DNA of 64,000 bases from Exiguobacterium sp. s146 (lineage in GTDB: Bacteria > Bacillota > Bacilli > Exiguobacteriales > Exiguobacteriaceae): NCBI RefSeq assembly GCF_018618415.1, contig NZ_JACSMA010000001.1, forward strand, positions 992,001 through 1,056,000. The letters run 5' to 3'. The translations under genes and the position numbers were made by a program. Positions within the stretch are counted from its first letter, which is position 1, and each line of letters begins with the position of its first letter. Shown in pieces: positions 1 through 64,000 of this stretch. The notes below the pieces were generated by a model. It saw nothing but the letters and a program-made list of their open reading frames with translations. It was not told where the DNA came from and searched no databases.

Positions 1-757
1 GACACAAGGCTTGAAGCCGGTCGTCTCGATTTATTCGACGTTCTTCCAACGTGCCTATGATCAGCTCGTGCACGACATTTGCCGTCAAAACTTGAACGTC
101 GTCTTCACGATTGACCGTTCTGGTCTCGTCGGAGCGGACGGGGAGACGCATCAAGGGGTATTCGATATCGCCTTTATGCGTCACGTGCCGAACATTCGCA
201 TCTTGATGGCGAAAGATGAGGACGAATTGCAACATCTCGTCTATTCGGCCTTGAAGTATGACGACGGTCCGATTGCCGTCCGGTTCCCGCGTGGGGAGGG
301 AATCGGCACACCGATGAGCGAGACCCTCCGCGAATTACCGCTCGATGTGTGGGAGACGGTCGCAGATGGGACGGACGTCGCCATCTTGACGTTCGGTCCG
401 CAAGTGCAAGACGCGCTCGAAGTGCGCGCCCTGCTTGAAGGTCAAGTGAGCGTCCGCGTCATCAACGCCCGGACGATCAAGCCGCTCGACGATGCCATGC
501 TCTCCGCTTTATATGCGGAAGGCATCCCGCTCGTCACGTTAGAGGAAGCGGCACTCGCCGGCGGATTCGGCAGCAGTGTGCTCGAACATGCGAGCGATGC
601 CGGCCAGTTCCCGCGCGTGCTCCGACTCGGCATTCCGGACCGCTATATCGAACACGGCGGCGTCAATCAGCTGCTCGAAGAAATCGGGCTCCGTCCGACG
701 CAAATCGCTGACTCGGTTCAGCAGTTCGTTCAAGTGACAAATCGACAGAATGTGTGA
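1..757 (+). CDS. dxs: 1-deoxy-D-xylulose-5-phosphate synthase, C-terminal part (5' end outside window)
   Basis: Thiamine-diphosphate enzyme joining pyruvate and glyceraldehyde 3-phosphate in the first step of MEP isoprenoid synthesis; cytosolic. The open frame runs in from the window edge (first full codon at base 2), so about 251 of some 630 residues are visible. They cover the transketolase pyrimidine-binding domain ([17 protein letters not shown], matching the family's DRAGLVGADGPTHHG block) and the C-terminal transketolase domain. The block carries Ser where Ala is usual. tlyA starts 6 bases after the stop, so the two are probably co-transcribed, as in Bacillus. The identification is firm; the start cannot be judged. 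Confidence 0.95.
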
Positions 758-763
758 GGAACT

Positions 764-1585
764 ATGGAAAAACGAAAGAAAACTAGATTAGATGTGCTCC
801 TCGTCGACCGCGGTTTAGCGGAGACGAGAGAGAAGGCGAAGCGGTCGGTCATGGCCGGGCTCGTCTATAGCGGGACCGAGCGGCTCGATAAGGCCGGCGA
901 CAAAGTGTTCGACGACATCCCGCTCGAAGTGAAAGGCCAGGTGTTGCCATACGTCGGACGGGGCGGACTGAAGCTTGAAAAAGCGCTCCAAGTCTTCCCG
1001 TTCGATGTGGCGGGTAACATCGGTATCGATATCGGCTCATCGACAGGCGGGTTCACTGATTGTGCGCTCCAAAACGGGGCCACGCAGATGTATGCGGTCG
1101 ATGTCGGCTATAACCAGTTGGCATGGAAGCTTCGGAGCGACGACCGCGTCGTCGTCATGGAGCGGATGAACTTCCGCCATGCGACCGCGGACCAGTTCCC
1201 GGTGGCGCCGGATTTCGCGACAATCGATGTCTCGTTCATTTCGCTCCGGCTCATGATTCCGCCGCTGAAGACGATTTTGAAGCCGGGCGGTATCGTCATG
1301 GCGCTCGTCAAGCCGCAATTTGAGGCCGGGAAGGCCGATGTCGGCAAAAAAGGCATCGTCCGGGATCGGGCCATACATGAACGGGTCGTCGACGACATGG
1401 TCCGTTACTTCGCCTCGGAAGGGTTCGAAGTCGCGGGACTCGATTTTTCACCAATCACGGGTGGGGATGGGAATATCGAATTCTTGTTATTCGCCCGTTT
1501 CACAGGTGTCGGCAGTGTCGACCCTGCCATCGACGTGGACGCGGTCATCGACGCCGCCCACGCACAATTGAAGAAGAACGCTTGA
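764..1585 (+). CDS. tlyA: TlyA/YqxC family 2'-O-ribose rRNA methyltransferase (hemolysin A family)
   Basis: 273 residues: an N-terminal S4 RNA-binding domain (about residues 5-65) followed by an FtsJ-type SAM methyltransferase domain. The SAM-binding motif DIGSSTGGFTDC lies near residue 89 and the VKPQFEAG motif near residue 183. Family members methylate ribosomal RNA riboses; the historical name hemolysin is misleading. The start ATG follows a GTGAGGA ribosome site. It lies between dxs and argR, as yqxC does in Bacillus. A strong terminator follows directly, so argR probably needs its own promoter. Confidence 0.92.
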   Translation: MEKRKKTRLDVLLVDRGLAETREKAKRSVMAGLVYSGTERLDKAGDKVFDDIPLEVKGQVLPYVGRGGLKLEKALQVFPFDVAGNIGIDIGSSTGGFTDCALQNGATQMYAVDVGYNQLAWKLRSDDRVVVMERMNFRHATADQFPVAPDFATIDVSFISLRLMIPPLKTILKPGGIVMALVKPQFEAGKADVGKKGIVRDRAIHERVVDDMVRYFASEGFEVAGLDFSPITGGDGNIEFLLFARFTGVGSVDPAIDVDAVIDAAHAQLKKNA

Positions 1586-1613
1586 GCTGCAGACGTTTCG
1601 TCTGCAGCTTTTT
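1586..1613 (+). terminator. Intrinsic terminator after tlyA
   Basis: Perfect 10-bp stem (1586-1595 with 1599-1608), 3-base loop, then a T run. It begins right after the tlyA stop codon. Confidence 0.92.
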
Positions 1614-1726
1614 CATGCGTGGATGCGACCGACTGGGGAAATCATCCTGCGAATGCTAGACCTTTTTTCGACAATACTTTAGAATGATACTGAGTATGTG
1701 AAACAACAAATGAGGTGTCAGCGAGT

Positions 1727-2176
1727 ATGAATAAAGGACAGCGTTTGATTAAAATTCGAGAAATCGTGACAAACCGTGAAATCGAGACGCAAGACGAGCT
1801 CGTCGACGAGCTGCATCGCTCTGGATATCCAGTGACCCAGGCAACGGTGTCACGGGACATTAAAGAGCTCCATCTCGTCAAAGTACCGCTCAATGACGGC
1901 CGCTATAAATATAGTCTGCCGGCCGATCAGCGCTTTAACCCGTACGGCAAAATGAAGCGGATTCTCGGTGACAGCTTCGTCTCGGTCGACTCGGCCCAAA
2001 ACTTGGTCGTCATGAAAGTGTTGCCCGGCAATGCGGATGCGATCGGTGTGTTGATCGACCACTTGTCATGGGATGAGTTGATTGGCACGGTGTGTGGCGA
2101 TGATACGATTTTGATGATTGCCCGGGACGAAGCGCAAGCGAAGCGAATCATCGAACGACTACTCGGAATGTTATGA
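1727..2176 (+). CDS. argR: Arginine repressor ArgR/AhrC
   Basis: Arginine-sensing hexameric regulator that represses biosynthetic and activates catabolic genes. The 149 residues equal the Bacillus AhrC length. The N-terminal winged helix contains [15 protein letters not shown] (about residues 38-52); the C-terminal oligomerization and arginine-binding domain contains [11 protein letters not shown] chose ATG 1727 rather than the in-frame GTG at 1715 because TGAGGTG at 1711-1717 is correctly spaced for 1727 and overlaps 1715. An ArgR-type box lies on the promoter of an arginine-type ABC transporter at 18.25 kb, a likely local target. recN follows after 13 bases. Confidence 0.95.
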
Positions 2177-2189
2177 GGTGAATTATCGT

Positions 2190-3887
2190 ATGTTAGCAGA
2201 ACTATCGATCAAACAATTTGCGATCATCGATGAACTGAATATCACGTTCAAGCGTGGGATGACCGTATTGACGGGTGAGACCGGGGCGGGGAAATCCATC
2301 TTACTCGATGCCATCGGCCTGCTCGTCGGGGGCCGCGGTTCGAGTGAGTTCGTCCGCTATGGCCAAGACAAGGCAGAAATCGAAGGGCTGTTCAACGTCG
2401 AACCCGATCATCCGATTATCGAAGCGGCGACGCAATACGGTATCGAGATTGAAGAAGGGACCGTCATCTTGCGCCGCGACCTACATAGCAGCGGAAAGAG
2501 CGTTTGCCGTGTCAACGGCAAGATGATGCCGTTGTCGACACTTCGCGAGCTCGGACGTCTACTCGTCGATATTCACGGCCAGCATGAGCACCAACACTTG
2601 ATGGATGCCGAATACCATCTCGGCATTTTGGATAGTTTTGCCGAAGCCGAGCTCGCGCCGCTCCTTGAGCGTTATCGTGAGGCTTATGTCGATTGGAAGA
2701 ACGTCGCCGATGAGTTGAAACGATTGAGTCAAAGCGAACAAGAGCTGGCCCAGCGGATGGACCTGCTCGCGTTCCAGACGAATGAGATTGAGGCGGCCGA
2801 ACTAAAAGTCGGCGAAGAACAGGCGCTCACCGAGGAACGGAATGAGCTCGCCAACTTCGAGCGGATTCATCAGCACGTCCGGTTATCGTATGAGGCCGTC
2901 GCGGACGAATCGAAAGGGCTCGACCAAATCGGGATCGCCATGCGAGAGATGGAGGAAGCGTCCTCGCTGTCGACATCACTTGCGCCGATGGCTGAGACGA
3001 TCTCGAACGCTTACTTCTTGCTCGAGGACGCCAAATTCCAGTTGCGGGACCAGCTCGACTCGCTCGAGTTCGACCCAATCCGTCTTGACGAGATTGAGAC
3101 GAGGCTCGCCTTGTTCCAACAGTTGAAACGAAAATACGGGGCCACGATTGATGAGGTCATCACATATGGGGAGAAAATCGCCGAAGAGTTAAAATCGATG
3201 ACGAATCGGGAAGAACACTTGCAAGAACTCTCGGACCGGCTCGCCCGGCTCGAGCAACAAGTGCGCACGACCGGACTCGCGTTATCGGCAGCCCGCAAAC
3301 AAGCGGCGACCGAGCTCGAGAAAGCGATTCAGCGTGAATTGAAAGAATTGTATATGGAGAAGACCCAGTTCGAAGTTCGATTCAAAGAAGGGCCGTTCAA
3401 AGCGGACGGACTCGACCAAGTCGAATTCTATATGATGACGAACGTCGGGGAACCGTTCAAACCGCTCGCCAAAGTGGCATCAGGCGGAGAACTGTCGCGT
3501 GTCATGCTCGCGTTGAAGTCAATTTTCTCGCGCACGGTCGGTGTCGCGTCCATCATCTTCGATGAAGTCGATACAGGCGTGTCGGGACGTGTCGCCCAAG
3601 CGATGGGTGAGAAGATTTTCCGCCTGTCGGTCGGGTCGCAAGTGCTCTGCATCACCCACTTGGCCCAAGTCGCCGCCATGGCCGACCAGCACTTGTATAT
3701 CACGAAGACGGAGACGGATGAGCGCACGAAGACGAACGTCTCGACGCTCGGCCATGCCGACCGGGTCGATGAGCTCGGACGGATGATTGCCGGGGCGCAG
3801 ATGACGGATTTGACGAAGCAACACGTGGAGGAACTGCTCACCATGTCCCTCCAATTAAAACGGAAGTTTATCGAAGGGGTGTCTTAA
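2190..3887 (+). CDS. recN: DNA repair protein RecN
   Basis: SMC-like ATPase acting early in recombinational double-strand break repair. 565 residues: Walker A GETGAGKS near residue 30, long coiled-coil segments in the middle, and Walker B FDEVDTGVSG near residue 455. ATG 2190 follows TGAGGTG at 2173-2179. A longer open frame reaching back into argR is ignored because it would overlap argR in another frame. The stop codon abuts the TTG start of spo0A. In sporulating bacilli spoIVB lies at that junction; here it is missing. Confidence 0.95.
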   Translation: MLAELSIKQFAIIDELNITFKRGMTVLTGETGAGKSILLDAIGLLVGGRGSSEFVRYGQDKAEIEGLFNVEPDHPIIEAATQYGIEIEEGTVILRRDLHSSGKSVCRVNGKMMPLSTLRELGRLLVDIHGQHEHQHLMDAEYHLGILDSFAEAELAPLLERYREAYVDWKNVADELKRLSQSEQELAQRMDLLAFQTNEIEAAELKVGEEQALTEERNELANFERIHQHVRLSYEAVADESKGLDQIGIAMREMEEASSLSTSLAPMAETISNAYFLLEDAKFQLRDQLDSLEFDPIRLDEIETRLALFQQLKRKYGATIDEVITYGEKIAEELKSMTNREEHLQELSDRLARLEQQVRTTGLALSAARKQAATELEKAIQRELKELYMEKTQFEVRFKEGPFKADGLDQVEFYMMTNVGEPFKPLAKVASGGELSRVMLALKSIFSRTVGVASIIFDEVDTGVSGRVAQAMGEKIFRLSVGSQVLCITHLAQVAAMADQHLYITKTETDERTKTNVSTLGHADRVDELGRMIAGAQMTDLTKQHVEELLTMSLQLKRKFIEGVS

Positions 3888-4619
3888 TTGATCACATTAT
3901 GCATCGCGGACGACAATCGAGAAATCGTCGATTTGTTGACCCGCCAACTCGAGTCCGAAGACGATTTAAAAGTCGTCGGGACCGCCTACGACGGCGAGGC
4001 ATGCTTAGACGTCGTCAAGACACACCAGCCGGACGTGCTTCTGCTCGACATCATCATGCCTCACCTAGACGGTATCGGTGTCCTCGAACGATTACAGACG
4101 GAATTGGCGCACGCCAAGCCGGAAGTGATTATGCTCAGTGCGTTCGGGAAAGATGAGGTCACGAAGCAGGCCGTGCAACTCGGCGCTTCTTACTTTTTGG
4201 TCAAGCCGTTCAACATTCAACAACTGATCACGAAAATCCGTGAACTCGCCGCCGGTTCGAGCCGAGAGTTCGAGGCGATGTCGCCGGAAGAACTCGATAT
4301 CTCGTTGTTGTTGCAACAGCTCGGCATCTCGCCGCGCATCAAAGGATTCAAGTACATCCGTCAAGCCGTCGTGTACGTCCGGGAGCGTCAGGAACTGCTC
4401 GGATTGATTACGAAGGAGCTTTATCCGATGGTCGCGAAAGAACATGAGACGACTTCGTCGCGTGTCGAGCGGGCGATGCGTCACGCCATCAAGACGGCTT
4501 GGGAAAACGGGATGCGCGATCATGAGATGTTCGACGGACGCCCCGAGCGCGAACGCAGTCCGAAAAACTCGGAATTCATCTCCTATTTCGTCACGTATCA
4601 ATCGTTCAAACAACAATAA
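3888..4619 (+). CDS. spo0A: Response regulator Spo0A
   Basis: Phosphorelay-controlled transcription factor, 243 residues (Bacillus about 267). Receiver domain at residues 1-120 with the phospho-acceptor region LLLDIIMPHLDG; C-terminal Spo0A DNA-binding domain with the diagnostic helix SRVERAMRHAIKTAW. The start is TTG immediately after the recN stop, served by GAAGGGGTG inside recN, so translation is probably coupled. The interdomain linker is shorter than in Bacillus. Exiguobacterium is generally regarded as non-sporulating, so here Spo0A probably controls stationary-phase or biofilm functions (inference). Confidence 0.95.
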   Translation: MITLCIADDNREIVDLLTRQLESEDDLKVVGTAYDGEACLDVVKTHQPDVLLLDIIMPHLDGIGVLERLQTELAHAKPEVIMLSAFGKDEVTKQAVQLGASYFLVKPFNIQQLITKIRELAAGSSREFEAMSPEELDISLLLQQLGISPRIKGFKYIRQAVVYVRERQELLGLITKELYPMVAKEHETTSSRVERAMRHAIKTAWENGMRDHEMFDGRPERERSPKNSEFISYFVTYQSFKQQ

Positions 4620-4622
4620 ACG

Positions 4623-4652
4623 ATCAGGAGGCCCTCCTCCTGATTTTCTTTT
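4623..4652 (+). terminator. Intrinsic terminator after spo0A
   Basis: 9-bp stem 4623-4631 with 4636-4644, then a T-rich tail. It separates spo0A from the RNA transcription unit downstream. Confidence 0.9.
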
Positions 4653-4662
4653 ACTTTGTGAA

Positions 4663-4699
4663 AGAAAGCGCTTGCAAATCGAGCGAAACTTGTTATAAT
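4663..4699 (+). promoter_or_regulatory. Sigma-A promoter with overlapping cre (CcpA) site for the RNA gene
   Basis: -35 TTGCAA (4672-4677), 16-base spacer, perfect -10 TATAAT (4694-4699). AGAAAGCGCTTGCA at 4663-4676 matches 12 of 14 positions of the CcpA consensus TGWAANCGNTNWCA and overlaps the -35. That geometry predicts repression on preferred sugars. The expected transcription start is near 4706. Confidence 0.7.
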
Positions 4700-5158
4700 A
4701 AAGGTGTACCAAGTTACTTGGACGAGCGTCAGATGAACGCTTTCTAACGTGTTCCGGAACAGGTTAGAGCAAGAAATCATCTCGGACCGCTATCCGTCAA
4801 TAGCTCAGAGGTGGGAACGACATCTCAAATCGTCATCGTCCCGACGAGAGGTCGCGACGTTCGCTCATTCGCGAGGCGATTCCGGCATCGCGTTCGAAGC
4901 TAGGGACCGTGCCGGGGAAAACGAATCGTTCAGTTGACCAAAAGGAGTGTTGTCAACCGTTGAACAGTTTATGGCAAGCGTTCGACTTCACGATGGATGG
5001 TTCGACATGACCCGATGAATAATCGTTAGTAACTCGAATGGGTACGTTTCCGTTCACGCAAGACGGCAGTTACTAATTTCTTTCAAACTTCTTCATTAAG
5101 AAGACCATTGGACCTCATGTCACAAGATTGTAGCAAGTAGGAAAGGAGATCATCCGTA

Positions 5159-5182
5159 GTGATCACAATTCAATACGAATAA
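5159..5182 (+). other. Possible 7-codon mini-ORF in the structured RNA
   Basis: GTG start reading MITIQYE then stop, 10 bases after a near-perfect ribosome site AAAGGAG (5142-5148). Hairpin GATCA/TGATC (5148-5152 with 5160-5164) would cover the start codon. This could be a leader peptide or chance. A second weakly supported peptide, MNSLWQAFDFTMDGST, could start at TTG 4960 behind AAAGGAG at 4941-4947. Confidence 0.3.
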
Positions 5183-5227
5183 AAAGGTTCCGCACTTGAA
5201 ATGAAGTCAAGTTAGGGAACCTTTTTT
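5181..5227 (+). terminator. Strong bidirectional terminator between the RNA gene and yqzF
   Basis: Outer stem 5182-5191 with 5216-5225, inner stem 5194-5199 with 5207-5212, T run after it and A run before it. It can therefore end both the RNA and the leftward yqzF transcript. Confidence 0.9.
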
Positions 5228-5231
5228 GTGT

Positions 5232-5480
5232 TCAAGAATCTATTCGTGGGACTTTGCCTGTTTTCTTGTCACGATTGAAGATATAACCTGCCACGAAACC
5301 GATCCCGCCCATCGCGATCAACAGTCCAAACGTTCCTTGTAACATCGAGGCGGCTGCCACCGACTCGATCCAAGAAAACGGGACGCTCGTCTTGAGGAAG
5401 AAACTGTCGCGAAGTAACTTGATGCCGTAGACACCGAAGAGGCCAGGGATGATTAAGATCAACAGTGCGATGATGCGCAT
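5232..5480 (-). CDS. yqzF: YqzF-like DUF2627 membrane protein
   Basis: 82 residues with two membrane helices (about 3-22 and 43-66), a family-typical LIPGLFGVYGIKLLRDS-like N-terminal segment and a basic C-terminus. This matches the DUF2627 family, whose B. subtilis member yqzF also sits beside bkdR; function unknown. Transcribed away from bkdR with an AAGGAGGAG ribosome site. It shares the terminator with the RNA gene. Confidence 0.8.
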   Translation of the reverse strand: MRIIALLILIIPGLFGVYGIKLLRDSFFLKTSVPFSWIESVAAASMLQGTFGLLIAMGGIGFVAGYIFNRDKKTGKVPRIDS

Positions 5481-5549
5481 AGGATCTCCTCCTTAACACT
5501 CATTATTTTAACAGAAAATACATAGGTCGACACGGTCTTTTTTGTGAGG

Positions 5550-5578
5550 TTGCGAAATCAGTTCAGGTTCAGTAGCAT
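5550..5578 (+). promoter_or_regulatory. Probable sigma-A promoter of bkdR
   Basis: TTGCGA (5550-5555), 17-base spacer, TAGCAT (5573-5578), 34 bases before the bkdR start. Confidence 0.45.
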
Positions 5579-5611
5579 GAATGCAGAACGGTAAAATTGG
5601 GGGATTTCAGA

Positions 5612-7249
5612 ATGAATAAACGATTGATGATTGTCGGTGCGGGGAAAGGCGGGACCGAGGTGTTGAAAATGTTGCTCGACTCGCCGCTCGCCACCGTCGT
5701 CGCCGTCATCGACCCGGAGTCGACGGCCGAAGGGATGCAACTCGCACGGAACCAGGGGATTATGACGGCGGGAGATTGGCGGGCGTGTGCCGACAAACGT
5801 CTCGATTTTGTGATTGAGACGACTGGCCGCTCCGAGACGTTCGATGAATTGAAAGGACATTTCGCGGAAGCGGTCGTTCTGCCCGGCGAGTTCATCCGCA
5901 TCGTCGTCGAACGGTTGAAGCAGAACCAACAGATGCTCGAGGCGATTATCGACTGTACGAGCGAGGCGATCTCCGTCGCCGACCATCACGGGAACACGAT
6001 TTTAATCAACCCGTCCTATACGCGGCTGACAGGATTCAAGAAAGAAGACGTCGTCGACAAGCCGGCGACGGCCGACATCGGCATGCAGGAGAGCGTCCAC
6101 TTGAAAGTGTTGTCGACCGGGCAAGGCGTCCGCGATATCCGGATGCAAATCGGGGCGACGCGGCGCGATATTCTCGTCAACGCCGAACCGATTATCGTCG
6201 AAGGGAAATTGCGCGGGTCGGTCGGTGTCATCCGGGACGTGTCTCAAATTCGGGCGCTCCGTGACGAGCTGCAAGAAGCGAAGACGCGCATCCGCAACCT
6301 CGAGGCGAAATACCAGTTCGCCGACATCATCGCATCGAGCGACGCGATGCGCTTCGTCATCGAACAGGCCCGTCTTGCCGCGGTCACGCCGGTCACCGTC
6401 CTCATTCGCGGGGAGTCGGGGACGGGCAAGGAACTGTTCGCCCACGCCATTCATGGCGAGTCCCCGCGCAAATATAAGAAATTCGTCCGTGTCAATTGCG
6501 CGGCCATCTCCCCGACGCTCCTCGAGAGTGAATTGTTCGGCTACGAGAACGGCGCCTTCAGCGGGGCGAAACGTGGGGGCAAGGTCGGTTATTTCGAAGA
6601 GGCCGATGGCGGCTCGCTCTTCTTAGACGAGATTGGCGAACTGCCGGTCGATGTCCAAGTCAAACTGCTCCGTGTGCTGCAGGAGCATGAAATCGTCCGG
6701 GTCGGGGGCACGAATGCGATCCCGGTCGATGTCCGCATCATCGCGGCGACGAATGCCGACCTTGAACAGAAAGTGACGGACGGCACGTTCCGTGAGGACC
6801 TATACTATCGAATCAACCGGATGCCAATCCATATCCCGCCGCTCCGGGACCGGCTCGAAGAAATCGAGCCGCTCTGCGAACGCATCGTCCGCAAGCTGAA
6901 CCAAGAGTACGGGCGGAGCGTGCGCGGGGTGAACCGCGAGGCGACCGAGCTATTGAAGAATCAATATTGGAAAGGGAACGTTCGTGAGCTCGAGAACGTC
7001 CTCGGGCGGGCCATCATCTATATGGCGACTTCCGAGCAATGGATCGCGCCGCACCACCTGCAACTGTCACCTCGCGTCGCTTCGGCCCGACCGACCGATT
7101 CGCTGTCGTTACAAGACGCCGTCTCGCGCTATGAGCGGGATTTGATTGAACGGGCCATCGAGGAGGCGGACGGCAACAAGTCGGAGGCTGCGCGTCGATT
7201 ACACATTTCGATTCGGACGCTGTATAATAAACTCGAACGCATGCAATAA
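5612..7249 (+). CDS. bkdR: Sigma-54-dependent activator BkdR
   Basis: 545 residues. The N-terminus looks like a nucleotide-binding fold (MIVGAGKGGTEVLKML). A PAS domain lies at about 110-215, followed by an AAA+ sigma-54 activator domain with Walker A GESGTGKE near 268 and the sigma-54-contact loop GAFSGA near 313 (Ser where Thr is usual). A Fis-type helix-turn-helix (SEAARRLHISIRTLYNKL) is at the end. Activates the adjacent bkd operon with the sigma-54 (SigL) polymerase. ATG 5612 follows GGGGGAT. The gene lies directly upstream of a -24/-12 promoter and a palindrome suited to its binding. The probable ligand of the N-terminal fold is unknown. Confidence 0.92.
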   Translation: MNKRLMIVGAGKGGTEVLKMLLDSPLATVVAVIDPESTAEGMQLARNQGIMTAGDWRACADKRLDFVIETTGRSETFDELKGHFAEAVVLPGEFIRIVVERLKQNQQMLEAIIDCTSEAISVADHHGNTILINPSYTRLTGFKKEDVVDKPATADIGMQESVHLKVLSTGQGVRDIRMQIGATRRDILVNAEPIIVEGKLRGSVGVIRDVSQIRALRDELQEAKTRIRNLEAKYQFADIIASSDAMRFVIEQARLAAVTPVTVLIRGESGTGKELFAHAIHGESPRKYKKFVRVNCAAISPTLLESELFGYENGAFSGAKRGGKVGYFEEADGGSLFLDEIGELPVDVQVKLLRVLQEHEIVRVGGTNAIPVDVRIIAATNADLEQKVTDGTFREDLYYRINRMPIHIPPLRDRLEEIEPLCERIVRKLNQEYGRSVRGVNREATELLKNQYWKGNVRELENVLGRAIIYMATSEQWIAPHHLQLSPRVASARPTDSLSLQDAVSRYERDLIERAIEEADGNKSEAARRLHISIRTLYNKLERMQ

Positions 7250-7255
7250 TTTACC

Positions 7256-7289
7256 TGCACTTTTTTTCACACCATGCACAAAAGTGCAT
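7256..7289 (+). promoter_or_regulatory. Candidate BkdR upstream activating site
   Basis: Perfect inverted repeat ATGCAC-AAAA-GTGCAT at 7274-7289, with a further TGCAC half-site at 7256-7260. It lies about 32-65 bases upstream of the -24 element, an enhancer-like position. Assignment to BkdR is inference. Confidence 0.55.
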
Positions 7290-7302
7290 AGTAAACGACC
7301 GA

Positions 7303-7316
7303 TTAAAGCGCTTTCA
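7303..7316 (+). promoter_or_regulatory. cre site (CcpA) upstream of ptb
   Basis: TTAAAGCGCTTTCA matches 13 of 14 positions of TGWAANCGNTNWCA. It lies between the upstream palindrome and the -24/-12 promoter, where CcpA could block looping by BkdR. Confidence 0.65.
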
Positions 7317-7320
7317 AAAG

Positions 7321-7336
7321 TGGAAACAATCTTGCA
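7321..7336 (+). promoter_or_regulatory. Sigma-54 (SigL) -24/-12 promoter of the bkd operon
   Basis: TGGAAACAATCTTGCA fits TGGCAC-N5-TTGCW with the invariant GG and GC 10 bases apart. The context (activator gene upstream, degradation operon downstream) is as in B. subtilis. Confidence 0.8.
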
Positions 7337-7371
7337 TGATAAAAGATGAAGACAGGCAAGGGGGGACATGC

Positions 7372-8268
7372 ATGAATTTTGAACGGATGCTCGAAAAGGC
7401 ACAACGGCTGGACGGGAAAACCGTTTCGATTGCCGGCGCTGCCGACGTGGAGGTCATCCGCGCCGTCAAGCTCGCGACCGACCACGGTCTTTCCCGATTT
7501 AAATTGATTGGAGATGCCCGGGAGATTAAGCGGTTATGTGACGAGCACGGCATCGAAGAGGACGCGGTCGATATCATCCACGTCAAAGGCGACAAAGAGA
7601 TTGCCAAGCGGGCGACGCTCGCGGTCAAGACCGGGGAAGCGGATGTGCTCATGAAAGGAATGGTCGCGACGTCGACGTTCATGAAGGCCGTGCTCAGTCG
7701 TGAGACGGGACTCCGGACGAGCCGGACACTGAGCCATATCGCCTTGTTTCAAATTCCGAACCGGGAACGATTGATCGGGGTGACCGATGCGGCCATCCAC
7801 ATCGCGCCGACGCTCGAGGAAAAAGTGGACATCATCGCCAATGCGGTCGATGCGATGACGGACATCGGCTACGAGTTGCCGCGCGTCGCGGCCATCGCCG
7901 CCGTCGAAGTGGTCAATCCACAGATGGCTGCCACGACGGACGCCGCACTGCTCGCCCAAATGAACCGACGCGGCCAAATCAAATGCTGTGTCGTCGATGG
8001 ACCGCTCGCGCTCGATAACGCCGTCGATATGGTCGCGGCCAAACAGAAAGGCATCGCTAGCGAAGTCGCCGGACAAGCCGACCTATTGCTCGTCCCATAC
8101 ATAGAGGTCGGCAACGTCCTTTATAAGTCGATGATGTACTTTGCCGGAGCGAGCGTGGCGGCGATCGTCGTCGGCGCTAGCGCTCCGGTCGTCTTGACGA
8201 GCCGGGCCGATACGGCCGAGGCCAAACTGTATTCACTCGCGTTCGCGCTCTTGCACGCTAAAAAATAA
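7372..8268 (+). CDS. ptb: Phosphate butyryltransferase
   Basis: 298 residues of the phosphate acetyl/butyryltransferase family. Converts branched-chain acyl-CoA (isobutyryl, isovaleryl, methylbutyryl) to the acyl phosphate. Recognised by overall family resemblance (for example [15 protein letters not shown] and [14 protein letters not shown]) and by heading the ptb-bcd-buk cluster. ATG 7372 follows AAGGGGGGA; a nearer ATG at 7368 is in another frame and stops at once. First gene after the sigma-54 promoter. Confidence 0.93.
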
Positions 8269-8287
8269 ATTTATGGAGGAATCATCA

Positions 8288-9409
8288 ATGATGGAAACAA
8301 ACATGGAACCACGCTTTCGAATTTTCGACGTCTTGCAGGCCGACGACTATGAGCAAATCGTCTTTTGCCAAGACCAGGCGTCAGGACTGAAGGCGATTAT
8401 CGCGATTCATGACACGACACTCGGACCAGCTCTCGGGGGGCTGCGGATGTGGAACTATGCGTCGGAAGAAGAAGCGCTCACGGACGTCCTTCGTCTGGCC
8501 AAAGGGATGACGTACAAAAACGCGGCGGCAGGACTCAATCTCGGTGGCGGGAAGGCGGTCATCATCGGCAATGCGAAGACGGACAAGTCGGAGGCGTTGT
8601 TCCGTGCGTTCGGTCGTTACGTGCAATCGCTCAGCGGACGCTATATCACGGCCGAGGACGTCAACACGTCGGTCGCCGACATGGACTTCATCCATATGGA
8701 GACGGATTACGTGACCGGCGTCAGTCCGGCGTTCGGATCGAGCGGCAACCCGTCACCGGTGACGGCGTATGGCGTGTACCGCGGCATGAAAGCGGCGGCG
8801 AAATGGAAGTTCGGTTCAGACTCGCTCGCCGGCAAGACGGTCGCCGTCCAAGGCGTCGGCAACGTGGCCTACAACTTGTGTCGTCACCTGCATGAAGAAG
8901 GGGCCCACTTGGTCGTCACCGACATTAACGAAGAGGCGCTCAAGCGTGCCGAGACGGACTTCGGCGCGACGGTCGTCAAACCGGATGAGATTTATGCGGT
9001 CGATTGTGACATCTTCGCCCCGTGTGCGCTCGGTGCGATTATCAACGACAAAACGATTCCGCAACTGAAAGCCCAAATCGTCGCAGGTGCGGCCAACAAC
9101 CAGCTCGCCGAGGATCGTCATGGCGACGTGCTCGAGGAGCGCGGCATTCTCTATGCGCCGGACTTCGTCATCAACGCGGGTGGCGTCATCAACGTGGCCG
9201 ATGAACTCGAAGGCTATAACCGTGAGCGGGCGATGAAGAAAGTCGAGCTCATCTATGACAACATGCAGCGCGTCTTCGAGATCGCCGAGCGCGATGGCGT
9301 ACCGACGCATGTCGCCGCCGAGAAGATGGCAGAGGAACGGATTCAGATGATGTCCCGTTCACGCAGCCAGTTCTTGAAAGTGGAAAAGAGCTTATTGGGT
9401 GGGCGCTGA
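8288..9409 (+). CDS. bcd: Branched-chain amino acid (leucine) dehydrogenase
   Basis: 373 residues. NAD-dependent oxidative deamination of leucine, isoleucine and valine to 2-keto acids. Glu/Leu/Phe/Val dehydrogenase signature with catalytic lysine in [11 protein letters not shown], upstream GPALGGLRM, and Rossmann motif VQGVGNVA near residue 190. ATG 8288 follows TGGAGGA with 7-base spacing; ATG 8291 is also possible. Supplies substrate for the BkdAA/AB/B complex encoded downstream in the same operon. Confidence 0.94.
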
Positions 9410-9410
9410 G

Positions 9411-10502
9411 ATGACACGACAGCTCATTCTTGCCATCAACCCCGGTTCGACGTCGACGAAGGTCGGTTTGTTTGACGGAGCGGACGAGATCTTGTCTCGT
9501 ACCGTCCGTCACGGGGCCGACGTCACAGGATTGTCACTTCCGGAGCAATTGCCGCATCGCGAGCGCGAAGTGCGGGACTTATTGGCCGAATCGAATATCG
9601 CGGGCGAGGAGTTGTCCGCGATCGTCGGTCGCGGCGGCTTGCTGGCCCCGATGACATCGGGGACGTACGCCGTCAACCCGCTCATGCGTGAGGATTTGGC
9701 GAGCGGTCGCTTCGGGATGCACGCCTCGAATTTGGGCGGGCTACTCGCTCACAAGCTCGGGGAATTATTTCAAGTACCGAATTTTATCGTCGATCCGGTC
9801 GTCGTCGACGAGCTCGGTCCGCTCGCGCGAATGACGGGAATGCCCGAAATCAACCGTCGTAGCATCTTCCACGCCTTGAACCAAAAGGCGGTCGCAAAAC
9901 GATTCGCGGCTGAAAATGGAAGCGATTACAAAGAGTTGAACTTGATTATTGCGCATCTCGGAGGCGGCATCACTGTCGGTGCCCATGCCAAAGGGGCCGT
10001 CATCGATGTGAACAACGGACTCGACGGCGACGGGCCGCTCGCACCGGAACGGGCTGGCTCGATTCCTGTTGGACAGGTAGTAGAACTATGTTATAGTACC
10101 AGGTATAAAGAGTCGGAAATGAAACAGAAAATCGTCGGTCGCGGCGGGTTGTTCGCCCATCTCGGGACGTTCGACGCGATTGAGATCGAACAGCGCATGG
10201 CAGATGGTGATGAACAGGCCGTTCTTCTTTACGAGACGATGGCGTACCGCGTCGCCCAGGAGATCGCCAAACACGGCGCCACGCTACGCGGCGACGTCGA
10301 CGCGATTCTGTTGACGGGCGGCATCGCCTATTCGACTTGGCTGACCGAGCAAATCAGTGCGCGCGTCGGCTATTTGGCGCCGGTCCACATCTATCCGGGT
10401 GAAGATGAGCTGAAGGCACTCGCCGAGGGCGCACTCCGGGCCATCCGACATGAAGAAGCAGTTCGAGAATATGAGGGGGATACACATGGCACGAGAATTT
10501 GA
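9411..10502 (+). CDS. buk: Butyrate kinase
   Basis: 363 residues, acetate/butyrate kinase (ASKHA) fold. Phosphate-binding motif NPGSTSTKVGLF near the start and HLGGGITVGAH near residue 185. Turns acyl phosphate into the acid with ATP formation, completing the Ptb-Buk energy-yielding branch. ATG begins one base after the bcd stop. A patch near 10069-10097 has unusual AT-rich codons that create a promoter-like sequence. The 3' end overlaps lpdV by 17 bases. Confidence 0.93.
   Translation: MTRQLILAINPGSTSTKVGLFDGADEILSRTVRHGADVTGLSLPEQLPHREREVRDLLAESNIAGEELSAIVGRGGLLAPMTSGTYAVNPLMREDLASGRFGMHASNLGGLLAHKLGELFQVPNFIVDPVVVDELGPLARMTGMPEINRRSIFHALNQKAVAKRFAAENGSDYKELNLIIAHLGGGITVGAHAKGAVIDVNNGLDGDGPLAPERAGSIPVGQVVELCYSTRYKESEMKQKIVGRGGLFAHLGTFDAIEIEQRMADGDEQAVLLYETMAYRVAQEIAKHGATLRGDVDAILLTGGIAYSTWLTEQISARVGYLAPVHIYPGEDELKALAEGALRAIRHEEAVREYEGDTHGTRI
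10069..10097 (+). promoter_or_regulatory. Possible internal sigma-A promoter inside buk
   Basis: TTGGAC (10069-10074), 17-base spacer, TATAGT (10092-10097), in a locally AT-rich stretch of a GC-rich gene. It could drive lpdV-bkdAA-bkdAB-bkdB independently of sigma-54. Confidence 0.4.
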
Positions 10503-11895
10503 GATCGTCGTCATCGGCGGCGGTCCTGGCGGATACGTAGCGGCCATCAAGGCGGCCCAAGCCGGGAAAACTGTCGCAATCGTGGAGGCCGAGAAACTCG
10601 GCGGGACATGTCTACATAAAGGCTGCATCCCGACGAAGGCGTTGTTGAAAGCGGCCCACGTCTATCAGACGGCAAAACACGGGAGCGCGTACGGCGTCGA
10701 GACGGGAGACGTCACGTTCAATATGGAGCGGGCCCAGTCGTTCAAGCGCGACTTGGTCGCTGGGTTAGAGAAAGGCATCGAGCATTTGATGAAGCAAGGC
10801 AAAATCGAGGTGTTTCGAGGAAAGGCATCGATTTTAGGACCAAGCATCTTCTCGCCGCAGCCGGGAACGGTCTCGGTCGAAGACGCATCGGGCGAGTCCG
10901 AGCTCATCTTGCCAAACCAGCTCATCATCGCGACCGGGTCAATCCCGCGTGAACTGCCTGGCCTGCCGTTTGACCATACACGCATCTTGAACTCGGACGA
11001 CCTACTCCAGTTCGAGCAGTTGCCGGAATCCATCGCCATCGTCGGCGGTGGGGTCATCGGTGTCGAATGGGCCTCGATGCTCATCGACCTCGATGTCGCG
11101 GTCACGCTGATTGAAGTCGGGGAGCGTCTGTTGCCGCTCGAAGACAAAGCGGTGTCACGGGAAGTCGAACGACTTCTCAAAAAAAGGGGCGTCCGCGTGT
11201 TGAGAAACGTCACCGTCGATCCGGAACGGACGGAAGTGGCAACCGACGCCGTCGCGCTCGCGGTCGGCGAAGAGACGATTTCGGTCGAGTGCGTCCTCGT
11301 CTCGGTCGGTCGGGTCGCCAATACGGAACATCTCGGGCTACAGAACACCTCGATCGTCGTCGAGAACGGTGTCATCCAAGTCGATGAACAGTATCGGACG
11401 AAAGAGCGTCACATCTTCGCCATCGGAGACTGCATCGGAAAGCTTCAGCTCGCCCATGTCGCCTCGGCGGAAGGGGTGAAGGCGGTCGAGACGATTCTCG
11501 GCCATGAGCCGACACCGCTCGATTACGCCTTGATCCCGCGTTGCGTCTATGGAGTGCCGGAAGTCGCCTCGGTCGGCATGACCGAGGAAGCAGCCAAAGC
11601 GGCCGGGCACGACGTCAAGACGGGCACGTATCGCTTCAACGGTCTCGGCAAGGCCCGCATCGAGGGACAAGCGGATGGCTTTGTCAAACTCGTATCGGAC
11701 AAGACGACGGACGACCTGCTTGGGGTGCACATCGTCGGGCCGAAAGCGACAGAATTAATCACAGAAGGCGGACTCGCTCTCGTCTTGAACGCCACGGCAT
11801 GGGAAATGGGCCAACTCGTCCATCCTCACCCGGCGCTGAGCGAAGCGTTCCAAGAAGCGGCACTGGCCGTTGACGGATTACCGATTCACGCCTAA
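10486..11895 (+). CDS. lpdV: Dihydrolipoyl dehydrogenase (E3) of the branched-chain keto acid complex
   Basis: 469-residue FAD enzyme that reoxidises dihydrolipoamide on the E2 subunit. FAD motif GGGPGGYVAAIKAAQ near residue 10, redox-active disulfide GGTCLHKGCIP near 42, NAD-binding IVGGGVIGVEWAS near 185, C-terminal catalytic HPHPALSE. ATG 10486 follows TGAGGGGGA. Upstream in-frame starts inside buk lack support. Overlaps the buk 3' end. Confidence 0.94.
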   Translation: MAREFEIVVIGGGPGGYVAAIKAAQAGKTVAIVEAEKLGGTCLHKGCIPTKALLKAAHVYQTAKHGSAYGVETGDVTFNMERAQSFKRDLVAGLEKGIEHLMKQGKIEVFRGKASILGPSIFSPQPGTVSVEDASGESELILPNQLIIATGSIPRELPGLPFDHTRILNSDDLLQFEQLPESIAIVGGGVIGVEWASMLIDLDVAVTLIEVGERLLPLEDKAVSREVERLLKKRGVRVLRNVTVDPERTEVATDAVALAVGEETISVECVLVSVGRVANTEHLGLQNTSIVVENGVIQVDEQYRTKERHIFAIGDCIGKLQLAHVASAEGVKAVETILGHEPTPLDYALIPRCVYGVPEVASVGMTEEAAKAAGHDVKTGTYRFNGLGKARIEGQADGFVKLVSDKTTDDLLGVHIVGPKATELITEGGLALVLNATAWEMGQLVHPHPALSEAFQEAALAVDGLPIHA

Positions 11896-11907
11896 GGAGG
11901 AAACAGA

Positions 11908-12915
11908 ATGGAACAGATGACTGTGAATTCATATGAGGAACTAGGGCTGACGAAACAAGACCTCGGTGCGATGTACGAAACGATGGTCCGCGCCAGGAAA
12001 ATCGATGAGCGCATGTGGAAATTGAACCGTGCCGGAAAAATCCCGTTCGTCGTCTCGTGTCAAGGACAAGAGGCGGCCCAAGTCGGGGCGGCGTTCGCGC
12101 TCGAGAAAGGGACGGACTATATCCTTCCGTATTACCGTGATGTCGCCGTCGTTCTTCACTTCGGACAGACGGCTCGCGACTTGATGTTGTCGGCGTTCGC
12201 CAAGGCGGAGGACCCGAACTCGGGAGGCCGTCAAATGCCGGGCCATTTCGGTTCGAAACAGCATCGCATCGTGACGGGCTCGTCTCCTGTGACGACGCAA
12301 GTCCCGCATGCTGTCGGTGTGGCGCTCGCCGCCAAGCTAAAAAAAGAAGAGCTCGTCACGTTCGTCTCGTTCGGAGAAGGCTCATCGAACCAAGGGGACT
12401 TCCACGAAGGCGCGAACTTCGCGGGCGTTCATAAATTGCCGGTGATTTTGTTCTGTGAGAACAACAAGTACGCCATCTCGGTACCGCTCTCGAAACAGCT
12501 CGCCTGCGAGCGCGTATCGGACCGCGCCAAAGGCTACGGCATGCCTGGCGTCACGGTCGATGGAACCGATCCGATCGCCGTCTATGTCGCCGTGAAAGAA
12601 GCCCGTGCCCGCGCCCTTCGCGGCGAAGGCCCGACACTGATTGAAGCCGAGGTCGAGCGTCTCGTGCCGCACTCATCGGATGATGATGACAAGGCGTACC
12701 GCTCGGTCGAGGAGTTGGCTGATCTCAAGAACCGCGACGGGAATCAATTGTTCCGCAAGCGTTTGATTGAGGACGGCGTCATGACCGAGGAAGAACTCGC
12801 AGAGATCGAGGCAAACGTCGATCGTGAAGTCAATGAGGCGACGGCGTACGCTGACAAGGCACCGTATGCGTCTCCTGAATCGACGATGGACCATGTGTAC
12901 GAGGGGGAAATGTGA
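11908..12915 (+). CDS. bkdAA: Branched-chain 2-keto acid dehydrogenase E1 alpha
   Basis: 335 residues, thiamine-diphosphate-dependent E1 alpha subunit. ThDP motif starts at GEGSSNQGDFHEGANFAG (about residues 155-172) and ends near CENNKYAIS. Decarboxylates keto acids from Val/Leu/Ile together with BkdAB. An AAGGAGGAA ribosome site precedes ATG 11908. Its stop overlaps the bkdAB start by one base, giving probable translational coupling. Confidence 0.94.
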   Translation: MEQMTVNSYEELGLTKQDLGAMYETMVRARKIDERMWKLNRAGKIPFVVSCQGQEAAQVGAAFALEKGTDYILPYYRDVAVVLHFGQTARDLMLSAFAKAEDPNSGGRQMPGHFGSKQHRIVTGSSPVTTQVPHAVGVALAAKLKKEELVTFVSFGEGSSNQGDFHEGANFAGVHKLPVILFCENNKYAISVPLSKQLACERVSDRAKGYGMPGVTVDGTDPIAVYVAVKEARARALRGEGPTLIEAEVERLVPHSSDDDDKAYRSVEELADLKNRDGNQLFRKRLIEDGVMTEEELAEIEANVDREVNEATAYADKAPYASPESTMDHVYEGEM

Positions 12916-13892
12916 TGAAAACGTTTATTGAAGCGATCAATGAAGCGATTCATGAAGAGATGGAACGCGATGAGAACGTCTTCGTGCTCGGTGAAGATGT
13001 CGGCGTCCGCGGCGGTGTGTTCCGCGCGACGCAAGGCTTGATTGAGAAATACGGCGAGGACCGCGTCATCGATGCGCCGCTCGCCGAGAGCGCGATCGCA
13101 GGTGTCGGCATCGGCGCGGCCATGTACGGCATGCGTCCGATCGCCGAGATGCAGTTCGCTGACTTCATCATGCCGGCGGTCAACCAAATCGTCTCGGAAG
13201 CGGCGAAAATCCGCTATCGGTCGAACAATGATTGGACGTGTCCGATGGTCATCCGTGCACCGTTCGGCGGTGGGATTCACGGCGCGCTCTATCACTCTCA
13301 ATCGGTCGAGGCGATGTTCAACTCTACGCCTGGCCTCAAAATCGTCATTCCGTCCGACCCGGTCGATGCGAAAGGGTTGCTCAAGTCAGCCATCCGCTCG
13401 AACGACCCGGTCCTCTTCTTCGAACATAAGCGGGCGTACCGCCTCTTGAAAGCCGACCTACCGACCGATGACTATACGGTCGAAATCGGCAAGGCCGCCG
13501 TCAAGCGTGAAGGTGACGACATCACGATCATCACGTACGGGCTGTGCGTCCATATGGCCCAGGAAGCTGCGAAAACGCTCGAAGCCGAAGGCATCAGCAC
13601 GCACATCCTCGATTTGCGTACGATTTATCCGCTCGACCAAGACGGGATCGTCGAAGCCGTCAAAAAGACCGGGAAAGTACTCCTCGTCACCGAAGACAAT
13701 AAAGAAGGCAGCATCCTTGGGGAAGTCGCGGCCATCATTGCCGAGAAAGCGCTATTCGAACTCGATGCGCCAATCGAGCGTCTCGCGGGACCGGACGTCC
13801 CGTCGATGCCGTATGCACCACCGATGGAGAAGTTCTTCATCGTATCCCCTGAAAAAATCGCGGAGCGGGCACGTCAGCTCGCCGCGTTTTAA
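12915..13892 (+). CDS. bkdAB: Branched-chain 2-keto acid dehydrogenase E1 beta
   Basis: 325 residues. Transketolase pyrimidine and C-terminal domains typical of E1 beta, with GEDVGVRGGVF near residue 25, MQFADFI near 80 and APFGGGIHGALYHSQS near 115. Forms the E1 heterotetramer with BkdAA. ATG 12915 overlaps the bkdAA stop; GAGGGGG at 12901-12907 is its ribosome site. A GTG one codon upstream (12912) is also in frame but less well spaced. Confidence 0.94.
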   Translation: MKTFIEAINEAIHEEMERDENVFVLGEDVGVRGGVFRATQGLIEKYGEDRVIDAPLAESAIAGVGIGAAMYGMRPIAEMQFADFIMPAVNQIVSEAAKIRYRSNNDWTCPMVIRAPFGGGIHGALYHSQSVEAMFNSTPGLKIVIPSDPVDAKGLLKSAIRSNDPVLFFEHKRAYRLLKADLPTDDYTVEIGKAAVKREGDDITIITYGLCVHMAQEAAKTLEAEGISTHILDLRTIYPLDQDGIVEAVKKTGKVLLVTEDNKEGSILGEVAAIIAEKALFELDAPIERLAGPDVPSMPYAPPMEKFFIVSPEKIAERARQLAAF

Positions 13893-13903
13893 GGAGGGGT
13901 CGT

Positions 13904-15223
13904 ATGGAACAGACAATCAACATGCCCCAACTCGGTGAGAGTGTCACCGAGGGGACAATCACGACGTTTCTCGTCAAACCAGGTGACCGTGTCGAGGAGT
14001 ACGAGCCGCTCGCCGAGGTCATGACCGATAAAGTGACGGCCGAGATTCCGGCGACAAATGCCGGCGTCGTGAAACAGATTTTGATTAGTGAAGGCGACAC
14101 GGTCGCCGTCGGCACGCCGGTCCTCGTCATGGAAGTCGAAGGTGCCGAGTCGGCGCCGGCGAAAGCAGAAGTAGAAGCAGAACCGGCACAAGTCGAAGCG
14201 GCCCCGGTCGAGACGAAACAAGCGGTCACTGCAACGTCGGCCGCGCCACGAAAACAGAATAACGGCCGTTTCTCGCCGGCCGTCATCCGACTCGCCAATG
14301 AGAACGCGATCGACTTAAACGAGCTTGACGGGAGCGGCCTCGGGGGTCGCATCACGCGCAAAGATGTCCTCCGCTACTTATCGGAAGGCCGTCCGGTCAA
14401 GCCGGAAGCGGCGACGCAAGTCCCGGTCCAAGAGACGATGACACAAACGAAGCTCGACGTACCTGATACGGTCGCGACACCTACCGTGACGCCATCTGTG
14501 CCGGCAACCGGCGCGTCGTCGGACCGAGTCGAACTCATCCCGACGGCAGGTGTTCGTCAAGCGATCGCCAACAACATGGTCCGCTCGAAACATGAGGCCC
14601 CGCATGCGTGGCTCATGATCGAGGTCGATGTGACGAACCTGGTCGCAGCGCGTGCCAAGTTGAAAGACGAGTTCTTTAAACGGGAAGGCGTCAAGCTGAC
14701 GTTCATGCCGTTCTTCATGAAGGCGGCCATCGAGGCGCTCAAGAAGCATCCGATGATGAACTCGGAATGGGCGGGCGATCACATCAAAGTCCATCAAGAC
14801 ATCCATCTGTCGGTCGCCGTCGCGGCGAACGACGCCCTCTACGTCCCGGTCATCAAGCACGCGGATGAGAAGAACATCAAAGGTCTCGCCGTCGCGCTCC
14901 AAGACGTCGCGGCCCGTGCCCGTGGCAACCGCTTAAAAGCGGACGAGATGCGGGGCGGCACGTTCACGATCAACAATACGGGGGCGTTCGGTTCGATTCA
15001 ATCGGCACCGATTCTGAACTACCCGCAAGCGGCGATTTTGTCGGTCGAGTCGATCGTGAAGCGTCCGGTGTGGGTGAACGGGATGTTCGCGGCGCGCGAC
15101 ATGGTCAACCTATGCATGTCGGTCGACCACCGCGTCCTCGACGGTCTCGTCGCCGGTCAGTTCTTGCAGGCGATCAAACAGTCGCTCGAGTCCATCGACC
15201 CGGACACGTATACGCTCTATTGA
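13904..15223 (+). CDS. bkdB: Branched-chain 2-keto acid dehydrogenase E2 (lipoamide acyltransferase)
   Basis: 439 residues. One lipoyl domain at 1-78 (lipoylated Lys in MTDKVTAE), an Ala/Pro/Glu-rich linker, a peripheral-subunit-binding domain (SPAVIRLANENAIDL near 125), a second linker, and a catalytic acyltransferase domain ending with the active-site motif DHRVLDG near 408. Core of the multienzyme complex that makes branched acyl-CoA. Last gene of the operon, followed by a terminator. AAGGAGG precedes the ATG. Confidence 0.95.
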   Translation: MEQTINMPQLGESVTEGTITTFLVKPGDRVEEYEPLAEVMTDKVTAEIPATNAGVVKQILISEGDTVAVGTPVLVMEVEGAESAPAKAEVEAEPAQVEAAPVETKQAVTATSAAPRKQNNGRFSPAVIRLANENAIDLNELDGSGLGGRITRKDVLRYLSEGRPVKPEAATQVPVQETMTQTKLDVPDTVATPTVTPSVPATGASSDRVELIPTAGVRQAIANNMVRSKHEAPHAWLMIEVDVTNLVAARAKLKDEFFKREGVKLTFMPFFMKAAIEALKKHPMMNSEWAGDHIKVHQDIHLSVAVAANDALYVPVIKHADEKNIKGLAVALQDVAARARGNRLKADEMRGGTFTINNTGAFGSIQSAPILNYPQAAILSVESIVKRPVWVNGMFAARDMVNLCMSVDHRVLDGLVAGQFLQAIKQSLESIDPDTYTLY

Positions 15224-15230
15224 TTCACGT

Positions 15231-15258
15231 CCTGCCTTCATTCGAGGGCAGGCTTTTT
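15231..15258 (+). terminator. Terminator of the bkd operon
   Basis: CCTGCC/GGCAGG stem (15231-15236 with 15247-15252), then CTTTTT. Confidence 0.85.
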
Positions 15259-15262
15259 CATA

Positions 15263-15297
15263 TGAAAAATAAATAAGCCACGGACATGTCCGTGGCT
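15263..15297 (-). terminator. Terminator of spo0M
   Basis: Perfect palindrome 15276-15297 followed on the minus strand by a T-rich tail (A-rich at 15263-15275 on the plus strand). Confidence 0.85.
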
Positions 15298-15304
15298 GCA
15301 TGGT

Positions 15305-16081
15305 TCAGATGGAACGTTCAATCAAAGAAACGATATCGCGGCGGATGCGCTCGGGCGAGGAGAGCTCGGCGTTCGTGTAGCTGAGGCGGTGTGTCGATTC
15401 GTCGGTCCCGGTCAAGTCGGCGAACAGGCTGCCGAGGTTGTGGACGCTCTTGTCGACTTGAATCAACAAATCTAACGATGTCTCGGTTTGGAGCATGACG
15501 ACTTCAAGCTCATCGAGTTTACGTCCGTAGCTCGTCCCGTTCGGCGAGTATTCGAGCTCTTGGGCGATCGGGAGACGGCCGGAGCGATGGCGGGCCGGAA
15601 GCATCTCCGTATCGGCCTTCTTCAAGCGGAAGCCGATGTCGTCGAGCACGTCGAGGATGACTTGCTGGGCCGGGTTCGGTTTGACGAGAATCGAGTCCTC
15701 GTCTTTCGGGTCGACGGCCTGGGCGATATCAAGACCCGTCTCGATCCATGATTTTGATTGGCTGACCGAGATTGGCGTGTTGAACGGCACGTCGATCGTG
15801 AACGGGATCTCCTTCACTTCTTCGGGACCGATCATGAACGGTGCTTCGTTCAACAAGATCTTCTCGATCGTGAACGTCGAATACGTCGTCTTGTCGTTCA
15901 CCTCGTGCTTATAGAGCGTGTTGAAGAAGATGTAAATCCGGTCGACCGATTGCTCGGTGCTGCCACCCTTGATATGGACGACACCGTTCAGCGTCCCGCC
16001 CGGCACACAGGCGCTCTCTTCGAGTCGCGTATCCACCGTCGCGGCACCGATTCCGATTGATGATAATAACTTTTTGAACAT
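15305..16081 (-). CDS. spo0M: Sporulation-control protein Spo0M (arrestin-like)
   Basis: 258 residues beginning MFKKLLSSIGIGAATVDT, the Spo0M family N-terminus, with an arrestin-like beta-sandwich fold; acts in the cytoplasm. Family members affect sporulation initiation in Bacillus. They also occur in non-sporulating species, so here the role is probably general cell-envelope or stress physiology (inference). The start at 16081 was chosen for the AAAGGAGGATCA ribosome site; a 19-codon upstream extension lacks one. Divergent from the methyltransferase gene. Confidence 0.9.
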   Translation of the reverse strand: MFKKLLSSIGIGAATVDTRLEESACVPGGTLNGVVHIKGGSTEQSVDRIYIFFNTLYKHEVNDKTTYSTFTIEKILLNEAPFMIGPEEVKEIPFTIDVPFNTPISVSQSKSWIETGLDIAQAVDPKDEDSILVKPNPAQQVILDVLDDIGFRLKKADTEMLPARHRSGRLPIAQELEYSPNGTSYGRKLDELEVVMLQTETSLDLLIQVDKSVHNLGSLFADLTGTDESTHRLSYTNAELSSPERIRRDIVSLIERSI

Positions 16082-16180
16082 ACAATGATCCTCCTTTGAC
16101 GTTTGCACGTGTTCGTGTAATAGTATGTACGAATACACGTGAACAAAAGTTTCGAAACTACTGAAAAAAGGATGAACGCA

Positions 16181-17365
16181 GTGGAATATACAGCATTAAC
16201 TGAACGGCTCGCTGATGTGATTCGCCAGAACGAGCTCGTGACAGCGACAATCAGTCAACCGCGTCAAAAGTCGAACGATTTGCGCCGGGTCAAATTGAAG
16301 CCGGTCCTGTTGAAGGGCGAGTACCATATACAATTCGAATACCAATTTGAACGGGTGATGAAACATAAAAATCTCACGCCGGACGAGGCGATTCTCGAAC
16401 TCGACGAGTTGCTCGAGACGTTCCGCCAAGGACAGTTCCAACTGAAGGCGTCCGAGTTCCACTTCCAGCTGTCTAAAAAGTTCAAAGTGACGTTCAGGGA
16501 ACGCGAGACGGCCGTCAAACAAGTGAAACTGAGCCATAACCGCGAGAAGCAGTATGTCCTGCCGCTCGATGAACCGGTACCGTTCCTCATCCGACTCGGG
16601 GTCCAGTCCGAGGATGGGAAAGTGAAACGTCAAAAGTATGACAAGTTCAAACAAATCAACCGCTTCCTCGAGTTTATCGAGGACTCGATCAAACACTTGC
16701 CGACCGACCGGACGATTCGGATTCTCGATTTCGGCTCAGGTAAGTCATATTTGACGTTCGCGCTCTATCACTTCCTGCATGAGATGAAAGGCTATGACGT
16801 CCACATCACCGGACTCGATTTGAAGAAAGAAGTCATCGAGGAATGTGCGGGGATTGCCCGCGACCTCGGTTATGACCGTCTCGAGTTCCTCGTCGGCGAC
16901 ATCAACGAGTTCGAGGGCGAGACGGCGGTCGATATGGTCGTCACGCTCCATGCGTGCGACGTCGCGACGGATATGGCACTCGCCCGCGCCGTACGGTGGG
17001 GAGCGAAAGTCATTTTGAGCGTACCGTGTTGTCAAAAAGAATTGAACCGTCAATTGGAGGCTCCGAGCCTCGACGTCATGTTGCAACATGGTCTCGTCAA
17101 AGAACGGTTCGCGGCGCTGGCCACCGATTCGATTCGGGCCGAATTGCTCGGTCTCGTCGGCTACGAGGCGCAACTGCTCGAGTTCATCGATATGGAGCAC
17201 ACGCCGAAAAATATCCTCATCCGGGCCTATTTGACGAACCGGGAAGCGACCGCAGAAGCGCGGGCCCGCTACGTGGCCTTCAAGACGATGTTGAACGCGA
17301 CACCGTTCCTCGAAGGACAATTGAACGATAGACTTGTCCTAACCGATCCACTAGACGTAAAATAA
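16181..17365 (+). CDS. SAM-dependent methyltransferase (Methyltransf_32-like)
   Basis: 394 residues. The N-terminal half (1-170) is rich in charged helices with no family I can name. The C-terminal half is a class I methyltransferase with SAM motif [19 protein letters not shown] near 185 and, in the motif IV region, [10 protein letters not shown] and PCCQKE, typical of the Methyltransf_32 group. Substrate unknown, perhaps RNA. GTG 16181 was chosen because AAAAGGA at 16166-16172 is well spaced. GTG 16139 and ATG 16172 are in frame but poorly served. Confidence 0.75.
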
Positions 17366-17399
17366 GATAGAACAGACGCAAGTCGAAAGGGGAAACAAT

Positions 17400-17828
17400 A
17401 TGGATTTTCAATTATACTTTCAAGATGTAGTCGAACAAGCACGCAACGAGGTACGCGCAGCCGGATATACCGAGCTCACGACACCGGAAGAAGTCGACGC
17501 GGCGTTAACGAAAGAAGGCAAGACGCTCGTGCTCGTCAACTCGGTATGTGGCTGTGCCGGTGGTATCGCCCGTCCAGCAGCGGCATACGTGAATAAGATG
17601 GAAGGCGTCAAACCGGACCAGTTCGTCACCGTGTTCGCGGGTCAAGACCGTGAAGCGACGGACCGCGCCCGTGAATACTTCGAAGGTTACGCCCCGTCGT
17701 CACCATCGATCGCCCTGTTAGAAGACGGCAACATCGTCACGATGGTCGAGCGGAGCACAATCGAGTCATCGACGGCCGAAGAGCTCGTCGAGCAGTTACA
17801 GACGTTGTTCGATATTTATTACGCCTAA
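17400..17828 (+). CDS. brxB: Bacilliredoxin BrxB (YqiW/YphP family)
   Basis: 142-residue thioredoxin-fold protein with the CxC motif [14 protein letters not shown] near residue 52. It removes bacillithiol from S-bacillithiolated proteins. In B. subtilis yqiW lies between bkdB and artPQR, the same neighbourhood as here. GAAAGGGG precedes the ATG; a terminator follows. Confidence 0.92.
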
Positions 17829-17835
17829 GACATGA

Positions 17836-17862
17836 GCGCAGAGGCATTGCCTTTGCGCTTTT
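17836..17862 (+). terminator. Terminator after brxB
   Basis: 10-bp stem with one G-U pair (17836-17845 with 17849-17858), 3-base loop, T run. Confidence 0.8.
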
Positions 17863-17883
17863 CCTTAAGAAGGGATCGATGAG

Positions 17884-18225
17884 ATGGAACCAGTCGTCAA
17901 AATCATGAGCGAGGCCGAATATACAATCGCCTTGTCGCGTGGTGAAATCAATGAACCGACCCTCCAAACGGAAGGGTACATTCGTTGTTGCACCCCGCAA
18001 CAGATCGGAAAATTTGTGCGTCGGTATTATCATGGGGAGCGAGTCGTCCTCGTCTCGTTCCATGTCGGACGTCTCGGCAGCCTGCTCCACTATGAGTTTG
18101 ACGAGGACGGGGAACGCTATCCCCACGTGTATAGCGCCATTCCTATCGCTTCCGTCAAACGAGTGCAGCCCTACGGCTCTCGCGACAACGGTACGGTCAC
18201 GTATTTTGATTACGAGCGAATGTGA
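17884..18225 (+). CDS. DUF952-like protein
   Basis: 113 residues resembling the DUF952 family: EGYIRCCTPQQIGKFVRRYY (EGFIHCST-type block) near residue 31 and YPHVYSAIPIASV near 79, corresponding to the family's FPHLYG...AV block. Function unknown. The family's usual His in the first block is Arg here. Single gene with an AGAAGGGATCG ribosome site. Confidence 0.7.
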   Translation: MEPVVKIMSEAEYTIALSRGEINEPTLQTEGYIRCCTPQQIGKFVRRYYHGERVVLVSFHVGRLGSLLHYEFDEDGERYPHVYSAIPIASVKRVQPYGSRDNGTVTYFDYERM

Positions 18226-18248
18226 CCGTATTTTTTTTGGATTTTATG

Positions 18249-18267
18249 CATGAATATACTTTACAAG
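18249..18267 (+). promoter_or_regulatory. Candidate ArgR (AhrC) operator
   Basis: CATGAATATACTTTACAAG resembles the Bacillus ARG box CATGAATAAAAATTCAAG: perfect first half, close second half. It overlaps the -35 of the promoter at 18260-18288, a repressing position. Confidence 0.55.
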
Positions 18268-18288
18268 TAATAATTATGTGTATATAGT
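18260..18288 (+). promoter_or_regulatory. Promoter of the artPQR-like operon
   Basis: TTTACA (18260-18265), 17-base spacer, TATAGT (18283-18288). A second candidate, TTGAGC-17-CATAAT, lies at 18330-18358. Confidence 0.6.
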
Positions 18289-18408
18289 GGTTTAAGAACA
18301 AGTCGGACATATGATGAGTCAGAGGACAGTTGAGCAACATTCACGTATATGTCATAATTTTGTTAAAGTTCTGATAATTTCATCCTATTGAAGAAAGGGA
18401 CGATGAAC

Positions 18409-19197
18409 ATGAAAAAAGGTTTTCTAGCATTATGTATCGCAAGCCTAGCCGCTTTTTCAGTAGCCTGTGGGGCAGACGTGAACGAAGGAGGTTCGACATC
18501 GACCGATGAGGATGACAAAGTCATCGTCATGGGGACGAGTGCGGACTACTTCCCATATGAATTCGTCGACACGGCGAACGGGGATGAGATTGTCGGATTC
18601 GATATCGATATCGCCAAGCAAGTGGCCGAGAACATGGGCTACGAATTGAAAATTGAAGACATGGACTTCGGGAGCCTGCTCGGAGCGCTCAACGCCGGTC
18701 GTGTCGATTTCGTCATGGCAGGGATGACGCCGACGGAAGAACGAAAAGAGAACGCTGATTTCTCAGACATCTACTTCACGGCGAAGAACTTGATTTTGTC
18801 AAAAGGGGATGCCATCCAGTCGCTTGAAGACTTGGACGGAAAACAAGTCGGGGTCCAACTCGGTTCGATTCAAGAAGGGATCGCCAAAGAGCAAATCCCG
18901 GGCGCTGAAATCGTCGCCTTGAACAAGATTCCGGAGATCATCCAGGAAATCAAGACCGGCCGCATCGATGCGATGGTCATCGAGGACACGGTCGCGAAGA
19001 AATATCTCGACCAAGACAGCGAACTCACGACGTTTGAAATCGTCGACGAGGAAGAGGCCGGCTCGGCAGCTGCCTTCCGCAAGGACGACGAGCTTCGCGA
19101 TCAGTTCAACGAAGAGTTGAACAAGATGATCGACTCAGGAGAGATCGAGAAGTTGGCTCAAAAATGGTTCGAACAAGAAGCAGCACCAGCTGAATAA
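18409..19197 (+). CDS. artP: Amino acid ABC transporter substrate-binding lipoprotein (arginine type)
   Basis: 262 residues. Signal peptide with lipobox-like SVAC (mature Cys near residue 20), a Ser/Thr/Asp linker, then a family 3 solute-binding domain (GFDIDIAKQVAENMGYEL near 65; MTPTEERKENADFSD near 107). Captures a polar amino acid at the outer face of the membrane. Order and neighbours match B. subtilis artPQR (yqiXYZ), and the ArgR-like box supports arginine, but substrate remains inferred. ATG 18409 is 8 bases from AAAGGGA; ATG 18403 is too close. Confidence 0.85.
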   Translation: MKKGFLALCIASLAAFSVACGADVNEGGSTSTDEDDKVIVMGTSADYFPYEFVDTANGDEIVGFDIDIAKQVAENMGYELKIEDMDFGSLLGALNAGRVDFVMAGMTPTEERKENADFSDIYFTAKNLILSKGDAIQSLEDLDGKQVGVQLGSIQEGIAKEQIPGAEIVALNKIPEIIQEIKTGRIDAMVIEDTVAKKYLDQDSELTTFEIVDEEEAGSAAAFRKDDELRDQFNEELNKMIDSGEIEKLAQKWFEQEAAPAE

Positions 19198-19209
19198 TAA
19201 AGATTGTAG

Positions 19210-19242
19210 AAGGCTGACTGAAAGCATCAGTCAGCCTTTTTT
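19210..19242 (+). terminator. Intra-operon terminator between artP and artQ
   Basis: 12-bp stem 19210-19221 with 19227-19238, then a T run, immediately before the artQ ribosome site. Partial read-through would give more binding protein than permease. Confidence 0.8.
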
Positions 19243-19256
19243 AGGAGGAACTCACA

Positions 19257-19916
19257 ATGGATTTTAGTCGGATTTATGATTCTATCCCGTATATTCTCGA
19301 AGGGATTCCCGTCATGTTCCAAGTCGTGCTCTTCTCGGCCTTGTTCGGGATCACGCTTGGCGTCGTCGTCGCCACATTCAAAATCGTGCCAAACCGTCTC
19401 GTCAACTTCATCGGGCACGCCTATACGGCCGTGTTCCGCGGGACACCGCTCATCTTGCAACTCGCGATTATCCACTTCGGGTTGCCACAATTGACCGGTT
19501 ATATCACGTCGCCGTATCAATCGGCCGTCATCGCCTTCTCACTCAACTCGGCCGCCTACATCTCGGAAATCATTCGGGCCGGGATTCAAGCGGTCGACAA
19601 GGGCCAGTGGGAGGCGTCGGATGCGCTCGGCGTCCCGTACGTCAAACAATTGCGGTCGATCATCTTGCCGCAGGCGTTCAAAAACATCTTGCCGGCCCTC
19701 GTCAACGAGATGATCACGCTCACGAAAGAATCGGCGCTCGTCTCGACGGTCGGTGTGCTCGACATCATGCGCCGGGCGCAAATCGTCGGTGGGCAGAAGG
19801 CGATCTACTTTGAACCGCTCCTGTTTGCCGGTGTGATATACTTTACAATAGTGATGGTGTTGACGTATCTTGGTCAACGTCTAGAAAAACGGCTAAGAAA
19901 GAGTGATGGCAGATGA
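19257..19916 (+). CDS. artQ: Amino acid ABC transporter permease (arginine type)
   Basis: 219 residues, His/Glu/Gln/Arg-type permease with about five membrane helices and the EAA loop [20 protein letters not shown] near residue 120. Pairs with ArtR. TAGGAGGAA precedes the ATG; the stop overlaps artR (ATGA). Confidence 0.88.
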
Positions 19917-20635
19917 TAGAAGTAAAAGATTTATACAAACAATTTGGCGACCTCGAGGTCCTCAAAGGCATTACGACATCGATTCAGAAAGGGGAAGTCG
20001 TCGCCGTCATCGGTCCGTCCGGTTCAGGGAAATCGACGTTTCTCCGTTGCTTGAACATGCTCGAGGTACCGACGTCTGGCTCAGTCAGCGTCGACGGGTA
20101 TGAGCTCACGAAAAAAGGCGCCAACGTCTCGAAGGCGCGTCAAAACATCGGGATGGTGTTCCAACAGTTCAACTTGTTCCCGCACATGAGCGTGCTCGAC
20201 AATTTGACGTATGCCCCGATCAACGTCTTGAAAGTAAGCAAGGCCGAGGCAATCGAACGGGCGAAAAAGCTCCTCGAACGCGTCGGATTGTCTGAGAAGA
20301 TTGACGCCTACCCGAGTCAATTGTCAGGTGGACAAAAGCAACGTGTCGCCATCGCTCGGGCGCTCGCCATGGAGCCGAACGTCATGTTGTTCGATGAGCC
20401 GACGTCAGCGCTCGACCCGGAGATGGTCAACGAAGTGCTCGACGTCATGAAAGGGCTCGCCGAGTCAGGGATGACGATGGTCGTCGTCACGCACGAGATG
20501 GGCTTCGCCCGTGAAGTGGCAGACCGCGTCCTCTTCCTCGACGAAGGCATCTTGATGGAAGAAGGCAAACCGGCCGACCTGCTCCTCAACCCGCAGACCG
20601 ACCGCGCGAAACGCTTCTTAGAAAAAGTCTTATAA
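19913..20635 (+). CDS. artR: Amino acid ABC transporter ATPase (arginine type)
   Basis: 240 residues with a full set of ABC motifs: Walker [10 protein letters not shown] near 34, Q-loop [13 protein letters not shown], signature LSGGQKQR near 138, Walker [15 protein letters not shown], switch His in VVTHEMGFA. Polar amino acid transporter subclass. Overlaps artQ by 4 bases. Confidence 0.9.
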
Positions 20636-20674
20636 GTGAAACGTTCCATCTGATACCAGAAAGGGAGGATTTCA

Positions 20675-21349
20675 ATGAAGATCACCTATTATGGCCATGC
20701 AACCGTACAACTCGATATCGACGGGACGTCCGTCTTGATTGACCCGTTCCTGACGAGCAATCCGCACACGGACGTCGACCCGGCGAGCATCAAAGCAGAT
20801 TATATCCTGCTCACCCACGCCCATTTCGACCATATCGAAGACGTCGAGTTGATTGCGAAACAGACGGGTGCGACGATCGTCGCGACGCACGAACTGGCGA
20901 CATACTATGAGAAGAAGGGCTACTCGGTACACGGCATGAATATCGGGGGCGGCCATTCATTCGCTTTTGGCCGCGTTACGATGACGCAAGCGTTCCATAG
21001 CTCGAGTCTCGACATGGGCGACGTCCCGGTCTATATGGGGATGCCTGGCGGATTCATCATCGAGACGAACGCGCTCACGGTGTATCACGCCGGGGACACG
21101 GCACTGTTCTCGGATATGAAACTGTACGGCGAACGTTTCGAGATTGACGTCGCCTTCCTCCCGATCGGAGACAACTTCACGATGGGACCGGTCGACGCGC
21201 TCGATGCGGCGCACTGGCTCCAAGCGAAACGAGTCGTGCCGATTCATTTTGATACGTTCCCGCCCATCAAACAAGACGCGCGGGCGTTCTGCGATCAATT
21301 GCATCAACGCGGCCTCTTGATTGAGCCGAACACGACGATTGAGATTTGA
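20675..21349 (+). CDS. UPF0173 metal-dependent hydrolase (YtkL-like)
   Basis: 224 residues, metallo-beta-lactamase fold: GHATVQLDIDG near the start, the metal motif THAHFDHI near residue 49, then a second His site near HAGDTALFSD. UPF0173 family; substrate unknown. GGGAGGATT precedes the ATG. The stop overlaps the next gene by one base, so the two form a unit, possibly read through from artR (39-base gap). Confidence 0.85.
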   Translation: MKITYYGHATVQLDIDGTSVLIDPFLTSNPHTDVDPASIKADYILLTHAHFDHIEDVELIAKQTGATIVATHELATYYEKKGYSVHGMNIGGGHSFAFGRVTMTQAFHSSSLDMGDVPVYMGMPGGFIIETNALTVYHAGDTALFSDMKLYGERFEIDVAFLPIGDNFTMGPVDALDAAHWLQAKRVVPIHFDTFPPIKQDARAFCDQLHQRGLLIEPNTTIEI

Positions 21350-21936
21350 TGAGTCATCCAGCGGTGCTCGAGACCGAGCGGTACGTGACGAAGCTCCATG
21401 CCGGAGACCATACCGGGCATGACATGGCTCATCTCGACCGCGTCCGCCGTTTGGCGATGCATCTCGCCGAAGGTGAGGCGGTCGACGGTCTCGCTTTGAC
21501 GCTTGCGGCACTCTTGCATGATGTCGAGGATGAGAAACTCGGGCGTGACAAAGGTCTCGTCGCTCGCCATCTCGACACGTTGGCGCTCAATCCGAAACAA
21601 CGGACACACATCCTGACGATGATTGAAGAGACGTCCTTTTCAAAAGGACGATCTCCGTCGTCACGTGAGAGCGCGATGCTTCAAGACGCCGACCGGCTCG
21701 ACGCGATCGGGGCGATCGGCATCGCCCGAACGTTCCAATTCGCCGGTGCACGTGGCCATAGCCTGTACGGCGAGGATAATCCGACGAGCGCGGTCGCTCA
21801 CTTCGAGGAGAAGTTGCTCCGGCTCGCCCATCAGATGCATACGGATCGGGCGAGACGAATCGCCCGGGAACGCCATGCGTTCATGCTCACTTTTTTGGAT
21901 CGGTTCGAAGCGGAATGGACGGGACGAGACATATGA
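21349..21936 (+). CDS. HD-domain phosphohydrolase (YpgQ/YedJ-like)
   Basis: 195 residues with metal-binding residues HDMAHLDRVRRLA near 24, HD pair LLHDVEDEK near 57, and QDADRLDAIGAIGIARTFQF near 105. Family members hydrolyse nucleotides, including dNTPs. The start overlaps the upstream stop, indicating coupling. Followed by a strong terminator. Confidence 0.82.
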   Translation: MSHPAVLETERYVTKLHAGDHTGHDMAHLDRVRRLAMHLAEGEAVDGLALTLAALLHDVEDEKLGRDKGLVARHLDTLALNPKQRTHILTMIEETSFSKGRSPSSRESAMLQDADRLDAIGAIGIARTFQFAGARGHSLYGEDNPTSAVAHFEEKLLRLAHQMHTDRARRIARERHAFMLTFLDRFEAEWTGRDI

Positions 21937-21968
21937 AACGGCCGAGGAGACTCCTCGGCCGTTTTTTG
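21937..21968 (+). terminator. Terminator after the HD-hydrolase gene
   Basis: Perfect 12-bp stem (21937-21948 with 21952-21963), then TTTT. It begins right after the stop codon and may also end the convergent fadH transcript. Confidence 0.9.
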
Positions 21969-21969
21969 G

Positions 21970-22734
21970 TCAGAACGGATGTTTATTGAGCCAATGGCCA
22001 CCGTCGAGGGAGATGCAGTCCCCGTTCAAATAACGCATCTCGTCCGACGTCATCCAATAGGCGAGATCGGCAATCTCTTCCGGTGTCCCGAACCGACCGA
22101 GCGGCACGTTGCGGCGGATGCGCTCGACTTCTTTGACGTGGACGGCCAGCTTGTCGGCACCGCCGGTCCGTTCAATCGGGCCCGGGCTAATCGCGTTCAC
22201 GCGCGCCCCGAACTGATAGCCCCACTCGACGGCGAGCGTCCGCGTCAAATTGAGCACACCGGCCTTGGCAGCGGCGCTCGGTGCGACACCGGCACCCGCT
22301 TGCCAGGCGTACGACGCGACCATGTTGATGATGGAGCCGTCACGCAATCGCTCCCGTTCCCAATGTTTGCCGAGCACGTGGGTGCAGTTGAACGTCCCGT
22401 TCAAGACGATGTCGATGACGCTCGTCCATCCGTTCGGCGTCAAGTCGAGCGTCGGGCAGACGAAGTTGCCGGCCGCGTTGTTGACGAGCGCGTGCACCGG
22501 TCCAAACCGTTCGATGATTTGATCGAGCGCTACGGCACAGCCCTCATAGTCACGGACATCGTGTTGCACGGCCATCGCTGCACCGGCCCCAATGGACTCC
22601 AGTTCGCCCATCGCTTCTTGTAGCCGCTCCTCGTTGCGCCCGCTGATGGCGACGTTCCAGCCCTCGGTCTTGAATTTTAGCGCCATCGCCTTGCCCATCC
22701 CCGATGAGCCACCTGTGATCCAAATCGTTTTCAT
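21970..22734 (-). CDS. fadH: 2,4-dienoyl-CoA reductase-like short-chain dehydrogenase (FadH/YkuF)
   Basis: 254 residues. SDR fold: TGGSSGMGKAMALKF near residue 7, NNAAGNF near 86, and the C-terminal segment GPIERTGGADKL typical of FadH-type dienoyl-CoA reductases. The usual SDR Tyr region reads ASYAWQAGAGVAPSAAAKAG, with Lys present, as in this subfamily. Role: beta-oxidation of unsaturated fatty acids. Start 22734 has AAAGGGGGA upstream. A palindromic FadR-like site lies 19-32 bases upstream. Confidence 0.85.
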   Translation of the reverse strand: MKTIWITGGSSGMGKAMALKFKTEGWNVAISGRNEERLQEAMGELESIGAGAAMAVQHDVRDYEGCAVALDQIIERFGPVHALVNNAAGNFVCPTLDLTPNGWTSVIDIVLNGTFNCTHVLGKHWERERLRDGSIINMVASYAWQAGAGVAPSAAAKAGVLNLTRTLAVEWGYQFGARVNAISPGPIERTGGADKLAVHVKEVERIRRNVPLGRFGTPEEIADLAYWMTSDEMRYLNGDCISLDGGHWLNKHPF

Positions 22735-22752
22735 ACGAATCCCCCTTTGGAA

Positions 22753-22766
22753 TGAATGATCGTTCA
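22753..22766 (-). promoter_or_regulatory. Candidate FadR-like operator of fadH
   Basis: TGAATGATCGTTCA, a near-perfect palindrome similar to the Bacillus FadR half-sites TGAATGA/TCATTCA but with a shorter centre. TetR-family assignment is inference. Confidence 0.4.
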
Positions 22767-22801
22767 GTTTATGTATTCGCCCAATGTGGGGGGATTCCTG
22801 C

Positions 22802-22829
22802 AAAAAAAAGTGACGACCGTAAGGCCGTC
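22802..22829 (-). terminator. Terminator of the glucosaminidase gene
   Basis: GTGACGGCC/GGTCGTCAC stem followed on the minus strand by eight T. It overlaps the stop codon of the gene. Confidence 0.85.
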
Positions 22830-23898
22830 ACTTCAGTTGCTCTAAATAGGTCAACCCGAGGACGCGGTCGATGCGATACATCGTCCCCGCGACTTTCTCA
22901 CCCCAATACGGATCTGAGGCGTAATTGACGTTGACGCCCTCTTGTTTATTGCCAGGGAAGGGCCCGCGGTCATAGGCGCCCGTCACGTACTTTTCGGCGA
23001 ATAGCCGAGCCGCGGCGTCGATGCTCGCCTCGACCGACGGATAGGAGGCCGCATTTCCGCTCGGGTCGTTATCGGTCGCCTGGAAGCCGAACAAGTTATT
23101 CTTGTCCCGGGCGATGGCGGACGTACCGAAACCGGATTCGTGTCCGGCGACGGCCATGAGGAACAAGGCATTGATGCCGAACTCCGCCTCGGCGTCCTTG
23201 AAGGCGTCGCCCTTCCCGGCGAGCGGGCTGTCATCGAGTGAGGCGAGGAACGTATCGAGCTCACGGGCCGTATACGGTGCCTTCGACGCGATTGAGGCGA
23301 ATTGATATGGCGAATCGAACACGTCGCGCACGTCCTCGGTATAATAGCGGTCGGACGATTCTTGCGGTGCCGGACCGACGAGGAACGTCCCGGCCAGATT
23401 GCCGTTCGCCTCGACAGTATGGAACACCTGCCCTTCCCGCATCTGATAGAAGCCGCGCCGCTCGACGATGGCGTCGGGGTAAAGCGTCATGTCGGCCGGT
23501 TTCACGTAGACGTCGGCGCCGGAGATGTTCACCAACAAATGCTTGTCACTCGTCTGCACGAGACGGAGGCGGGTCCCACCGGCGACGTACGATTGCCGTT
23601 TCTTGAACTCGGCGTCTTGATACAGGTTCGTGATGCGGTCGGTCGGGGTGACGGCGATGCCGCTGCCCGTGAAGTCGATGACGTCCCCAGACGAGTCAAG
23701 CAAGGTCCGGTTGCCGCCCCGTTCCATATAAGCCCGCGCCTCGTCGAGCGACTCGAACGACCGGGTCGAGACGTCGCCATTATCATACGTCTGAACGGTA
23801 TATGAGCCGCTCGGACGGTCTTGGAGCCACAGGAAGCCGAGAACGGCGAGGGCGAGCGTGAGCAGTGTGGGAATCACGCCGCGTTTTTTTCTTTTCAA
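22828..23898 (-). CDS. Membrane-anchored N-acetylglucosaminidase (peptidoglycan hydrolase)
   Basis: 356 residues: basic N-terminus plus one membrane helix (about 8-25), then an outer-face region of unknown fold. A C-terminal glucosaminidase domain (from about 240) carries catalytic Glu in AVAGHESGFGTSAIARDKNN and then NLFGFQATDNDP. Cleaves glycan strands in the wall. TTG 23898 was chosen because GGAAGTG lies 6 bases before it; the longer frame would run under the divergent yqjA leader. Confidence 0.8.
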   Translation of the reverse strand: MKRKKRGVIPTLLTLALAVLGFLWLQDRPSGSYTVQTYDNGDVSTRSFESLDEARAYMERGGNRTLLDSSGDVIDFTGSGIAVTPTDRITNLYQDAEFKKRQSYVAGGTRLRLVQTSDKHLLVNISGADVYVKPADMTLYPDAIVERRGFYQMREGQVFHTVEANGNLAGTFLVGPAPQESSDRYYTEDVRDVFDSPYQFASIASKAPYTARELDTFLASLDDSPLAGKGDAFKDAEAEFGINALFLMAVAGHESGFGTSAIARDKNNLFGFQATDNDPSGNAASYPSVEASIDAAARLFAEKYVTGAYDRGPFPGNKQEGVNVNYASDPYWGEKVAGTMYRIDRVLGLTYLEQLK

Positions 23899-23974
23899 TA
23901 CGATCACTTCCAAACATATGGATTGCCAAACGGAAGAAACTAGTGAACAATTTTGTGAGAGAGGAGGAGATATT

Positions 23975-24964
23975 ATGAAAATCGGATCACGCACGCTCAA
24001 GACGGCGGCGGCGGCCGGAATCGCCATGCTCATCTCCGAGACGATTCATCTCGATTACTACGTCTTCGCAGCCATCATCGCCATCCTCAGTATTCAGGAG
24101 ACGCGGAAAAAATCGTTTCGGGCCTCCTATGAGCGGGTCATGGCCAGCCTGATTGCCATCGGCATGGGAGCGTTGATGTTCACCTTGCTCGGATATTCAC
24201 CGGCGACGCTCACACTTTATTTTGTCATGTTCATCCCGCTCGTACAACAGCTCAAACTGCAGGACGGCATGATCACGAGTGTCGTCATCTTGACCCATCT
24301 GTATACGGAAGGGCGTTTCTCGCTTGACCTGTTCGTCAACGAGCTGTTATTGATTGCGATCGGCGTCGGGGTCGGACTCGTCGTCAACATGTACATGCCA
24401 ACACTCGATAAAGAGATCGAGCGCATCAAGGACAATATCGACCGGGCCCTCGCCGTTCACTTTTATGATGTAGCCGCCTGTGTCGAGACCGGTGTCTATA
24501 ACGATCATTCGATGATGCTCTTGAAGACGCGGGATTATTTGAAACAAGGGAAAGACCTCGCGCTCCGTCGCATGGGGAACTCGATCGGGAAGCGGAACGA
24601 AGACATCGATTATTTGTATTTTCGGATGAGGGAACGGCAGTATGACATTTTGAAGCGCATCGCCGAGAACTCTCGGGAAATCACGATGGTCGTCAATGAG
24701 GCCAAACCGGTGGCGACGTTCCTGCGACGCGTCGGGGACAACGTCAACCAACGGGCCGATGCTTCGACGTTCCTACGTGAGCTTGAAGAGACGATTGAGC
24801 ATTATCGAAAAAACGTACCCCTCCCCACATCGCGTGAGGAATTTGAGGTACGTTCATCGCTATTAAATATATTGTCGGATGTGAAGAGCTACTTGATTTT
24901 GAAAGAGCGGTATATCCTGTTGTTACAAGAACATAGCCATCCCAGACAAAAACGTGCTCAATAA
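23975..24964 (+). CDS. yqjA: YqjA-like aromatic acid exporter family membrane protein
   Basis: 329 residues. Four to six membrane helices in the first 140 residues and a long helical cytoplasmic C-terminal domain, as in the ArAE_1/DUF939 family. AGGAGGAGA precedes ATG 23975. It lies downstream of the art genes, as in B. subtilis. Transported substrate unknown. The last 42 bases overlap an antisense mini-gene (24923-25033). Confidence 0.85.
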   Translation: MKIGSRTLKTAAAAGIAMLISETIHLDYYVFAAIIAILSIQETRKKSFRASYERVMASLIAIGMGALMFTLLGYSPATLTLYFVMFIPLVQQLKLQDGMITSVVILTHLYTEGRFSLDLFVNELLLIAIGVGVGLVVNMYMPTLDKEIERIKDNIDRALAVHFYDVAACVETGVYNDHSMMLLKTRDYLKQGKDLALRRMGNSIGKRNEDIDYLYFRMRERQYDILKRIAENSREITMVVNEAKPVATFLRRVGDNVNQRADASTFLRELEETIEHYRKNVPLPTSREEFEVRSSLLNILSDVKSYLILKERYILLLQEHSHPRQKRAQ

Positions 24965-25033
24965 AAAGATGGATACGATGACGACGACACCGATTTGAAT
25001 GATGCGTTGACGCTTTTTCTGTTTATTACTCAT
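24923..25033 (-). CDS. prli42: Prli42-like mini membrane protein
   Basis: 36 residues reading MSNKQKKRQR then a 20-residue hydrophobic helix and ending STFLSGMAMFL. Basic N-terminus, single helix and the S/T-x-L-x-G-hydrophobic end match my recollection of the stressosome-associated membrane peptide Prli42 (Listeria, 31 residues; widespread in Bacillota, near yqjA). In Listeria it anchors the stressosome to the membrane. A GGAGG ribosome site is correctly spaced. Its 3' part overlaps the yqjA 3' end on the opposite strand. Confidence 0.7.
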   Translation of the reverse strand: MSNKQKKRQRIIQIGVVVIVSIFLLSTFLSGMAMFL

Positions 25034-25143
25034 GACGTGCCTCCAAATGTGTTTGTCCTCATTGTACAGAATGGAAAAGGTTCGTGCAAACGGCACGAGT
25101 TTGTTATAATGACCTAGAAATGTTTGGATGGAGGGATGTTTTC

Positions 25144-26274
25144 ATGGTAAACGAGAAACGAGTGCTTGACACATTTTTACAACTGGTCGGGATCGACTCA
25201 GAGACGAAAGAAGAAGCAGTCATCTGTGAGCATTTAAAGGCGGTCTTCACAGAGCTCGGATGCGACGTCTATGAAGACGATGCGTCGACGAAAACGGATC
25301 ATTCAGGTAACAACTTGATCATCACGCTACCTGCGACAAAGCAGGGCGTCGACCCGATTTATTTCACAGCTCATATGGATACGGTCACCCCAGGTAAAGG
25401 CATCAAGACGAGTATTCAAGACGGTTACGTCGTGACGGACGGGACGACCATCCTCGGGGCAGATGATAAAACCGGATTGACGGCGATGATCGAACTCGTT
25501 CGCGTGTTGACAGAACAGGCGATTCCACACGGTCAGATCCAGTTCGTGATCACGGTCGGGGAAGAATCTGGGCTCGTCGGGGCGAAAGTGCTCGATCTGT
25601 CGAAAATCGATGCGAAGTTCGGCTTCGCGCTCGACTCGGACGGCCCGGTCGGCGACATCATCGTCGCAGCACCGACCCAGGCGAAAGTGAATGCCAAAAT
25701 CTACGGCAAGACGGCGCATGCCGGCGTCGCTCCTGAAAAAGGAATCTCGGCGATTCAAATCGCGGCGAAAGCGATCGCGAAGATGCCGCTCGGTCGAATC
25801 GATGACGAGACGACGGCGAACATCGGACGCTTCGAAGGCGGCCGTGCCACGAACATCGTCTGCGATTATGTCGAGGTGCTCGCCGAGGCGCGTTCATTGA
25901 TTCATGACAAGATGGAAACACAGGCGGAAGCGATGAAACAGGCATACGTCGAAGCCGCCGCGGCCCATGGTGGACGTGCGGAAGTCGACATCGACATCAT
26001 GTATCCAGGCTTCAAGTTCGAAGAAGGGGACGAAGTCGTGGAAGTCGCCAAAGCAGCGGCCGCGGCCATCGGACGTCCGACACGAATCTTGCATTCGGGC
26101 GGCGGTTCGGACGCGAACGTGATTGCGGGCGGTGGGATTCCGACCGTCAACCTCGCTGTCGGATATGAAGAGATTCATACGACGAACGAGCGCATGCCAC
26201 TCGTCGAACTGTACAAGTTGGTTGAATATGTCGTTCAAATTGTCGAGCATGTCGCGACACCGGAAACGAAATAA
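25144..26274 (+). CDS. yqjE: M20 family peptidase (YqjE, PepT-like)
   Basis: 376 residues. Zinc aminopeptidase fold: metal ligands in TAHMDTVTPG near 72, LGADDKTGLTA near 104, GEESGLVGA near 138; dimerization domain at about 180-290. Probably a tripeptidase-type cytosolic enzyme. ATG 25144 follows TGGAGGG. A -10 TATAAT lies about 40 bases upstream (25105-25110). The longer frame would begin before the promoter. Confidence 0.88.
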   Translation: MVNEKRVLDTFLQLVGIDSETKEEAVICEHLKAVFTELGCDVYEDDASTKTDHSGNNLIITLPATKQGVDPIYFTAHMDTVTPGKGIKTSIQDGYVVTDGTTILGADDKTGLTAMIELVRVLTEQAIPHGQIQFVITVGEESGLVGAKVLDLSKIDAKFGFALDSDGPVGDIIVAAPTQAKVNAKIYGKTAHAGVAPEKGISAIQIAAKAIAKMPLGRIDDETTANIGRFEGGRATNIVCDYVEVLAEARSLIHDKMETQAEAMKQAYVEAAAAHGGRAEVDIDIMYPGFKFEEGDEVVEVAKAAAAAIGRPTRILHSGGGSDANVIAGGGIPTVNLAVGYEEIHTTNERMPLVELYKLVEYVVQIVEHVATPETK

Positions 26275-26303
26275 AAAAGAGCCGACATGTTGTCGGCTCT
26301 TCC
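26275..26303 (+). terminator. Bidirectional terminator after yqjE
   Basis: AAGAGCCGACA/TGTCGGCTCTT stem with A run before and T-rich tail after. It serves yqjE and the leftward 57-residue gene. Confidence 0.85.
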
Positions 26304-26318
26304 TATGTGTTCGAGCTA

Positions 26319-26492
26319 TTATGCGGCGAACTCCAACGATTCTAAGACGAGTTCGTCTGAACAGTGAAGTTCCATCGCTATGTCGTGAATGTGGATCGAG
26401 GTGCCTAATTCTTGTTGGTGTTTGCGATTCATTGAAGTCGCCCGTTCCCGGATCAGTTGATAGATCGAGTCGGTATGTTCAACTTTATTCAT
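26319..26492 (-). CDS. 57-residue protein resembling a lone sigma-70 region 3
   Basis: Reads MNKVEHTDSIYQLIRERA, then an acidic helix-turn-helix-like stretch IHDIAMELHCSDELVLESLE. The pattern (Arg-rich helix, -ELGTSIHIHDIA-EL--S-E-VLE-LE) follows sigma factor region 3 (-ELGR-PT--EIAEEL--S-EEV-EALE) without regions 2 or 4. A ribosome site (AAAAGGA) and a shared terminator support it being real. Function unknown; it might modulate RNA polymerase or a sigma/anti-sigma pair, but this is only resemblance by eye. Confidence 0.6.
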   Translation of the reverse strand: MNKVEHTDSIYQLIRERATSMNRKHQQELGTSIHIHDIAMELHCSDELVLESLEFAA

Positions 26493-26567
26493 CACGGATC
26501 ACATCCTTTTTCGACGATTGCCTTCAGTATAGCATGGAATGGACGACAAGAAAGGACAATATTATTT

Positions 26568-27473
26568 ATGAAGTTACAATTTCTAGGAACTGGATCAGGC
26601 ATGCCCTCGAAACAACGGAACGTCTCGGGACTGGCCGTTACGCTGGCGAAACAGACGTGGCTCATCGATTGTGGCGAGGCGACCCAGCACCAAATGCTGC
26701 ATACAAAAGTCAAACCGCGCAAAGTCTCCGCCGTCTGGGTGACACACCTTCACGGAGACCACGTCTTCGGTCTGCCCGGATTCCTATCGACGCGTTCAGC
26801 GCTCGATGGGTCGAGTCCGCTTACGTTGTATGGACCGAAAGGCATCAAGAAATGGCTCGAGTTGACGATGAAAGTGACCGGCTCTTATCTCGGCTATGAT
26901 TTGACGATCGTCGAGTACGAGGACGGCGATACGTTCGAGCAAGATGGGCACCTCGTCACGGTCAAACGACTCGACCATCGCTTCCCGTCATACGGATTCC
27001 GCATTGAAGCACCGGAACGACCGGGCGCACTGCGCGTCGACAAAGTGAAGGCGCTCGGCATCCCGAGCGGACCGATTTATCGGACGATCAAGCAGTCTGA
27101 CACATTCGAATTTGAAGGAAAAACGTACGCCTCTAAAGAATACGTCACTGATGCGGTCCCAGGGCCCGTCGTGGCGATTCTAGGCGACACGGTCCCTTGT
27201 CCGAACGCCGCTATCCTCGCCGCAGGGGTCGACGTGCTCGTCCATGAAGCGACGTTCATGCAGGCGGAAGCAAAGCTCGCCCGTCAATACGGTCACTCGA
27301 CGACAGTCGAGGCGGCGACGCTGGCGAACACGGCGCAAGTCGGCCGTTTAATCGTCACGCATATCTCGGCCCGCTATCAAGGACGAGACGAGGCGTTTGT
27401 CGACGAAGTGCGCAGCGTGTTTCCAGATAGCCATGTAGCTAGTGACTTCTTCGAGTTTACAGTGGGGGATTAA
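26568..27473 (+). CDS. rnz: Ribonuclease Z (tRNA 3' endonuclease)
   Basis: 301 residues, metallo-beta-lactamase fold. FLGTGSGMPSKQRNVS at the start, metal motif THLHGDHVFGLPG near 61, GDTVPC and HEATFM, then HSTTVEAATLA. Matures tRNA 3' ends lacking encoded CCA. ATG 26568 follows AAAGGA at slightly long spacing; the longer frame upstream lies under the promoter region and antisense gene. The next gene starts 1 base after the stop. Confidence 0.93.
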   Translation: MKLQFLGTGSGMPSKQRNVSGLAVTLAKQTWLIDCGEATQHQMLHTKVKPRKVSAVWVTHLHGDHVFGLPGFLSTRSALDGSSPLTLYGPKGIKKWLELTMKVTGSYLGYDLTIVEYEDGDTFEQDGHLVTVKRLDHRFPSYGFRIEAPERPGALRVDKVKALGIPSGPIYRTIKQSDTFEFEGKTYASKEYVTDAVPGPVVAILGDTVPCPNAAILAAGVDVLVHEATFMQAEAKLARQYGHSTTVEAATLANTAQVGRLIVTHISARYQGRDEAFVDEVRSVFPDSHVASDFFEFTVGD

Positions 27474-27474
27474 C

Positions 27475-28365
27475 GTGACAGTACAACTATACGTATGGCT
27501 AGGCTTTTTCGTCATCAGTACGTTGCTAGGTTTACGCTTAAATCAATTGAAAGAACCGGAACCGAACTTTTTCATCAAGTTTTTATTTTTCTCATTGCTC
27601 GGAATCGTCTCGTTCCCAATCGGCGGCTTTCATATTCCGATCGGCTTTTTGATGTCGTTCTTATTCTTCCCGAAACGCAATAGCCGCTATAAATGGTACG
27701 GGGCGCTCGTCGGATTCTTTTTCTTCATCGTCCTGTTGTTCGTCCCGCTGTTCGATCAATCCGAATTTCGTGCCGAGTCGCAACAGATTGGCACGGTGTC
27801 GGTTCAAGATGAGACGTTTGACGAGCTGACGGACAACATTCTGCGCCGCATCAACAGCGACTCGATCAAACTCGATCGCAGCAAAATGATTGTCACCGAG
27901 GACGGTGAACTCCGTTCGCTCGAATATTTGCTCATGGTCGAACGCGCGAACTCATACCAACAGATTCGAATCAACTACGATGAGTCGGGCGAGCTGACGT
28001 ATCGTCAAGTCGACGAACTGAACAAGGATTCGGGCAGTGCGTTCTTCGAGAAGCTCGTCGACTTTGAACATATGCTCGACGCAATCCGGAAACCGGCCTG
28101 GTCCGAGTTCACGGCACAAGTCGATGCGCCGTTGTTGCAGCTCTCATTCGACGGGCTGTATGACATGTATACGTTCGAGAACGAGTCGATGCTCATGATC
28201 AATCGGGACAACCGTCTCGTCAAGTTTTGGTTGCAACGCGAGCCGGTGCTCGCGAACAGCATCCAATTGTCGGGTCTGAGCCAGCAAGGGCGGACCACGG
28301 GTGAAAAATATACGATTTTATACAACTACTCTATCCATCAACGAGAGGATTTGACTGATTTATGA
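27475..28365 (+). CDS. Unknown membrane protein heading the ECF operon
   Basis: 296 residues not assigned to a family. Three membrane segments (about 3-20, 35-62, 72-94), then a roughly 200-residue soluble part with alternating charged and aromatic residues, probably extracytoplasmic. GTG 27475 is directly after rnz with GGGGGAT as ribosome site. The 3' end overlaps the lipoprotein start (ATGA), tying it to the uptake module. Could be an accessory factor. Confidence 0.65.
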   Translation: MTVQLYVWLGFFVISTLLGLRLNQLKEPEPNFFIKFLFFSLLGIVSFPIGGFHIPIGFLMSFLFFPKRNSRYKWYGALVGFFFFIVLLFVPLFDQSEFRAESQQIGTVSVQDETFDELTDNILRRINSDSIKLDRSKMIVTEDGELRSLEYLLMVERANSYQQIRINYDESGELTYRQVDELNKDSGSAFFEKLVDFEHMLDAIRKPAWSEFTAQVDAPLLQLSFDGLYDMYTFENESMLMINRDNRLVKFWLQREPVLANSIQLSGLSQQGRTTGEKYTILYNYSIHQREDLTDL

Positions 28366-28772
28366 AAAAATTGCTACTGATGAGTTTACTCGTCCCACTC
28401 TTAACCGCATGTGGAGGGGATACAACCTCGACCGAGAAGAAGACTTGTGACGTCGAGCCGACCATCTCGGTTTACAATGCGTCGACAGAAGAGACGTTGT
28501 TCAATGAGAAGAGTGTCTGCTTGGAAGAGGGGGCGACGGTGCTCGATGCCCTTGAAGCGACCGAGTTGGACATCGAATCGGTCGGCAGTGGTGAGATGAC
28601 GTATGTGACAGCGATTGACGACATCGAAGAGAAGTCGGCCGGACAATCATCCGGTTGGGTCTATGCCTTCAATGGCAGCCCGGGCGATGAAGGCGCCGGA
28701 GCCAAAGAAGTGGAATCAACCGACATCATTCAATGGCGGTTCGAAGAAGATGCGATTTCTTTCTTCGAATGA
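28362..28772 (+). CDS. DUF4430 lipoprotein (vitamin-binding accessory)
   Basis: 136 residues. Signal peptide with lipobox LLTAC (Cys near 17), then a DUF4430 / transcobalamin C-terminal-like domain: EGATVLDALEAT near 60, GQSSGWVYAFNGSPGDEGAG near 95, DIIQWRF near the end. Such lipoproteins accompany ECF transporters, often for cobalamin or related compounds. Overlaps both neighbours. Confidence 0.75.
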   Translation: MKKLLLMSLLVPLLTACGGDTTSTEKKTCDVEPTISVYNASTEETLFNEKSVCLEEGATVLDALEATELDIESVGSGEMTYVTAIDDIEEKSAGQSSGWVYAFNGSPGDEGAGAKEVESTDIIQWRFEEDAISFFE

Positions 28773-29418
28773 GGCAGATTGGGAGCGCAGACATCCGGTC
28801 ACGCTCCTTTTCTTCTTACTCGTCCATTTGTACGTATTAACGTACGTGAACGACTCGATTTGGCTTCTCCTCGGTCTATTCGGTTTATTGCTACTCGAAC
28901 GACGGTTTCCCCTGGCGATGCTTGGTATCATCCTGGCGTTCTTACTGATTTCACTCACTCCGTTCGTCCTCGGATGGCGAATCTCGCTCGGTGCTGTGTC
29001 GAATCAACTGATTCCGCTGGCGACTTTTTTGTTCGGCATGATTTGGGTCAATCGGTTCATGCGTCTCGAACGCTTATTGCCGCTCTTGAACAAGTGGCCC
29101 CGCTCGACGCGATTGCTTTACGGCGGGTGGGCGCTCGTCCCGACGATGGAACGGGCGGTCCGTCTATCGTTGGCCAGTCATCCGCGACGTGACTGGCAAG
29201 AGGCGGTCGTCGTCGGCATCGACAGTCAACGCCTCGAGCCGGTGTACGTGACGAATCGGATGCAAGGCTTTGAAAAACATGACTGGATTCAATGCCTCGT
29301 CCTTGCTGGATTCGGGTCGCTGGCGTTGCTGGTCACACCGGTCGTTTGGCTTCTGTATCCATATTTGACGAAGGGAGGGGTACGAGATGCGTTGGTTATC
29401 CTTGGTAGACGGACATGA
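28750..29418 (+). CDS. ECF transporter T-component-like membrane protein
   Basis: 222 residues with about five membrane helices (28-60, 65-85, 95-112 and one near the C-terminus around 190-207) and a basic cytoplasmic stretch (LLNKWPRSTRLLYGGW; ASHPRRDWQEA), resembling the EcfT/CbiQ coupling helices in degenerate form. The ATG at 28750 lies inside the lipoprotein gene (23-base overlap). Ribosome site weak (GAAGAAG). Assigned partly from context. Confidence 0.6.
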   Translation: MRFLSSNEADWERRHPVTLLFFLLVHLYVLTYVNDSIWLLLGLFGLLLLERRFPLAMLGIILAFLLISLTPFVLGWRISLGAVSNQLIPLATFLFGMIWVNRFMRLERLLPLLNKWPRSTRLLYGGWALVPTMERAVRLSLASHPRRDWQEAVVVGIDSQRLEPVYVTNRMQGFEKHDWIQCLVLAGFGSLALLVTPVVWLLYPYLTKGGVRDALVILGRRT

Positions 29419-30349
29419 GGAATTGGAGCAATGGGTAGAGGCGGAACACGCGCGAGTCGTCCACCTCGATACCCCGCTCGCCGGGAAGGTCGCGTCGCTC
29501 ATTTCTGGAAGTGACGCCCTGCGCGGAGCCGAGCTGGCAGCCATTCTTCAAATCGATCACCTATTCCATAAACGGTTCGACGAATGCTCGAGCGGGGAAC
29601 GGCAACTCGTTCGAATCGCGCACGCGCTCGCGGATTCATCCGAGGCACTCGTCTTGATTGAGCCGTTCCGACATTTGGATCGGTTTCGCGTCGAGCATTT
29701 GACGATGTTACTCAGCCGACTGACCGCACTCGGTGTTCGGGTCGCTTACACGGACAGGACGCGCGAACATACCTCGTCGGTGACCTTCGACGTCAATCCG
29801 ACCGTGAACGAGCCCCGGCTCGTCGTCACGGACGTGTCCTATCGTCATCCGTTACAGGCGTCCTATGCGGTCGAGCATGTATCGTATAAGGCGGAGCGAG
29901 CGGGACTGACCATCTGCATCGGAACGAACGGGAGCGGCAAATCGACATTGCTCGAATTGATCGCCAAAAGCGTCCGTCCGTTGTATGGGAAGGTCAAGTG
30001 GACAGAACGGCCGGTCTATTTACCGGCCGAACAAGAGTATGGCCCGTTCCCGCATGCGAAGAATCGTCGCGTCGCCCAACTGCAGGCTGTCTTCGCATCC
30101 GAAGCCTCGCTGTTCTTACTGGACGAGCCGAGCGTCGGCTTGACCGAGCAAGAGCGATTTCAGTTTGAACGGGCGTTAATCGAGAAAGCCATGACGGCAC
30201 ATATTTTATGTGCGACCCATGACGAACGATTGATTCAGGCGGCGGATCGAATCGTGTGCCTGTCGAACGGCACACTCGTCTTTGATGGAACTGTAGCCGA
30301 GTATACGGAACGGAGTGCGCTATGGTCACATACGTCGTCATCCTGTTGA
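29387..30349 (+). CDS. Fused, split-motif ABC ATPase of an ECF-type transporter
   Basis: 320 residues holding two shortened ABC domains. The first (1-135) lacks a Walker A but has a signature-like SSGERQLVRIAHAL at 69-82 and a Walker B-like LVLIEPFRHLD in which the catalytic Asp-Glu is changed. The second (143-320) has Walker A GTNGSGKST at 179-187, Walker B LFLLDEPS at 242-249 and switch H278, but only about 55 residues between Walker A and B and no signature. Together they could form one complete composite ATP site. GGGAGGGG precedes the ATG; overlaps both neighbours. Confidence 0.75.
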   Translation: MRWLSLVDGHEELEQWVEAEHARVVHLDTPLAGKVASLISGSDALRGAELAAILQIDHLFHKRFDECSSGERQLVRIAHALADSSEALVLIEPFRHLDRFRVEHLTMLLSRLTALGVRVAYTDRTREHTSSVTFDVNPTVNEPRLVVTDVSYRHPLQASYAVEHVSYKAERAGLTICIGTNGSGKSTLLELIAKSVRPLYGKVKWTERPVYLPAEQEYGPFPHAKNRRVAQLQAVFASEASLFLLDEPSVGLTEQERFQFERALIEKAMTAHILCATHDERLIQAADRIVCLSNGTLVFDGTVAEYTERSALWSHTSSSC

Positions 30350-30867
30350 TTGCGGCGGGAGTCATGTCAAGATTTGAGCGGACGGATCTCCCGATCGCCG
30401 TTTTGACCCAAATTCTCGCCCTGGCCGTCATCGGACGCTGGCTGTTCGTGGCCATCCCGAACGTGCAACCATCGACGGCGTTGCTCATGTTGACGGCCTT
30501 GTATTTCGGGTTTACGAGCGCCGCCATGCTGGCGCTGTTCGTCCCGATTTTATCGGGACTGTTGCTCGGGCTCGGACCGTTCGTCTTGTTTCAATTTTTA
30601 GGATGGCTCCTCGTCGTACTCGTGGTCATCCTGCTCAAACCGTTGCTCCGACGCTCGCGCTCTCTGCTTGCTGGCGTCGGTCTCTTGTCCGGGTTCCTCT
30701 ACGGCTGGACGGCCAATCTATCGTTCGCGGAGGTCATCGGAGCCGACTTCGTCAAGCTGCTCGTACTCAGTCTGCCGTTCGATGCGGCCCACGGCATCGG
30801 GAACGCCGTCTTCCTCGTCTTGTTGCACGATCTATTCGTTCGCATATTTGTGCGGGAAGACGGGTAA
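30322..30867 (+). CDS. ECF transporter S-component-like membrane protein
   Basis: 181 residues with about five or six membrane helices and a conserved-looking FDAAHGIGNAVFLVLLHD end, as in substrate-binding S components. Overlaps the ATPase gene by 28 bases. The DUF4430 partner suggests cobalamin or another cobamide or vitamin, but no riboswitch or residue signature fixes the substrate. Confidence 0.6.
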   Translation: MVTYVVILLIAAGVMSRFERTDLPIAVLTQILALAVIGRWLFVAIPNVQPSTALLMLTALYFGFTSAAMLALFVPILSGLLLGLGPFVLFQFLGWLLVVLVVILLKPLLRRSRSLLAGVGLLSGFLYGWTANLSFAEVIGADFVKLLVLSLPFDAAHGIGNAVFLVLLHDLFVRIFVREDG

Positions 30868-30902
30868 AAAAAGGATATCACACCGAGTGAGGTGACACGT
30901 GC

Positions 30903-31223
30903 ATGAGCGGATACGTCAATCTGGTTGAAATTGGTTGGTTTCTTTTCATCGGACTGTTGTTTATGGGACTCAATCTATTGTTGATGTCACGTCGGTTCTT
31001 ACGGACGCGCTACGGGATGCTCAGCATCCTCGGGGCTAGCGTCTGGCCGGCACTCATGATCGTCTTGTCCGTCCGAGGCGGAAGTGTCCTTGGCGGGCTG
31101 ACGGAGCGAGCGCTCACGCTCGAAAGCGCGTTGGCTTGGTCGGTCGTCGTGGCGACGGCACTGATGGTGTGTATCCCGGGCGTGTCACTCATCCGGCGCA
31201 TGATTCAGCTGTCAAAGTCTTAA
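30903..31223 (+). CDS. Small unknown membrane protein (three helices)
   Basis: 106 residues, helices at about 8-27, 38-56 and 72-92. No family recognised. ATG 30903 follows GAGTGAGGTG. 35 bases after the S-component gene and before a terminator, so last gene of the operon. Confidence 0.6.
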   Translation: MSGYVNLVEIGWFLFIGLLFMGLNLLLMSRRFLRTRYGMLSILGASVWPALMIVLSVRGGSVLGGLTERALTLESALAWSVVVATALMVCIPGVSLIRRMIQLSKS

Positions 31224-31239
31224 GAAAATGTCATAACGC

Positions 31240-31278
31240 AAGGAGGAGGCCCCACAACGGGGACCTCCTCCTTTTTTT
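31240..31278 (+). terminator. Terminator of the ECF-module operon
   Basis: 10-bp stem 31240-31249 with 31264-31273 plus an inner CCCC/GGGG pairing, followed by a T run. Confidence 0.9.
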
Positions 31279-31293
31279 ATATACAACATCACT

Positions 31294-32088
31294 TCAGACC
31301 GTTGACGCTTCTTCCGATCCGCCATCCGATGGTTTTTGGAAGCGGCGCAATATCTCCAGGCTGACCGCACGCGGCATCAGCTTGGCCGCGGCGACGAGCA
31401 GTTGGTTCGAGACGCCCGGCACGATGACACGTTTGTTGGTCATGACACCTTTATAGCCGAAGAACGCGACGAGATGAGACGGCATTTTCGACACCATCAT
31501 CTCACTGCCGGCCCGATTGAAGAAACCGGTATCGGTCGGACCCGGACAGAGGACGCTCACATGCACGCCAGTCCCTTTCATCTCGGCATGCAGCGCTTCG
31601 GTGAGTGATAATACGTACGCTTTCGTCGCATAGTAGACCGCCATATACGGACCTGGTTGGAAGGCGGCGACCGAGGCGACGTTCAACACGTAGCCATGGT
31701 TCCGTTCCACCATGCCCGGCAAATACGCTTTCGTCAATTCCGTCAAGGCGTTGACGTTCAATCGGACTTCTTCGGCCTCGGTCTCGGCATCGAGCTCGAT
31801 GAACTCGCCGGCCGTTCCGAAACCGGCGTTGTTGATTAAAAAGTCGACCGTCAGCCCGGCGTCGGCAATCGCACTCGTCAGCCGTTTTACGGCCTGATGT
31901 TCAGACAAGTCGAGAGCGAAGACATGAACGCTGACACGGTAACGCTTCTCGAGTACTTTTTTTAATTCGTGTAACCGCGGCTCATTGCGAGACACGAGGA
32001 TGCAATCAAATCCATCCCGCGCCGCCAAGACGGCAAGGTCGAGTCCGATTCCGGTCGAGGCTCCAGTGATTAAGGCTGTTTTTGTCAA
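31294..32088 (-). CDS. Short-chain dehydrogenase (YqjQ/DltE-like)
   Basis: 264 residues. Classical SDR: TGASTGIGLDLAVLAARDGF near 8, NNAGFGTAGEF near 86, catalytic Tyr-x3-Lys in YYATKAYVLSL near 155, then CPGPTDTGFF. Substrate unknown. TTG 32088 is used because GGAGTGAACGATT gives correct spacing. Converges on the ECF operon terminator. Confidence 0.82.
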   Translation of the reverse strand: MTKTALITGASTGIGLDLAVLAARDGFDCILVSRNEPRLHELKKVLEKRYRVSVHVFALDLSEHQAVKRLTSAIADAGLTVDFLINNAGFGTAGEFIELDAETEAEEVRLNVNALTELTKAYLPGMVERNHGYVLNVASVAAFQPGPYMAVYYATKAYVLSLTEALHAEMKGTGVHVSVLCPGPTDTGFFNRAGSEMMVSKMPSHLVAFFGYKGVMTNKRVIVPGVSNQLLVAAAKLMPRAVSLEILRRFQKPSDGGSEEASTV

Positions 32089-32238
32089 AATCGTTCACTC
32101 CTTCGATGTAAAAAGTCATACATTGTTACTGATTTCTTCACGAGTTGTTAAATTCCTGCTCGGTCATCCCGTCAAAACGTGTGCTAGAGTATAGCGAGAA
32201 TATGTGATTAGGCTCACAAAGTGAGGAGAAGAAACCAG

Positions 32239-33141
32239 ATGATGATTCAGCTAGTGACTACAGCACAGAGCGTCGAACAGGCCGAGGCGCTAATGATGGC
32301 CGGTTCTGACCGCATCTATATCGGAGAAGCAACATACGGGTTACGCCACAAAGGGGATTGGTCGTTGGAGGCTGTGCGGGAAGTCACAGCCATCGCCCAC
32401 CGTTATGGCAAAGAAGTCACCGTCGCCGTCAATAATTTGATGCACAATCATCAGATTGAGACGTTGCCTGATTATTTAACGGCATTGAAAGACATCGGAA
32501 TCGATAGTGTGACGGCCGGTGACCCGGGCGCCATCCGCTTAATCCGTAATGCAAATATCCCCTATTGGTATGATGCTCAAACGCTCGTCACCTCGGCCCG
32601 ACACATTCAATTTTGGGGAAAGCGCGATGCCATCGGGGCCATCGCGGCCCGGGAAGTGACGCTGGTCGAACTCGGGCTGATTCAACAGCAAATCGGATTG
32701 CCGGTCGAAGTTCAAGTGTATGGCCCGACGTGCATCCACCACTCGAAGCGCCCGTTGTTGACGAACTATTTCAAAGAAATCGGTCGGCCGAGTGACCAGG
32801 CGGGCATGCGTGAATATTACGTCAGTGAACCATCCGACGCGACGAGCCGCTATCCCGTGTATGAAGATGAAAACGGGACGCATGTGTTCTCTGAAGATTT
32901 GACGCTCATGGGACAACTGCCCGTCCTGTTGACGGGTGGATTGCATACGTGGAAGCTCGAGGGTTGGCACGCGGGTGACGCGTTCGTCGACATCGTCCGC
33001 CTGTTTGATAAGGCCCGCTCCGATTTGTTGAACGGTCGCTTCGACCGTCTCGGCATGGAACGGCGCCTCGCCGAACTGCAACCGGAACAATTCCGGCTCG
33101 GGACGGGATTATTGTTACGAAATCCAGAAGAGATCAAGTGA
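32239..33141 (+). CDS. trhP1: TrhP1-like U32 family tRNA hydroxylation protein (YrrN)
   Basis: 300 residues, peptidase U32 family, pairing with the next gene as B. subtilis yrrN-yrrO do. In that species the pair is needed for prephenate-dependent 5-hydroxylation of U34 in tRNA. Visible: AGSDRIYIGEATYGLR near 28 and VYGPTCIHHSKRPLLTNYF near 160, the U32-type metal/cysteine region. ATG 32239 follows GAGGAGA. No peptidase activity is implied. Confidence 0.82.
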   Translation: MMIQLVTTAQSVEQAEALMMAGSDRIYIGEATYGLRHKGDWSLEAVREVTAIAHRYGKEVTVAVNNLMHNHQIETLPDYLTALKDIGIDSVTAGDPGAIRLIRNANIPYWYDAQTLVTSARHIQFWGKRDAIGAIAAREVTLVELGLIQQQIGLPVEVQVYGPTCIHHSKRPLLTNYFKEIGRPSDQAGMREYYVSEPSDATSRYPVYEDENGTHVFSEDLTLMGQLPVLLTGGLHTWKLEGWHAGDAFVDIVRLFDKARSDLLNGRFDRLGMERRLAELQPEQFRLGTGLLLRNPEEIK

Positions 33142-33150
33142 GGGATTGAG

Positions 33151-34404
33151 ATGAAAAAACGTCCAGAATTATTAGCACCGGCCGGCAATTTAGAAAAATT
33201 GAAGATGGCGATTTTGTATGGGGCGGATGCGGTCTTTATCGGCGGGCAACAGTTCGGGCTCCGCTCGCGGGCCGGCAACTTCGGCTATGACGAGATGGCC
33301 GAGGGCGTCGCGTTCGCCCATGAACGTGGGGCGAAAGTATACGTCGCCGCGAACATGGTCACCCATGAAGGCGATATCGATGGCGCGGGAGCGTTTTTCT
33401 GTAAACTCCGTGATATCGGCATCGATGCAGTCATCGTCTCCGACCCGGCCATGATTGAGGTTTGTCTCACGGATGCTCCGGGGCTGCCGGTCCATCTGTC
33501 GACGCAGGCATCGGCGACGAACTATGAGACGCTTCGTTTTTGGCGAGAGGAAGGGTTGGAGCGAATTGTCCTCGCCCGAGAAGTATCGATGGAAGAGATT
33601 AAAGAAATGAAGCGCCAAGTCGATGTCGAGATTGAGGCGTTCGTCCATGGGGCGATGTGCATTTCGTACTCGGGTCGTTGCACGCTGTCGAACCATATGG
33701 CACTTCGTGATGCGAACCGTGGTGGTTGCGCCCAGTCGTGCCGTTGGAAATACGGTTTCTTTGAAGCGGATGAGCTATTGACCGATGAGATGGCGGCACG
33801 TGACGAAGAACCGTTCTCGATGAGCTCGGTCGATTTGGCGATGGTGCGCCATATCCCCGATTTGGTCGAGGCTGGTGTCGATAGCTTGAAAATCGAGGGC
33901 CGGATGAAATCGATTCATTACGTGGCGACGGTCTGTAACGTCTATCGGCAAGTCATCGATGCGTACTGTGACGATCCTGATGGCTTCGTGTTCGATCCGG
34001 CCTGGGAAGAAGAAATTTGGAAAGCGGCGCAACGTGAACTCGCGACCGGATTCTATTACGGCGTCCCGACCGAGAACGAGCAGCTGTTTGGCAAACCGCG
34101 CGCCATCCCGCAATATGCGTTCGCGGCCCGCGTCATCTCGTACGATGCGTCGACACAGCTGGCGACACTTGAGCAACGGAATCATTTCCGACGCGGGGAA
34201 GAAGTCGAGTTTTTCGGTCCCGGCTTCGTCCGTTTCTCGCAACGAATCGAGGAACTGTACGATGAATCCGGGAAAAGACTCGAGACGGCGAACCAGGCGA
34301 TGATGACGGTACGCGTCAAGGTCGAGCGACCGGTCGCGACCGACTTCATCATGCGCAAGCGAAAAGCCGGTGTCGTGAACACACCCGAACCGAGTCACGT
34401 CTGA
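33151..34404 (+). CDS. trhP2: TrhP2-like U32 family tRNA hydroxylation protein (YrrO)
   Basis: 417 residues. Start PELLAPAGNLEKLKMAILYG; U32 signature EAFVHGAMCISYSGRC near 160; further cysteines in GGCAQSC and a C-terminal OB-like domain from about 330. The cysteine cluster suggests an iron-sulfur site. Works with TrhP1 on tRNA U34. Nine bases separate it from trhP1. Confidence 0.87.
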   Translation: MKKRPELLAPAGNLEKLKMAILYGADAVFIGGQQFGLRSRAGNFGYDEMAEGVAFAHERGAKVYVAANMVTHEGDIDGAGAFFCKLRDIGIDAVIVSDPAMIEVCLTDAPGLPVHLSTQASATNYETLRFWREEGLERIVLAREVSMEEIKEMKRQVDVEIEAFVHGAMCISYSGRCTLSNHMALRDANRGGCAQSCRWKYGFFEADELLTDEMAARDEEPFSMSSVDLAMVRHIPDLVEAGVDSLKIEGRMKSIHYVATVCNVYRQVIDAYCDDPDGFVFDPAWEEEIWKAAQRELATGFYYGVPTENEQLFGKPRAIPQYAFAARVISYDASTQLATLEQRNHFRRGEEVEFFGPGFVRFSQRIEELYDESGKRLETANQAMMTVRVKVERPVATDFIMRKRKAGVVNTPEPSHV

Positions 34405-34485
34405 CACATCCGGCAAGACAACATAGTCGACCGTTCCATCCAATCTTGCTACCCTGTTAACATAGACGACAAAGGGGATGGAAGC

Positions 34486-35868
34486 ATGAATCAAAATACG
34501 GAGCAGCTCCGGACCGACCCGATTGGCCGCCTGCTGTTCAAGCTGTCGCTGCCGGCGATGATCGGGATGCTGGTGACGGCACTGTACAATATCATTGATA
34601 CGATTTTCGTCGCCCGAGGCATCGGGGCAACTGCCGTGGCTGCCATCGGAATCGCGTTCCCGATTCAAATGATTCTTATGGCCGTCTCGAGTGCGGTCGG
34701 ATTGGGCGGGGCGTCCATTAGTTCACGGAAACTCGGGAAAGGCGACGATGCCGGTGCCGCCGTCACGTTTTTGAATGTCCTCGTCCTCGTCGGCGTGTTC
34801 GCTGCCTTCGCGGTCAGTTCCGCCTTCTTCATGCTGGATGATATTTTGAAAGTGTTCGGGGCGACATCGGCCATCATGGAATTGAGCCGACAATACTTAT
34901 CGGTCGTGCTGATCAGCTCTCCGTTCTTCATGTTCACCCTGGCGGCGAGCGCGATGGTGCGCGCCGAAGGGCAGGCGCCCTATCAGATGAAAGTGATGCT
35001 CACGACCGTCGTCGTCAACTTGGTGACGACGCCGTTGTTCATCTTCACGTTTGGGTGGGGCATATACGGGGCGGCTTGGTCGACGGCGCTCGCTCAAGTC
35101 GTCGGGTCGGTGCTCATGCTCCGTTTCTTTTTCGCAAAAAATCGCCGCACCGATCTCGATTTCCAGTGGCGGAAGTTTCGATTACGGTTCGGCGAATTGA
35201 AGGAGATTATGGCGATTGGTTCGTCTTCGTTCATCATGATGGTGTCGCAGTCGATTTTGTTCGTCGCGGTCAACGTCATGCTCGGGACGTATGGGGGGAC
35301 CGAGGAACTTGCCATCTTCGCGATCATCAACAAATTCATGGCGCTCGTCGGCATGCCGATTATGGGCATCGTCCAAGGCATGCAGCCGATCGTCGGCTAC
35401 AATTTCGGGGCCAAACAATTCGATCGGATGCGGGAAACGATTTGGACGGCGATGCGGGCCGGGATTGCGATTGCCGTCATCATCTGGTTGACGCTCCAAT
35501 TGATCCCGGAACAGTTGATGCGCATGTTCACGACCGACGCCAACTTGATCGCCGGCGGTGTGACGGCGATTCATGTTCTATTCGCCGTCTCGTTCCTCCC
35601 GAGTGTGCAAATGCTTGTCAACGGCATCTATCAATCACTCGGGAAGGCCAGGGTGGCGATGTTCTTGTCGCTGTCGCGTCAGACGCTCTATACGATTCCG
35701 CTCGTCTTCATCTTGCCGAACTTCCTCGGCGTGTTCGGCGTCTGGCTCGCGTTCCCGATTGCCGACGCGATGACGTTCTTGACGGCGGTCGGCATGGCCG
35801 TGTGGGACCGCAAGCTCTTATTCCGACCATCGGAAGATGAAATCGAAGCAAAAGCAACCAATTTATGA
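34486..35868 (+). CDS. MATE family multidrug efflux transporter
   Basis: 460 residues, 12 membrane helices in two repeats, start PIGRLLFKLSLPAMIGMLV and the MATE-typical NIIDTIFVARGIG near 33. Probably exports cationic drugs with Na+ or H+. AAAGGGGAT precedes the ATG. Its 3' end overlaps the convergent EamA gene by 6 bases. Confidence 0.87.
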   Translation: MNQNTEQLRTDPIGRLLFKLSLPAMIGMLVTALYNIIDTIFVARGIGATAVAAIGIAFPIQMILMAVSSAVGLGGASISSRKLGKGDDAGAAVTFLNVLVLVGVFAAFAVSSAFFMLDDILKVFGATSAIMELSRQYLSVVLISSPFFMFTLAASAMVRAEGQAPYQMKVMLTTVVVNLVTTPLFIFTFGWGIYGAAWSTALAQVVGSVLMLRFFFAKNRRTDLDFQWRKFRLRFGELKEIMAIGSSSFIMMVSQSILFVAVNVMLGTYGGTEELAIFAIINKFMALVGMPIMGIVQGMQPIVGYNFGAKQFDRMRETIWTAMRAGIAIAVIIWLTLQLIPEQLMRMFTTDANLIAGGVTAIHVLFAVSFLPSVQMLVNGIYQSLGKARVAMFLSLSRQTLYTIPLVFILPNFLGVFGVWLAFPIADAMTFLTAVGMAVWDRKLLFRPSEDEIEAKATNL

Positions 35869-36732
35869 AGTGACGTCCGTTCTGGTAGAGCGGGCGTCTT
35901 CTTTTAGGAACAAGTAGATTCCGCCGAGGAGGACGGTCGCGCCGATCCACTGCATGACGCCGAGGCGTTCCTCGAAGAAGACATAGCCGAACAGCATGCC
36001 CCATAACGCTTCCCCAAGAATCGTGATACTGACCACGGTCGCACTGACGCGGGCGAGCGCATAGTTGAACAAGTTATGCCCTAAAATCGTCGGGAAAAAG
36101 GCGAGGGCGAGGAAATACCACCAGTTGACCGATTCGAACGCGGTGAACGTCGTCCCCCGGACGAGAAGCATGAAGCAGAGGACGACCGTCGCGACGAGAT
36201 AGACGCTGAACGAGTATGTATTCGTGTTCATCTGGGTCCGGACGTGTTGACCGACGAGCCAATAACCGGCGATGAGCAGCGCGGCGATTAAGGCGAGCAA
36301 GTCCCCGAACAACGCTTCACGTCCGAGTTGAATGTCTCCGGCCGCGACGAGCATGCCTCCTAAGACAGCGATGAGCGCGAAGGCCAAACCTTTCCGAGTC
36401 GGATTTCGTTTAAAGATCAAGGCGTTTCCGATTAAGACAAAAATCGGACTCGAGGTGACGAACAGTGTCGAGCTGGCGACCGTTGTATAATCGAGCGATA
36501 AAAACCAAAGCCAAAAATGAAACGCGAGCAACGTCCCGCTGAGCAGCAAGGCGTAACGCGTCATGAGCCGTGTCCCGAGGAGTGACTTGAAGTCGACGAA
36601 AGGCAATAACATCAGACAAGTGATGAGCATCCGGTAAAACGCGGCCGTCTCGGCCGGTGCGGACGTCCATTTGACGAACAAGACGCTCGTCGATAAGAAA
36701 AAGACGGCGGCGAATAAAATAAGATAAGACAA
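35863..36732 (-). CDS. EamA/DMT family transporter
   Basis: 289 residues, ten membrane helices in two EamA repeats (ASSTLFVTSSPIFVLIGNAL near 98; VVSITILGEALWGMLFGYV near 245). Drug/metabolite transporter superfamily; substrate unknown. TTG 36732 was chosen for AAAGGGGGA 7-8 bases upstream; the longer frame lacks a ribosome site. Confidence 0.82.
   Translation of the reverse strand: MSYLILFAAVFFLSTSVLFVKWTSAPAETAAFYRMLITCLMLLPFVDFKSLLGTRLMTRYALLLSGTLLAFHFWLWFLSLDYTTVASSTLFVTSSPIFVLIGNALIFKRNPTRKGLAFALIAVLGGMLVAAGDIQLGREALFGDLLALIAALLIAGYWLVGQHVRTQMNTNTYSFSVYLVATVVLCFMLLVRGTTFTAFESVNWWYFLALAFFPTILGHNLFNYALARVSATVVSITILGEALWGMLFGYVFFEERLGVMQWIGATVLLGGIYLFLKEDARSTRTDVTS
35871..35905 (+). terminator. 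Possible terminator of the MATE gene
   Basis: GACGTCCG (35872-35879) pairs with CGGGCGTC (35891-35898) with one G-U pair, followed by TTCTTTT. It lies within the 3' coding end of the opposing gene. Confidence 0.5.
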
Positions 36733-36858
36733 GAGACATCCCCCTTTATGTTGTACATACTCTTCTAATGATATTATAGAATAGATTAGAAAATACATTC
36801 TTTCTCGAAAGTGTCGTTCCGACAAGAGATTTCGGATGACTTTGAAAGTAGGGATCCT

Positions 36859-38985
36859 ATGAGATTAATCATTGCGGAGAAACCGTCGCAAGCTCAAAAG
36901 CTGGCTGCGCCGTATCCATCAAAAAAGAAAAAAGACGAGATTGAGATCGCCTCGTGTGCCCGTTTCCCGGAAGGTGCCATCGTCGTCTGGGCAGTCGGTC
37001 ATTTATGCGAACTTCAAGAACCGTCCCATTATAAGCCGGAATGGAAATCGTGGAAATATGAGTCACTCCCAATTGTCCCGGACCGATTCGACTATCGCAT
37101 CTCGAAAGGCAAGTCAAAACCGTTCCAGACGATCAAAAAGTGGTTGCATGACCGATCCATCACCGACGTCATCATCGCGTCCGATGCCGAGCGGGAAGGG
37201 GAGGCCATCGTCCGACTCATTTTAAGACTCGCCGGCAATCAAAAACCGTTGTCGCGCCTGTGGATTTCGAGTTTGACCGAGCAGGCGGTCGATCGCGGCT
37301 TCGCCGCGCTCTTGCCGGGCGATCAGACCGTCCCATACTATCACGAGGCGATGAGTCGCGCCTGCGCCGACTGGCTTGTCGGCATGAACGCCTCTCGCGC
37401 GTATACGACGTTATTGAAGACGATCGGCATCGAGGACGTATTCTCGCTCGGTCGTGTCCAAACACCGACGCTCGCCTTGATCGTCAATCGCGAACGCGAG
37501 ATTAAGCAGTTCGTGCCAGAACCGTATTTCGAGGTCGAGGCGACGCTCCAAAAAGGGCGTGGCACGTTCAAGGCGAAATACACGATCGGCAAGACGACGA
37601 AACTGAAGACACGCGCTCAAGCCGACGCGGTCGTCAATCGGGCGACGGGGACGGCAATCGTGCATGCCATTGACAAGGAAGAGAAAACGGAGCAACCGCC
37701 GTTTTGGTTCAGCTTATCGGGTCTGCAGGCCGAGGCCGGCAAGCGGTTCGGCTTCGGGGCGAAGAAGACGCTCGATATCGCCCAAAAGCTATATACGAAA
37801 GGCTGGATCAGCTATCCTCGGACCGACTCGAGTTTCGTCACACCTGATGAGGCGACGCTGTTCCCGCAGACGAAAGCGCGCCTATTGAAGTCCGCGGCCT
37901 ACGCCGGACTGAAGGACGTGTTGACCGAGAACCCGTCCCGGAACAGCCGCTACGTCAACGCGAAAAAGGTCAGTGATCACTATGCGATCATCCCGACCGA
38001 GGCGTGCGGGGATGTGGCCCGACTTAGCGGGGACGAGGCGAAGCTGTACGATTTAATCAATCGACGTTTTTTGGCGGCGTTCGCCCCGCCGGCCAAATTG
38101 GAGAAAACGACGGTCGATCTCATGGATGGGGACAACTTGTACCGGGCCAAAGGGACGGTCGTCGTCAGTCCCGGGTATCGTCAAGTCGTCGAGATGAAGT
38201 CCAAAGACGTCGAACTCCCGGCGCTCACACTCGGCGAACCGTTGACGGAAAAGAAAGTCGAAGTGCTGTCGAAACAGACGGAGCCGCCGAAACGGTATAC
38301 GGAAGGCGCGCTCATCATGGCGATGAAAGTGGCCGGGAAACAGCTCGACGACGAGGAATTGATTCACATCATGAAAGAAGTCGAAGGGCTCGGCACGGAG
38401 GCGACACGAGCCAATATCATCGATGGTTTGAAAAAGCGGGGCTATGTCGACCTGCAAAAGAAAGAGCTCGTCCCGACCGACAAGGGACGTCTATTGATTG
38501 ACGTGCTCGGCGACAGCATCCTCGCCTCGCCGGCCATGACCGCCAAATGGGAGAAACGCCTCAATGAGATTGGGCAGGCCTCAGCCTCGGCCGCCGAATT
38601 CATCGATCAGGCGAAAAAGATGTCGATTCATATCGTCGAAGAGGCAAAAGCGCGCGTCGAGACGGCGAACCCGGAAGGCTACACGATCGAGGCACGACGC
38701 TTCGGTAAAAAATCGGCGTCCCGGCCGAAAGCCTCGTTCGGCGTCTGTCCGAGTTGCGGCAAGGGGCTCGTCGAACATCCGAAGTTCATCGGCTGCAGCG
38801 GCTACCGCGAAGGCTGCAAGTTCACGATGTCGAAGCAAGTGCTCGGTGTCGGGATTGCGAAAGATGAGCTGAAACAGATGATCAACGGCGGGCAATCGAA
38901 CGTGCATACGTTCAAAAAAGGGGACAAAACGTTCGATGCCGCGCTTTATCTAGACAAAGGAGCGCTCCGCTTCGAATTCAAATAA
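36859..38985 (+). CDS. topB: DNA topoisomerase III
   Basis: 708 residues, type IA topoisomerase. Toprim domain from residue 1 (IIAEKPSQAQKLA; ASDAEREGEAIVRLIL near 113), catalytic Tyr in GWISYPRTDSSF near 318, and a C-terminal zinc finger CPSCGKGL...CSGYREGC near 637. Decatenates DNA intermediates of replication and recombination. ATG 36859 follows AGTAGGGAT; the in-frame extension upstream is unsupported. Confidence 0.94.
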   Translation: MRLIIAEKPSQAQKLAAPYPSKKKKDEIEIASCARFPEGAIVVWAVGHLCELQEPSHYKPEWKSWKYESLPIVPDRFDYRISKGKSKPFQTIKKWLHDRSITDVIIASDAEREGEAIVRLILRLAGNQKPLSRLWISSLTEQAVDRGFAALLPGDQTVPYYHEAMSRACADWLVGMNASRAYTTLLKTIGIEDVFSLGRVQTPTLALIVNREREIKQFVPEPYFEVEATLQKGRGTFKAKYTIGKTTKLKTRAQADAVVNRATGTAIVHAIDKEEKTEQPPFWFSLSGLQAEAGKRFGFGAKKTLDIAQKLYTKGWISYPRTDSSFVTPDEATLFPQTKARLLKSAAYAGLKDVLTENPSRNSRYVNAKKVSDHYAIIPTEACGDVARLSGDEAKLYDLINRRFLAAFAPPAKLEKTTVDLMDGDNLYRAKGTVVVSPGYRQVVEMKSKDVELPALTLGEPLTEKKVEVLSKQTEPPKRYTEGALIMAMKVAGKQLDDEELIHIMKEVEGLGTEATRANIIDGLKKRGYVDLQKKELVPTDKGRLLIDVLGDSILASPAMTAKWEKRLNEIGQASASAAEFIDQAKKMSIHIVEEAKARVETANPEGYTIEARRFGKKSASRPKASFGVCPSCGKGLVEHPKFIGCSGYREGCKFTMSKQVLGVGIAKDELKQMINGGQSNVHTFKKGDKTFDAALYLDKGALRFEFK

Positions 38986-39016
38986 AAATAGAGCCATCGG
39001 CCGATGGCTCTATTTT
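38986..39016 (+). terminator. Bidirectional terminator after topB
   Basis: Perfect palindrome around 39000/39001 (GAGCCATCGG/CCGATGGCTC core) flanked by A and T runs. Confidence 0.9.
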
Positions 39017-39177
39017 TTCTGCTGTTCTTCTTCCGTGATGCGGCGATTGATCTCATCGTAATCGAGCACGATGTCGTCCTTGTTGTCTTTATAGGCATAT
39101 CCTTTTTGAATGACGACGATCGACGCGATCAAGACGAGCAAGATAATCAAACCGCTCACAGCGAATATCCATCCCAT
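39010..39177 (-). CDS. Small single-pass membrane protein (55 residues)
   Basis: Reads MGWIFAVSGL with one membrane helix at 3-24, followed by a charged tail ending in EEEQQKK. No family recognised. GAGGAAT ribosome site correctly spaced. The stop codon lies inside the topB terminator palindrome, which must also end this leftward transcript. Confidence 0.65.
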   Translation of the reverse strand: MGWIFAVSGLIILLVLIASIVVIQKGYAYKDNKDDIVLDYDEINRRITEEEQQKK

Positions 39178-39338
39178 ACGGCATTCCTCGCTTTCGTACT
39201 TTCAGTATGCCAAAAACAGACGAGATTCTCCATCTTTGAATCACGTCGAACTGTCACAGCATTGAAATACCTAACGGAGCGATTAGATATGATACAATAA
39301 TGTATAGAAGAATACTGACAGAGAAAGTAGGGATGACT

Positions 39339-40451
39339 ATGGCGATTTTGATTGTGGACGACGAACCGGTCAATACGATGGTTCTCGAACAATTATTGCA
39401 TCAACATGATTATGAGACGATTTCGGTCTCGAGTGGTGAAGATGCGCTCGCGCTCCTGATGGACCCGCAAGCCCCGTCGCTATACGACCTTGTCCTGCTT
39501 GATGTCGAGATGCCAGGCATCTCTGGAATCGAGACGTGCAAACGGATTCGCCAAATGAGCGGCTATGAGGAACTTCCCGTCATCATGGTCTCGGGTCGCA
39601 CCGAGGAAAAACAGATCGCGGAAGGTCTCGACGCCGAAGCGTCCGACTATACGACGAAACCGATTAAAATCACGGAGCTGCTCGCGCGAATCCGCTCCGC
39701 CCTCCGTTACAAAGCGGCCGTCGACGAACGGAAGAAATATGAGGCGCGGCTCCAATACGACCTCGATCTCGCGCAAAAGATTCAACAGAGCGCGTTGACC
39801 CCGCCGATTAGTAACGACGAGATTGACGTCCGGGCGCTATATTTGCCGTCCAAAAAATTGGCCGGGGACATGTACGCCTGGTTCCAGGTCGCCCCTGACC
39901 GCTACGGGGTCATCATCTTCGATGTGATGGGGCATGGTGTCTCGTCAGCGTTGATCACGATGGGCATTCGCTCGATTTTGCCCGGCCTCGTCAGCAACGT
40001 CCAATACCCGGTCGATGTGATGAGTGAGTTGAACCGTCAGATGACGTTCTTGTTCTCAGGAGAGGACATGCAAAGTTATTTCACGGCCGTCTATTGTTAT
40101 ATCGACACGACGAAACGGCAAATCGAGTACGTCAACGCCGGTCACCCGCCGGTCATTGTGACGTCGGACTCGGGTGTGACGCGTCTCGAGACGACCGGTG
40201 TTCCGGTCGGCATGTTCGAGGAGCCGAATTTTGAGTCGAACGTCATCGAGATCGAACCGGGTATGACGATGCATATGTATACGGATGGATTGATGGAATG
40301 CTACAGCAAAGACATCGATGACGGGATCCGCTGGCTCGAGAAGGACGTCGTTTCTTACGGGCTTGACTACGCGCGTCACGTCGCCGAACAGCTCGTCCCG
40401 AAAATCGAGATTGACGATGACCTGTGTCTCGTCACGGTCAAAGTGATGTAA
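39339..40451 (+). CDS. Receiver-domain PP2C (SpoIIE/RsbU type) phosphatase
   Basis: 370 residues. N-terminal receiver domain (AILIVDDEPVNTMVLEQLL; acceptor Asp in LVLLDVEMPGISG near 55), a short helical linker (115-155), and a PPM-type serine phosphatase domain with GDMYAWF, IIFDVMGHGVSSAL and YTDGLMECYS metal-site motifs. Likely dephosphorylates an anti-sigma-factor antagonist (general stress) in response to phosphorylation. ATG 39339 is better spaced from AAAGTAGGG than ATG 39333. Confidence 0.85.
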   Translation: MAILIVDDEPVNTMVLEQLLHQHDYETISVSSGEDALALLMDPQAPSLYDLVLLDVEMPGISGIETCKRIRQMSGYEELPVIMVSGRTEEKQIAEGLDAEASDYTTKPIKITELLARIRSALRYKAAVDERKKYEARLQYDLDLAQKIQQSALTPPISNDEIDVRALYLPSKKLAGDMYAWFQVAPDRYGVIIFDVMGHGVSSALITMGIRSILPGLVSNVQYPVDVMSELNRQMTFLFSGEDMQSYFTAVYCYIDTTKRQIEYVNAGHPPVIVTSDSGVTRLETTGVPVGMFEEPNFESNVIEIEPGMTMHMYTDGLMECYSKDIDDGIRWLEKDVVSYGLDYARHVAEQLVPKIEIDDDLCLVTVKVM

Positions 40452-40490
40452 AAAGATGGTGTCGCCGGAACGGGCAACACCATCTTTTTT
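40451..40490 (+). terminator. Bidirectional terminator between phosphatase and corA-like genes
   Basis: GATGGTGT/ACACCATC stem (40455-40462 with 40477-40484) flanked by A and T runs. Confidence 0.88.
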
Positions 40491-41425
40491 TAGAAATATC
40501 GCTTGCGCCACAAAATGTAAAAGGCGAGGCTTGAGAAACCGATCATCATCGTAATGGCGAACACGAAGCCGATCGGTTGGCCTTCCCACGGCACTTGGAC
40601 GTTCATCCCGAAGATCCCGGAAATCATTGTCGGGATACTGAGGACGATCGTGATGGAAGCCAAGAACTTCATGACGAAGTTGACGTTGTTCGAGATAATC
40701 GAACCAAAGGCGTCCATTTTGATGCTGATGATGTCGTTATAAATCGACGCCATCTCCATCGCCTGGCGGTGCTCGACGAATACGTCCTCGAGCAGTTCCT
40801 CGTCTTCCTCGTGCTTCTCGAGACTCGGTGTTTTGACGATGCGGTCAAGGACGCTGTCGTTCGCTTTGAGCGACGTCATGAAGTAAACGAGCGACTTCTG
40901 TAAGTTCATCAGTTGAAAGATTTCCTGATTTCGCATCGAACGTTGCAATTCTTGCTCGAGCTCGTCCATGCGCCGATCGATTTGGCGAAGGAAGCGCAAG
41001 TACGTCATGCTGACTCGGTGCAAAATCTGAAAGACGAACCGGCTCCGATAGTTCGTCCGGAACAGACGGGCTTTTCCGTTGGCGAACAAATTGAGCACGT
41101 CGAGGTCACGCGAACAGACGGTGATGAAATGGCGTCCGGTGACGATAATCCCGAGTGGAATCGTATTATAAGTGCGTCCCGTGTCGTCTTCTTTAACGTA
41201 AGGGACGTCGATGATCATGAGGAGACCCTCATCATCTTTTTCAAATCGTGGTTTTTCTTCAATATCAAGCGGGTCATAAACGAAATCTTCAGGAATGCCG
41301 GAGGCAGCGATGACTTGATCGGCCTCGTCTTTCGTCGGATTGACGAGTTGAATCCAGCTCCCTTTGTCAAAGTCTTCGATTTCGTCGACACGCCCAGATG
41401 CGTCGGTACGGTAAATCGTTAGCAT
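40490..41425 (-). CDS. corA: CorA family divalent cation channel
   Basis: 311 residues: N-terminal cytoplasmic domain, long helix, two C-terminal membrane helices (about 252-272 and 285-305) joined by the selectivity motif GMN (MISGIFGMNV). Ends in a basic WRKRYF tail. Moves Mg2+ or other divalent ions across the membrane. AGGAGGAAC-type ribosome site. Confidence 0.9.
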   Translation of the reverse strand: MLTIYRTDASGRVDEIEDFDKGSWIQLVNPTKDEADQVIAASGIPEDFVYDPLDIEEKPRFEKDDEGLLMIIDVPYVKEDDTGRTYNTIPLGIIVTGRHFITVCSRDLDVLNLFANGKARLFRTNYRSRFVFQILHRVSMTYLRFLRQIDRRMDELEQELQRSMRNQEIFQLMNLQKSLVYFMTSLKANDSVLDRIVKTPSLEKHEEDEELLEDVFVEHRQAMEMASIYNDIISIKMDAFGSIISNNVNFVMKFLASITIVLSIPTMISGIFGMNVQVPWEGQPIGFVFAITMMIGFSSLAFYILWRKRYF

Positions 41426-41572
41426 AATGTTCCTCCTACCTTAGCTCAACCTAATTATAGGTAGGCGAATGAGAGAGTGCAATCGGAAAAAGAGGAGTTT
41501 TTTTGTTTTTTCTCGAAAACATGCTACAGTGGGTAGGAATGTTAGTAGGATTGAGGTAAAGGAGGGATGGAG

Positions 41573-41944
41573 TTGTCACAAACGCCCCATAATGCTCTGT
41601 TTAACGAAGAAAAGTTGGCGGAGCTCCATCAAATCGCTAGCGGAAATAAAGATTTCTTGAAAAAGATTGCCGAGACATATATCCGTCAATTCGAGGCGAA
41701 GTTCCCTGAATTGAGACGTATGGTGACGCAACGGAACCATGAACAAATCGAACAGCTCGCCCACTTGTTGAAAGGGGCCTCTTATTCGGTCGGACTCGAT
41801 GAGACGGCCGCACGTTACCATCAGCTCGAAGTGGCAGGGGAGACGAACGAGACCGAAAACCTCGAACCGATTCTCGACGACATCGAGGCCGATATGCGAC
41901 GCTTCGATGAGGAATGGGATGCGCGATTAAATAAATTTTCATAA
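41573..41944 (+). CDS. Stand-alone HPt (histidine phosphotransfer) protein
   Basis: 123 residues, helical, with the phosphotransfer motif LAHLLKGASYSVGL (His near 63). A shuttle between a kinase and a receiver domain; candidate partners nearby are the receiver-phosphatase and CheV. TTG 41573 was chosen because AAAGGAGG ends 7 bases before it; ATG 41567 is only 1 base from that site. Confidence 0.8.
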   Translation: MSQTPHNALFNEEKLAELHQIASGNKDFLKKIAETYIRQFEAKFPELRRMVTQRNHEQIEQLAHLLKGASYSVGLDETAARYHQLEVAGETNETENLEPILDDIEADMRRFDEEWDARLNKFS

Positions 41945-41983
41945 AAAACGGGATTTCGCCATGAGGCGACGTCCCGTTTTTTT
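41943..41983 (+). terminator. Bidirectional terminator between HPt gene and cheV
   Basis: AAAACGGGA/TCCCGTTTT outer stem (41945-41953 with 41972-41980) with inner TCGCC/GGCGA stem, A run before and T run after. Confidence 0.9.
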
Positions 41984-41986
41984 GGT

Positions 41987-42868
41987 TTAGGCTAAAAATT
42001 CGTCGAGGGTGGCAATCAAGATGCCGATCTCCGGCTTCGTGATTTGAGCGTTTGCCCCGACCGCGTCGCCTTTATGTTTCAAATCGTCCGAGATGAGCGA
42101 CGAGAAGATGACAATCGGCAAGTCGGCGAAACGATCCATGTCGCGGAGTCGTTTCGTCAAATGCAGCCCGTCCATTTGCGGCATCTCGATATCGGTGATG
42201 AGCAAGTCACACTGGACGTCGCTTTGTTCGAACGCATCGAGCGCTTCCTTCCCGTTGTTGAAGATGGTCGTGTTGAAATAGCCGGCGTCATCGAGCGTAT
42301 CGATGATAAGCGTCCGAAGCATCTCCGAGTCCTCGGCGATCCAGACATGTTTGTTCGAGCGCTCCCGGGCACCGAGGCGTTTGACCGACTCGCGGGCCAT
42401 AATGTCCTTACGGGACAGCTCGAGGGCGATGCGCTCGTAATCGAGGAGGATAATCATTTGGTCGCCGGTCTTGACAACCCCGTTCGTGATACCTTGCATG
42501 CCGCGCGCGAGATCGGACGGCGTGTCAATCTGTTCCCAAGAGATGCGTTTAATCTCCGTCACTTGATCGACGCGGAGCACCGATTTCTCTCCGTTGAACT
42601 CACAGACAATCAAGCGATCATTGTCCCCGACGTCACGTGGATGTCCGATGACCATCGGTAAATCGATGACGGTCATGACTTCACCGCGGAGCTCGATCAA
42701 TCCCATGATCGCTTCCGGAGTGCCCGGGAGCGGAGTGAGGGGAAGCATCGTGATAATCTCACGTACCTTCATGACGTTAATCCCGAAAATGAACGGGCCT
42801 GACTGGAAAATGACAATCTCTAATTCGTTCGTGCCTGCCTCAAGTAAAATATTATGATCCATGCTCAC
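41987..42868 (-). CDS. cheV: Chemotaxis coupling protein CheV
   Basis: 293 residues: CheW-like domain (1-155; GLIELRGEVMTVIDLP near 55) joined to a receiver domain (170-293; acceptor Asp in LLITDIEMPQMDG). Couples receptors to the CheA kinase and takes part in adaptation. GTG 42868 is 7 bases from AGGAGGG; ATG 42862 is also in frame. Confidence 0.92.
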   Translation of the reverse strand: MSMDHNILLEAGTNELEIVIFQSGPFIFGINVMKVREIITMLPLTPLPGTPEAIMGLIELRGEVMTVIDLPMVIGHPRDVGDNDRLIVCEFNGEKSVLRVDQVTEIKRISWEQIDTPSDLARGMQGITNGVVKTGDQMIILLDYERIALELSRKDIMARESVKRLGARERSNKHVWIAEDSEMLRTLIIDTLDDAGYFNTTIFNNGKEALDAFEQSDVQCDLLITDIEMPQMDGLHLTKRLRDMDRFADLPIVIFSSLISDDLKHKGDAVGANAQITKPEIGILIATLDEFLA

Positions 42869-42976
42869 TGGTGGTCCCTCCTAGTTCACGTACTCTCATC
42901 TCTTCTATCGGTCGATTTGATGAACATCTTCAGTTGAAAGTGGCAAAGTCGAGGCGGAATTGACAAAAAATTGACG

Positions 42977-42990
42977 CGTAACCGTTTACA
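42977..42990 (+). promoter_or_regulatory. cre site (CcpA) upstream of gapN
   Basis: CGTAACCGTTTACA matches 13 of 14 positions of TGWAANCGNTNWCA. About 55-60 bases upstream of one candidate start and inside another candidate promoter. Confidence 0.65.
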
Positions 42991-43013
42991 TTACATAAAC
43001 TGAATCTTTATAG

Positions 43014-43043
43014 TTGTTCAACCGATTTGATTTTGCATACAAT
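43014..43043 (+). promoter_or_regulatory. Probable gapN promoter
   Basis: TTGTTC (43014-43019), 18-base spacer, TACAAT (43038-43043). An alternative, TTGACG-17-CATAAA, lies at 42971-42999. Confidence 0.5.
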
Positions 43044-43092
43044 GGGGGTGGCAACGAGATATCAAAGCTTACTCAGGAGGCAGATAGAGATT

Positions 43093-44526
43093 ATGAGTAT
43101 GAACACGTATCCATATTTAATTAATGGACAATGGCAGGAATCAACAACGAACGAAACAATCGAACTCGTTTCACCTTATACAGATGAAGTCGTCGGGCAC
43201 GTCCAGGCGATGTCTCGCGACGAAGTCGACGAGGCGATTCACGGCGCGAAAAGCGCACAACAGGAATGGGCGGCGCTTCCGGTCAACAAGCGTGCCGAAC
43301 TGTTGTACGCTTGGGCAGATAAACTCGAAGAACGTGTCGATGAGATTGGTCAAATCATCATGCGTGAAGTCGGGAAGAACTTGAGCGACGCGAAAAAAGA
43401 AGTCGTTCGGACAGCAGAAATCATCCGTTATACGGCTGAAGAAGGTCTTCGTTTCACGGGCGGCTTTATGCAAGGGGACTCATTCCCTGGCGGCTCGAAA
43501 AACAAGATGGCAATCATCAAGAAAGAAGCGCTCGGTGTCGTCCTCGCGATTTCACCGTTCAACTACCCGGTCAACTTGGCAGCAGCCAAAATCGCCCCGG
43601 CGCTCATCACCGGCAACGCGGTCGTCTTCAAACCGGCGACACAAGGTGCCATCAGTGGTGTGAAGATGGTTGAGGCTCTCCAAGACGCTGGTCTTCCGAG
43701 CGGTCTCTTGAACCTCGTCACAGGACGCGGGTCGGTCATCGGTGACTACTTGACGTCGCATCCTGGAATCGACATGATTACGTTCACAGGCGGTACGGGG
43801 ACGGGTCAACACTTGTCACAACAGGCATCGATGGTACCTGTCGTGCTCGAACTTGGCGGAAAAGACCCGGCGCTCGTCCTCGAAGACGCAGACCTCACGC
43901 TTGCGGCTGATCAAATTGTCAGCGGGGCGTTCTCGTATTCAGGACAACGCTGTACGGCTATCAAGCGCGTCTTTGTGCTCGAGCACCAAGCAGACGAACT
44001 CGTCGGCATGTTGAAAGAGCGTGTCGAGAAGCTCACGGTCGGTTCACCGGTCGATAACAGCTTCATTGTCCCGCTCATCGACAAGAAATCGGCGGATTAC
44101 GTCCAAGGCTTGATTGACGATGCCATCAACAAACAAGCGACGGTCGTCCACGGAAACGAGCGCGACGGCAATCTCTTGCACCCGACGCTTCTCGACCATG
44201 TCACGCGTGACATGCGTGTCGCCTGGGAAGAGCCGTTCGGACCGGTCTTGCCGGTCATCCGCGTCAACTCGCTCGACGAGATGATTGAACTCACGAACGA
44301 GTCTGAGTTCGGTCTTCAAGCGAGCGTGTTCACACAAAACGTGAACAGTGCCTTCACGGTCGCTGACAAGCTTGAAGTCGGTACGGTCCAAGTGAACGGT
44401 CGCACGGAACGTGGCCCAGACCACTTCCCGTTCATCGGCGTGAAGCAGTCAGGCCTCGGCGTTCAAGGGATTGGACGCAGCCTCGAGACGATGACACGTG
44501 ATAAAGTCACCGTCATCAACCTATAA
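43093..44526 (+). CDS. gapN: NADP-dependent non-phosphorylating glyceraldehyde-3-phosphate dehydrogenase
   Basis: 477 residues, aldehyde dehydrogenase fold. FKPATQGAISGVKMVEAL near 195, catalytic Glu in VLELGGKDPALV near 252, nucleophile Cys in YSGQRCTAIKRVFV near 285, and GapN-typical RGPDHFPFIGVKQSGLGVQG near the end. Oxidises glyceraldehyde 3-phosphate straight to 3-phosphoglycerate and yields NADPH. Ribosome site AGGAGG 12 bases before ATG 43093; ATG 43099 is also possible. Confidence 0.9.
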   Translation: MSMNTYPYLINGQWQESTTNETIELVSPYTDEVVGHVQAMSRDEVDEAIHGAKSAQQEWAALPVNKRAELLYAWADKLEERVDEIGQIIMREVGKNLSDAKKEVVRTAEIIRYTAEEGLRFTGGFMQGDSFPGGSKNKMAIIKKEALGVVLAISPFNYPVNLAAAKIAPALITGNAVVFKPATQGAISGVKMVEALQDAGLPSGLLNLVTGRGSVIGDYLTSHPGIDMITFTGGTGTGQHLSQQASMVPVVLELGGKDPALVLEDADLTLAADQIVSGAFSYSGQRCTAIKRVFVLEHQADELVGMLKERVEKLTVGSPVDNSFIVPLIDKKSADYVQGLIDDAINKQATVVHGNERDGNLLHPTLLDHVTRDMRVAWEEPFGPVLPVIRVNSLDEMIELTNESEFGLQASVFTQNVNSAFTVADKLEVGTVQVNGRTERGPDHFPFIGVKQSGLGVQGIGRSLETMTRDKVTVINL

Positions 44527-44532
44527 GACATC

Positions 44533-44559
44533 GGAGAGGAGAAATCCTCTCCTTTTTTT
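44533..44559 (+). terminator. Terminator of gapN
   Basis: GGAGAGGA/TCCTCTCC stem (44533-44540 with 44545-44552), GAAA loop, T run. Confidence 0.9.
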
Positions 44560-44565
44560 GTGTGA

Positions 44566-44595
44566 TTGAAATCCCTTCTTTCGGACAGGTATAAT
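44566..44595 (+). promoter_or_regulatory. Promoter of the YqjP/YqjQ-like pair
   Basis: TTGAAA (44566-44571), 18-base spacer, TATAAT (44590-44595). Its start near 44602 excludes the GTG at 44598 as initiation codon. Confidence 0.65.
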
Positions 44596-44627
44596 GAGTG
44601 AAGATAGGTGGAAGGGGTTGTGGGGAC

Positions 44628-45605
44628 GTGGCGAACTGGATTTCAAGCCAACTGGCAAGACTCGATATACCGACGCCGTTCGAGGTCGGCAATGTGAACG
44701 TCTATGTCGTCGAACATATGAACCGTTTCTTTATGGTCGATTGCGGACCGGACACGGAAGAGGCGTGGACGTCATTGACGACGCAATTGGCCGAGCTCGA
44801 ACTGACGCTCGCAGATATTGATTTTTTATTTTTGACGCACCATCATGCCGACCATGCGGGACAGGCGTGGCGTCTGCGGGACGCCTCGATTCCCGTCTAC
44901 GGGCATGAGAAACTCGTTCGCTACTTGGAACAGACCCCGAACTTCATCAAACGGGGCAATCAGTTCTTACACGACTTGGCGCACTGGTTCGGGACACCGG
45001 AGGCGATTGTCAACAAACTGCCCGATTATCGGGAGGCGTTGCGCTGGATTGGTCCGACGACCGTCACGATGACGTTCGAGGACGGGCAGGATGTGACGAC
45101 CGACGGGGCTTGGAAGACGATTCATCTGCCCGGACATGCGAGTGACCAGCTCGGACTGCTCGGTCCGGGAGGCGTGTTGATTGCGGGCGACCATTTGATC
45201 GATGCGGTCGAACCGAATCCGCTCATCGAACAACCGTACGAAGGTGAAGGGTTCGCCTCGCCGGTCGTCCTCTATCTCGATTCGTTACGGAAACTGCAAG
45301 CGGTCGATTTGAAGCTCGTCGTGAGCGGGCACGGGGAACCGATTCACAAGCCGCTTCCGTTGATTGAGGCCCGGATCAGCCAACGCTATGAGCGGAGCGA
45401 CTTGCTCCTTAACGACTGGGTCGACGGTTTGAGCGTGTTCGATTGGTCGATGCGCCTGTACGGGCGCAAGATGCGGCGGGCGATGCCGCTCGTCTTCAGT
45501 GAAGTGTTCGCCCGTTTGACATTGCTCGAGGAACGGGGGCGTATCGTCAAACAGTTGGCGGACGGAAAATGGATTTATGTGAGAGCGGAGGAAATCGTAG
45601 AATGA
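44628..45605 (+). CDS. MBL-fold metallohydrolase (YqjP-like)
   Basis: 325 residues. Beta-lactamase fold with THHHADHAGQAW near 71, HLPGHASDQLGLL near 166, GDHLIDAV near 188 and VVSGHGEPI near 233; C-terminal winged-helix-like extension. Substrate unknown. GTG 44628 was chosen because the mapped promoter starts transcription near 44602 and GGAAGGGG lies just upstream. Overlaps the next gene (ATGA), as yqjP-yqjQ are adjacent in B. subtilis. Confidence 0.8.
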   Translation: MANWISSQLARLDIPTPFEVGNVNVYVVEHMNRFFMVDCGPDTEEAWTSLTTQLAELELTLADIDFLFLTHHHADHAGQAWRLRDASIPVYGHEKLVRYLEQTPNFIKRGNQFLHDLAHWFGTPEAIVNKLPDYREALRWIGPTTVTMTFEDGQDVTTDGAWKTIHLPGHASDQLGLLGPGGVLIAGDHLIDAVEPNPLIEQPYEGEGFASPVVLYLDSLRKLQAVDLKLVVSGHGEPIHKPLPLIEARISQRYERSDLLLNDWVDGLSVFDWSMRLYGRKMRRAMPLVFSEVFARLTLLEERGRIVKQLADGKWIYVRAEEIVE

Positions 45606-46348
45606 GACATATTGTCATCACGGGTGCGTCGAGCGGCTTTGGGGCCGCGTTGGCGCATTCTTTTTATGAGTCGGGTGCCCGATTGACGTTGATTGCACGA
45701 AATGAGGAGCGATTGCGCGAACTCGGACAGAAATTATCGGCCGATTGGATGGTGGCCGACGTCTGTACCGACTATGGTACGCTCGTGGCACAAGTCGAAC
45801 GTACATATGGAGCGATTGACGTCTGGGTGAACAATGCCGGGATTGGGGAGTTCGACCGGGTCGTCGATCAAACGACCGACGTCATCGAGGAGACGATGCG
45901 CTTGAACGCGACCGCCCCGATGTTGCTGGCACGTGACTGTGCGCGGACGATGCGCCGTGGCAGTACAATCATCAACGTCTGCTCGCAAGCGGCGAAAGTT
46001 CCGACCCCGAAATCGGCCGTCTATGCCGGATCGAAGGCGGCGCTGCTCCAGTTCTCGAACGCGCTCCGGTTAGAACTGAAGCCGGCTGGGATTCATGTGT
46101 TGACCGTCAATCCGGGACCGATTGCGACGCCGTTCTTTCTGCGGGCCGACAAGAGCGGACGTTACGAGGCGAGCGTGAAATCGATTATGCTCGATCCCGA
46201 TCGTCTCGCGAAACGCGTCGTCGCGGCGTGTGAGGCATCGAAACGTGAAGTGAATGCCCCGTGGTGGATGGACCTTGGTGCCAAACTGTACGCAATGTGC
46301 CCGGTCATGTTCGAACAGCTCGCAAAACGGGGATTTGACAGAAAGTAA
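45602..46348 (+). CDS. Short-chain dehydrogenase (YqjQ-like)
   Basis: 248 residues. SDR motifs ITGASSGFGAALAHSFYESG near 5, NNAGIGEF near 78, active-site YAGSKAALLQFSNAL near 142, then NPGPIATPF. Substrate unknown. Translationally coupled to the hydrolase gene by a 4-base overlap, with GGAGGA inside it. Confidence 0.82.
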   Translation: MRHIVITGASSGFGAALAHSFYESGARLTLIARNEERLRELGQKLSADWMVADVCTDYGTLVAQVERTYGAIDVWVNNAGIGEFDRVVDQTTDVIEETMRLNATAPMLLARDCARTMRRGSTIINVCSQAAKVPTPKSAVYAGSKAALLQFSNALRLELKPAGIHVLTVNPGPIATPFFLRADKSGRYEASVKSIMLDPDRLAKRVVAACEASKREVNAPWWMDLGAKLYAMCPVMFEQLAKRGFDRK

Positions 46349-46378
46349 ATGTGTCAACACAGAGAAAAAGGGGGAGCT

Positions 46379-47551
46379 ATGATGCGCCGATTGAAACAAT
46401 TTGGCTTGATACTGTCACTCATCTTCCTCGCTGCCTGCGGGACGACGCGCGCCGAAATCGCACCGACGTTCGAACAAGCAGCAGAAGAAGCGAAACAGTC
46501 GACGGTCAATTTTTATATGTGGGGAGGCGATGACGGCATCAATCGCTATATTGATGAATATGTCGCGCCCCGTCTGAAAGAGACGTATGACGTGGAGTTG
46601 AACCGCGTCCCGATGGACACGGCCGAATTTGTGCGCCAATTGTCGCTCGACAAGCGGGCGAACCGAGAAGAAGGCACCATCGACCTGATGTGGATCAACG
46701 GGGACAATTTCCGTAACGCCGCCGAGGCGGACTTGTTGCAGGGCGACCTGCTCGATAAGATCCCGAATGCCGCACTGTTGAACGAGGAAGCGCAAGCGAC
46801 CGATGCGGGCACTCCGACGAACGGGCTCGAGGTCGCATGGGGCAACGTCCAGTTCGTATTGCATTACGATGCCGACAACGTGAAAAATCCACCGACGACG
46901 TTCGACGAATTACATCGTTGGACCGAAGAAAATCCGGGCCGTTTCACGTATCCTGAAGTGACAGACTTCACCGGAAACGCGTTCGTCCGGCATCTGTTGT
47001 ACGCCGAGTATGGTGCTGCGGCCGGCGATGGTGAGATTCCAGACGAATTCTGGGAGAAGCTTGCGACGTGGTCGCCGCACCTATGGAAACAAGGGTCGAC
47101 GTATCCGAAATCGCTCGCCCAGCTCGACCAGTTGTATGCCGCGGGTGACGTCTGGATGACGATGGGCTTCAATGAGCGGCGCGCCGAGGCGGAACGCAAC
47201 GACGGCGTGTTTCCGAACGGGACACGGGCGCTCGTGCTCGAACATTCGATCGCCTCGACACACTTTCTCGCCGTCCCGTTCAACGCGACCAATCCGAACG
47301 GTGCACTCGTCGTCATCAACGAGTTACTATCTCCCGAAGCCCAGCTCGCCAAACAAGACGCGACGTACTGGGGAGACGGGACGTCGCTCGATTTGACGAA
47401 ACTCGATGCGTCAGACCGTGACGCCTTCTTGAAGCTCGATGAAGGGGTCACCTATCCCGACCCGGAACGTCTCGCCGACCGCTCGATTCCCGACTATGGG
47501 CCGGCCGTGATTGACGCGATTCGCGAGGAGTGGGAACGTGTCGCGCAGTAG
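46379..47551 (+). CDS. ynjB: ABC transporter substrate-binding lipoprotein, YnjB-like
   Basis: 390 residues. Lipobox FLAAC (Cys near 20), then a periplasmic-binding fold with WGGDDGINRYIDEYVAPRL near 47 and DLMWINGDNF near 100, the pattern of E. coli YnjB (COG4134). Ligand unknown. First gene of an overlapped operon (permease, permease, ATPase, phosphatidyltransferase, reductase). ATG 46379 follows AAGGGGGAG; ATG 46382 is also in frame. Confidence 0.82.
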   Translation: MMRRLKQFGLILSLIFLAACGTTRAEIAPTFEQAAEEAKQSTVNFYMWGGDDGINRYIDEYVAPRLKETYDVELNRVPMDTAEFVRQLSLDKRANREEGTIDLMWINGDNFRNAAEADLLQGDLLDKIPNAALLNEEAQATDAGTPTNGLEVAWGNVQFVLHYDADNVKNPPTTFDELHRWTEENPGRFTYPEVTDFTGNAFVRHLLYAEYGAAAGDGEIPDEFWEKLATWSPHLWKQGSTYPKSLAQLDQLYAAGDVWMTMGFNERRAEAERNDGVFPNGTRALVLEHSIASTHFLAVPFNATNPNGALVVINELLSPEAQLAKQDATYWGDGTSLDLTKLDASDRDAFLKLDEGVTYPDPERLADRSIPDYGPAVIDAIREEWERVAQ

Positions 47552-48311
47552 TCTATGGATCAGTCTGTTCGTTCTGGCCTTGCCGTTCACCGGTGTCGCC
47601 TTCTTGATTTACGAGACCGTCGGCTTCGACTGGTCTGAGTTGAACGATGCGGCCTGGCGCGCCAGTCTCGCCGTGACGCTGTATGTGACACTCGTCGCGA
47701 CGGCCGTGTCCCTTGTCATCGGGACATGGCTCGCCCGGTCGGTGTACCGGCGCCGGTCGACATGGCTCGCGTCACTGCTCAGATGGCCGATGTTCGTTCC
47801 GCACGTCGCGGCCGCGTATTTATTTTATGTCTTGTTCTCGGGTGGCTTCCCGTTCTATGGGGTGGTGGAGGCGAACGAACGTCACCACCTCGTCGTCATC
47901 TTGACGTACGTTTGGAAAGAAGTGCCGTTCGTGTTTTTGATGGTGATCGGGACGTATGCCCAACTGAACCGGGGTTACGTCGACATGGCGAAGACGCTTC
48001 AACTGACGCCGTTCGAACAATTTAAAGTGGCCGAATGGCCGTTCCTCGTCAAACCGCTCCTCGACTCGTTTTGGGTGCTCGTCGCGTTCATTTCGTTCGC
48101 TTATGAAGTGCCGGCCTTATTGGGGGTCACATTCCCCGAACTGCTCGGGGTGCTCGCGTATGAACGGTTGACGACCGGGCTGTTTTTAAATGCGTTCGAG
48201 TCGTACGCCGTTGCGCTCGTCTGGACGCTGTTCATCTTTATCGGTGTCATCGGCTCCTATACGCTGACGGCTAAACGACGACGGCGGATCGAGCGGGGGA
48301 TGAGACGATGA
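47538..48311 (+). CDS. ABC transporter permease (YnjC N-half-like)
   Basis: 257 residues, six membrane helices, permease loop MAKTLQLTPFEQFKVAEWPF near 155 (EAA-type). E. coli YnjC is one fused protein; here it is split into two genes. GTG 47538 lies within the end of ynjB, with GAGGAGTGGGA upstream. Overlaps the next gene by 4 bases. Confidence 0.8.
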   Translation: MSRSSLWISLFVLALPFTGVAFLIYETVGFDWSELNDAAWRASLAVTLYVTLVATAVSLVIGTWLARSVYRRRSTWLASLLRWPMFVPHVAAAYLFYVLFSGGFPFYGVVEANERHHLVVILTYVWKEVPFVFLMVIGTYAQLNRGYVDMAKTLQLTPFEQFKVAEWPFLVKPLLDSFWVLVAFISFAYEVPALLGVTFPELLGVLAYERLTTGLFLNAFESYAVALVWTLFIFIGVIGSYTLTAKRRRRIERGMRR

Positions 48312-49009
48312 GTCGATTTCTTACCGCGGGTCTGATTCTGTTCCCGTTCGTCGGGCTGTTTTTGGCGTTCCCGGCCACGTTCAACTGGGATGAGGCGATC
48401 GGTAATACGGTCGTTTATGTCCTCGTACTCGGATTCGTCAACGTCTGGCTCGGCATCGGGACGGCATGGTGGCTCATGTTCACTGAATCGAGATGGAAGA
48501 CTGCAGTCGAATGGTTCACGTTCCTCCCGCTTTTCATCCCGGTCCTAGCGACCATGTTCGGGATGTATATCGCCTTGGCGCAACTCGGTTTGGTTGGCAC
48601 CCACATCGGCGTCGGGCTCGTGTTACTCGTCACGACGCTGCCGTATTCGATTCGGTTGGCGTATAACGCCATGTACGTGATTGGTCGACCGCTCCTCGAA
48701 CAGACGTTGACGCTCGCCCCGTGGAGCCGGTTCGGCCTCGTGTTGTTCCCGCTCTTGAAAGAGACGATTCGGACGATCGTCTTGTTCTCGACCGTCATCG
48801 TGTTGAGTCAATTCGTGCTCGTCCAATTGATGGGGGCCGGACTCATCCCGACGGTCACGACCCGGCTCTACCAGGCCTATGCTGGCAATGACTTCGCGTT
48901 GGCGTTACAAAACACATGGGTGCTCATCCTCGTGCCGGTCCTGCTCTATCTTGGAATCGGTGGATTGTTCGGCATCTGGATTAGATTGGTGAAAGGGCGG
49001 TTACAATGA
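48308..49009 (+). CDS. ABC transporter permease (YnjC C-half-like)
   Basis: 233 residues, about six membrane helices, EAA-type loop EQTLTLAPWSRFGLVLFPL near 140. Second half of the transporter channel. Overlaps both neighbours by 4 bases (ATGA). Confidence 0.8.
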   Translation: MSRFLTAGLILFPFVGLFLAFPATFNWDEAIGNTVVYVLVLGFVNVWLGIGTAWWLMFTESRWKTAVEWFTFLPLFIPVLATMFGMYIALAQLGLVGTHIGVGLVLLVTTLPYSIRLAYNAMYVIGRPLLEQTLTLAPWSRFGLVLFPLLKETIRTIVLFSTVIVLSQFVLVQLMGAGLIPTVTTRLYQAYAGNDFALALQNTWVLILVPVLLYLGIGGLFGIWIRLVKGRLQ

Positions 49010-49893
49010 GTTTAGTGTTATCAGGCGTCCACAAACGCTTTAAAGACCGCGACGTGCTACGCGGCATCGATTTAGATATCCCAAGCGGCGAGATTCATGC
49101 CCTCGTCGGGGTGAGCGGGTCCGGAAAGTCGACGTTGCTCCGCATCGTCGCCGGTCTTGAGACGCTAGACGCGGGCACGGTGAGGTGGGACGAAACGTCG
49201 CTCGACGGAGTGCCGCCTCACTTGCGCCGAATCACGATGCTGTCACAATCCCCACTCTTGTTCCCGCATTTGACGGTCGGCGAGAACGTGACGTTGGCCA
49301 CGCCGAACCGGTCGCGTCAAGAAGCGGAGACGTGGCTCGCCCGCGTCCGACTGGCAGGTCGCTATGACGCTGAGATTCACGAGCTTTCGGGCGGAGAACA
49401 ACAACGGGTGAGCTTTGCCCGGGCACTCGCGGCTTCACCGCGGCTCATTCTGCTCGATGAACCGTTCACGAACCTGGATCCCGAACTCAAATACGAGTTG
49501 CAGCGCCTGATTCGAGACCTCGTCCGTGAACTCGGGTTGACGGCGTTGCTCGTGACGCATGACCGGGAAGAAGCGATGCTGGTCGCTGACCGGGTGACGT
49601 TGCTCGAAGCAGGACATATCCGTGCGAGCGGCACCCCGCAAGCGTTAGGCGAGACGGAATCGACGTTCGGCGATTTTATCAAACTGGGCTCGGATTTGAC
49701 CGCCTCGATTCACATCGAGGTGACGGACGCCCCGACGGACGATCCGGTCGAGCTCGTCCGGTCGTTCACGCGATTTGGGCATCGTCTCGGAGAGTATCGC
49801 CGCACGCACGGAGAATACGTCATCTTGCCGCGTCATGAATCGTTCCGGGACGGTGAAACGTATTATTTACGGAAGAGACAAGGAGGAATTTGA
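49006..49893 (+). CDS. ynjD: ABC transporter ATPase (YnjD-like)
   Basis: 295 residues. Walker A GVSGSGKST near 34, Q-loop MLSQSPLLFPHLT, signature LSGGEQQR near 127, Walker B LILLDEPFTNLDPE, switch His in LVTHDREEA. An extra 80-residue C-terminal part after about 215 may be regulatory. Energises the YnjC-like permeases. Confidence 0.85.
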   Translation: MSLVLSGVHKRFKDRDVLRGIDLDIPSGEIHALVGVSGSGKSTLLRIVAGLETLDAGTVRWDETSLDGVPPHLRRITMLSQSPLLFPHLTVGENVTLATPNRSRQEAETWLARVRLAGRYDAEIHELSGGEQQRVSFARALAASPRLILLDEPFTNLDPELKYELQRLIRDLVRELGLTALLVTHDREEAMLVADRVTLLEAGHIRASGTPQALGETESTFGDFIKLGSDLTASIHIEVTDAPTDDPVELVRSFTRFGHRLGEYRRTHGEYVILPRHESFRDGETYYLRKRQGGI

Positions 49894-50474
49894 TGTTAGA
49901 CACATACGGTAGCCGGTTCGTTCGTCCCGTCATCGAGCGCGGGGCCGATCGGCTCTTGAAATGGAAGTTCACCCCGAATGAAGTGACCATCCTCGGGGGC
50001 ATCATCGGCGTTTCAGTCGGCCTGTTCATTTATAACGACATGCTGTGGACGGCCGTCTTGCTTTTGTGGGTGTCGGGTCTGTTCGACGTCCTCGATGGGA
50101 CGATGGCGCGACGTTCGCAGAAGACGGGCTTCGGGACGGTGCTCGACCTCGTGTTCGATCGGATCGTCGAGATTGCCGTCGTCATCGCGCTCGCCTTACG
50201 TCATCCAGAACATATGCCGATCTTTCTGCTGTTGCTCGGTTCGTTCGTCGTGGCGATGACGTTGTTTCTCGCCGTCGGCGCGAGCAGCTCCCGTCGGTCG
50301 GAGAAATCATTTTATTATCAACCTGGGATTTTGGAGCGGACGGAATGTTTCCTCTTGTTCACGCTCATGATTTTATTCCCGACGTGGATCGGCGTCATCG
50401 CTACGATTTTCCTCGTCCTTGAAGTGGCGACCATTTTGCAGCGCTTGTTCGAAGCGCGGCGGATTTTACGATGA
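49893..50474 (+). CDS. ynjF: CDP-alcohol phosphatidyltransferase (YnjF-like)
   Basis: 193 residues, about six membrane helices. Complete catalytic motif near residue 62, D-x2-DG-x2-AR-x8-G-x3-D-x3-D, seen as DVLDGTMARR then GFGTVLDLVFDR. Transfers a CDP-activated lipid or alcohol group; acceptor unknown. Starts one base inside the ATPase stop, with AAGGAGGAA upstream. E. coli ynjF sits at the same end of the ynj cluster. Confidence 0.85.
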   Translation: MLDTYGSRFVRPVIERGADRLLKWKFTPNEVTILGGIIGVSVGLFIYNDMLWTAVLLLWVSGLFDVLDGTMARRSQKTGFGTVLDLVFDRIVEIAVVIALALRHPEHMPIFLLLLGSFVVAMTLFLAVGASSSRRSEKSFYYQPGILERTECFLLFTLMILFPTWIGVIATIFLVLEVATILQRLFEARRILR

Positions 50475-51400
50475 AGCCGCGTCTCGTTCTCGTCGGGCTC
50501 GGACATGGACAGCTCGAGATTCTCGAGCAGCTCGACGCGCTCCGGGAACGATATGACGTCCAATACATCGGGGAACGTGAAACGATTTATACGGGTGCGT
50601 TCCCGCAAGTGATTGCCGGGGAGATGGAATCGGCAACGACACGGTTGCGACAAGACGTCACGCCGGTCGCCCAACGCCTCGTCGGCCTCGATCCGGATGC
50701 CCGAATCGTCGAGACCGACCGCGGACAAGTCGGCTACGACGTTCTCGTGCTCGCGACCGGTGCGAAAAGTCGCGGGATTGGGACGAAGTTAAAGCCGATG
50801 ACGCCGCATGTCATACATGAGATTAGGGACAGCGGGGCCATCACGATCGTCGGCGGCGGCAAGGCCGGGGTCGAGCTCGCCTTCGCCTGCATCCGGAATC
50901 GGCGGCGCGTGACATTGTATGCGCGTCGTCTGTTGCCGGAACTCCCGCGTCGTGTCGCGCAGCGCATGGCACGTCGTCTCGTCCGGAGCGGCGTGACGCT
51001 CATCATGTCCCCGTTCCAACCCGGACAAGAGGACGGACTCGTCTTGGATGCGACCGGTGTCGTCGCCGACGACTGGTGGTCAACGGCCGGGCTGGCCGAA
51101 GCAACGGCGTTCATCGAGACCGAGGACGATTTGCGGCACCCGGTCTATCGCGACATCTTTGTCACCGGCGATATGGCGGCCCGGTTGAACGGCGGCGTCG
51201 ATGCCGTCCGTTCGGGGCGGCATGTCGCACGCCTCTTGCTCGGCACACCGCGGCCATTCAAAGCGCGGACGTCGCTCAATATCTTATTGACGACTCCGGG
51301 ACGGGCGCTCTTGACGTATGGGAAGTGGACGTGGCACGGACGGTTGCCGTACCATTTGAAACGGACGATTGACCGACGTTACATCGAGCGATTCAACTGA
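50471..51400 (+). CDS. FAD-dependent pyridine nucleotide oxidoreductase (NDH-2-like)
   Basis: 309 residues. N-terminal FAD motif VLVGLGHGQLEIL, LVLATGAKSRG near 95, NAD-binding motif TIVGGGKAGVELAFA near 125, and the late FAD site DIFVTGDMAARLNGG near 222. Resembles the FAD-reductase module also found fused to SelD, and NDH-2 enzymes, but short. Electron acceptor unknown. Overlaps the phosphatidyltransferase gene by 4 bases, so it belongs to the operon. Confidence 0.75.
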   Translation: MKPRLVLVGLGHGQLEILEQLDALRERYDVQYIGERETIYTGAFPQVIAGEMESATTRLRQDVTPVAQRLVGLDPDARIVETDRGQVGYDVLVLATGAKSRGIGTKLKPMTPHVIHEIRDSGAITIVGGGKAGVELAFACIRNRRRVTLYARRLLPELPRRVAQRMARRLVRSGVTLIMSPFQPGQEDGLVLDATGVVADDWWSTAGLAEATAFIETEDDLRHPVYRDIFVTGDMAARLNGGVDAVRSGRHVARLLLGTPRPFKARTSLNILLTTPGRALLTYGKWTWHGRLPYHLKRTIDRRYIERFN

Positions 51401-51402
51401 AT

Positions 51403-51433
51403 AAAAAAAGACGACCGCGAGGGTCGTCTTTTT
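51403..51433 (+). terminator. Bidirectional terminator after the ynj-like operon
   Basis: AAGACGACC/GGTCGTCTT stem (51408-51416 with 51422-51430), A run before and T run after. Confidence 0.9.
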
Positions 51434-51747
51434 CATGCGTTCAACGTATCGAGGAACGAGCGGATTTGCATCTCCGTCTTGGCGTTCGCCGAGTGGAGGT
51501 GTTCTTGCTTGACGCCTTCTTTATAGAAGAGAAGCGACGGGATGCCGCGCACTTCTTGGGCGTCCGACAGCTCTGGCAACTCGTCGCGGTCTACGACGTA
51601 CCAGTTGAACTGTGGGTAGTCTTTGACGAGTTCGTCGACGTACATATCGAGTCGACGGCAGTCCGGGCACCATGACGTCGTGAAGACGACCATGCCTTTA
51701 TCTTGAATGGCTTCTTGGAATTGCTGATCGGATTGAATCGGTTTCAT
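51433..51747 (-). CDS. Thioredoxin family protein
   Basis: 104 residues, thioredoxin fold with active site TTSWCPDCRRLDMYV near 29 (WCPDC instead of WCGPC) and cis-Pro in GIPSLLFYKEG near 75. Probable cytosolic thiol-disulfide enzyme; partner unknown. Start 51747 has GAAGGGAGAG upstream. Confidence 0.82.
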   Translation of the reverse strand: MKPIQSDQQFQEAIQDKGMVVFTTSWCPDCRRLDMYVDELVKDYPQFNWYVVDRDELPELSDAQEVRGIPSLLFYKEGVKQEHLHSANAKTEMQIRSFLDTLNA

Positions 51748-51868
51748 AAAAATCTCTCCCTTCACGTATATTGTCTAAGTAATCGCAATGGGCGTCAACC
51801 GATTGGCATTCTCGGTCGCGCCGCAATATGTGATACACTAATAAAAATAGAACCGCAAGGGATAGGTG

Positions 51869-52414
51869 ATGGTTATGGCGTTACGTCATGCACTACTCGG
51901 GTTATTGACCCATCAACCCGCTACCGGCTATGCCTTGAACGCGACGTTCAAAGCGCAAATGATTCATTTTTGGCACGCCCATCATACACAGATTTATCGT
52001 GAACTGTTAAAAATGGAAGACGAAGCTCTCGTCTCCTCTGAGCACGTGGCCCAACATGATTTACCGGACAAGAAGATATACTCGATTACCGAGACGGGAC
52101 GTCAAGAATTGATTGACTGGCTCCGACAACCGACCTCGTACCAACCGAAGATGAAAGACGAGAACTTGCTCCGGGTCAGCCTGTTACAGTTGCTCCCGCT
52201 CGACGAGGCGATTCGCTACGTCGAGGAGACGAAAGCGCATCACGAGCAAGTCGCCCATCAAATCCGGGCGTTTCAAGCGGCCCATCAATCTGAGGCCGAT
52301 ACGCTCGGGTATTTACTGACGAGCGAGTATGCGATTCGGATGATGGAAAATTATGCGGGTTGGGCCGATTGGGCCATCGAACAAATGAAACAACGTGATA
52401 CCGATGCGACCTGA
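51869..52414 (+). CDS. PadR family transcriptional regulator
   Basis: 181 residues. N-terminal PadR winged helix (LRHALLGLLTHQPATGYAL; wing with DLPDKKIYSITETGRQEL near 70) and a helical C-terminal Vir-like domain from about 90. Regulates unknown genes, possibly itself. AAGGGATAGG precedes ATG 51869; in-frame ATG 51875 is an alternative. Confidence 0.82.
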   Translation: MVMALRHALLGLLTHQPATGYALNATFKAQMIHFWHAHHTQIYRELLKMEDEALVSSEHVAQHDLPDKKIYSITETGRQELIDWLRQPTSYQPKMKDENLLRVSLLQLLPLDEAIRYVEETKAHHEQVAHQIRAFQAAHQSEADTLGYLLTSEYAIRMMENYAGWADWAIEQMKQRDTDAT

Positions 52415-52417
52415 CGT

Positions 52418-53248
52418 TCAGGTCGCATGTTTTGTGTAGGGATGGACCGGCAACCGTGTCAACAGCTCGTCCAGTTCGTCCGAGTCGACGTCGGCCTGAT
52501 TGGCGACGACCAAGTCGTTCAATTGATCGACCGAAGAGGCACCTGGCAGGACGACGGCACACGTCCGTTTCGCGGCGGCGAGGGCATACGCTTGAATCGG
52601 TGTCGGCATCGTCGGCAACACGTCCCGCAACTCGGATGCAGACCATGCCTCGAAACCTTTGTCCGACAAGCGTTCTGACCACGCGGCGGTCAATAGCCCT
52701 TTGGCGAGCGGGCCACGCCCGACGATCGGAATGTCGAGGTCGAGCGATTCGATACGACGATCGAGCAACGAATAAGGCGTCATCAAGACGTCCAGCTCAC
52801 CGTGTTCGAGCCAATAGCGAATGACGTTCGGACGAATCGAGGACAATCCGATTTGTCGGATGACCCCGGTTTGTTTTTGACGGCGCATGAAGGCGATCGT
52901 CTCATCGAGGTCGTCCTCGATTGTGCCGCCATGGACGTAATATAAGTCCAAATAGTCGGTCTGGAGACGTTCGAGCGAACCGGCCAGCGCCTGTTCCAAA
53001 TACGCGGCACTCGGATCCCAGCGCATCCCGTCCTCGGTTCGCACGTTCCCACCCTTGCTCGTCAAGAACAGTTCGTCCCGGCGTCCGGCGAATGTCGAAC
53101 CGACAAGCCGTTCCACTTCGAAATGATCGTAGACGTCGGCCGTATCAAAATGCCGAATCCCGGCGTCAAAGGCTGCCTCTAAAATTCGACGACCTTCCGC
53201 TTCCCCGTGCTTTAAAATCGACATGGTTCCTAACCCTAACTCTGCCAT
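52418..53248 (-). CDS. Aldo/keto reductase family protein
   Basis: 276 residues. (beta/alpha)8 reductase: AGIRHFDTADVYDHF near 33 (catalytic Asp/Tyr), Lys in FLTSKGGNV near 66, LDLYYVHGG near 105 (catalytic His), RTCAVVLPGASSVDQL cofactor loop near 232. NADPH-dependent carbonyl reduction, substrate unknown. Start 53248 follows AAGGAGGAATTATCA; the 36-codon extension is unsupported. Confidence 0.85.
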   Translation of the reverse strand: MAELGLGTMSILKHGEAEGRRILEAAFDAGIRHFDTADVYDHFEVERLVGSTFAGRRDELFLTSKGGNVRTEDGMRWDPSAAYLEQALAGSLERLQTDYLDLYYVHGGTIEDDLDETIAFMRRQKQTGVIRQIGLSSIRPNVIRYWLEHGELDVLMTPYSLLDRRIESLDLDIPIVGRGPLAKGLLTAAWSERLSDKGFEAWSASELRDVLPTMPTPIQAYALAAAKRTCAVVLPGASSVDQLNDLVVANQADVDSDELDELLTRLPVHPYTKHAT

Positions 53249-53324
53249 TGATAATTCCTCCTTGTTCCGTCTGACGATATGAATCATAATCACAGTATAT
53301 AGGAAAAGTGAGGGGTACATACAA

Positions 53325-53855
53325 ATGGAAGAGAAAACGATTGAACGGGAAGTCATTTACGAAGGAAAGATCTTTAACGTCGAGAAACACGTCGTCTCGC
53401 TCCCAAACGGAGGCACCTCGGTCCGCGAACTCGTCTACCATAACGGAGCCGTCGCCGTTCTCGTCGTCGATGAAGACGACCGCATCGTCCTCGTCGAACA
53501 GTACCGGAAAGCGTTCGAATCGATGTCACTCGAGATTCCGGCCGGAAAACTAGAAGTCGGCGAGGAACCGCTCGCGAGCGCGAAACGCGAACTCGAAGAA
53601 GAGACGGGTTATACGGCCGAGACGCTCGAAAAAATCTTCTCATTTTATGGGGCGCCCGGTTTTTGTAGCGAGCGGGTCGACGTCTATGTCGCCCACGGCT
53701 TGACGGCCGGTCCGATGAACCTCGATGAGGATGAGTTTTTACAAGTCCAACGTTTCACGTTCGACGAGGCGGTCGACTTGCTGGCGAGTGGACGCATCAC
53801 GGACGCGAAGACGATTATGGCGATTCAATGGTGGCAATTATCTAAATTGAAATGA
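53325..53855 (+). CDS. nudF: ADP-ribose pyrophosphatase (Nudix)
   Basis: 176 residues. Nudix box G-x5-E-x7-REL-EE-TG seen as GEEPLASAKRELEEETGYT near 86; EIPAGKLEVG before it and YGAPGFCSERVDVY after it, as in NudF. Hydrolyses ADP-ribose to AMP and ribose 5-phosphate. Sits just before fur, as yqkG does in B. subtilis. AGTGAGGGG precedes the ATG. Confidence 0.9.
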   Translation: MEEKTIEREVIYEGKIFNVEKHVVSLPNGGTSVRELVYHNGAVAVLVVDEDDRIVLVEQYRKAFESMSLEIPAGKLEVGEEPLASAKRELEEETGYTAETLEKIFSFYGAPGFCSERVDVYVAHGLTAGPMNLDEDEFLQVQRFTFDEAVDLLASGRITDAKTIMAIQWWQLSKLK

Positions 53856-53904
53856 TTCTAAACTAGAGTGAGTTATGTTACACTTACATAGGAATCATTT
53901 TAAT

Positions 53905-53933
53905 TTGAAAAACCGGACGAACTTCGGTATGCT
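53905..53933 (+). promoter_or_regulatory. Promoter of fur
   Basis: TTGAAA (53905-53910), 17-base spacer, TATGCT (53928-53933). The nudF/fur gap also holds an inverted repeat AAATGATTC/GAATCATTT (about 53850 and 53892) of unclear role. Confidence 0.55.
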
Positions 53934-53967
53934 TTGAATAGTGAATTATGCTAAGAGGGGGCGCCTT

Positions 53968-54447
53968 ATGGAAACGCGAATTGAACGGATCAAACAGCAA
54001 TTGAGCGCCAAAGGATATAAATTGACACCGCAACGAGAATCAACTGTCCGGATTCTACTTGAGAATGAGACGGACCATTTGAGCGCGGAGAACGTGTTCA
54101 TGCTCGTCAAAAGCATTGCACCGGAAATCGGGCTCGCGACCGTCTATCGGACGCTCGAGCTGTTGACGGAGCTCGGTGTCGTCGACAAAGTCAATTTCGG
54201 TGACGGCGTCGCACGTTTCGACCTCAGACCGGAAGGCGCGAACCATTCGCACCACCATCTCGTCTGTGTCGAGTGCGGTTCGGTCGAAGAGATCATGGAA
54301 GACTTGCTCGTCGACGTCGAGAAGAAAGTCGAAAGCAAATATGAATTTTTAATCAAAGACCATCGCTTGACGTTTCACGGCATCTGTAAAGTCTGCCAAG
54401 CCAAAGGCGTCACGCTCGAAGGTCACAAAGCAGTCATCAATGGATAA
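53968..54447 (+). CDS. fur: Ferric uptake regulator family protein Fur
   Basis: 159 residues. Winged helix (YKLTPQRESTVRILLEN near 20; GLATVYRTLELLTELG near 60), HHHLVCVECG metal region near 93, second CxxC in GICKVCQAKG near 142. Iron-responsive repressor; position after nudF and before xerD-drm-punA matches B. subtilis fur (yqkL). ATG 53968 follows AGAGGGGG. Confidence 0.88.
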   Translation: METRIERIKQQLSAKGYKLTPQRESTVRILLENETDHLSAENVFMLVKSIAPEIGLATVYRTLELLTELGVVDKVNFGDGVARFDLRPEGANHSHHHLVCVECGSVEEIMEDLLVDVEKKVESKYEFLIKDHRLTFHGICKVCQAKGVTLEGHKAVING

Positions 54448-54453
54448 TGCAAG

Positions 54454-54488
54454 ACAGGCAGCCTCTTAAAGGGGCTGCCTGTTTTTTG
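54454..54488 (+). terminator. Terminator of fur
   Basis: ACAGGCAGCC/GGCTGCCTGT stem (54454-54463 with 54473-54482), then a T run. It may also end the convergent HAD gene. Confidence 0.9.
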
Positions 54489-54495
54489 TATGTCG

Positions 54496-55332
54496 TCACG
54501 TCGCCAAATAACGGGACAAGACGGTGGCGATGCCATCGTGATTGTTCGACAGTGTGATTTCGTTCGCGATGGCTTTGATGTCTTCGACGGCGTTGTCCAT
54601 CGCGACACCGATGCCGGCATACTCGATGATCGACCGGTCGTTATGGCCGTCCCCGAACGCGATGACATGCTCGCGGTCAATTCCGATCTCCCGGAACACG
54701 TGATCGAGGGCCCGGGCCTTATCAATCCCGAGATCCGTGAATTCATAGTACATGGCGGCCGTGAACATGCCTGTCACGCGGTCCGTGAACGGTCCGGCGA
54801 GCAAGTCGGCGTGCTCCTGTAGATAGTCCGGCTGTCCGGCGACGAGAATCTTATAAATCGGGAACGCGATGGCATCGGCGAGTCTTGGCTCTTCTCGCAA
54901 TTGAAACCGTCCGCCGCGCGACTCATATTCGATGATATTGAACGGCTTGCCATTTAACTCGAGCATGCCGCTGAACACGTCATTGACGTACATATACGTC
55001 TCATCATTGATCATCGGGATGACATCGAATCCGGTCAAATGATCCAAGATGGCAATCGCGTCGTCCTGATCGATGGCCTGCTCGAACAGCGTCTCGTTTG
55101 TTCTGGCATCGGTCACACATGCCCCGTTCGAGGAGACGAGGAGACCGCCGTACTCGTGAAGCCGGAGCTCTTCGGCGAACGGTTCGATGCCCCGTTTCGG
55201 TCGTCCCGAGGCGAGCACGACTTTGACACCCTCGGCCTGCAGGTCGAGGAGTGTCTGTTTCGTTTGGGGCGAGATGAGTTTTTGATCGTTCAATAACGTT
55301 CCGTCGAGGTCTAACAAGATGGCTTTGATCAT
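54496..55332 (-). CDS. Cof-type HAD-IIB phosphatase
   Basis: 278 residues. HAD motif I LLDLDGTLLND at the N-terminus, motif II VVLASGRPKRG, a C2b cap in the middle, motif III Lys in GIDKARALDHVF and motif IV AFGDGHNDRSIIEYAG. Cytosolic sugar-phosphate or cofactor phosphatase of uncertain substrate. In the leftward ROK-MFS-VOC-HAD run. Confidence 0.85.
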   Translation of the reverse strand: MIKAILLDLDGTLLNDQKLISPQTKQTLLDLQAEGVKVVLASGRPKRGIEPFAEELRLHEYGGLLVSSNGACVTDARTNETLFEQAIDQDDAIAILDHLTGFDVIPMINDETYMYVNDVFSGMLELNGKPFNIIEYESRGGRFQLREEPRLADAIAFPIYKILVAGQPDYLQEHADLLAGPFTDRVTGMFTAAMYYEFTDLGIDKARALDHVFREIGIDREHVIAFGDGHNDRSIIEYAGIGVAMDNAVEDIKAIANEITLSNNHDGIATVLSRYLAT

Positions 55333-55344
55333 GGTGTCGTCTCC

Positions 55345-55725
55345 TTATATGGTCAATTCGAGTTTGTTTTGTTCCGAATCGAAGAAGACGCTCTCGTAGT
55401 AGCCGTCCCCGGTCGTCCGCGGACCGTCGACGAGTGCATAGCCGTCGGCCTTCAACCGGTCTGTCAACGCATCGACCGCAGCTTTACTGCCGAGGGCGAA
55501 CGCGATGTGCGCGTAACCGACCGCCTCGCGAAGTGTGCCGTGGATGTCCGGGCGGCGCATCAACTCGAGTCGGCACGTCGAATCAGGGAACGTCAGGAAA
55601 TAGGATTCGAACTGTTTCCGTTCGTTCGTATACTTGTCGTTCGCCGTTGCCCCGAGATACGTCTCGTAAAAGCGGCGCATGTGTTCAAGGTCGTTCACCC
55701 AGAGGGCGACGTGTTCAATCTTCAT
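55345..55725 (-). CDS. VOC family (glyoxalase/bleomycin-resistance fold) protein
   Basis: 126 residues. Two beta-alpha-beta repeats: [20 protein letters not shown] start, [10 protein letters not shown] near 70, ending in the metal-ligand segment [15 protein letters not shown]. Substrate unknown. Overlaps the MFS gene by 4 bases, so co-transcribed. Confidence 0.8.
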
Positions 55726-56903
55726 GAAGGTTCCTCCTTTGATTGTTGTTGCATGATGATGTTCAAGCGTTCCGTGTTCAAGAGCATCCCGACCATTATC
55801 AAAACGGCCACGAGTGGGAATAGGCCGAGCGATGTCTGGGACACGACGAGCCCGAATAGCGGGGGCAGGAACGTGCTACCCGTGTAGGCGAACGCCATCT
55901 GGAAGCCCATCAATCGTTTTGCCCGTTCCGCACCGAACCGTTGCGGCGTCTCATGAAGCATGCTCGGGTAAATCGGAGCTAAGCCGAGCCCGATACAAAT
56001 CAAGCCGAGCAACATCGCTTCGATCGCCGGAATGAGAAACACGAGGCTACCGATGAGGGCGAGGGATTGCCCGAGACGGATCATCTGTCGATTCGTGAAG
56101 CGGAACGAGAGGAACCCGCTCAAGAAACGCCCGAGCGTGATACTGCCGTAATAGATAGACACCCACGTCGCGGCCGTCGCGACCGAGAACTGTTTCATCT
56201 GGACGAGGTAACTGCTGGCCCATAGCCCGATGAGCGCTTCAATCCCGCAATAGAGTAGGAACGTCGCCAGCGCATACGAGACGCCTTTCGGCAATTTTCG
56301 ATCGAGCGCGGTCACGGCCGTCTCTTGTCGTTCGTGCGACGATGGCTCCGGTTTTACTTCACGCTTCCAGAGCGGGAACGACAGGAGCAAGATGAAGGCG
56401 AGGGCGAATTGAATCAATGCGACGATCAAATAGCCGTCGCGCCAACCGTTCTCCTTCAAGACGCCGGCCATGACGAGCGGTCCGCCCGTCGCTCCGACGC
56501 CCCAGAAACAATGGAGCCAATTCATATGGTGCGCCTTATAGTTTTCCGCCACGTAATGGTTGAGCGCGGCATCGACCGCCCCGGCGCCAAGTCCGAGTGG
56601 GATCGAGAGGACGAATAGCCAAACCAAGGACGGGGCCGCGTAAAAACCGAGCAGGCATAGAGCCGTCACGAGCCCGGAACCGAACGTGACTTGCTTCGTA
56701 TCAAACCGTTCGAGCAACCGGCCGCTGAACAGGCTCGATAAAATCGTTCCTGCGGCGATGGTCATAAAAATCCATCCGGCCATTGAAATCGGGGCGTTGA
56801 ACTCGACGTGCATCAACGGCCAACCGACACCGAGCAAGGCGTCGGGCAGGCCGAGACTGATAAAGGCAACGTAAATCACCGTCAATAATAAAAATCCTGT
56901 CAT
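55722..56903 (-). CDS. MFS transporter
   Basis: 393 residues, 12 membrane helices; [13 protein letters not shown] near 20 and [19 protein letters not shown] near 105 resemble the FucP/sugar-like MFS group. Likely carries a sugar or related solute, perhaps controlled by the upstream ROK regulator. ATG 56903 is served by AAGAGGTGG; TTG 56918 lacks a site. Confidence 0.8.
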
Positions 56904-56914
56904 ATTCCACCTCT

Positions 56915-57907
56915 TCAAATCGATTCAAGCATCAACCCGACGCCACGTCGAGCCAAGCCTGCGAAATAATCTTCCTCCCATGTGCCGATCAACAGGTCCG
57001 GGATGTGAGCCACCGCAATGTGACGCTGGCAAGCATTCCTGATCCCCTCCAACTCAACATCGATGAGGTCGACATCCGAAAAAATGATGGCGTTCGGATT
57101 GAGCGTCGCGGTGAACGTCGCGACAAGCCGACCGAGCGCATCGAAAGCGAGATCCGAAAGCGGGGCCGATCGCTCACTCTCCATCCGATCATGGAACGTC
57201 GCGTCGTCATAGAGCGGCAAAAACGAGATTTCTCCGCTGAACCCGGTCTTGCCGCGGATGAGCCGTCCGTTGATGAGAATCCCGGCACCGGGTCCGTTCT
57301 TTCCTAAATAGATGTAGACGATGGACTGGTCGTCGGCGAGTTCGTGCGTATGCCCATATCCATAGACGGCGGCGTTCATATCGTTCTCGATGACGGCGGG
57401 GCGGTCGGTACGTGACTCGACCCAACGTTTCAAGTCGAGGTGTGCGAACGTCGGATAGTCCGGGGCGAAGATGACCGTCCCGTCCGCGACGGCCGCCGCG
57501 ACACCGATGGAGATCGCGCTCACGTCGGGGGTTCGGTCCAACTGTCGGTCGAGCACCGAGCCGAGCGCACCGAGATGGTCCCCATCTAGAATCGCCTGCG
57601 TCCCGTCGTCAAGCGTCGTACCGATGCTATCGATGAGACGATAGCGGACGACCGACCTCTCGACGTATAGCGTCAATCCGTGCCTGAACCGCTCATTATA
57701 GATGTAACGTTTGGCTGGACGGCCACCGCGTGAGTCCTCAAAACCTTGTTCGAACACTTCACCTGCTTCCATCAACTGTTCCACCTGTTTCTTGACGGTC
57801 GGAAAGCTGAGCCGGGTCGCTTCTGCGATGGCGGCGATGGTCGAGTGCCCACCTAAGACGAGTTGGCGTCTGACGGCGACCGTCAGATTTGTAGTGGTCT
57901 GGTCCAT
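56915..57907 (-). CDS. ROK family transcriptional regulator
   Basis: 330 residues. N-terminal winged helix (TIAAIAEATRLSFPTVKKQV near 23), then an actin-like ROK domain with VIENDMNAAVYGYG near 195 and YLGKNGPGAGILINGRLIRG near 218. The ROK zinc cysteine motif is absent, so it may not act as a sugar kinase. Probable sugar-responsive repressor of the MFS gene 11 bases away. Confidence 0.82.
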   Translation of the reverse strand: MDQTTTNLTVAVRRQLVLGGHSTIAAIAEATRLSFPTVKKQVEQLMEAGEVFEQGFEDSRGGRPAKRYIYNERFRHGLTLYVERSVVRYRLIDSIGTTLDDGTQAILDGDHLGALGSVLDRQLDRTPDVSAISIGVAAAVADGTVIFAPDYPTFAHLDLKRWVESRTDRPAVIENDMNAAVYGYGHTHELADDQSIVYIYLGKNGPGAGILINGRLIRGKTGFSGEISFLPLYDDATFHDRMESERSAPLSDLAFDALGRLVATFTATLNPNAIIFSDVDLIDVELEGIRNACQRHIAVAHIPDLLIGTWEEDYFAGLARRGVGLMLESI

Positions 57908-58064
57908 AGAAGACTCCTTTCAAACTTTTTAAATCATTTTAATAAGTCGACTTGAGTGTACCAAATCATGATGGGATTTGTAAGCCCTTAATCGAAATAT
58001 ATGCGTGAAAACCTCACCGAAATCTGTCACAAAAAAGCTTTAAAAAAAAATGAGGTCAGACGTC

Positions 58065-58093
58065 TTCACAACGGTTTACATAAGTGATATGAT
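58065..58093 (+). promoter_or_regulatory. Promoter of the xerD-drm-punA-pdp region
   Basis: TTCACA (58065-58070), 17-base spacer, TATGAT (58088-58093). The divergent gap 57908-58133 also holds a small inverted repeat, CAAATC...GATTTG near 57960-57979, which might be an operator for the ROK protein. Confidence 0.55.
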
Positions 58094-58133
58094 GTAAGCG
58101 TATTCAGGTGTAACGAGGAAGGAGGGGGATGTC

Positions 58134-59018
58134 ATGCGTTCGCAAGTCGAGTCATTTTTGCAGTACATGACGGTAGAAAAACGGATGTCGACGAACACGA
58201 GACAAGCCTATGCGAGCGATTTGACCCAGTACTTATCGACACTGACCCAACTCGGGGTGACGGAATGGAATGAAGTCACGCGGGCACATATCGTCAAGCA
58301 TATGGAAGAGTTATCGCAAGCGGGTCGAGCCGCCTCGTCATTGCGGCGGGCCGTCAGTTCGATTCGGACGTTCCATCATCATTTAAAGATGACGGGTGGG
58401 GCGACGACCGACCCGGCGCTCTATTTAGAGACGCCGAAAGCAGAGCGCCATCTACCGGACACGTGGTCGCAAGATGAAGTCGAGCGGTTGCTCGACAGCG
58501 TTCCGACGTCGGACCCGCTGGCGCTGCGCGATCGGGCCATGCTGGAACTGCTCTATGGCACGGGCATGCGCGTCAGTGAACTTCTTGGGCTCGATTTGGA
58601 TGATTTACAGTTTGAATTGGGGTATCTACAGTGTGAAGGCAAAGGCGAGAGCGCCCGAATCATCCCGGTGTCATCGGTCGCCCAAAGTTTTGTCGAACGC
58701 TATATCCAGCAGGCGCGGAACGGGCTCGGCGGTCGGGAGACCGAGGCGTTGTTCTTGAACGGACGTGGCGGCCGGCTCAGTCGTCAAGGATTCTGGAAGA
58801 TGATTAAACGACGGGCCAAAGAGGCCGGCATTCAGAAAGAGATCACGCCGCACGTGCTCCGACATTCGTTCGCGACGCACTTGCTCGAGAACGGTGCCGA
58901 CCTTCGGGCCATCCAACAGATGCTCGGGCATGCAGACCTCTCCACGACTCAAATTTACACACATGTCAATAAGGCACGACTCCATGATGTCTATCGAAAA
59001 CATCACCCGCGTGCGTAA
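58134..59018 (+). CDS. xerD: Tyrosine recombinase XerD
   Basis: 294 residues. N-terminal SAM-like core-binding domain (1-95), C-terminal catalytic domain with Arg in [20 protein letters not shown] near 145, [15 protein letters not shown] near 240, His in [15 protein letters not shown] and nucleophile Tyr 275 region. Resolves chromosome dimers at dif with XerC. Position before drm as in B. subtilis. GGAAGGAGGGGG precedes the ATG. Confidence 0.93.
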
Positions 59019-59041
59019 CGACACTAAAGGAGGAACTATTT

Positions 59042-60208
59042 GTGAAGAAATTTAAGCGTATTTTCTTGGTCGTCATGGACTCGGTCGGAATCGGGGAATC
59101 CCCAGATGCCGATCAGTTCGGTGACGTCGGTTCGGACACGCTCGGCCACATCGCCCGTGCACACGGTGGCTTGAACATGCCGCACATGGGCCGTCTCGGT
59201 TTGTCAAACATTAAACCGATTGAAGGAATCAAACCGTCGGAGACGCCAAGCGCCTACGGACGGATGGAAGAGATTTCAGCCGGGAAAGACACGATGACCG
59301 GCCATTGGGAGATCATGGGCCTTCATATCGATACGCCGTTCCGCGTCTTTGAAGAGTTCCCGGATGACTTGATCAATCGTCTCAAAGAGTTCAGCGGACG
59401 CGACATCATCGGCAACAAGCCGGCTTCAGGGACCGAGATTTTGGATGAGCTCGCTGAAGAACATGTCAACACGGGTGCCTTGATCGTCTACACGTCGGCT
59501 GACTCGGTGCTTCAAATCGCGGCACACGAAGAAGTCGTCCCGCTCGACGAGTTGTATCGCATCTGCGAATACGCCCGTGAGATCACGCGCGAAGACCCGT
59601 ACATGCTCGGACGCATCATCGCCCGTCCGTTCCTCGGAACACCTGGCGCTTGGGTCCGGACGTCAAACCGACACGACTATGCGCTCAAACCGTTCGGCAA
59701 GACGGTCATGAACACGCTCGAGACGGCTGGGAAAGACGTCATCGCCCTCGGGAAAATCAGCGATATTTACGATGGTGAAGGGGTCACGAAAGCGATTCGG
59801 ACGAAGTCGAACATGGACGGGATGGACAAACTTGTCGAATCGCTCGATGAGGACTTCGAAGGACTCTGCTTCTTGAACCTCGTCGACTTCGATGCGCTCT
59901 TCGGGCACCGCCGTGACCCGGAAGGCTATGCGGTCGCGCTGGAAGAGTACGACGCCCGTCTACCGGAAGTGATGGAGAAGTTGCGTGAAGACGACTTGCT
60001 CATCATCACGGCCGACCACGGGAACGACCCGACGGCACCAGGCACGGACCACACGCGTGAATACGTGCCGCTCATCGTCCATCATCACGGCGCGACGGCA
60101 GTCGACCTCGGGATTCGGGGAACGTTCGCCGACATCGGCGCCACGGTCGCAGATAACTTCGATGTCGATGCACCAGCACACGGAAAGAGTTTCTTAAACG
60201 AAATTTGA
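59042..60208 (+). CDS. drm: Phosphopentomutase
   Basis: 388 residues, alkaline-phosphatase superfamily mutase. Metal residues in [14 protein letters not shown] at the N-terminus, catalytic Thr in [13 protein letters not shown] near 86, and later [19 protein letters not shown] near 320. Interconverts (deoxy)ribose 1- and 5-phosphates in nucleoside salvage. GTG start with AGGAGGAAC. Leads into punA (13-base gap). Confidence 0.94.
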
Positions 60209-60221
60209 GGAGGCACCACTC

Positions 60222-61031
60222 ATGGTAAATTGGAACGAAACAAAGGCATTTTTACAGGAACGCATGAACGGAACACCAGAAATCGGACTCATCCTCGGCT
60301 CAGGACTCGGCGTCCTCGCTGACGAGATTGAGAACGCGGTCAAAATCCCTTACGAGGACATCCCGCACTTCCCGGTATCGACCGTCGAAGGACACGCTGG
60401 ACAACTCGTCTTCGGTGACCTCGAAGGCAAACGCGTCGTCGCGATGCAAGGACGATTCCATTTCTATGAAGGCTATTCGATGGAACAAGTCACGTTCCCG
60501 GTACGCGTCCTCAAATTGATCGGTGTCGAGACGCTAATCGTCACGAATGCGGCCGGTGCTTGCAACGAGTCGTTCAACCCGGGCGATTTGATGATCATCA
60601 CGGATCACATCAACTTCTTCGGCACGAGCCCGCTCATCGGCAAGAACGCAAGCGACTTCGGGACACGTTTCCCGGATATGTCAGAAGCGTACGATAAAGA
60701 GCTCGTCAAGTTGACAGAAGATGTGGCGACGAAGCTCGGCCTCTCGATTCAAAAAGGCGTCTATTTCGGGAACACGGGTCCGACCTATGAGACACCAGCC
60801 GAAGTGAAGATGGCTCGTCTCCTCGGCGGCGATGTCGTCGGCATGTCGACGGTGCCAGAAGTCATCGTGGCCCGCCACTCGGATATGCGTGTGCTCGGTA
60901 TCTCGTGCGTGTCGAACATGGCAGCCGGGATTTTAGATCAACCGCTCAACCACGAAGAAGTCATCGAGACGACAGAACGCGTCCGCCAAGACTTCCTTTC
61001 ACTCGTACGCGGCACGATTCAAAGCATGTAA
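60222..61031 (+). CDS. punA: Purine nucleoside phosphorylase I
   Basis: 269 residues, trimeric guanosine/inosine-type phosphorylase. Phosphate site LILGSGLGVLADE near 26, EGHAGQLVFG near 58, MQGRFHFYEGYS near 77, and VYFGNTGPTYETPAE near 180. Releases purine bases and ribose 1-phosphate, feeding Drm. GGAGGC precedes the ATG. Confidence 0.94.
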   Translation: MVNWNETKAFLQERMNGTPEIGLILGSGLGVLADEIENAVKIPYEDIPHFPVSTVEGHAGQLVFGDLEGKRVVAMQGRFHFYEGYSMEQVTFPVRVLKLIGVETLIVTNAAGACNESFNPGDLMIITDHINFFGTSPLIGKNASDFGTRFPDMSEAYDKELVKLTEDVATKLGLSIQKGVYFGNTGPTYETPAEVKMARLLGGDVVGMSTVPEVIVARHSDMRVLGISCVSNMAAGILDQPLNHEEVIETTERVRQDFLSLVRGTIQSM

Positions 61032-61059
61032 CCACTACCCAACTAGGAGGACGAAACTT

Positions 61060-62361
61060 ATGCGCATGGTCGATTTGATTTTGAAAAAACGTAACGGTGG
61101 CGAATTGAACGAAGAGGAAATTCGCTTCATCATCGAAGGCTTCACGAACGAGACGATTCCGGATTATCAGATGTCGGCTCTCTCGATGGCGATTTTCTTC
61201 AACGGCATGACAGAGAGAGAGACAGCGGCCTTGACGATGGAGATGGTCAAGTCTGGTGACGTGATCGATTTGTCGAACATCCAAGGGAAAAAAGTCGATA
61301 AGCACTCGACCGGCGGTGTCGGTGACAAAATCAGTTTAATCGTCGCCCCGCTCGTCGCATCGATCGGGATTCCGGTCGCGAAGATGAGCGGTCGCGGTCT
61401 CGGCCACACGGGCGGTACGATCGATAAGCTTGAATCGTTCCCTGGTTTCAACGTCGAGTTGACGGAAGAGCAGTTCACGAAGCAAGTGAACGATATCAAG
61501 ATGTCCATCATCGGTCAGACGGGCAACTTGACGCCTGCCGACAAACGTCTGTACGCCCTTCGTGACGTGACGGCGACGGTCGATTCGATTCCACTTATCG
61601 CGAGCTCGATCATGTCTAAGAAAATCGCGGCCGGTGCCGATAGCATCGTCCTCGACGTCAAGACGGGTTCAGGCGCGTTCATGAAGTCGTTCGATGACGC
61701 GAAGGCGCTCGCCGAAGAGATGGTGGCCATCGGGAAGAACGTTGGCCGTCAAACGGTCGCCGTCATCACGGACATGGACCAACCGCTCGGTTTCGAAATC
61801 GGGAACGCGAACGAAGTGAAGGAAGCGATCGAAGTCCTCTCGGGCAAAGACGTGAACGACTTGAAGACGATTGCGCTCACGATTGCCGGCCATATGGCGG
61901 TACTCGGTGAGTTCTATCCGACGTTCGACGAGGCGTACGCTGACCTTGAGAAACGGATGGCGGACGGTCATGCCCTCGAGGTGTTCCGTCAGTTCGTAGC
62001 CGCCCAAGGTGGCGACGCATCGCTCGTCGATGATTTGTCGAAACTTCCACAAGCGAAATATGAGACGACGTTCGTCGCGAAGCAGGCAGGTTACGTCGAG
62101 TCAATCATCGCCGACGAAGTCGGCGTGGCAGCGATGCTCCTCGGCGCAGGCCGGGCGACGAAAGAGGATCAACTCGACTTCGCGGCTGGGATCACGCTCG
62201 AGAAGAAAGTCGGCGACAAGGTCGAGGCCGGTGACGTGATCGCCGTGCTCCGTTCGAACAAAGAAGACGTGACGTCTGCGCTCGAGCGGATGGACCACGC
62301 GTATACGATCGGTGCGACAGAGCCGAAGGCGCGTCCGCTCGTCCATGCTGTCATCCAGTAA
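61060..62361 (+). CDS. pdp: Pyrimidine-nucleoside phosphorylase
   Basis: 433 residues. Family start MVDLILKKRNGGEL, thymidine phosphorylase signature within SGRGLGHTGGTIDKLES near 111, KHSTGGVGDK near 80, and a C-terminal domain from about 340. Cleaves uridine, thymidine and deoxyuridine with phosphate. Last gene of the salvage cluster. Confidence 0.94.
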   Translation: MRMVDLILKKRNGGELNEEEIRFIIEGFTNETIPDYQMSALSMAIFFNGMTERETAALTMEMVKSGDVIDLSNIQGKKVDKHSTGGVGDKISLIVAPLVASIGIPVAKMSGRGLGHTGGTIDKLESFPGFNVELTEEQFTKQVNDIKMSIIGQTGNLTPADKRLYALRDVTATVDSIPLIASSIMSKKIAAGADSIVLDVKTGSGAFMKSFDDAKALAEEMVAIGKNVGRQTVAVITDMDQPLGFEIGNANEVKEAIEVLSGKDVNDLKTIALTIAGHMAVLGEFYPTFDEAYADLEKRMADGHALEVFRQFVAAQGGDASLVDDLSKLPQAKYETTFVAKQAGYVESIIADEVGVAAMLLGAGRATKEDQLDFAAGITLEKKVGDKVEAGDVIAVLRSNKEDVTSALERMDHAYTIGATEPKARPLVHAVIQ

Positions 62362-62373
62362 GTAACAAGTCAG

Positions 62374-62416
62374 AACGTCTGTTTCCACAAAATAGTGGAG
62401 ACAGACGTTTTTTTTT
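62374..62416 (+). terminator. Terminator of the nucleoside salvage operon
   Basis: 15-bp stem with G-U pairs (62374-62388 with 62395-62409), then a long T run. Confidence 0.92.
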
Positions 62417-62475
62417 GATAGAATGGGCAATGTGTGAGTGAGAAAGACTATATGAACTTAAAGGGGTAACTTGAT

Positions 62476-62916
62476 ATGAAAAAAGGATCAATGCAATTAG
62501 AGAACGGCGAAATGATCGAATTCGATTTGTTCCACGATGCGGCACCAATCACGGTTGAAAACTTCGAGAAGCTCGCGAACAGCGGTTTCTATAACGGATT
62601 GACGTTCCACCGGGTCATCCCAGGCTTCGTCAGCCAAGGCGGCTGCCCACAAGGTACAGGCATGGGCGGCGCAGGCTACACGATTCCATGTGAGACGTCG
62701 ACGTCGTTCCCGTACAAGCACGAAGCGGGTTCGCTCTCAATGGCGCACGCGGGTCGCAACACGGGCTCGTCACAGTTCTTCATCGTCCATGAGCCACAGC
62801 CGCACCTCGATGGCGTCCACACGGTCTTCGGAAAAGTGACGTCTGGCCTCGAGCACGCGGTCAAACTCCGTCAAGGCACGAAGATGGCCGAAGTCAAAGT
62901 TTGGGACGAGAATTGA
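62476..62916 (+). CDS. ppiB: Peptidyl-prolyl cis-trans isomerase (cyclophilin)
   Basis: 146 residues. Cyclophilin core with [19 protein letters not shown] near 45 and [16 protein letters not shown] near 97. Speeds proline isomerization in cytosolic proteins. AAAGGGG precedes the ATG. Position before ribT as in B. subtilis. Confidence 0.93.
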
Positions 62917-63005
62917 TTTCTGCCTGAACGTTATGGCACAATGAGCCATGTCTCTCACGTGTTCACTTAGTGAAACATGAACGACTAAAGGTGGTGAAAC
63001 CAGCG

Positions 63006-63362
63006 ATGCTGGTGAAATATAAACAATCGTACGAAAAGACGGCGATGGGATTGCTCGCGTTCTCATGTAGCGACAAATCGCCACTCGCCTTACTCGACCT
63101 CGTCCGGTCCTATGAAGACGACCCTGCCAAATTCCTTTATCTTTGGAGAGTCGGGGAAGACTTCGTCGGAATCATCGGGATGGAGCAACAAGAGACGACG
63201 ATGTTGATCCATCATATCGCGCTGTCTCCGTCGTTCCGCGGCGAGAAACGTTCCTATGAACTGCTCGATGAGACCCGGAACTTATTGCCGCTCGACTTGA
63301 CGCTCGTCGGTCAAGGCAAGACCGGGGACTTGCTCGATAAATGGAATCAAGTCGTCATCTAA
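63006..63362 (+). CDS. ribT: RibT, GNAT-type acetyltransferase
   Basis: 118 residues beginning MLVKYKQSYEKTAMGLLAF, closely matching the Bacillus RibT N-terminus. Short GNAT fold, acetyl-CoA-binding region degenerate (SPSFRGEKRSYELLD). Substrate unknown. In Bacillus it ends the rib operon; no riboflavin genes are visible here. ATG 63006 follows AAAGGTGGTG; the 12-codon extension is not needed. Confidence 0.85.
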   Translation: MLVKYKQSYEKTAMGLLAFSCSDKSPLALLDLVRSYEDDPAKFLYLWRVGEDFVGIIGMEQQETTMLIHHIALSPSFRGEKRSYELLDETRNLLPLDLTLVGQGKTGDLLDKWNQVVI

Positions 63363-63392
63363 AAAAAGCTAGGCTCAGCGCCTAGCTTTTTT
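63361..63392 (+). terminator. Bidirectional terminator between ribT and the DUF309 gene
   Basis: GCTAGGC/GCCTAGC stem (63368-63374 with 63380-63386) flanked by A and T runs. The DUF309 stop codon falls in the loop. Confidence 0.9.
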
Positions 63393-63845
63393 GCGTGCCT
63401 CGAGCGCCCGGAGCCGCTCGGTGACGACCGGTGTCCGGTCGCGGTACATATGTTTATGGACGAGCTCGTCAAACGTGAGCGCGGTCGGTTCGAAAGTCGG
63501 TTTCAAGCGCTCAATCCGTTGGCGCGTCGGCGGGTCGAGCGGGAGTGTCTCGGGGAGCGGCCAACGATTCAAGTCTCGGGCGAACGTCTCCACGTCGATG
63601 CCGTGCCCCTCGAGCTCGGTCGCGGCCAACCCGAGCTTCTGCTGGAGCGCCGCGATGCTCTTTTTCGCCCCGGCCATATTGCCGCGACGGGCATGGTAAT
63701 GGGCGACGGCGTACTGAATCAAGACGGCGTAACCTAAATCTTGCCGGCCTCCATCTTGCCAGGCTTCCTCGAGCACTTCATGGCATTCGAAATAATCGGC
63801 ATGGCATTCAAACAAGAGCGTATACTGGAGTAAAGGCGTTGACAT
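63375..63845 (-). CDS. ypuF: DUF309 family protein (YpuF-like)
   Basis: 156 residues, all-helical, with the DUF309 pattern FECHEVLEEAWQDG near 19 and AVAHYHARRGN near 47. Function unknown. Located between ribT and scpA, as ypuF is in B. subtilis, but here on the opposite strand. The start at 63845 follows AAAGGAG. Confidence 0.82.
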   Translation of the reverse strand: MSTPLLQYTLLFECHADYFECHEVLEEAWQDGGRQDLGYAVLIQYAVAHYHARRGNMAGAKKSIAALQQKLGLAATELEGHGIDVETFARDLNRWPLPETLPLDPPTRQRIERLKPTFEPTALTFDELVHKHMYRDRTPVVTERLRALEARKKARR

Positions 63846-63923
63846 CAAATTTCTCCTTTCGTGGTCACGGTACTACAAAACATGTTATACTAAAGCGCAA
63901 AAATGTAAATGGCAGGTGTCTCT

Positions 63924-64000
63924 ATGGAAGCGTACAACGTCAAAATCGATACGTTCGAAGGTCCGCTTGACCTGTTGCTCCACTTGATTGGCAAGATGGA
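63924..64000 (+). CDS. scpA: Segregation and condensation protein A, N-terminus (runs off window)
   Basis: The first 25 residues include [20 protein letters not shown], the typical ScpA start. Kleisin subunit linking SMC and ScpB in chromosome condensation. AGGTG precedes the ATG. A -10 TATACT (near 63886) lies upstream in the gap divergent from the DUF309 gene. Confidence 0.88.

Follow-up and report, generated by a model that had tools for sequence, protein, structure and literature searches.

In this Exiguobacterium genome, about 610 bases separate spo0A (3888-4619) from a convergent DUF2627 gene on the minus strand (5232-5480). This gap holds what we take, with good confidence, to be a free-standing non-coding RNA gene that has been vertically inherited in the Exiguobacterium family and has so far been found nowhere else, and whose inferred transcript would fold and act in trans. 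The single-copy unit occupies positions 4662-5228 of the window (by which we mean the whole 64,000-nucleotide stretch of DNA analysed) and consists of a promoter with a cre-like site, a folded body of about 525 nt and an intrinsic terminator. The limits of the gene and its fold are well supported, and we infer its expression and mode of action. Read across the family, the sequences contain promoter and terminator signals, a conserved two-domain fold, long invariant loops, no common coding frame and a unit that can be separated from spo0A. The preliminary description had seen here the gene of a large structured non-coding RNA belonging to no recognised family, equipped with a promoter, a cre site and a terminator of its own, and the parts of it that could be tested held: the unit is conserved and folded, has no Rfam match, is present in all 38 family genomes, and carries signals that are kept among relatives. 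We refer to the window's own genus as genus 1 and to its sister genus as genus 2, with 19 family genomes in each. The landmarks of the locus are as follows.

3888-4619, plus strand: spo0A, the upstream neighbour (Pfam Response_reg and Spo0A_C)
4622-4645: terminator-like hairpin behind spo0A
4662-4677, plus strand: cre-like (CcpA) site AAGAAAGCGCTTGCAA, overlapping the -35, with one consensus mismatch on the minus strand and two on the plus strand
4672-4699, plus strand: sigma-A type promoter TTGCAA-16-TGtTATAAT, with -35 TTGCAA at 4672-4677 and -10 TATAAT at 4694-4699
4704-5228, plus strand: RNA body of about 525 nt, with an approximate start set by the -10; all 38 family genomes have a DNA match
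5184-5227, plus strand: intrinsic terminator, with a stem at 5184-5223 and a T run to 5227, found in all 38 copies by a regular-expression search
5232-5480, minus strand: DUF2627 gene (Pfam PF11118), the convergent neighbour

The promoter has a 16-nt spacer and a TG-extended -10 and agrees with the consensus at 10 of 12 positions. All 38 copies have TATAAT, and 36 also have the longer TTGTTATAAT. A cre-like site with varying flanks lies over the -35 in every one of the 19 genus-1 genomes, as judged by eye, with the score computed for 10 of the 38 sequences against a cre consensus that we take to be WTGNNARCGNWWWCAW. The natural inference from this position is repression by CcpA under good carbon sources, and control by CcpA in genus 1 seems to us reasonably likely. 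In genus 2, again by eye, a similar site lies upstream of the -35 in 10 of the 19 genomes and is missing from the other nine. Those nine copies (L041, L042, L046 and L053-L058) have AATATTC at about the same place (by eye), perhaps the site of another regulator. At the other end of the gene, the terminator is preceded by an A run and followed by a T run, so it could serve both convergent genes, and it is probably common to the RNA and the DUF2627 gene. A simple terminator scan did not list 5184-5227, probably because the stem contains inner loops. All 38 copies have the same terminator loop, CTTGAAATGA (5195-5204 in the window); for an ordinary terminator such constancy seems unusual.

No known RNA family accounts for the gene. 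Rfam 15 gave no match over the gathering cut-off anywhere in the window, tmRNA included, and with lax filters it gave only sub-cut-off matches with E of 0.23 or worse, among which OLE was not listed. RNase P, SRP and 6S RNA were rejected as identities because each is found elsewhere in the genome over its cut-off. What is generally seen in a large structured bacterial non-coding RNA gene is seen here, namely a conserved fold with compensating changes, non-coding character and transcription signals of its own, with one all-pairs covariation test, described below, on the other side. We found no description of this RNA in the literature, which does not prove its absence from print. Predicted sRNAs were counted in Exiguobacterium in PMC10837837, the examined parts of which do not describe it, and the main texts of three structured-RNA surveys (PMC6429828, PMC8632094 and PMC11109978) contain no mention of Exiguobacterium.

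The distribution of the gene follows the family. In a 41-genome set, a DNA search with the window unit matched all 25 family genomes and none of the 16 others, and a query from the sister genus matched all 38 family genomes, 19 per genus. We built two covariance models, R1 for the 3' domain and R2 for the 5' domain. Under strict filters each gave exactly one match per genome in the 38 family genomes and none in 360 other genomes of the class, and R1 matched only the window's own genome among 398 genomes of the phylum, some of them also in the class set; such filters score few candidates per genome and could miss weak relatives. A two-motif pattern scan of an 84,980-species collection matched 24 contigs, all titled Exiguobacterium, and there was no match in 72,556 plasmid and 50,697 phage records. 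The only viral-contig match to the pattern (L126) was rejected, being negative with R1 and lying in unrelated surrounding sequence. For positional relatives we took 30 other genomes, 25 of which had a Spo0A match, and kept the 21 near-full-length matches while dropping four partial ones. With filters off, the surroundings of spo0A in these 21 genomes gave nothing beyond chance: the best foreign scores were 12.8 bits for R1 (E 0.36) and 9.9 bits for R2 (E 1.3), and a family control (L041) scored 136 and 115 bits in the same search. DUF2627 lies within about 1.4 kb downstream of spo0A in one of the 21. The family's common ancestor probably already had the RNA gene, which, within the reach of these searches, occurs in no other lineage.

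The same searches bear on the idea that the gene is a mobile-element or phage RNA, resembling GOLLD, ROOL or HEARO, that became fixed in the family. GOLLD is encoded in phages and prophages. RNAs of this kind are also large and ornate, and the invariant CCGG-containing loop and variable hinge of the present RNA add to the likeness to GOLLD and ROOL. According to PMC12286853, both form homo-oligomers with symmetric kissing loops, and ROOL has a variable linker and is encoded in phages and prophages. The present RNA differs in being chromosomal, with a kept place, one model match per genome and no Rfam match; since it is also absent from the plasmid and phage records, and the lone viral-contig match was not found by R1, we regard a mobile origin as extremely improbable.

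Conserved neighbours raise another question, namely whether the element acts in cis, either as a 3' extension of spo0A or as a long leader or attenuator of the downstream bkdR-ptb operon. We compared 30 loci (24 named and 6 fetched, the sets overlapping). DUF2627 and bkdR follow the RNA in all 30 and spo0A precedes it in 26, which together with the conserved terminator favours a cis element; three of the other four loci hold at most 1,254 upstream bases. However, spo0A has its own terminator-like hairpin and the RNA apparently has its own promoter, and the terminator and the next plus-strand gene lie about 380 bp apart, on either side of a convergent gene. Furthermore, other genes come between spo0A and the RNA in some genomes. 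In one Exiguobacterium sub-clade a gene with a RibD_C domain intervenes (tested in L031, 1481-2059, minus strand), and in L075 (E. flavidum) a transposase gene with rve and HTH_21 domains occupies the expected place of spo0A (6640-7587, minus strand); in G045, probably the same genome as L075, spo0A is on another contig (L152). These intervening genes argue that the RNA is independent of spo0A transcription, and in the 30-locus sample the RNA is separable from spo0A but not from DUF2627-bkdR. On balance we consider a cis element quite improbable. In one sister-genus locus (L154, G042:C1:524681-525148) the Spo0A match covers only query residues 83-240, and the front part of that spo0A looks to be missing or altered.

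Next, we considered coding potential. No common frame of at least 30 codons was found on either strand in ten sampled copies, with coordinates compared by eye. This is in line with the earlier view that no protein gene fits, and a conserved reading frame, which had been put forward as evidence that would tell against an RNA gene, was looked for and did not overturn it. There are two short candidates, each behind a Shine-Dalgarno-like site.

4940-4954, plus strand: invariant AAAAGGAGUGUUGUC, Shine-Dalgarno-like, in 38 of 38 copies
5159-5182, plus strand: 7-codon open frame after the second Shine-Dalgarno-like site, of the same length in 38 of 38 copies, with peptide VITIQYE or V[NK][PT][IT]LY[ET]

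The RNA could accordingly be read as a dual-function or small-protein mRNA, in which one or both sites drive tiny peptides and the structure controls their translation. Both purine-rich motifs are present in all 38 copies, and the 7-codon frame varies in genus 1 only between TAC and TAT; its constant length leaves room for a small-peptide role. Against this, the 16-20-codon frame that follows the first site (4940) encodes peptides unrelated between the genera, and most changes within genus 1 alter an amino acid (by eye). The GTG of the 7-mer lies 10-11 nt past GGAG, which is rather far, and the second site can pair in helix P16. Peptides this short would also leave a conserved fold of 525 nt unexplained, and we therefore hold the small-protein reading to be improbable and return to a non-coding RNA.

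The fold was evaluated on an alignment set of 38 copies comprising 37 distinct sequences. The minimum free energy of the whole RNA has a z-score of -3.79, or -2.67 without the terminator, with none of 100 shuffles as good in either case, and two genus-2 copies gave -3.58 (0 of 100 shuffles as good) and -2.21 (2 of 100). In the automatic alignment of the 19 genus-1 copies, 97.4% of 2584 cells are paired and 13 pairs are changed on both sides; when partners are slid, only 29.5-43.3% of cells are paired and two to five pairs are two-sided. Across genera, 18 copies were chosen and aligned automatically; here the 5' domain is paired in 99.1% of cells with eight two-sided pairs (slides, 0-1) and the 3' domain in 97.0% with four (slides, 0-2). 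Column shuffles reached the observed count of two-sided pairs in 3 of 500 cases for genus 1, 49 of 500 for the 5' domain and 382 of 500 for the 3' domain, so that across genera this count carries little weight by itself. In each of the three sets, all 500 shuffles fell short of the observed value for three other measures: the share of cells that are paired, the count of cells showing two-sided change, and the covariation score.

We also applied a tree-aware helix null in which substitutions were reassigned along branches in 100 replicates. On automatic alignments, the inner and outer parts of P7 (E<0.01) and P3 (E 0.03) stand out in genus 1, and P3 and a P6 hairpin (both E<0.01) in genus 2, and the best helix of the automatic joint alignment was P11 (E 0.09). 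On a joint alignment anchored by hand with the helices in mind, which leans towards the proposed structure, eight helices including P11 reached E<0.01, and a pairing outside the proposed structure (4713-4716/4935-4938) reached E=0.03. An unsupervised all-pairs test (G-test, tree-aware null, 60 replicates) gave no significant pair among the copies, the best being E=1.6. With 37 distinct sequences in two tight clusters this test has little power, and we still count the result against the fold. The check for conservation and covariation among relatives that the preliminary description had proposed did not overturn the RNA reading: many helices carry compensating changes, although the unsupervised test is not significant. 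P8, one P12 pair and P14 (the last in the automatic alignment) are imperfect, and invariant helices (PK1 and most of P10) prove nothing.

As we draw it from the alignments, the RNA has a 5' domain made of P1-P7, and a 3' domain in which P10 encloses P11-P15. The elements of the 5' domain, all on the plus strand, are listed here.

4709-4721: helix P1; 98.9% of cells paired, one of five pairs two-sided
4725-4741: helix P2 (AGCGU/ACGCU, in genus 2 GACGU/ACGUC); 100% paired, two of five pairs two-sided
4731-4782: pseudoknot PK1, between the P2 loop AGAUGA (4731-4736) and UCAUCU (4777-4782); complementarity only, invariant in the 37 distinct copies, with the motifs in 38 of 38
4744-4767: helix P3, with an invariant CCGGA apical motif (38 of 38); tested separately, genus 1 gives E 0.03 and genus 2 E<0.01
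4789-4804: helix P4; 100% paired in genus 1, 95.8% across genera with two of four pairs two-sided
4808-4826: helix P5; 100% paired, three of six pairs two-sided
4828-4881: P6 three-way arm in its genus-1 form; helices 92.1-100% paired; genus 2 has other hairpins, one with E<0.01
4882-4915: helix P7, with loop UCGAAGCUAGGG at 4894-4905; in genus 1 seven of nine pairs two-sided, 91.2% paired, E<0.01

P3 is paired in only 88.3% of cells in genus 1. Around P2, a longer pairing with about 4777-4791 is the favourite of single-sequence energy minimization; we judged it less likely than the P2 hairpin with PK1, given that compensating changes between the genera preserve the hairpin. A long-range pairing of 4817-4823 with 4947-4953 is almost fully complementary; it overlaps P5 and P8 and was left out of the structure. 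The P7 loop reads UC[GA]AAGC[UA]AGG in all 38 copies. Two interpretations of this loop were dropped because variants, inspected by eye, break the motif in question: that it is a palindrome for dimerization, and that its UUCGAA is a T-loop.

RNA lengths are 524-532 in genus 1 and 558-753 in genus 2. Six genus-2 copies of 670-753 nt owe their size to an insert at the hinge between the domains, and in both of the inserts tested it is a tandem repeat with a unit of 9-10 bases: about 19 copies of AAGCAAGACC in one (L055, 1307-1497) and 11 copies of AAGACCAGC in the other (L053, 1400-1501). The junction therefore tolerates up to about 200 extra bases. The remaining helices, likewise on the plus strand, lie from the hinge onwards.

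4933-4957: helix P8, doubtful; does not form in genus 2, and has one pair disrupted in 7 of the 19 genus-1 sequences
4959-4986: helix P9 (genus 1); 99.2% paired, without two-sided change
4994-5156: helix P10 (4994-5000/5150-5156), which closes the 3' domain; 100% paired, every change being one-sided
5004-5121: helix P11 (5004-5010/5115-5121); three of five mapped pairs two-sided between or within genera
5012-5111: helix P12 (5012-5017/5106-5111); one pair broken in 7 of 19 genus-1 sequences
5026-5076: helix P13 (5026-5034/5068-5076); three of six core pairs two-sided with genus 2, 100% paired
5050-5066: helix P14, from the hand-anchored alignment; 85.6% paired in the automatic alignment, which shifts it
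5088-5103: hairpin P15, CUUCUU(CAUU)AAGAAG; 100% paired, one of six pairs two-sided
5077-5148: pseudoknot P16, between UUUCUUUC (5077-5084) and the Shine-Dalgarno-like GAAAGGAG (5141-5148); 96.1% and 97.2% paired, one-sided G-U/A-U changes only

P13 is the 9-bp long-range stem singled out earlier, and it is real, being paired at 98.8% in 19 sequences and two-sided at three of its six core pairs in the sister genus. P16 would cross P11 and P12, and its Shine-Dalgarno-like partner reads GA[AG]AGGAG. Among 12 conserved motifs, 11 are present in all 38 copies and the twelfth, TTGTTATAAT, in 36.

Sequence conservation is concentrated at loops and joints, each genome has a single match, and the fold has persisted through strong change in sequence; we therefore favour a folded, trans-acting RNA with protein or RNA partners at its invariant loops, and judged from sequence we think a free-standing, trans-acting structured RNA very likely. 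The best reading is of a lineage-specific, carbon-regulated RNA of this kind. RNA polymerase would make a transcript of about 525 nt, and in the presence of good sugars CcpA would repress its transcription through the cre-like site, throughout genus 1 and in some of genus 2. Once made, the transcript would fold and present the invariant CCGGA, UC[GA]AAGC[UA]AGG and AAAAGGAGUGUUGUC as contact sites. Its most probable role would be that of a scaffold for an RNP. As to the choice between such a scaffold and an antisense regulator, we put the scaffold at even chances, and favour it because what is conserved is the fold and not one accessible seed. The 3' Shine-Dalgarno-like GA[AG]AGGAG might be masked by P16, the opening of which could act as a switch; we are doubtful that it does. 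That the RNA forms oligomers through the CCGG loop is speculation, suggested by the palindromic kissing loops that PMC12286853 describes for OLE and GOLLD.

Known regulatory RNAs offer partial parallels. The small RNAs SR1 of B. subtilis and RsaI of S. aureus are CcpA-linked, stand-alone antisense regulators. They share with the present RNA their occurrence as stand-alone Bacillota RNAs tied to carbon control, but both are much smaller, and there is no Rfam match here. Staphylococcus aureus RNAIII is closer in form, at 514 nt, with its own promoter and terminator, many hairpins and C-rich antisense loops, and it has a dual function. The present RNA is of the same size class, also with its own promoter and terminator and many hairpins. 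It differs in having no Rfam match and no common ORF of at least 30 codons, and C-rich antisense loops were not recognised in it.

The closest comparison is with OLE (RF01071), which is likewise large (about 600 nt) and ornate, occurs in Bacillota, and has long conserved stretches. OLE lies in an operon, and the present RNA differs in having its own promoter and terminator. The preliminary description had noted a resemblance in size and neighbourhood with no oapA present, and indeed both RNAs belong to the dxs-tlyA-ahrC-recN-spo0A cluster, as seen for OLE in four Bacilli genomes outside the family. This likeness would be accounted for if the RNA were an OLE that has diverged strongly. However, under strict filters the OLE covariance model found nothing at E<=10 in the 25 family genomes, and it scored over 500 bits (E<1e-146) in 4 of the 16 others. 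A blastn comparison of the two RNAs gave, among the best 20 rows, a best piece of 27 nt with E 1.7. A relative of OapA, searched with the ORF directly after OLE in L095 (its identification resting on position and co-occurrence rather than on a family model), is absent from all 25 family genomes and is found, among the 41, in exactly the four with OLE, leaving 12 of the 16 others without both. The slots also differ. In all four of these genomes OLE precedes dxs or tlyA, and in three the presumed oapA comes immediately after OLE; the present RNA, restricted to one family and without similarity to OLE in sequence or covariance model, lies past spo0A. According to PMC11332333, OLE and OapA are almost mutually inclusive, and the absence of OapA from the family genomes therefore argues that this RNA is not OLE. 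On these grounds OLE was rejected as its identity, and a highly diverged OLE is very improbable.

Few bacterial RNAs of more than 500 nt have intricate conserved folds, and several of these are still without known function. All 38 species sampled here, from a group that can be cultured, have one such RNA, which the searches did not find in other organisms. The lineage has no detected OLE or OapA, as is also true of 12 of the 16 other genomes, and the same cluster holds a different large structured RNA there; if expressed, it merits its own Rfam family. In H. halodurans, according to PMC10898510 and PMC11332333, OLE is linked to growth on poor carbon sources. A bolder and unlikely extension is that the present RNA would be a large RNA machine in its own right and play in Exiguobacterium the part that OLE plays elsewhere: carbon-regulated, essential or nearly so, assembling with itself (for example through the P3 CCGG loop) and with proteins, with a housekeeping or stress task and possibly catalytic. 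Among the four genomes with OLE, one (G036) has it directly upstream of dxs with no adjoining oapA-like ORF (L098, 4938-5560), and its OapA relative lies on the same contig about 600 kb off (G036:C6:37479-38039).
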